NCBI GenBank assembly: GCA_002169255.1
Contig: NHLU01000014.1
Span: forward strand, 1 to 22,995
Direction of reading: 5' to 3'
Length of the DNA: 22,995 nucleotides
Origin: Candidatus Pelagibacter sp. TMED275
Lineage (GTDB): Bacteria > Pseudomonadota > Alphaproteobacteria > Pelagibacterales > Pelagibacteraceae
Shown here: piece after piece, positions 1 through 22,995 of the stretch
How positions within the stretch are numbered: position 1 is the first letter of the stretch
Layout: every line of letters begins with the position of its first letter
The notes under the pieces: model-generated
Told to the model about the DNA's origin: nothing
The model's database searches: none
Seen by the model: the letters and a program-made list of their open reading frames with translations, nothing else
Program-made: the position numbers and the translations under genes

Positions 1-64
1 GATCTAAAGACTAGAGAAATGATAAGTTTAAAAGACAGAACCCGGCTTACATTTCATCTGGCAA
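1..64 (+). ncRNA. rnpB: RNase P RNA, 3' end (partial)
   Basis: RNase P RNA is the catalytic RNA that removes 5' leaders from tRNA precursors. The block at 35-50 (ACAGAACCCGGCTTAC) matches the near-universal distal P4 strand found just before the 3' end of bacterial RNase P RNAs. It is preceded by CTAGAGAAATGA (11-22), which resembles the conserved CTAGATGAATGA of the E. coli molecule, at about the expected distance. The following TTTCATCTGGC (52-62) would be the 3' strand of closing helix P1, but its partner lies upstream of the window. The 3' end is estimated from this alignment; the gene body is outside the window. No convincing intrinsic terminator follows. Confidence 0.88.
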
Positions 65-201
65 AAAATCTTTAAAATGTTTCTGCTTTGATTCATATAA
101 GTTAACTAAATGTTCTAATATTTTTATTTGATGTTTATCTAATTGTTAAAAAATTTAAATAAATTGTTAATAAAGTATTAATTAATAATGAAAATCATCA
201 A

Positions 202-230
202 TTGACACTGTAACTAAAAACCCATAATAT
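202..230 (+). promoter_or_regulatory. Sigma-70 promoter of the mraZ/dcw operon
   Basis: A perfect -35 hexamer TTGACA lies at 202-207 and a -10 hexamer TAATAT (5 of 6 to consensus) at 225-230, separated by exactly 17 bases. Transcription would start near 236-238, giving a leader of about 30 bases before the mraZ start at 270. It is the best promoter-like sequence I noticed and stands immediately before the first gene of a long collinear run, so it probably drives the whole dcw cluster. The rest of the spacer after rnpB (65-201) is AT-rich and shows nothing else I can name. Confidence 0.8.
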
Positions 231-245
231 CCCATATATTCCCAA
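221..245 (-). promoter_or_regulatory. Putative MraZ operator: three TGGG boxes with 10-bp period
   Basis: CCCA occurs at 221, 231 and 241, so three CCCAN boxes are separated by exactly 5 bases; the minus strand reads TTGGG, ATGGG, ATGGG. In E. coli, MraZ binds three TGGGN direct repeats with 5-base spacers upstream of its own gene, and the spacing here is the same. The boxes flank and overlap the -10 element (225-230) and the predicted start site, the right position for repression. Box identity is seen; binding by the downstream mraZ product is inferred. Confidence 0.8.
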
Positions 246-269
246 ATATGGAATTTATGAGAAAAAAAT

Positions 270-728
270 ATGTTTTTATCAACTTTCGAGAACAGGATAG
301 ACAAAAAAGGGAGGGTTTCAGTGCCTGCTAGTTTTAGATCATATCTTTCAAATCTAGGTTATAACGGAATTTTTTGCTATCCGTCATTTAACAATCCTTC
401 AATTGAAGCATGGACGCAAGATAGAATTGAAAAAATTTCAGATACAATTGATGGTTTAAATCCTTTTGAAGAAAAAAGGGATTTTTTTGCAACATCAATT
501 CTTTCAGAAAGTATTAATTTACAATTTGATAACGAGGGAAGAATCTCTATTTCACAAAAATTATTAAATCATGCTAGAATTAAACACAGTATGCTGTTCG
601 TTGGTCAGGGAAAAACATTCCAAATATGGGAGCCTAAAACTTTTGAAAAATTTAGGATGAATGCTAGAAAAAAATCAAACATAAATAGAGCAAATCTTAG
701 ATGGGAGCAAAAACTTAACAAACAATAG
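270..728 (+). CDS. mraZ: Transcriptional regulator MraZ
   Basis: MraZ is a DNA-binding protein of the SpoVT-AbrB fold, usually the first gene of dcw clusters; in E. coli it represses its own operon. The 152-residue product has the family's two tandem half-domains, each with a DxxxR signature: DKKGR at residues 11-15 and DNEGR at 87-91. The opening [15 protein letters not shown] is typical of full-length family members and supports this ATG. Length is normal for alphaproteobacterial MraZ. The gene sits about 30 bases below the predicted transcription start, behind three boxes that fit its known target. It is followed after 11 bases by ftsZ, so MraZ probably controls FtsZ supply directly. Confidence 0.95.
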
Positions 729-734
729 AGGGAG
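729..734 (+). promoter_or_regulatory. Strong Shine-Dalgarno of ftsZ
   Basis: AGGGAG, within a purine-only run from 727 to 740, lies 5 bases before the ftsZ ATG at 740. Most other starts in the window have no recognisable Shine-Dalgarno or rely on overlap with the upstream gene, so this site stands out. It fixes the ftsZ start and suggests translation independent of coupling to mraZ. Confidence 0.75.
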
Positions 735-739
735 AGAGA

Positions 740-2212
740 ATGACAATAAACTTTAAAGCACCAGAAATAAAAGAATTAAAACCGAGAATCTTAGTTTTAG
801 GAGTTGGGGGCGCAGGAGGTAACGCCATAAATAAAATGGTAGAGTCTGGTCTTCAAGGTGTTGAATTTTTATCTATAAATACTGATGCACAAGATTTAAA
901 GTTAAGTAAAGCTAATACAAAAATTCAAATAGGATTAAATTTAACAAAAGGTCTTGGTGCTGGAGCAAAGTTAGATATTGGCCAAGCTGCTGCAGATGAG
1001 TCCTTAAACGAGATAGTAAATTGCTTGCAAGGCGCAAATATGGTTTTTATAACAGCTGGAATGGGTGGAGGTACAGGAACTGGTGCAGCACATGTCATAG
1101 CTAGAGCGGCAAAAGAATTAAATATTCTAACAGTTGGGGTTACAACTTTACCTTTCTTGTATGAAGGGCCCTCTAGAATGAGAAGAGCCCAACAAGGATT
1201 AGAAGAGTTAAGAAAACATGTTGATACAATTATTGTAATTCCAAATCAAAATCTTTTCAAAATTGCAACTGAACAAACCACATTTGAGGAGTCTTTTGAT
1301 TTATCTAATGATGTTTTAATGCATGGAGTTCAAAGCATTACTGATTTAATGGTAAGACCTGGTTTAATAAATTTAGATTTTGCTGATGTTGAAACTGTAA
1401 TGAGCTCAATGGGTAAAGCAATGATGGGAACTGGAGAAGCAGATGGTGAAGGAAGAGCTACTAAAGCAGCTGAGATGGCCATAAGTAATCCACTAATAGA
1501 TGATTATACATTGCAAGGTGCCAAAGGATTACTAGTAAACATTACTGGAGGACCAGATCTAAAATTATTTGAAGTAGATGAAGCTGTTAATAAAGTTAGA
1601 GCGGAAGTGGATCCAGAGGCTGAACTTATTATTGGAGCTATTACTGATCCTGCATTAGAAGGAAGCATGAGAGTATCTATTGTAGCGACAGCATTAGATG
1701 GACAACAACCAGAGGCAAAATCTGTTATAAATATGGTACATAGAATTCAAAGTAGAAACACTGGATATTCAGATTTTACCAATCCTAATCCTGCACAATC
1801 ATTTAATTTTAATTCAGCCAATATTCAAAATACAGTAACGAGTGGTGCAAACGCATTAAAATTAGAGGAACCAATTACTGACGATATTTCAAACCCCCAA
1901 GATTTTTCATCAAATGATAATAATATTAGTAATGAAATTCCTAATGATCAAACAGTAAGCACTGAGGAGATTAAAAACGAAGAAAGCATTATCATTGATG
2001 AAGTAAATAATGATGTTACTCCCTCAAACGGATTAGAAAATTTTAATCTTGAAGAAGAAAGTCCTAATTTATTTAACTCAGAAAATAATGAAGAATTAAA
2101 TTTGAGTGAAGATGATAATAAATCAGAATTTTCATCATTTGATACTAAGACAGAAGATAATGATGAGGATGAATTAGAAATCCCAGCATTTTTGAGAAGA
2201 CAAAAAAATTAA
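740..2212 (+). CDS. ftsZ: Cell division GTPase FtsZ
   Basis: FtsZ is the tubulin-like GTPase that polymerises into the Z ring and recruits the divisome. In the 490-residue product the nucleotide-binding region begins with GVGGAGGNA at 21-29, the tubulin signature GGGTGTG is at 109-115, and the T7 loop with catalytic acidic residues is [11 protein letters not shown] at 211-221. The globular core ends near residue 325. It is followed by a long acidic Asn/Asp/Glu/Ser-rich linker to about 474 and the conserved C-terminal peptide [13 protein letters not shown], the docking site for FtsA and other partners. The start is set by a strong Shine-Dalgarno. The odd feature is location: ftsZ lies between mraZ and rsmH, whereas in most bacteria it follows ftsA. 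Nothing looks truncated, so this is probably the main functional copy. Confidence 0.98.
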
Positions 2213-2230
2213 TGTTCTTCAAAAAAATAA

Positions 2231-3235
2231 ATGAATGCCACCATATTACTGGAAAAGAAAAAGCATTTTCCAGTACTGCTTAATGAAATTATAAGCATTA
2301 TTTCCCCTCAATATGGTGGCACATTTCTTGATTGTACATTTGGGCAAGGCGGTTATACAAAAAAAATATTAGAGTTTAAAAATACAAATGTAATAGGTAT
2401 TGATAGAGATAGTGATACTTTTAAAGCTGCAAAAGAAATCAAAAAGAAATATTCAAAAAGATTTGAATTCTATAATAAAAAATTTAGTGAAATAGGTGAA
2501 TTAGATGGCAAAAATAAGTTTAGATGTATAATTTTTGATCTTGGTTTTTCATTAAATCAAATTAAAGATGAAACAAAGGGTTTGTCATTTAATTCGAAAG
2601 GTAAACTTAATATGTCTATGGGTTTAAACTCGTTTACGGCTAACGAAGCAATACATTCTTTAGATTTAAATGATTTAAATAAAATTTTTAAGTTTTTTGG
2701 CGAAGATAAGGAAGCTAGAATAATTGCAAAAAAAATAATTAATTTAAGACAAAAGCAAAATATTAATAATGAGGATTTAATAAACATTATTGAAAGTTCA
2801 AAAAAGAAAAATTTTAAAAAAAATAAATCTACAAAAATTTTCCAATCTCTAAGAATGTTTGTGAACCAAGAAATAAGTGAGTTAATCAAAGGACTTATCG
2901 CTGCAACAAAATTACTAGAACCTGGTGGAATGATAATTGTAGTTTCTTTTCATTCTATAGAAGATAGAATTGTAAAATTCTTTTTTAATGATTTATCGAG
3001 TGGAAAGAATTTATCTAGATACTTACCAGGAAATTCATCTGAAAAAAAAATTTTTGAAATTCAAAAAAAAAAGCCTATCATTCCATCAAACAAGGAAATA
3101 AATACAAATCCAGCCTCAAGATCAGCTAAATTAAGATATGCAATAAAATTAACTGATATAGACGACTATGAGCTAAAATTTTACAATAAATTTAAATTTT
3201 TATTAGATATTGAAAATTTATCAAAAAAAATATGA
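2231..3235 (+). CDS. rsmH: 16S rRNA (cytosine-1402 N4)-methyltransferase RsmH
   Basis: RsmH (older name MraW) uses S-adenosylmethionine to methylate N4 of C1402 in the 16S rRNA decoding centre. The 334-residue protein has HFPVLLNEII near the N-terminus (12-21), a SAM-binding motif TFLDCTFGQGGYT at 31-43, and the hallmark SFHSIEDRIVK and NPASRSAKLR segments in the C-terminal third. Length is close to the family norm (about 310 residues) plus a few Lys-rich insertions. It follows ftsZ by 18 bases with no clear Shine-Dalgarno, and its stop overlaps the ftsL start as ATGA. In most dcw clusters rsmH directly follows mraZ; here ftsZ has been placed between them. Confidence 0.96.
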   Translation: MNATILLEKKKHFPVLLNEIISIISPQYGGTFLDCTFGQGGYTKKILEFKNTNVIGIDRDSDTFKAAKEIKKKYSKRFEFYNKKFSEIGELDGKNKFRCIIFDLGFSLNQIKDETKGLSFNSKGKLNMSMGLNSFTANEAIHSLDLNDLNKIFKFFGEDKEARIIAKKIINLRQKQNINNEDLINIIESSKKKNFKKNKSTKIFQSLRMFVNQEISELIKGLIAATKLLEPGGMIIVVSFHSIEDRIVKFFFNDLSSGKNLSRYLPGNSSEKKIFEIQKKKPIIPSNKEINTNPASRSAKLRYAIKLTDIDDYELKFYNKFKFLLDIENLSKKI

Positions 3236-3525
3236 GAAAAATAATATTAACATCCTTAATTTTTTTTTTGATAATATTTACAACATTCACAAAAAACGCC
3301 ACTAAAGAGTTAGAAAAAGAAATTTTTTTAACAAAAGAAAATATTGGAAAATTAAAAAATCAATATGATTTAGTTCTTTTGGATTATAATTATTTAAGTT
3401 CACCAAAAAGATTAACCGAGTTTCAAGAGGAGTGGTTTGATGATCAATTATTTAACACCAGGATAGACAATATAAATAAAATTTTTTTCTTTAATGGAAG
3501 AGTTTTATTTCAGTCAGAAAAATAG
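3232..3525 (+). CDS. ftsL: Cell division protein FtsL
   Basis: FtsL is a small bitopic membrane protein that forms a complex with FtsQ and FtsB and helps activate FtsWI at the septum. The 97-residue product has one N-terminal membrane segment (about residues 4-20), then a charged helical region (22-50) able to form a coiled coil. The segment YLSSPKRLTEF (about 54-64) is the best conserved part of alphaproteobacterial FtsL. Family sequence conservation is low, so identification rests on this motif, topology and position between rsmH and ftsI. The start overlaps the rsmH stop by 4 bases (ATGA), indicating translational coupling. Confidence 0.88.
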   Translation: MRKIILTSLIFFLIIFTTFTKNATKELEKEIFLTKENIGKLKNQYDLVLLDYNYLSSPKRLTEFQEEWFDDQLFNTRIDNINKIFFFNGRVLFQSEK

Positions 3526-3526
3526 A

Positions 3527-5215
3527 ATGATCAAAGAAAAAAAAGAAATATTAGTACTTGAAAAATATGAAAATGATTTTTCTTTTAAAGAAAACAAATC
3601 TAATTTAAATATTTCATTTAATAGAATTGCTTTTATCTTTTTTATATTACTTTTAGTTTGTACAATTTACTCCATAAAAATTATTTATTTAGGAATACAA
3701 AAACCAAGTATACTCAAAAGTAGAAATTTGGAAATCATAGAAAATTTCAGAGCAGATATTCTTGATAGAAATAATAATTTTATTGCAAAAACTGTTAATA
3801 CTACAATTGTAGGTATAAACCCTAATTTAATAATAAATGATGATAAATTATTACTAAATTTAAAAATAATTTTTCCCAACAAGGATTTTGTCGACATTAA
3901 AAAAAAAATAAAAAAAAAAAAATATTTTAGATTAGAAAAAAAAATTTCAAGCAATGAAAAAGAGCAATTAAAATTGCTAGGAGATAAAGCAATTGTTTTT
4001 GAAGATCAAATATCAAGAATTTATCCAAATGAAAATTTATATAGCCACATATTGGGCCAAATAGATGATTCAAACAATGGTATATCTGGTATTGAGAAAA
4101 AATTTGATTTTAATCTTAAATCAGAAAAAAACCCCATTAAGCTAACAGTAGATACAGAAATTCAATTTTTAATTAGACAAGAACTATTTAGATTTAATAA
4201 AATTTTTAAAAGTATTGGAAGTGGTGCAATACTTATGGATGTAAATAATGGAGAAATTTTATCTCTTGTTTCATTGCCAGATTTTAATTTAAATGAACGA
4301 GTATCCATAACAGATAAAAATTATATCAATAGAATTACAAAAGGAGTTTATGAGTTAGGCTCAGTATTTAAATTGTTTACAGTAGCAGCTGCTTTAAACG
4401 AAAAAATTGTAGAACCAGAAACTGAGTTTTTGAATTTGGAAAAAGAAATTGAATGTGACGGTAGACCAATAAGAGAATATGATAATGAGATTCCTAAAAA
4501 TCTTACAGTAGAGCAAATTTTAATCAGATCTGGAAACATAGGATCTGTGAGAATTGGCCAAATGTTAGGCGCTGAGAAACTAAAAAGTTTTTACAGTAAA
4601 ATTGGTATATTAAATCGGATAGATTTTGATATAGATGAAACGGGAACACCTATTCCGTTTGTATGGGGAAAATGTAAACTTGCGACAGTTTCATTTGGTC
4701 ACGGTATTACAACTACTCCTCTTCAACTTGCAAAAGCATATTCTATTATATCTAATGGAGGATTTGATATTCAGCCGACTTTAATTAAAAAGGATAGTAA
4801 GCAAAATTTAAAAAAAAACCAAATTCTTTCAGAAAATATATCAATCAAAATAAATAAGATTTTAAGAAAAATTGTATCAACATCAGATGGTACGGCGGGA
4901 CTAGCAGATGTAAAAGGTTATGAGGTGGCAGGCAAAACTGGTACAGCTCAAAAAGTGGTTAATGGTAAATACTCTAGATTAAAAATTAATACTTTTGCAT
5001 CTGTATTTCCATCATCTGATCCAAGATTTGCATTAATTGTTTTAATCGATGAACCTAAAACCTCAGAAGATTATATTTATAATTATCGAAATAAATCTGG
5101 CTCTTTTAAGGGCACTCCATTCAATACAGCCGGTTGGACAGCAGTAGAAATTGTAGCAAATATTATTGAAAAAATTGGGCCTATTTTAGCCACAAAATAT
5201 ATGGATGTTGAGTAA
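3527..5215 (+). CDS. ftsI: Septal peptidoglycan transpeptidase FtsI (PBP3)
   Basis: FtsI is the class B penicillin-binding protein that cross-links septal peptidoglycan, working with FtsW. Counted from the ATG at 3527 the protein has 562 residues: a cytoplasmic tail, one membrane segment (about 33-53), a dimerisation domain starting with RADILDRN (75-82), and a transpeptidase domain. The active-site motifs are SVFK (279-282, nucleophile S279), SGN (335-337) and KTG (470-472). An in-frame ATG at 3494 would add 11 residues but overlap ftsL by 32 bases. I prefer 3527, one base after the ftsL stop, though neither start has a Shine-Dalgarno. A run of 13 adenines at 3910-3922 encodes part of a Lys-rich stretch. 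The end overlaps the next gene by 11 bases. Confidence 0.95.
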   Translation: MIKEKKEILVLEKYENDFSFKENKSNLNISFNRIAFIFFILLLVCTIYSIKIIYLGIQKPSILKSRNLEIIENFRADILDRNNNFIAKTVNTTIVGINPNLIINDDKLLLNLKIIFPNKDFVDIKKKIKKKKYFRLEKKISSNEKEQLKLLGDKAIVFEDQISRIYPNENLYSHILGQIDDSNNGISGIEKKFDFNLKSEKNPIKLTVDTEIQFLIRQELFRFNKIFKSIGSGAILMDVNNGEILSLVSLPDFNLNERVSITDKNYINRITKGVYELGSVFKLFTVAAALNEKIVEPETEFLNLEKEIECDGRPIREYDNEIPKNLTVEQILIRSGNIGSVRIGQMLGAEKLKSFYSKIGILNRIDFDIDETGTPIPFVWGKCKLATVSFGHGITTTPLQLAKAYSIISNGGFDIQPTLIKKDSKQNLKKNQILSENISIKINKILRKIVSTSDGTAGLADVKGYEVAGKTGTAQKVVNGKYSRLKINTFASVFPSSDPRFALIVLIDEPKTSEDYIYNYRNKSGSFKGTPFNTAGWTAVEIVANIIEKIGPILATKYMDVE

Positions 5216-8072
5216 TCTAATCATGTTAGTAGGCGATTATTTTAACAATATTAAACCAGAGTATAAAAAGCATTTTTTCTCTGGCTTATCATTTAATAGT
5301 TTGAAATGTAAAAAAGGAAATATTTTTTTTGCAATCAAAGGCACAATCAGAGATGGAAACAAATATATAGCACAAGCTATAAAGAATGGTTGCAAAGTAA
5401 TAGTACATGAAAAAGAATTTGAAGGAATTAAAAAAAATATACTCTATATAAAGTCAAAAAATGTAAGGAAAGATCTATCTTTAGTTTCTTTTAAATATTT
5501 TAAAAGTAGGCCAAAAAATATAGTGGCAGTCACTGGAACAAATGGAAAGTCATCAATCGCAGAGTTTTATTATCAAATTTTGACAATGAGTAAAAAAAAA
5601 GTTGCGTCAATTGGGACACTGGGAGTAAAAATAAAAAAAAATTTACTTAAAGTAAATAATACCACCCTAGATCCAATAACATTGGCTAAGTATTTTAAAC
5701 TACTTGATACTATGAAAATAAATAATATAATTTTAGAAGCATCCAGCCATGGACTTCATCAGAATAGACTTGATGGTATAAAATTTAATGGGGGCATATT
5801 TACTAATCTATCACATGACCATTTAGATTATCATAAATCGTTCAATAATTATTTAAATTCAAAATTGTATCTTTTTAAAAAATTATTAAAAAATAATTCT
5901 TTTATAATTACTAATTCAAAAATACCCCAACATAAAAAATTAAAGAAAATTGCCACAAAGAGAAAACTAAAAATGATTTCTTTATTTAATGATAAAGGAA
6001 TTGAAATTTTAGACCATAATTATATTGGTGAAAAGCAATCTGTAAGTTTTGCTTATCAAAAAAAAAATTATTCATTTACTACAAATCTAATTGGTAAAAT
6101 TCAAATTACTAACTTATTAATGGCAAGTATTGCAGCACAAAAAAGTAAAATTAAATTTAACAAAATTGTTGATAATTTTCAAAATATGAAACCAGTTAAT
6201 GGAAGATTTGAAAAAATTGGTAATCTTAAAAATAAGAGCCTTGTGATATTAGATTATGCTCATACTCCAGATGCATTAAAAGTATGTTTAGAAAATATTG
6301 AAGATCAGTTTAGTGGAAGAAATATTAAAATTGTTTTTGGATGTGGTGGTGACAGGGATAAGCTCAAGAGATCAAAGATGGGAACAATAGCTGCAAAATT
6401 TTGTAAAAAAATATATATCACAAATGACAATCCTAGAAATGAAAATGCAAAAAAAATAAGAATTAATATTAAAAATGGTATTTTTGATAAAAAAAAAATT
6501 CATGAAATCCCAGATAGAGAAGATGCAATAAAACTAGCAATTAAGGATCTTAAAACCTCAGAAATACTCATTGTTGCTGGTAAGGGGCATGAAAATACAC
6601 AAATTATAAAAAATAAAGTTAATATATTATCTGATAGGTCAATAATTAAAAAAAGTATTCTGAAAAAAAATAAATTGTTATCAAAAAATTTAAAAAAAAA
6701 TATTTTAAAAGAGCAAAGTGGTAATTTAAATTTAAGATTTAATATAGGCACTTTTGAAGGTGTGATAGACTCAAGAAAAGTTAAAAAAAACGATATTTTT
6801 TTTGCTATTAAAGGAGAAAATAAAGATGGTAATAATTATATAAATGATGCATTTAAAAACGGTGCACAGATTGTAGTTGGAAGTAAAAAATTATCAAATA
6901 ATTTAAAAAAATATATAAAAGTAAATTCACCATTAAAGTTTTTAGAAAAAATATCTACTGTAAATAGAGAATGTTCAGACTCAGTTTTTATAGGTATTAC
7001 AGGCAGTTGTGGAAAAACTTCATTAAAGGAAATGACAAAGGAAGTATTTCGGGATTTTACCAACATATCAGCGTCAAAAAAATCATATAATAATAAATAT
7101 GGCGTTCCATTGAGTTTGTTTAATTTTAACAATAATCACAATTATGGCATTTATGAAATAGGAATGGATAAAAAAGGTGAGATTGATAATTTATCTAAAG
7201 TTGTTCAACCCAATATTGGTGTTATAACAAATATATCTTATGCGCACGCAAAAAATTTTAAGAGCATAAAACAAATCGCATTAGCTAAATCTGAAATTAT
7301 TCATAACATTAAAAAAAATGGAAAAATAATATTAAATTTAGATGATAAGTTTTTTTTTCTTCATAAAAAAATTGCTTTAAAAAAAAATTTAAAGATTTTT
7401 TCATTTAGTGAAAAAAATAAAAATGCTGATGTTTATTTAAAAAAAATTACTAAAAATAAAAATATTTATAAATTACATATAAATGTTAACGGTATAAAAA
7501 AATATTTTTTTATTAATAGTAAAAATGAAAATTTAATTAAAAATATCCTTGCATGTCTTGCAATTATATTGGCAACTAATAATATTAAATATCTAAAATA
7601 TAACATGTTTAAAAAAATTAATTTTGTACAGGGAAGAGGTGATATTAGTAAAGTTAAGGTAGATAAAAAAATTATAAATTTAATTGACGAAAGCTATAAC
7701 TCAAACCCTCTCTCATTAAAGTCAGCAATTAATCATTTTAAGTTATTAAATATTGATAATGATAGAAAATATATTTTATTAGGAGACATGCTCGAATTAG
7801 GCTCCCATTCGAAAAAATTACATAATCAATTAATAAAAGTGATAAATTTAACTTCAATCAAAAATATTTTTGTCATAGGAACTCAAATGAGCAAAATTTT
7901 CAAAAAATTAAAGGTTAATAAAAAAGGTTTAGTTCTGAATAATATTTCACAAATTAATGATTTAATTATTCATAATATGAGGAATAATGATTATTTAATG
8001 ATTAAAGGATCCAATGCTACCGGTTTAAATAAGTATGTAAATCAATTAAAAGGTTCTAAAGGTGTTTTATAA
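5205..8072 (+). CDS. murE/murF: Fused MurE-MurF: UDP-MurNAc-tripeptide synthetase and D-Ala-D-Ala adding ligase
   Basis: One uninterrupted 955-residue frame holds two complete Mur ligases. Residues 1 to about 485 are MurE, which adds meso-diaminopimelate to UDP-MurNAc-L-Ala-D-Glu: P-loop GTNGKS at 111-116, SHDHLDYH at 203-210, probable carbamylated Lys K220, and the DNPR motif at 408-411 that marks meso-DAP rather than lysine specificity. Residues about 505-955 are MurF, which adds D-Ala-D-Ala: P-loop GSCGKTS at 600-606, AKSE at 694-697, DESYNSNP at 828-835 and LLGDMLELG at 858-866. A Lys/Leu/Asn-rich linker (about 482-505) joins them. Fused MurE-MurF proteins are known in some bacteria, but separate genes are the rule. 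The start overlaps ftsI by 11 bases; an in-frame ATG at 5223 is an alternative. The GTG start of mraY overlaps its end by 11 bases. Confidence 0.95.
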   Translation: MLSNLIMLVGDYFNNIKPEYKKHFFSGLSFNSLKCKKGNIFFAIKGTIRDGNKYIAQAIKNGCKVIVHEKEFEGIKKNILYIKSKNVRKDLSLVSFKYFKSRPKNIVAVTGTNGKSSIAEFYYQILTMSKKKVASIGTLGVKIKKNLLKVNNTTLDPITLAKYFKLLDTMKINNIILEASSHGLHQNRLDGIKFNGGIFTNLSHDHLDYHKSFNNYLNSKLYLFKKLLKNNSFIITNSKIPQHKKLKKIATKRKLKMISLFNDKGIEILDHNYIGEKQSVSFAYQKKNYSFTTNLIGKIQITNLLMASIAAQKSKIKFNKIVDNFQNMKPVNGRFEKIGNLKNKSLVILDYAHTPDALKVCLENIEDQFSGRNIKIVFGCGGDRDKLKRSKMGTIAAKFCKKIYITNDNPRNENAKKIRINIKNGIFDKKKIHEIPDREDAIKLAIKDLKTSEILIVAGKGHENTQIIKNKVNILSDRSIIKKSILKKNKLLSKNLKKNILKEQSGNLNLRFNIGTFEGVIDSRKVKKNDIFFAIKGENKDGNNYINDAFKNGAQIVVGSKKLSNNLKKYIKVNSPLKFLEKISTVNRECSDSVFIGITGSCGKTSLKEMTKEVFRDFTNISASKKSYNNKYGVPLSLFNFNNNHNYGIYEIGMDKKGEIDNLSKVVQPNIGVITNISYAHAKNFKSIKQIALAKSEIIHNIKKNGKIILNLDDKFFFLHKKIALKKNLKIFSFSEKNKNADVYLKKITKNKNIYKLHINVNGIKKYFFINSKNENLIKNILACLAIILATNNIKYLKYNMFKKINFVQGRGDISKVKVDKKIINLIDESYNSNPLSLKSAINHFKLLNIDNDRKYILLGDMLELGSHSKKLHNQLIKVINLTSIKNIFVIGTQMSKIFKKLKVNKKGLVLNNISQINDLIIHNMRNNDYLMIKGSNATGLNKYVNQLKGSKGVL

Positions 8073-9147
8073 ATTTTTATTAGAATTTGTTGATATATTT
8101 ACATTTTTAAATGTATTTAAATATTTAACAGTCAGAACTGGTTTGGCAATGTTTACGTCTATGGCAATTGTTTTAATAATAGGCACTCCATTTATAAAAT
8201 TTTTCTCTGTAAGAAAAATTACTGATCCAATTAGGGATGATGGTCCATCTGAACATATTGTAAAAAAAATTGGTACCCCTACTATGGGTGGACTATTAAT
8301 TTTATTAGGGCTTTTTTTTTCTATAATATTATGGTGTGATTTAGAGAATCCATATATTTGGTTCTTAATTTTTATTTTATCAAGTTTTGGATTGCTTGGT
8401 TTAATAGATGATTATAAAAAAATAAAATATAAAGACTCTTCAGGAGTTTCTTTAAAATTTAAGATTATTTATCAAATTATTTTTGCGATTATAGGTATTT
8501 TAATACTAGATCATTTAATACAGGATCCAGAAATTAAAAATCTTTATTTTCCTTTTTTTAAAAATTTAGTTGTAAACCTAGGATGGTTTTTTATCCCATT
8601 TTCAGTATTTATAATTGTCGGCTCCTCCAATGCGGTAAATTTAACTGATGGTCTTGATGGTTTGGCAACTGTTCCAGTTATATTAGTTGCAGGTTGCTTT
8701 GCTTTCATAAGTTACGTAACAGGTAATATAGTATTTTCAGAATATTTAAAAATATCATACATTCCAAATGTAGGTGAGGTAGCAGTATTCTGTGGATCAA
8801 TTATTGGAGCTTGCTTAGGTTTTCTTTGGTTTAATGCACCACCGGCAAAAATATTTATGGGAGATACAGGATCATTAGCATTAGGAGGATCATTGGGAGG
8901 TATTGGAATAATTACTAAGCATGAAATAGTTTTAGCAATTACGGGAGGTCTATTTGTTTTAGAAGCACTTTCAGTGATTATTCAAGTTATATCATTTAAA
9001 CTTACAGGAAAAAGAGTTTTTAAAATGGCACCAATACACCATCATTTTGAAAAGAAAGGTTGGCCTGAGTCAACAGTTGTAATTAGATTTTGGATAATAT
9101 CAATAATTTTAGCATTGATAGGAATCGCAACATTAAAATTAAGATAA
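8062..9147 (+). CDS. mraY: Phospho-N-acetylmuramoyl-pentapeptide transferase MraY
   Basis: MraY is a polytopic inner-membrane enzyme that transfers phospho-MurNAc-pentapeptide to undecaprenyl phosphate, making lipid I. The 361-residue protein has about ten hydrophobic segments and the family's catalytic sites: the DDYKK pair D116/D117, NLTDGLDG at 193-200, D268 in FMGDTGS, and the HHHFE motif from 326. The start is GTG at 8062, overlapping the murE-murF stop by 11 bases. It is supported by the N-terminus, whose NVFKYLTVRTGLA (17-29) matches the start region of full-length MraY proteins. No closer ATG would preserve that region. Its stop overlaps the murD start as TAATG. Confidence 0.97.
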   Translation: MFYKFLLEFVDIFTFLNVFKYLTVRTGLAMFTSMAIVLIIGTPFIKFFSVRKITDPIRDDGPSEHIVKKIGTPTMGGLLILLGLFFSIILWCDLENPYIWFLIFILSSFGLLGLIDDYKKIKYKDSSGVSLKFKIIYQIIFAIIGILILDHLIQDPEIKNLYFPFFKNLVVNLGWFFIPFSVFIIVGSSNAVNLTDGLDGLATVPVILVAGCFAFISYVTGNIVFSEYLKISYIPNVGEVAVFCGSIIGACLGFLWFNAPPAKIFMGDTGSLALGGSLGGIGIITKHEIVLAITGGLFVLEALSVIIQVISFKLTGKRVFKMAPIHHHFEKKGWPESTVVIRFWIISIILALIGIATLKLR

Positions 9148-10430
9148 TGGTAGGAAAAAAAATTCTTATTTATGGACTAGGTAAGAGTGGAGTATCATCA
9201 TTTTTTTTTTTAAAAAAAAATAATTTTGTAAGATGCTATGATGATTATAAAATCAAACACAAAGCTTTAGAAAAAAATCTAATAAAAAAAGATAAACTTT
9301 ATAAAACTAATTTTGATTTTATAATAATAAGCCCAGGTATTAATATTCAAAAATGTGGATTAAAGATATTTTTGTCCAAACATAAAAAAAAAGTAATTAC
9401 GGACTTGGATATTTTTTTCTTGCAAAATAAGGAAAATTTCACAATAACTGTGACAGGGACAAATGGCAAATCCACTACTGCTAAACTATTATATTTAATA
9501 CTAAAAAAAGTTTTTAAGGATGTGAGATTGTGCGGAAACATTGGTAACCCAATTCTGAATGAAAGAAAAATTAGCAATAATACAATTTTTGTTATAGAGG
9601 CATCTTCATACCAATTAGAATATAGTAATTATTTTTGTTCAAAATATTTTGTCGTTCTTAATATTACACCTGATCATTTAGAAAGACATGTATCAATCTC
9701 AAGATATGCAAGAGCAAAATTTTCATTGGTTAGAAGACAGTCAACAAAAGATCTTACTTTTATAAATTATAAAATTTTTGGATTAATGAAAAAGATAGTT
9801 AATAAAAAGATTCTATCAAAAGTTTTTAAAGTAAATAAATCTAGATATAAAAAAAATTATAATAAATTAAAAAATCAATATTTTAAAAACAAATCAAATG
9901 AAGAAAATCTATCATTTGTTTTTTCTATTTGTGAAAAATTAAAGATTAATAAAAGTATAATATTAAAACAAATTGAAAAATTTCATGGATTAAATTATAG
10001 ACAAGAAATAATATTTAATAATATTAAAACTATTTGTATTAATGATTCTAAGTCTACAAGTTTTTCTTCTTCAAAGCATTTTTTAAGTTTAAATAAAAAT
10101 ATTTACTGGATGGTTGGAGGTGTACCGAAGCAAGGGGATATTTTTAAAATAAAAAATAAAAATGCTAATAATATTAAAGCTTATATTTATGGAAAAAATA
10201 AAGCTTTTTTTGAGAGAAAATTTATCGGAAAACTAAAATTCACCAAACAAAAAAATATTAAAGCCTCACTTTTAAAAGTTATCTATGACATTAAAAATTC
10301 TGGGAAAGAAAATAATTTAATATTATTTAGTCCAGCCGCCGCATCTTTTGATACCTTTAAAAATTTTGAAGATAGAGGTGATTATTTCAATAAAATATTT
10401 AGTAATCTAAAACATGAATTACAACACTAG
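9147..10430 (+). CDS. murD: UDP-MurNAc-L-alanine:D-glutamate ligase MurD
   Basis: MurD is the ATP-dependent cytoplasmic ligase that adds D-glutamate to UDP-MurNAc-L-Ala. From the ATG at 9147 the product has 427 residues, slightly short for the family (about 440-460). An N-terminal Rossmann-like part begins KKILIYGLGKSGVS (4-17). The P-loop is GTNGKST (104-110), the probable carbamylated Lys is K191, NDSKST lies at 299-304, and the C-terminal signature SPAAASFDTFKNFEDRGDYF is at 395-414. An upstream in-frame ATG at 9090 would add 19 residues lying over the mraY end. I reject it because 9147 gives the classic TAATG coupling with mraY and the family-like N-terminus. The end overlaps ftsW by 17 bases. 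Confidence 0.96.
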   Translation: MVGKKILIYGLGKSGVSSFFFLKKNNFVRCYDDYKIKHKALEKNLIKKDKLYKTNFDFIIISPGINIQKCGLKIFLSKHKKKVITDLDIFFLQNKENFTITVTGTNGKSTTAKLLYLILKKVFKDVRLCGNIGNPILNERKISNNTIFVIEASSYQLEYSNYFCSKYFVVLNITPDHLERHVSISRYARAKFSLVRRQSTKDLTFINYKIFGLMKKIVNKKILSKVFKVNKSRYKKNYNKLKNQYFKNKSNEENLSFVFSICEKLKINKSIILKQIEKFHGLNYRQEIIFNNIKTICINDSKSTSFSSSKHFLSLNKNIYWMVGGVPKQGDIFKIKNKNANNIKAYIYGKNKAFFERKFIGKLKFTKQKNIKASLLKVIYDIKNSGKENNLILFSPAAASFDTFKNFEDRGDYFNKIFSNLKHELQH

Positions 10431-11535
10431 TTTTAATAAAAATTTTTATGATTTTTGGAAAAGTATTAATAAAACTTTATTTTTCTTAGTATTATTTCTC
10501 TTTTTTCTAGGATTATTCTTTTCATTAGTCTCAACATCATTAATAGCCTCTGATAAATTGGATACAAATAGTTATTATTTCTTTTACAGACATCTATTTT
10601 ATATAATAATTGCGTCTATAATTTTGATAGTATTTTCCTCTATTGACACACCAAGCTTAATTAAACTCTCTTACTTTTTATTTTTTTTATCTATAATATT
10701 TTTAATATTAGTCCCCTTAATTGGTGTTGAGGTTAAAGGATCTAAAAGATGGATTGATTTACCCTTCTTACCTAGATTTCAACCTATAGAAATAGTCAAA
10801 CCATTTTTTATAATATTAACCTCTGTAATTTTAAGCTCTGAAAAGAATAAAAATCTTTATTTAAAATTTTTTCTTAGTTTTTTGCTTCTTTTACCAATAG
10901 TTTTATTACTTATAAATCAGCCTGATATTGGACAAACTTTACTAATATTCTTAACATGGTTCAGCTTAATATTTATATCAGGTGTAAACATTATAATTTT
11001 TTCACTTTCATTCAGCTTTTTAATAATATGCTTAATTTTTTTAATATATGCCGTACCATCAAAGTTTGGTTACATTTTGATTAGGCTCAAAGCATTTTTT
11101 GATCCTAAATCAGGTAATAACTATCAATCTGATAAGTGTTCGGATGCAATTATGAATGGTGGTTTTTTCGGAAGAGGAATTGGAGAAGGTGATTTAAAAA
11201 ATAGGTGTCCAGAAGCACACACAGATTATATTGTTTCAGTTATTTCAGAAGAATTTGGAATATTGTTTATAATTTTTTTGATGGTAATTCTTTTATTTTT
11301 TGTTCATCAAGTATTCCAAAAAATTAATTTAGAGCAAAACGATTCATATAAATTAATATTAATGGGTTCAATTGGCATCATAATATTCCAATCTTTAATT
11401 CATATTGGTGTTAATATAAGATTGTTCCCAACAACTGGAATGACTTTACCATTTATAAGTTATGGAGGCTCTTCTATTGTAGGAACTTCAATCTTGGCTG
11501 GTTTCATAATAAATTTAACACGGAGAAAGATTTGA
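10414..11535 (+). CDS. ftsW: Septal peptidoglycan glycosyltransferase FtsW (SEDS family)
   Basis: FtsW polymerises lipid II into glycan strands at the septum as the partner of FtsI. The 373-residue protein is polytopic (about ten membrane segments). It carries SEDS hallmarks: KGSKRWIDL (108-116), FQPIEIVKP (122-130), NQPDIGQTL (168-176), GRGIGEGDLK (253-262), the AHTDYI motif (268-273) containing the presumed catalytic Asp D271, EEFG (279-282), and GMTLPFISYGGSS near the C-terminus. RodA has similar motifs, but position between murD and murG makes FtsW the safe call. The start lies 17 bases inside murD, and murG follows after 9 bases. Confidence 0.96.
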   Translation: MNYNTSFNKNFYDFWKSINKTLFFLVLFLFFLGLFFSLVSTSLIASDKLDTNSYYFFYRHLFYIIIASIILIVFSSIDTPSLIKLSYFLFFLSIIFLILVPLIGVEVKGSKRWIDLPFLPRFQPIEIVKPFFIILTSVILSSEKNKNLYLKFFLSFLLLLPIVLLLINQPDIGQTLLIFLTWFSLIFISGVNIIIFSLSFSFLIICLIFLIYAVPSKFGYILIRLKAFFDPKSGNNYQSDKCSDAIMNGGFFGRGIGEGDLKNRCPEAHTDYIVSVISEEFGILFIIFLMVILLFFVHQVFQKINLEQNDSYKLILMGSIGIIIFQSLIHIGVNIRLFPTTGMTLPFISYGGSSIVGTSILAGFIINLTRRKI

Positions 11536-11544
11536 TATTTTAAT

Positions 11545-12603
11545 ATGAAGAAGAAAATACTTATAAGCACTGGAGGAAGTGGTGGTCATGTTATTCCTGC
11601 ATTAAATCTATACAATCATTTAAAAAATACTTTTGAAGTAATTATTTATACTGATTTGAGAGGATCTAAGTTCGTTCCAAATGAGGTAAAAAAAACTATC
11701 TTTGAAGTAAGGAAAGTTTCAGAAAAAAAATACCTTTTTCCTATTAAAATTATTTATTTATTTCTTGCATTTGTTAAATCATTGAATCATTTTTTTGGAA
11801 CTAAAATTGATATTGTGATAAGTACCGGAGGTTATATGTCTTTACCAATAGTTTTAGCTGCAAAAATATTTGGAAAAAAAATTATTTTATTTGAACCTAA
11901 TTCTATAATAGGAAGATCAAATAAATTTTTATTAAGATTTTCTGATAAAATATTTTGTTATGATCAAAATATAACTAATAATAGCAAGAAAGTAAAAATT
12001 GATCCTATATTAAATAATTGTTTTTATTTAAAAAAAAATAAAAGTCATATTAATGATGATACCTTAAAAATATTGATAATGGGTGGAAGTCAAGCATCTC
12101 TATTTTTTAGCAAACATTTAAAGAGCGAAATAATAAATTTATCCAAAAAATATAAAATAGAAATTACCCAACAACTTTCAACAGGTTTTGATATTGATAA
12201 TTTCAAAAAAGAATATGAGGATAATAATATTAAAAATAATTTATTTTTTTTCGAAGAAAATCTATTATGTAAAAATAGTGAATTTGATATTGCGATAACA
12301 AGGGCAGGAGCATCCTCTTTAGCTGAATTGACTTATTTAAATATCCCTTTTATTTCTATTCCATTCCCACATGCAACAGATAATCATCAATATTTAAACG
12401 CCAAAAGATATTATGATTTAAACTGTTGCTGGATATTAGAGGAAAAAAACTTTAATTTTGGTGACATTTACGAAATAGTTAATCAAATAATGATTAATAA
12501 AGAACAATATTTACTAAAAAAAAATAATCTCATGAAAATATACACGAATAACAGTTGGGAAAAACTAAATAAAAAAATTATAGATAAAATAAATGACAAT
12601 TAA
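11545..12603 (+). CDS. murG: UDP-GlcNAc:lipid I GlcNAc transferase MurG
   Basis: MurG is the peripheral membrane GT-B glycosyltransferase that adds GlcNAc to lipid I, producing lipid II on the cytoplasmic face. The 352-residue product has the N-terminal glycine-rich loop STGGSGGHV (8-16), STGGYMSLP (93-101), the second glycine loop MGGSQASL (179-186), and the UDP-GlcNAc-binding region TRAGASSLAEL (252-262) with HATDNHQ (276-282). Length is normal. It follows ftsW by 9 bases with no evident Shine-Dalgarno, and its last 11 bases overlap the murC start. Confidence 0.96.
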   Translation: MKKKILISTGGSGGHVIPALNLYNHLKNTFEVIIYTDLRGSKFVPNEVKKTIFEVRKVSEKKYLFPIKIIYLFLAFVKSLNHFFGTKIDIVISTGGYMSLPIVLAAKIFGKKIILFEPNSIIGRSNKFLLRFSDKIFCYDQNITNNSKKVKIDPILNNCFYLKKNKSHINDDTLKILIMGGSQASLFFSKHLKSEIINLSKKYKIEITQQLSTGFDIDNFKKEYEDNNIKNNLFFFEENLLCKNSEFDIAITRAGASSLAELTYLNIPFISIPFPHATDNHQYLNAKRYYDLNCCWILEEKNFNFGDIYEIVNQIMINKEQYLLKKNNLMKIYTNNSWEKLNKKIIDKINDN

Positions 12604-13990
12604 CTTAGCTAAAACAGAAATCATCCACTTTGTTGGTATTGGAGGAATTGGTATGAGTGGTCTAGCTCTAATTATGAAAGGGTTAGGTTTTAATGTTCAA
12701 GGAAGTGATTTAAACTTAAATAAAAACATTGAAAGATTAAAGAAAAGTAAAATTAAAGTATTTTTAGGACATAAAAAAAAAAATATTTTTAATTCTACAA
12801 TTTTAGTAGTCTCATCAGCAATTGATAAAAACAATATTGAACTAATAATAGCCAGAAAAAAAAAACTACCAATTTACTTGCGTGGAGATATGTTGGCTCA
12901 TATTGTATCACTAATTAAAAAGAATGTAGTTGTTTGCGGTTCACATGGAAAAACTACTACAACATCACTAGTTTCAAGCATTTTCTCAAAAGCAAAGTTA
13001 GATCCTACTGTCATAAATGGTGGAGTAATAAAGTCATTAAAAAATTCTGCTAAATTAGGAAAAAGTAATTGGTGCTTAATTGAATCTGATGAGTCTGATG
13101 GAAGCTTCTTAAAAGTTTTGCCCACCTATTCAATTGTGACAAATATTGATAAAGAACATATGGATCATTATAAGGATCTTAATTCTTTAAAAAAATCCTT
13201 CATAGAATTTATAGAAAAAACCCCCTCATTTGGCAAATCAGTTATATGCATCGACGATAAAAATATTCAAGAAGTAAAAAAAAATATTAAAGTAAAAAAT
13301 TATTTAACTTATGGAACGAATAAAAAATCTAATTTTTGTATACATAATATTAAACAAAATACTAAATTTTCTTATTTTGATCTTTTGATAAAGTTACCTG
13401 GTAAGAAAAGTTTATTTATAAAAAAAATTAAAATTCCATTACTTGGATTACATAATATACGAAATGCTGCTGCTTCAGCTTCAATATGTAAAATAATAGG
13501 GATCTCCTCTTACATAATTAAAAAAGGTTTAGCTGATTTCAAAGGTGTTGAAAGGAGATTTAACAAATTAAAAACTTTTAGGGGTAGTTTGATTTTTGAT
13601 GACTATGCCCATCATCCAACTGAAATTGTGGAAGTTTTGAAAGGTGTTAAAAAAGTCTACAAGATAGAGGAGATAATATCTATTTTCCAACCACATAGAA
13701 TTTCAAGATTGAAAGATTTAAAAATTGAGTTTTCAAGATCATTTAAGAATGCAGACAAAGTAATATTATGTCCAATCTATACAGCTGGAGAAATATTAAA
13801 GCTTGGTTTTAATTATTCTGATTTTGCAAAACAATTGAGTTCTAACTCAAAAGTACAAGTCATACTGATTAATGATAAGATAGAATTATCGAATTATATA
13901 AAAAATAATATATATGGAAAAAAAATATTAATTGCCATGGGGGCGGGATCTATTTCTAATTGGATAAGAAATATATCTGAGAAATTATGA
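12593..13990 (+). CDS. murC: UDP-MurNAc:L-alanine ligase MurC
   Basis: MurC catalyses the ATP-dependent addition of L-alanine to UDP-MurNAc, the first peptide step of the precursor. The 465-residue protein shows the Rossmann-type motif GIGGIGMSG (15-23), P-loop GSHGKTTT (116-123), the acidic ESDESDGSF (164-172), NIDKEHMDHY (184-193), GLHNIRNAAAS (285-295) and DDYAHHPTE (336-344), all typical of MurC rather than Mpl. The start overlaps the murG stop by 11 bases, and the end overlaps murB as ATGA. Length matches the family. Confidence 0.97.
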   Translation: MTINLAKTEIIHFVGIGGIGMSGLALIMKGLGFNVQGSDLNLNKNIERLKKSKIKVFLGHKKKNIFNSTILVVSSAIDKNNIELIIARKKKLPIYLRGDMLAHIVSLIKKNVVVCGSHGKTTTTSLVSSIFSKAKLDPTVINGGVIKSLKNSAKLGKSNWCLIESDESDGSFLKVLPTYSIVTNIDKEHMDHYKDLNSLKKSFIEFIEKTPSFGKSVICIDDKNIQEVKKNIKVKNYLTYGTNKKSNFCIHNIKQNTKFSYFDLLIKLPGKKSLFIKKIKIPLLGLHNIRNAAASASICKIIGISSYIIKKGLADFKGVERRFNKLKTFRGSLIFDDYAHHPTEIVEVLKGVKKVYKIEEIISIFQPHRISRLKDLKIEFSRSFKNADKVILCPIYTAGEILKLGFNYSDFAKQLSSNSKVQVILINDKIELSNYIKNNIYGKKILIAMGAGSISNWIRNISEKL

Positions 13991-14898
13991 ACATAGAAAA
14001 AGATATTGAACAATTTTCAAGTAACTTTAACATTAATATCAATTTCAATTATTCTTTAAAGAGTCTTAATTGGTTTAATATTGGCGGAAAAGCTAAAGTT
14101 TTTTTTAAAGCTGAAACACTCAATGATTTATCAAAATTTATGAGATTTTTTGGGAATAAAATTAATTTTTTTATACTTGGAGCGGGTTCAAATATATTAG
14201 TGAAAGACTCAGGATTTGATGGTGTGGCAATTAAGTTAGGAAAAAGCTTTTCAAATATTTCTTTACTTAATGATGAGACAATTATTGCGGGTAGTGCGGC
14301 ACTTGATCATAAAGTTTCTAATTTTGCAAAAGATAATGATATTGGAGGTTTAGAATTTTTATCTTGCATACCTGGATCTATTGGTGGAGGAATTCATATG
14401 AACTCAGGGTGTTATGGTACAGAATTTAAAGATATTCTGTTATCTGTACAGGCAATTGATACTAATGGTAATATATTAACGATCCCTGCATCAACGATTA
14501 ATTTTGAGTATAGAAAAAATAATTTAGCAAAAGATTTAATTTTTTTAAGCGCAAGTTTAAAAGGACATAAAAAAGGCAAAAAAGATGTTGAAAAAAAAAT
14601 AAATTTTTTAAGAGAAAAAAAATCATTAACACAACCCTCGCAAATTAAAACAGGTGGCAGTACCTTTAAAAACCCAAAAAATCAGACTCAAAAGAAAGTT
14701 TGGGAATTAATAAACGAAATTATTCCCAAGAATAAAATATTTGGAGATGCAGCAATATCAGATAAACATTCAAATTTTTTTGTTAATAAAAAAAATGCAA
14801 CTTATGGTCAAATGAAAAAATTAATAGACTATGTTCGTTCAGAAATAGAAAAAGAGACCGGCATTAAACTCGATTTAGAAATAGAAATAATTGGATAA
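13987..14898 (+). CDS. murB: UDP-N-acetylenolpyruvoylglucosamine reductase MurB
   Basis: MurB is the FAD-dependent, NADPH-using enzyme that reduces UDP-GlcNAc-enolpyruvate to UDP-MurNAc. The 303-residue protein has the FAD-binding segment LGAGSNILVKDSG (64-76), IPGSIGGG (128-135), YRKN (175-178), and the substrate-binding GGSTFKNP (223-230) with the likely proton-donor Ser S225. A C-terminal acidic LEIEIIG holds the likely second catalytic residue (E298 or E300). The length and sequence pattern fit the type II MurB common in alphaproteobacteria. It overlaps murC by 4 bases (ATGA) and abuts ddl with no spacer. Confidence 0.95.
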   Translation: MNIEKDIEQFSSNFNININFNYSLKSLNWFNIGGKAKVFFKAETLNDLSKFMRFFGNKINFFILGAGSNILVKDSGFDGVAIKLGKSFSNISLLNDETIIAGSAALDHKVSNFAKDNDIGGLEFLSCIPGSIGGGIHMNSGCYGTEFKDILLSVQAIDTNGNILTIPASTINFEYRKNNLAKDLIFLSASLKGHKKGKKDVEKKINFLREKKSLTQPSQIKTGGSTFKNPKNQTQKKVWELINEIIPKNKIFGDAAISDKHSNFFVNKKNATYGQMKKLIDYVRSEIEKETGIKLDLEIEIIG

Positions 14899-15816
14899 AT
14901 GAAAAAAATTTTAATTTTGTCTGGAGGTTATTCTAAAGAAAAAGAAATAAGTAGAGCATCAGCAAAGTCTATTTATAAAACATTAAAAAATAAATATAAA
15001 ATTTTAGTATGTGAACCAGACTCTAATTTTGTAAAAAAAATTAAAAAATTTAAACCAGATGTAGTTTACAACTCTCTTCATGGAAGATTTGGAGAGGATG
15101 GATATATTCAAGTATTATTGGAAAATTTAAAAGTAAAATACACCCATTCAGGTGTTAATTCATCTTCAATCGCAATGGATAAAGAGATTTCAAAAAGAAT
15201 ATTTATTAAAAATAATATTAGAACCCCTACATTTCTTAAATTAAGAAACTTTGATCTCACAAGTAACAAAAATAAACTTATTAAAAAGATTAAAAAAAAA
15301 TTAGGTTTTCCTGTTGTTATTAAACCAGTTAATGAAGGATCAAGTGTGGATGTTAATATCTGTAATAAAAAAAATATTATTAAAAATTTGAAAAATTTAT
15401 CCTCGTATAAAGAAGTTTTAGTGGAAAAATATATTGGAGGACGAGAGATTCAGGTAGCAATAATGGGTAATAAAAAACTTGGGGCAATAGAATTATCACC
15501 TAAGAGAAAGTTTTATGACTATAAGGCGAAGTATAATATTAAGGCTGGCACAAAGCATATTATTCCAGTGGATTTAAGTAAAAAAAAAATGGATGAGGTT
15601 CTTAATTTGGCATTTAAAGCTCATAAACTTATAGGATGTAGAGGCATTACAAGATCTGACTTTAAATATTTAAATGGAAAATTTTATCTTTTAGAAATAA
15701 ACACACAGCCAGGAATGACAAAACTATCACTAGTTCCCGAGATTGCTGCATATAGAGGTATAAGCTTTATGAGCTTACTCCAATGGATGATAAATGATGC
15801 TTCAATTAATAGATAA
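14899..15816 (+). CDS. ddl: D-alanine--D-alanine ligase
   Basis: Ddl joins two D-alanines with ATP to make the dipeptide that the MurF half of MurE-MurF adds to the precursor. The 305-residue product has the ATP-grasp layout: the N-terminal LSGGYSKEKEIS (7-18) with probable catalytic Glu E15, HGRFGEDG (61-68), KPVNEGSS (142-149), the omega-loop region FYDYKAKY (205-212), and the metal-binding EINTQPGMT (266-274). It starts immediately after the murB stop with no intervening base. Length is normal for the DdlB type. Its last 23 bases overlap the ftsQ start. Confidence 0.95.
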   Translation: MKKILILSGGYSKEKEISRASAKSIYKTLKNKYKILVCEPDSNFVKKIKKFKPDVVYNSLHGRFGEDGYIQVLLENLKVKYTHSGVNSSSIAMDKEISKRIFIKNNIRTPTFLKLRNFDLTSNKNKLIKKIKKKLGFPVVIKPVNEGSSVDVNICNKKNIIKNLKNLSSYKEVLVEKYIGGREIQVAIMGNKKLGAIELSPKRKFYDYKAKYNIKAGTKHIIPVDLSKKKMDEVLNLAFKAHKLIGCRGITRSDFKYLNGKFYLLEINTQPGMTKLSLVPEIAAYRGISFMSLLQWMINDASINR

Positions 15817-16492
15817 TAAAAAAAACCTTTTTTTTTATTTTTTTATTTTTTTATTTTTATCTACAATTAAATTAAATAGTAGTTATTTAGGTAATTTATT
15901 TTCATTGAGAATAAGTGATATTAGTGTTGCAGGTCTCTCTGAGGAAAAAAATAGAATAATTAAGGAAAAATTAAATATTTTTCAAAATAGAAATATTCTA
16001 TTTCTGGAAGAAGATGAATTTAAAATCATTTTAGGGCAATTTAATATTATAGATTCTTTTGAAATTAAAAAAATTTATCCAAATAAAATTAATTTAGAGA
16101 TAAAAAAAACTAATTTTATTGGATCAACATATTATAAAAATTCTAAGTATATTATTGGCCAAAATAAGAAACTAATACCCTTTGATAATTTAAAGCATAA
16201 CGAATTAGAATTACCATTTGTTTTTACTAGTGGAAATTATGAAAGATTTGTTCATTTAAAAAAAATAATTGATGAAACAAATTTTGATTTTCATAAAATT
16301 GAATCATTTTATTATTTTCAAATCGGTAGATGGGATTTAAAAACTAAATCTGGGCAAATTATAAAGTTACCTGTTAAGAATATTAAAGAGGCAATCAATA
16401 GAGCTCATATAATGATTAATGATAAAAAAATTGATAAATTTAATTTATTAGATATGAGAATGCAAAAATATATAATTACTTCTAATGAGTAA
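15794..16492 (+). CDS. ftsQ: Cell division protein FtsQ
   Basis: FtsQ is a bitopic inner-membrane protein that scaffolds FtsL and FtsB in the divisome. The 232-residue product has one membrane segment (about residues 11-27, encoded by long T-runs) and a periplasmic POTRA domain (about 39-107) beginning ISDISVAGLS and ending KINLEIKKT, then the FtsQ beta region. It is shorter than many alphaproteobacterial FtsQ proteins, chiefly because the cytoplasmic tail is only about ten residues. Sequence conservation is weak, so the POTRA pattern and the ddl-ftsQ-ftsA order carry the call. The ATG at 15794 overlaps ddl by 23 bases; the adjacent ATG at 15797 is equally possible. Confidence 0.88.
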   Translation: MMLQLIDNKKNLFFYFFIFLFLSTIKLNSSYLGNLFSLRISDISVAGLSEEKNRIIKEKLNIFQNRNILFLEEDEFKIILGQFNIIDSFEIKKIYPNKINLEIKKTNFIGSTYYKNSKYIIGQNKKLIPFDNLKHNELELPFVFTSGNYERFVHLKKIIDETNFDFHKIESFYYFQIGRWDLKTKSGQIIKLPVKNIKEAINRAHIMINDKKIDKFNLLDMRMQKYIITSNE

Positions 16493-17678
16493 GAATTATA
16501 ATATTTTTTTTGATTTGGGTTCTACCAAAATAAGAGCTGCAGCTTTTAGTAAAAATTCAAATGACGAGCAAATTTCATTTGAAAAAAAATGCACGTCTTC
16601 ATTTAAAAAAGATAATCTTGATATTAAAAATCTAAATAAAAGTTTGGAAATATTAATTTTAGACTTAGAAAAAAAAACAAATGAATATATTGAAAGAGCA
16701 AATATTTTGATAGATTCTGTTGACTCAATTAATTTAACATTATCAATTTCAAAAAAGGGAGATAGTAAAAAACTTTCAATGAGTGATATTGAATTACTAG
16801 CGCATAATGCAAAACAAGAAATTATAAAATATAATAAGGATATCGAAATTTTACACATCTTGATTACTAATTTTAAAATAGATGGAAAAGATTACTCTAG
16901 TATCCAAATTGATAAAGAGTATCAATTATTATCAGTTGATATTTTATTTATTTGCTTTCCAAAAAATATTTTAGATGAAATAAGTCACTTATTTAAAAAA
17001 AATCATATTTTTATAGAAAATTTTATTGGATCAAGTTATGCAAAAACTTTTAGTTATAAAGATAAGTTTACAACATTTCAAAATTTGGTCTTTATTGAAT
17101 TAGGTTATGAGAAAACATCAATCGTTTCCTATAAAAATGAATATCTTGAATCACTTAATATAATTCCAATTGGTGGAAACCATATAACTAAAGATATATC
17201 AAAAATTTTAAAGATTTCTGACGAAGAGTCAGAAAAAATTAAAAAAGAATTTAATAATCAAGAATTATTTTCAGAAAATTTAAATATACAAAAAAAATTA
17301 TTAAATAATCTCAAGCAAAATAATCTTGATCATGAAGAATTTTCTTTAATGATAAAAGAAATTATTTTTGCAAGGATTGATGAGATTTTAAATTTAAGTT
17401 TAAAGTTAATAGATAGTATTAAAATGAATAAACTGAATGAAAAATATAAGATAATTTTAATTGGATCTGGGGCAAAAATATTTGAGAATAATTCTATAAG
17501 CATTACTCAAAAAGATAATTTACTTGATGAATTTGAGTTTTTTAGAGAGAATCCTGAAATAATCTGTAAGACAGGTGAAAATTTACTCTTTAAAAAAAAT
17601 TTACAGGAAGTTTTTATTGTTCCAAAACAAGAGGATGTCCCAGGTTTTTTTGTAAGATTTTTCAACCTTTTTAAGTAA
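16485..17678 (+). CDS. ftsA: Cell division protein FtsA (divergent)
   Basis: FtsA is the actin-like protein that tethers FtsZ filaments to the membrane and recruits later divisome proteins. The 397-residue product starts with a phosphate-1 motif FDLGSTKIRAAAF (9-21). It has the conserved PIGGNHITKDIS (228-239), an adenosine-type motif LIGSGAKI (325-332), and ends with the amphipathic membrane-targeting helix PGFFVRFFNLFK (386-397). The phosphate-2 motif is degenerate: residues 204-213 read IELGYEKTSI where FtsA proteins usually have something like DIGGGTTDI. Overall similarity looks low, but order and the terminal helix support FtsA. It overlaps ftsQ by 8 bases. ftsZ, its normal downstream neighbour, is absent here. 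Confidence 0.88.
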   Translation: MSKNYNIFFDLGSTKIRAAAFSKNSNDEQISFEKKCTSSFKKDNLDIKNLNKSLEILILDLEKKTNEYIERANILIDSVDSINLTLSISKKGDSKKLSMSDIELLAHNAKQEIIKYNKDIEILHILITNFKIDGKDYSSIQIDKEYQLLSVDILFICFPKNILDEISHLFKKNHIFIENFIGSSYAKTFSYKDKFTTFQNLVFIELGYEKTSIVSYKNEYLESLNIIPIGGNHITKDISKILKISDEESEKIKKEFNNQELFSENLNIQKKLLNNLKQNNLDHEEFSLMIKEIIFARIDEILNLSLKLIDSIKMNKLNEKYKIILIGSGAKIFENNSISITQKDNLLDEFEFFRENPEIICKTGENLLFKKNLQEVFIVPKQEDVPGFFVRFFNLFK

Positions 17679-17710
17679 TTTTTTTGTATTTTCTTGTAAC
17701 ATTAGTTGTC

Positions 17711-17739
17711 TTTAGTAGCAAAAAGTAACTAACTATAAA
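17711..17739 (+). promoter_or_regulatory. Weak candidate promoter for lpxC
   Basis: The 67-base gap between ftsA and lpxC holds TATAAA (17734-17739, 5 of 6 to the -10 consensus), with a poor -35 match TTTAGT (17711-17716) at 17 bases. If used, transcription would begin almost at the lpxC ATG (17746), giving a leaderless message. AT-rich sequence makes chance matches likely, so this is tentative. Confidence 0.25.
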
Positions 17740-17745
17740 GTCATA

Positions 17746-18666
17746 ATGTCAGTTTTAAATCAAAAAACTATAAAAGATGTGATAAACTTTAAAGGAGTTG
17801 GTCTTCATACTGGGAAATCAGTTAACTTAAAATTATTACCAGCTAAACCAAATTCAGGAATTGTTTTTAAGAGAACTGATTTGAAAAAAAATAATATTAT
17901 TCTCCCAGGAATTTATAATGTCTCAAACGCTACATTATGTACTACGATTTCAAACGAATATGGAAATTCAGTTATGACAATTGAGCATCTGATGGCAGCA
18001 ATTTTAGGAAAAGGAATAGACAATTTATTAATAGAAATAGACTCAATAGAAGTTCCAATTTTAGATGGATCAGCAAGAGAATTTGTTAAAGAAATTGATG
18101 TTAAAGGTTTGGAATTGAGTGATACTCCTATAAAAATTATTAAAATTGAAAAAAAAGTCACTATAGAAGATGGTAAAAAATTTATTTCAATTGAACCTAA
18201 TAATTTAAGTTTAGACATAGATTTTGAAATAAAATTTAACAATCCAATTATATCAACACAAAGAAGAAAAGTTAAAGTCTATGAGGATAATTTAGATGAT
18301 ATTTATGACTCAAGAACTTTTTGTTTGCACGAAGACATTAAAAAATTAAAAGAAATGAATTTAGGGCTTGGAGGGACTTTAGACAACGCAATAGTAGTTA
18401 AAGATGATAAAATATTAAATAAAAATGGATTAAGAAATGATAAAGAATTTGTTAATCATAAAATTTTAGATTGTATGGGAGATTTATATCTATCGGGATA
18501 TAAAATGTTAGCAAAGGTTATATGTTCTCAAGGCGGTCATTATCTGACAAATCAATTAATGAGAAAAACTTTTGATGACAAAAAAAACTTCTCTATATTT
18601 GAAATCAAAGAAAAAAACGTCCCACACTCATTTATTTCAAGAAATCAGCTTAAATCTATTGCTTAA
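17746..18666 (+). CDS. lpxC: UDP-3-O-acyl-N-acetylglucosamine deacetylase LpxC
   Basis: LpxC is the zinc-dependent cytoplasmic enzyme of the committed step of lipid A synthesis, so this cell makes or at least starts lipid A. The 306-residue protein carries GVGLHTGKSV (17-26), EHLMAA with E80 and zinc ligand H81, the second zinc site in NHKILD (H238 and D242), and catalytic H265 in GGHYLTN. Length is normal for the family. It follows ftsA by 67 bases, one of the larger gaps on this strand, and has no clear Shine-Dalgarno. In other alphaproteobacteria lpxC usually follows ftsZ; here ftsA is its direct neighbour. Confidence 0.97.
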   Translation: MSVLNQKTIKDVINFKGVGLHTGKSVNLKLLPAKPNSGIVFKRTDLKKNNIILPGIYNVSNATLCTTISNEYGNSVMTIEHLMAAILGKGIDNLLIEIDSIEVPILDGSAREFVKEIDVKGLELSDTPIKIIKIEKKVTIEDGKKFISIEPNNLSLDIDFEIKFNNPIISTQRRKVKVYEDNLDDIYDSRTFCLHEDIKKLKEMNLGLGGTLDNAIVVKDDKILNKNGLRNDKEFVNHKILDCMGDLYLSGYKMLAKVICSQGGHYLTNQLMRKTFDDKKNFSIFEIKEKNVPHSFISRNQLKSIA

Positions 18667-18706
18667 GTATTAGAGTTTTTTATTTTTTCTGCTAAAAACT
18701 TATTTT

Positions 18707-19546
18707 ATGAAAATCATAAATATATTAGCCATTTTTATATTGTTGCTTTTTTCATCATGCGTAAAAAAAGATGAAAAAGTTGAAATAATAATTGACGATG
18801 TAATAGAATCTCAGATGCTGGAGTCTTATAAAAAAGGACTACAAGCTCTTAATGATGGAGACGCTCTATATGCTGCAAAACATTTTACAGATGCAGAGTT
18901 ATTATTTCCTCAATCAGAATGGGCGCCTAAATCTTTACTAATGGCAGCATATTCTTATTATAGCCAAGACTTTTTTGCAGACGCCATTGCCGAATTAGAA
19001 AGATTTATAAAAACTTATCCTCAAAGTAATAGATTAGACTATGCTTATTTTCTTTTAGCTACTTGCTATTATGAAAAAATTATTGATGAGAAAAAAGATT
19101 TAAAACCATTACTAAAATCAAAAGAGATTTTTATATTTATTACAAAAGAATATCCAGAAACAGATTTTGCTTTAGATGCGAAGTTTAAGTTAGACTTGAT
19201 TGATGAAACATTAGCTGGAAAAGAAATGTATATTGGAAGATATTACATTAAAAAGGAAAAATGGATTGCAGCAATTAATAGATTTAAATTTGTAATAGAA
19301 AACTATAGCACAACAATTTATATTGAGGAGGCGCTTCATAGACTCGTAGAACTTCATTATAAAATTGGCTTAGAAGATGAGGCAAAAAAATACGCTTCTC
19401 TTTTAGGTTATAACTATCAATCAAGTGATTGGTATCAAGTTTCTTATAAAATTTTTAATAAGGAATTTGATTATGATAAAAATAACAAAAAACAAAAAAA
19501 AGGTAATTTTATTTTAAGAAAATTCAAGAATTTATTTGAAAACTAA
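18707..19546 (+). CDS. bamD: Outer membrane assembly lipoprotein BamD
   Basis: BamD (ComL) is an essential lipoprotein of the BAM complex, which inserts beta-barrel proteins into the outer membrane. The 279-residue precursor begins with a lipoprotein signal peptide (charged start, hydrophobic 6-15) and a lipobox FSSC with lipidated cysteine C18. The mature part has tetratricopeptide-like helical repeats, for example ALYAAKHFTDAELLFPQS and FADAIAELERFIKTYPQS. Length is typical. A 40-base AT-rich gap without recognisable signals separates it from lpxC, and its stop overlaps ligA by one base (TAATG). Many alphaproteobacteria carry recN between bamD and ligA; none is present here. Confidence 0.93.
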   Translation: MKIINILAIFILLLFSSCVKKDEKVEIIIDDVIESQMLESYKKGLQALNDGDALYAAKHFTDAELLFPQSEWAPKSLLMAAYSYYSQDFFADAIAELERFIKTYPQSNRLDYAYFLLATCYYEKIIDEKKDLKPLLKSKEIFIFITKEYPETDFALDAKFKLDLIDETLAGKEMYIGRYYIKKEKWIAAINRFKFVIENYSTTIYIEEALHRLVELHYKIGLEDEAKKYASLLGYNYQSSDWYQVSYKIFNKEFDYDKNNKKQKKGNFILRKFKNLFEN

Positions 19547-21570
19547 TGAAAATTGAAAACTTAAAAAAAAAATATCTGGAAAAAGTTAAATTATTAAACA
19601 AATATAATAAATTTTATTATGAGGATAACTCCCCATTAATTAATGATAGTGATTATGATATTTTAAAGAGAGAAATACTTGATTTAGAGATAAAAAACTC
19701 GTTTTTAAAAAGCAAAGACTCTCCCTCAAAAATTGTTGGTTTTAAACCATCAAAAAATTTTGAAAAGGTTAATCATAAGGTACCAATGTTGTCTTTATCA
19801 AATGCATTTGATAAGAAAGATTTAGAAAACTTTCAAAAGAAAATAATTAATTTTTTAAATATAAAAGAAGATAATAAAGGTTTTGAATTTAGCACGGAAC
19901 CAAAGATAGATGGAATTTCAGCGTCCTTATTATATAAAAAAGGTAAATTTGTTAAAGGATTGTCAAGAGGTGATGGCAAGACAGGTGAGGATATAACAAA
20001 AAATTTATTTACAATTAGTGATATACCCAAAATAATTAAAGATAAAAATTTTCCAAAAGAAATAGATATAAGAGGTGAAGTATTTATAAAAAAAGATGAT
20101 TTTAAATTATTAAGTGAAAAATTTGCCAATCCCAGAAATGCAGCCTCTGGATCATTAAGACAAAAAAATCCAGAAGAAACTAAAAAAATTCCATTAAAAT
20201 TTATTGCTTATACTTATGGGTATAGTGAAAATATGAACATTAAAACTCAAACAGATTTTTTAAAAAATCTTGGAGTTTGGGGTTTTAAGACTAATAAATT
20301 TAATAAGAAAATTTCAGGAATTGATAATTTAATTAAAAATTATCGTTATCTTGAAGAAAAAAGAAATGAAATTGATTTTGATATTGATGGTGTTGTATAC
20401 AAAATAGATAATTTTGAATTACAAGCGAGGTTAGGTTTTGTCGCTAATGCTCCAAGATGGGCAATAGCTCATAAATTCTCTGCTAATAGCTCAATTTCAA
20501 AAATTAAAAATATCGAAATCCAAATTGGTAGAACGGGTGCTTTAACGCCTGTTGCAAAAATAAATCCTGTTAATATTGGCGGTGTGATGGTGTCAAATGC
20601 AACATTACATAATGAAGATGAGATTAATAGAAAAGATATTAGAGTAGGTGACGTTGTAACAGTCGAACGTGCAGGTGATGTAATTCCTCATGTAATTGCT
20701 GCAGATTTATCTAAAAGGGGCAAAAATTCAAAAAAATTCTTATTTCCAAAAAATTGTCCCTCATGTGGATCTCCGACAAAAAAAGATTTTAATTCTATAA
20801 CTAAAAAATTTGATGCTGTGAGAAGATGCACCAATAAAGACTTTAGATGTGAAAAAATTGTAATAGAAAAATTAAAACACTTTGTTTCTAAAGATGCTTT
20901 TTCTATAGAAGGTTTGGGAAAAAAAATAATCGAAAATTTCTGGAGTATTAAATTGATAAGATATCCGCAAGATATATTTAATTTGAATTATAAGAAAATA
21001 GAAAAGTTAGAGGGTTGGGGAAAATTATCAGTTAATAATCTTAAATATTCTATAGACCAAGCAAGAAATATATCTTTAAATAAATTTATTTTTTCATTAG
21101 GTATAAGACATATAGGACAAGAAAATGCAAAATTAATTTCTAAAACTTTAAAAAAAGCTGAAAATTTTTTTAATCTTTCATTAAATTTTAAAGAAGAGGC
21201 ATTATCAAATATAGATGGAATAGGACAAGTCCAAATAAATTCATTGAAAGAATTTTTTTTAGAAAAAGAAAATAAAAAAATTCTATTTGAATTAAGAAAA
21301 GTATTAAAAATATTAGACAATTTAGAAGAAAAGGCTGATGGCAGTCTAAAAAATAAAAATTTTATGTTCACAGGAAAACTTGAAGAAATGAGTAGAGCTG
21401 AAGCAAAATCATTAATTGAAAAAAATTCGGGAAAAATTTTAAGTAATGTAAATAAAAAATTAGACTTTTTAATTATAGGCAAAAAACCCACAACAAAAAA
21501 AATTTTAAAAGCTAAAGAGCTGAATGTAAAAGTAATCAGCCAAGCTGAGTTTATAAAATTATTAAATTAA
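19546..21570 (+). CDS. ligA: NAD-dependent DNA ligase LigA
   Basis: LigA seals nicks in duplex DNA using NAD+ and is essential for replication and repair. The 674-residue product has the full bacterial architecture: the N-terminal Ia NAD-binding domain with YYEDNSPLINDSDYD (24-38); the adenylation domain with nucleophile K120 in EPKIDG, plus DIDGVVYKID (279-288); the OB fold with IGRTGALTP (327-335); a four-cysteine zinc finger (C404, C407, C428, C435); helix-hairpin-helix repeats such as NIDGIGQVQINSL (555-567); and a C-terminal BRCT domain (about 598-674). The start forms TAATG with bamD. Its final 9 bases overlap the convergent minus-strand gene. Confidence 0.98.
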   Translation: MKIENLKKKYLEKVKLLNKYNKFYYEDNSPLINDSDYDILKREILDLEIKNSFLKSKDSPSKIVGFKPSKNFEKVNHKVPMLSLSNAFDKKDLENFQKKIINFLNIKEDNKGFEFSTEPKIDGISASLLYKKGKFVKGLSRGDGKTGEDITKNLFTISDIPKIIKDKNFPKEIDIRGEVFIKKDDFKLLSEKFANPRNAASGSLRQKNPEETKKIPLKFIAYTYGYSENMNIKTQTDFLKNLGVWGFKTNKFNKKISGIDNLIKNYRYLEEKRNEIDFDIDGVVYKIDNFELQARLGFVANAPRWAIAHKFSANSSISKIKNIEIQIGRTGALTPVAKINPVNIGGVMVSNATLHNEDEINRKDIRVGDVVTVERAGDVIPHVIAADLSKRGKNSKKFLFPKNCPSCGSPTKKDFNSITKKFDAVRRCTNKDFRCEKIVIEKLKHFVSKDAFSIEGLGKKIIENFWSIKLIRYPQDIFNLNYKKIEKLEGWGKLSVNNLKYSIDQARNISLNKFIFSLGIRHIGQENAKLISKTLKKAENFFNLSLNFKEEALSNIDGIGQVQINSLKEFFLEKENKKILFELRKVLKILDNLEEKADGSLKNKNFMFTGKLEEMSRAEAKSLIEKNSGKILSNVNKKLDFLIIGKKPTTKKILKAKELNVKVISQAEFIKLLN

Positions 21571-22995
21571 TTGAGCTAACCATTTTCTTTCAGATATGTT
21601 CAGGTATTTTGAAAGTTTAGAGTAAATACTTAAATGATACATAAATAGATAATCTTTTTCTTTTTTATTTAGTAGCTTATAATTTATCAATTCTTTTTCC
21701 AAAGGTACGTAAGTTAAATTTTCAAAAAATATTTTATTATTATTTTTTTTTACAAAAACAAGATTCTCAATTCTCATTCCATATTTTCCTTCTTTGTAGT
21801 ATCCAGGTTCATTACTTAAAATCATTCCTTCTCTAATTTTTACTTTATTATATTTAGAGATTGATTGTGGTCCCTCGTGAACATTGAGAAAGAAGCCAAC
21901 TCCATGACCAGTTCCATGGCTATAGTTAAGACCAGATTGTCTTAGACTTTTTCTTGCCAAAAAATCTATTTTTCTACCATTTGTATACTTTTTTAAATTT
22001 GCAGATACTACAGCAATATGACCCTTTAAAACTTTGGTATAGATATTTTTAATATTATTATTTTGTTTACTGAAACATAAAGTTCTTGTTACGTCAGTTG
22101 TGCCGTACTTATATTGACCACCTGAATCGCAAAGAAATAAATCTTTTTTATTTATTGTTCTATTTGATTTTTTTGTAGCACGATAATGAACTATTGCACC
22201 ATTAGGACCCGACCCAGCTATGGTATTAAAGCTTGGATACACATATTCTTTATTTAAGCTTCTAAATTTTTCAAGTTTTTTTTCAGCACTTATCTCCGTA
22301 ATTTTTTTTTTATTTACATTTTTTATCCAATAAATAAATTTTGTTAAAGCAATACCATCAAGAATATGAGAACTAATCATACCTTGAATCTCTTTTTTAT
22401 TCTTTATTGATTTTAATTCATATGTTGGATCAATTTTGTCTACTATGTTTAATTTTGATGTAATAATATCTTCATTAAAAATTGAGCAGCTTAAGTTATC
22501 AATTATAATATTTCCTTGATCTAGTTTGTTTAAAATTTCTTTTAACTTATCAGTATGAAAAACTTGATGAGGTTTTAATTTCTTACTATTAATAATATTT
22601 TTAGCTTTTCCATGATCAGTAAAAAAATAAATTTTTTTTTTACTTGTTAATAGCATTCTACAATTTGGAATTGGACTATTTGGATTATCATATCCACGAA
22701 TATTTAATATCCACGCAGTATTTTCTGGTGCAGTTACAAATAAGTATTTTGATTTTTTTTTTTTGAGTATTTTACATAATCTATTTATTTTTGATTGGTG
22801 TGTTTCTCCAGCTATTCTATTAGTTAAATTAAAAAAAGGTTTACTTTTTTCTTTTGTAAATTTATTAACAATTAAATCTTCATCTATGTTTTTTAAATTA
22901 ATATTGTTTCCAAAATAGGTATTTAAAATTTTTTTCGTAAAGAGTTTTGGGTTAATTCCTAAAGTTAATTTTTTTTTGTAAATATTTTTTGGAAA
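21562..22995 (-). CDS. Xaa-Pro aminopeptidase, three-domain M24B type (N-terminus beyond window)
   Basis: This metallopeptidase removes N-terminal residues that precede proline. Its 477 visible residues end at 21562 and stay open to the window edge. An internal ATG at 22656 could be mistaken for the start, but the frame continues upstream for 113 codons without a stop and encodes the expected APENTAWILNIRGYDNPNSP segment (about 22699-22758). Metal ligands of the pita-bread domain are visible: DSGGQYKYGTTDVTRTL (two Asp), HGTGHGVG (His), NEPGYY (Glu) and MRIENLV (Glu). Family members have about 560-600 residues, so roughly 100 N-terminal residues are missing. The C-terminal part after ENLTYVPLE resembles the conserved tail of the eukaryotic-like APP1 group. 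It converges on ligA with a 9-base overlap. Confidence 0.93.
   Translation of the reverse strand, partial: FPKNIYKKKLTLGINPKLFTKKILNTYFGNNINLKNIDEDLIVNKFTKEKSKPFFNLTNRIAGETHQSKINRLCKILKKKKSKYLFVTAPENTAWILNIRGYDNPNSPIPNCRMLLTSKKKIYFFTDHGKAKNIINSKKLKPHQVFHTDKLKEILNKLDQGNIIIDNLSCSIFNEDIITSKLNIVDKIDPTYELKSIKNKKEIQGMISSHILDGIALTKFIYWIKNVNKKKITEISAEKKLEKFRSLNKEYVYPSFNTIAGSGPNGAIVHYRATKKSNRTINKKDLFLCDSGGQYKYGTTDVTRTLCFSKQNNNIKNIYTKVLKGHIAVVSANLKKYTNGRKIDFLARKSLRQSGLNYSHGTGHGVGFFLNVHEGPQSISKYNKVKIREGMILSNEPGYYKEGKYGMRIENLVFVKKNNNKIFFENLTYVPLEKELINYKLLNKKEKDYLFMYHLSIYSKLSKYLNISERKWLAQLI

Follow-up and report, generated by a model that had tools for sequence, protein, structure and literature searches.

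In alphaproteobacteria the division and cell wall (dcw) cluster follows the canonical order mraZ-rsmH-ftsL-ftsI ... ddl-ftsQ-ftsA-ftsZ-lpxC. The ATPase (IIA/IIB) lobe of FtsA binds FtsZ in model species, and the MraZ box of Escherichia coli is built from TGGG repeats spaced by 10. In the Mollicutes, the corresponding cluster of Mycoplasma genitalium reads mraZ-mraW-MG_223-ftsZ; according to a report on it, loss of MraZ raises the expression of mraW and ftsZ as well as the amount of FtsZ protein (PMC8475190).

The window, by which we mean the whole 22,995-nucleotide stretch of contig NHLU01000014.1 (Candidatus Pelagibacter sp. TMED275) that was analysed, resembles the canonical alphaproteobacterial cluster in its genes, their strand, the rsmH-to-lpxC order and the short spacing. 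It differs in that ftsZ separates mraZ from rsmH and is absent between ftsA and lpxC, and in that murE and murF are fused. The features of the locus are:

270..728, + strand: mraZ, encoding the dcw repressor (NCBIfam NF001477, 183 bits, cut-off 162)
740..2212, + strand: ftsZ, relocated to second place (NCBIfam TIGR00065, 390 bits, cut-off 295; Pfam PF00091 and PF12327)
2171..2209, + strand: FtsZ C-terminal peptide, residues 478-490 (TIGR03483 match at 470-490, below cut-off)
2231..3235, + strand: rsmH (mraW), the neighbour of mraZ in the usual order (NCBIfam TIGR00006, 247 bits, cut-off 154)
15794..16492, + strand: ftsQ (PF08478, 26 bits, gathering score 23)
16485..17678, + strand: ftsA, full length (397 aa), divergent (PF14450, position and match to 1e4f)
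17679..17745, no strand: former place of ftsZ in the canonical order, now 67 non-coding bases from ftsA to lpxC (ORF map)
17746..18666, + strand: lpxC (NCBIfam TIGR00325, 278 bits, cut-off 187)

The open reading frames reproduce the tandem mraZ-ftsZ-rsmH that had been predicted, with gaps of 11 bases (729-739) and 18 bases (2213-2230), and the ORF map likewise agrees with the claim that no ftsZ lies between ftsA and lpxC. Hence rsmH does not directly follow mraZ, nor ftsZ ftsA. The window FtsZ is a full-length family match with both the GTPase (PF00091) and the C-terminal (PF12327) domain. Downstream of rsmH come ftsL, ftsI, the murE-murF fusion, mraY, murD, ftsW, murG, murC, murB, ddl, ftsQ, ftsA, lpxC, bamD and ligA; the dcw genes other than ftsZ are collinear on one strand, as had been stated of the rest of the cluster. 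Of these genes, ftsL is named by its position (no Pfam match), and genes that were not scanned are named from position and translation. The fused murE-murF gene (5205-8072) encodes 955 aa, and separate ORFs are found in the SAR11 loci L054 and L058. A 364-aa ORF at 21562-22656 (- strand) has, by eye, the look of an aminopeptidase P type protein. No Rfam family at gathering score and no tRNA was found in the window.

Gene order in SAR11 and in the rest of the class

In a five-gene tree the window joins AG-359-P07 (G007), its FtsZ shares 87% identity with a protein labelled Candidatus Pelagibacter sp., and its grouping with named Pelagibacteraceae genomes places it in SAR11 (Pelagibacterales). 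An RsmH scan of a genome collection described as covering 84,980 species returned seven genome loci; every one is titled uncultured Pelagibacteraceae and has the order mraZ-ftsZ-rsmH. From the order of G007, 147 genomes were drawn, with an ftsZ match in 133 and none in 14; each of the 133 holds exactly one ftsZ, as does each of seven genomes in a separate search (7/7), two genomes being shared between the searches. The surroundings of ftsZ were read in 136 SAR11 genomes, consisting of 131 of the 133 and five more from the RsmH scan (137 loci, one genome appearing twice). G116 and G119 have ftsZ matches but were excluded from this count, G004 entered through the RsmH scan, and ftsZ in L027, L033, L036 and L039 was detected by phmmer. 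In all 136 genomes ftsZ directly follows mraZ; rsmH comes next in 121, the other 15 ending at a contig end, and there is no exception. In 21 of 22 SAR11 genomes checked, lpxC is matched on the same strand as ftsZ, its match beginning 14.7-16.3 kb further downstream; in the 22nd (G029) the two matches lie on different contigs.

Misassembly of the window junctions, or a binning artefact, is thereby refuted: 136 other genomes share the mraZ-ftsZ junction, 121 of them the junction of ftsZ with rsmH as well, nothing was found in support of an artefact, and its probability is negligible. The check for a second ftsZ, run in the relatives, returned the single copy per genome given above. The arrangement is not an oddity of one genome; the original prediction had itself named the same order in all relatives as the outcome that would turn it into a clade trait. 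The position of ftsZ second behind mraZ is a fixed trait of the SAR11 order in the genomes read.

Across the class we sampled 123 genomes; ftsZ was matched in 118, two of these being SAR11 (G007, G008). We read 90 of the 116 non-SAR11 loci and set apart L208 and L218, both with an upstream relocation of ftsZ, leaving 88. Directly upstream of ftsZ lies ftsA in 76 of the 88; two loci are too short to tell, and ten are without detectable ftsA upstream. The upstream ORF was scanned in eight of these ten. Three lie beside folC, a desaturase and prephenate dehydrogenase; in L202 the ORF is FtsQ-like, and the usual order may hold there, with ftsA having escaped detection; L150 has a TonB-receptor-like match upstream of ftsZ and lpxC downstream; and two ORFs gave little or no match. 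In the last of the eight (class genome G206, locus L168) ftsZ directly follows ddl, and neither ftsQ nor ftsA is matched there. An mraZ adjoining ftsZ was detected in none of the 88 loci. By coordinates, four genomes of the G182 order have the usual ftsA-ftsZ-lpxC, and one class genome (G227) carries two ftsZ above cut-off.

Promoter, putative operator and ribosome site

Three elements of the window bear on the expression of ftsZ:

202..230, + strand: sigma-70-like mraZ promoter, -35 TTGACA at 202-207, 17-base spacer, -10 TAATAT at 225-230 (10/12 match)
221..244, + strand: MraZ-box-like operator, three CCCA repeats with a 10-base period (repeat scan)
729..738, + strand: ftsZ Shine-Dalgarno AGGGAGAGAG (duplex energy -7.8 kcal/mol)

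The -10 hexamer of the mraZ promoter sits exactly between CCCA repeats 1 and 2. Of the 134 SAR11 loci that have upstream DNA, 125 carry all three repeats, eight carry two and one carries none; among 2,680 shuffled controls, three repeats occur in none and two in one. Promoter-like sites show no excess overall in the scanned region (15 versus a shuffle mean of 17.7). Among 125 distinct SAR11 upstream regions with the triple repeat, 107 have the -10 box of a promoter matching at least 9/12 at the same box position and 51 have one a repeat further on, each of 35 other offsets being found in at most six. Repeated boxes at the mraZ promoter form the sequence pattern of a MraZ-regulated operon, and the CCCA repeats are putative MraZ sites by their likeness to the E. 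coli box.

Since the -10 box is buried in this putative operator, MraZ would repress itself and ftsZ together, RNA polymerase starting at a single promoter and ftsZ being the first structural gene of an mraZ-led operon. FtsZ supply would then be tied to the MraZ feedback loop and not to a dedicated promoter close to ftsA. Entry of ftsZ into this feedback operon is the likeliest effect of the relocation, and the MraZ-dependent ftsZ of M. genitalium offers a precedent. Relatives that keep the usual order can be expected to carry operators ahead of mraZ as well, and only the membership of ftsZ would be new. The conserved promoter within a MraZ-box-like operator thus lends weight to the prediction that ftsZ may be more directly regulated. 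No terminator-like site was found in 1-3300. A promoter for ftsZ may also lie inside mraZ, where one promoter-like match (551-580, 10/12) is within chance. As cell-cycle input at SAR11 mraZ, CtrA and GANTC sites were rejected because they are not enriched upstream of the gene: TTAA-N7-TTAA occurs in 8 of 132 regions (Markov mean 12.2) and GANTC in 37 of 132 (Markov mean 37.3).

Among 18 starts in the window ftsZ has the strongest Shine-Dalgarno, the runner-up reaching -3.8 and ftsA +3.2 kcal/mol. An ftsZ start could be identified at 91 of the 137 SAR11 loci, and all 91 scored sites are below -4 kcal/mol. A class-wide scoring took in 49 SAR11, 68 class and seven G160-order loci; under its rule, by which the best-scoring candidate start counts and strong sites are therefore favoured, the class loci, most of them with the usual gene order, have a median of -7.7, with 94% of the 68 below -4. 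The ribosome site being equally strong in the class, it came along with the gene, and we reject the idea that it is an adaptation to the new place. The dose of FtsZ relative to the other dcw proteins would be set mainly by this strong inherited site. The predicted excess of FtsZ over FtsA fits the ribosome sites of the two genes, but not its proposed cause: as relatives with the usual order have a strong ftsZ site as well, FtsZ above FtsA need not stem from the move.

FtsA in SAR11

The window FtsA scores below cut-off against TIGR01174 (90 bits, cut-off 175.85) and SHS2_FTSA (19.5 bits, cut-off 25.4) and above it against Pfam PF14450 (49.8 bits, cut-off 31.8). It aligns over most of its length with FtsA structures (1e4f, 4a2a, 7q6d and others), residues 8-338 matching the solved Thermotoga FtsA (1e4f) with an E value of 1.3e-10. 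In 44 of 112 drawn SAR11 genomes with an FtsA match, the protein is only half-length (about 235 aa), as exemplified by L270:1080-1778 (+) and L271:133-843 (-), with 232-236 aa. These proteins contain subdomains IA and IC and correspond to the IA/IC lobe in FtsA structures. Unlike those structures, they are without the IIA/IIB lobe, which forms part of the nucleotide cleft and to which the FtsZ tail binds; when they are aligned with the FtsA of the window and of G096, about 170 columns are absent. No Pfam FtsA family reaches its cut-off in the half-length form (SHS2_FTSA scores 14.5 versus 25.4 in the L270 protein); P0345 and P0270 have weak ParB-CE matches (22.4 and 15.1 versus 23), and P0241 has no match. 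G029 was not counted as short, its FtsA match being the other lobe (profile 202-314); it has no match in the FtsA survey of drawn genomes and stands among the full-length genomes in the tree. At G033:C1:193796-194455 a half-length FtsA frame is interrupted by three TAG and one TAA and is perhaps decayed or frameshifted.

The tail peptide of SAR11 FtsZ is intact: the motif [LF]EIP[AS]FLR[RK]Q is present in 22/22 SAR11 FtsZs listed, and the window FtsZ ends in the conserved peptide as well. The relocation would have separated the FtsA-FtsZ gene pair, part of SAR11 later losing the FtsZ-binding lobe of FtsA. In a reading that we offer tentatively, the FtsA-FtsZ axis has been dismantled in SAR11, ftsZ having entered the MraZ feedback operon and FtsA having been cut in a large part of the order. 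The resulting mini-FtsA, comprising IA, IC and a C-terminal tail of amphipathic look, could bind neither nucleotide nor, at the known site, the FtsZ tail; it would act as a lobe-I adaptor that links the late divisome via IC, and another partner of the intact tail would hold FtsZ at the membrane. The half-length protein raises the question of which parts of FtsA division needs.

Origin of the relocation and relation to known systems

SAR11 FtsZ forms one clade (100/98) among alphaproteobacterial FtsZs in a tree of 91 representatives (L216 and L249 left out). This is the picture of vertical descent, and the tree gives no sign of a foreign origin or an outside donor. The relocation is thus genuine and ancient, was passed on vertically and is fixed among the SAR11 genomes read: ftsZ moved from between ftsA and lpxC to the mraZ/rsmH gap before SAR11 diversified and has stayed there.

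The same gap is used in a second AT-rich order. In the G160 order 23 of 32 genomes have an ftsZ match, and mraZ is followed by ftsZ and then rsmH at all 21 loci with both neighbours in reach (L228-L248), with rsmH on the same strand in 20 and on the opposite strand in L240; in L245 the rsmH match begins 517 bases after ftsZ. The contigs of L249 and L250 start inside ftsZ, with rsmH after it, and one more locus is a fragment of a counted genome. G269, the sole genome of its order in the collection, reads mraZ-rsmH-ftsZ-ftsL-ftsI (L218:414-5001). No ftsZ match lies between ftsA and lpxC in 12/12 G160-order genomes tested or in G269. Two or three CCCA repeats precede mraZ in 18 of 22 G160-order loci with upstream DNA, and none in the single G269 locus with sufficient upstream DNA. 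As a separate observation, the 200 bases upstream of mraZ in the G160 order (L208, L228-L248) contain GANTC in 21 of 21 distinct regions (Markov mean 6.8) and TTAA-N7-TTAA in five of 21 (Markov mean 1.0).

The move could accordingly be older than SAR11 and shared with the G160 order, with G269 as a step on the way and the gene order as a rare genomic marker for the sister group of SAR11. The identical insertion point argues for such an origin, and FtsZ alone is compatible with it, a constrained tree joining SAR11 and the G160 order being 3.3 log units better (p-AU 0.536). Against it, rpoB places the G160 order nearer G269 (79/83) and the G182 order (75/85) than SAR11 and disfavours the SAR11 grouping without rejecting it (p-AU 0.174); rpoB and FtsZ together reject it narrowly (p-AU 0.041, or 0.164 with G269 included; G246 left out, and H_G307, H_G312 and H_G332 with rpoB only). 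Deep branches are without support under four-state recoding, and mean FtsZ identity is lower between SAR11 and the G160 order (47%) than between SAR11 and the rest of the class (58%). GC is 0.27-0.32 at the G160-order loci and the G182 locus, AT-rich as in SAR11, so that tree joins among these orders may be artefacts. On balance a shared origin appears possible but falls clearly short of an even chance. The single transposition of the original prediction stands for SAR11, but across the class there may have been several such events.

How and why ftsZ settled beside mraZ admits further readings. A second ftsZ, newly arisen or acquired next to mraZ, followed by loss of the copy behind ftsA, would give the same end state as a cut-and-paste move, and the two ftsZ of G227 show that such a state exists in the class; yet the window leaves no room for a remnant of more than 67 bases between ftsA and lpxC, each SAR11 genome with a match has one ftsZ, and the FtsZ tree names no donor, which makes this route doubtful, if of some weight. 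Alternatively, an intracluster rearrangement during genome reduction was simply kept as a frozen accident, the ribosome site setting FtsZ and the place being without regulatory meaning. In keeping with this, the strong Shine-Dalgarno is common in the class, and up to ten class loci are without detectable ftsA upstream of ftsZ, at least three of them beside unrelated genes, which indicates that ftsZ is able to leave its site and not settle at any one position. The absence of exceptions in 136 SAR11 genomes speaks against an accident, as does the use of the same gap in the G160 order, which fits selection or shared descent. We regard a frozen accident as unlikely. Conservation of the gene order could nonetheless be inertia, and the evidence may fit inertia and selection for membership in the MraZ operon alike. 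The explanation that we consider probable combines an early move, MraZ-fed ftsZ expression, an inherited ribosome site and the separation of FtsA from FtsZ.

SAR11 bacteria are among the most abundant cell groups in the ocean. Transcripts of ftsZ have been used as a marine growth index, and a significant day-night change has been reported for Pelagibacterales (PMC13349992). If ftsZ is read from the MraZ operon, its transcript level in SAR11 may differ in meaning from that in bacteria in which ftsZ has promoters of its own. The place of SAR11 among the alphaproteobacteria is disputed because of AT bias (PMC8879329); the order of ftsZ is a character independent of base composition. Among the literature matches listed, we recognised no account of the ftsZ order or of FtsA in SAR11.

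Of the systems compared here, the G160 order is alike in its mraZ-ftsZ-rsmH order and its MraZ-box-like repeats upstream. It is unlike SAR11 in its more divergent FtsZ and MraZ, and its FtsA is full length (frames of 400-414 aa) in 12/12 genomes tested and above the family cut-off in 11. In the Mollicutes, ftsZ likewise belongs to an mraZ-led cluster and is reported to be repressed by MraZ (PMC8475190); that cluster has lost the cell-wall genes in between, and its ftsZ still stands after mraW. In SAR11, by comparison, the cluster is complete, and it is ftsZ that has jumped forward.
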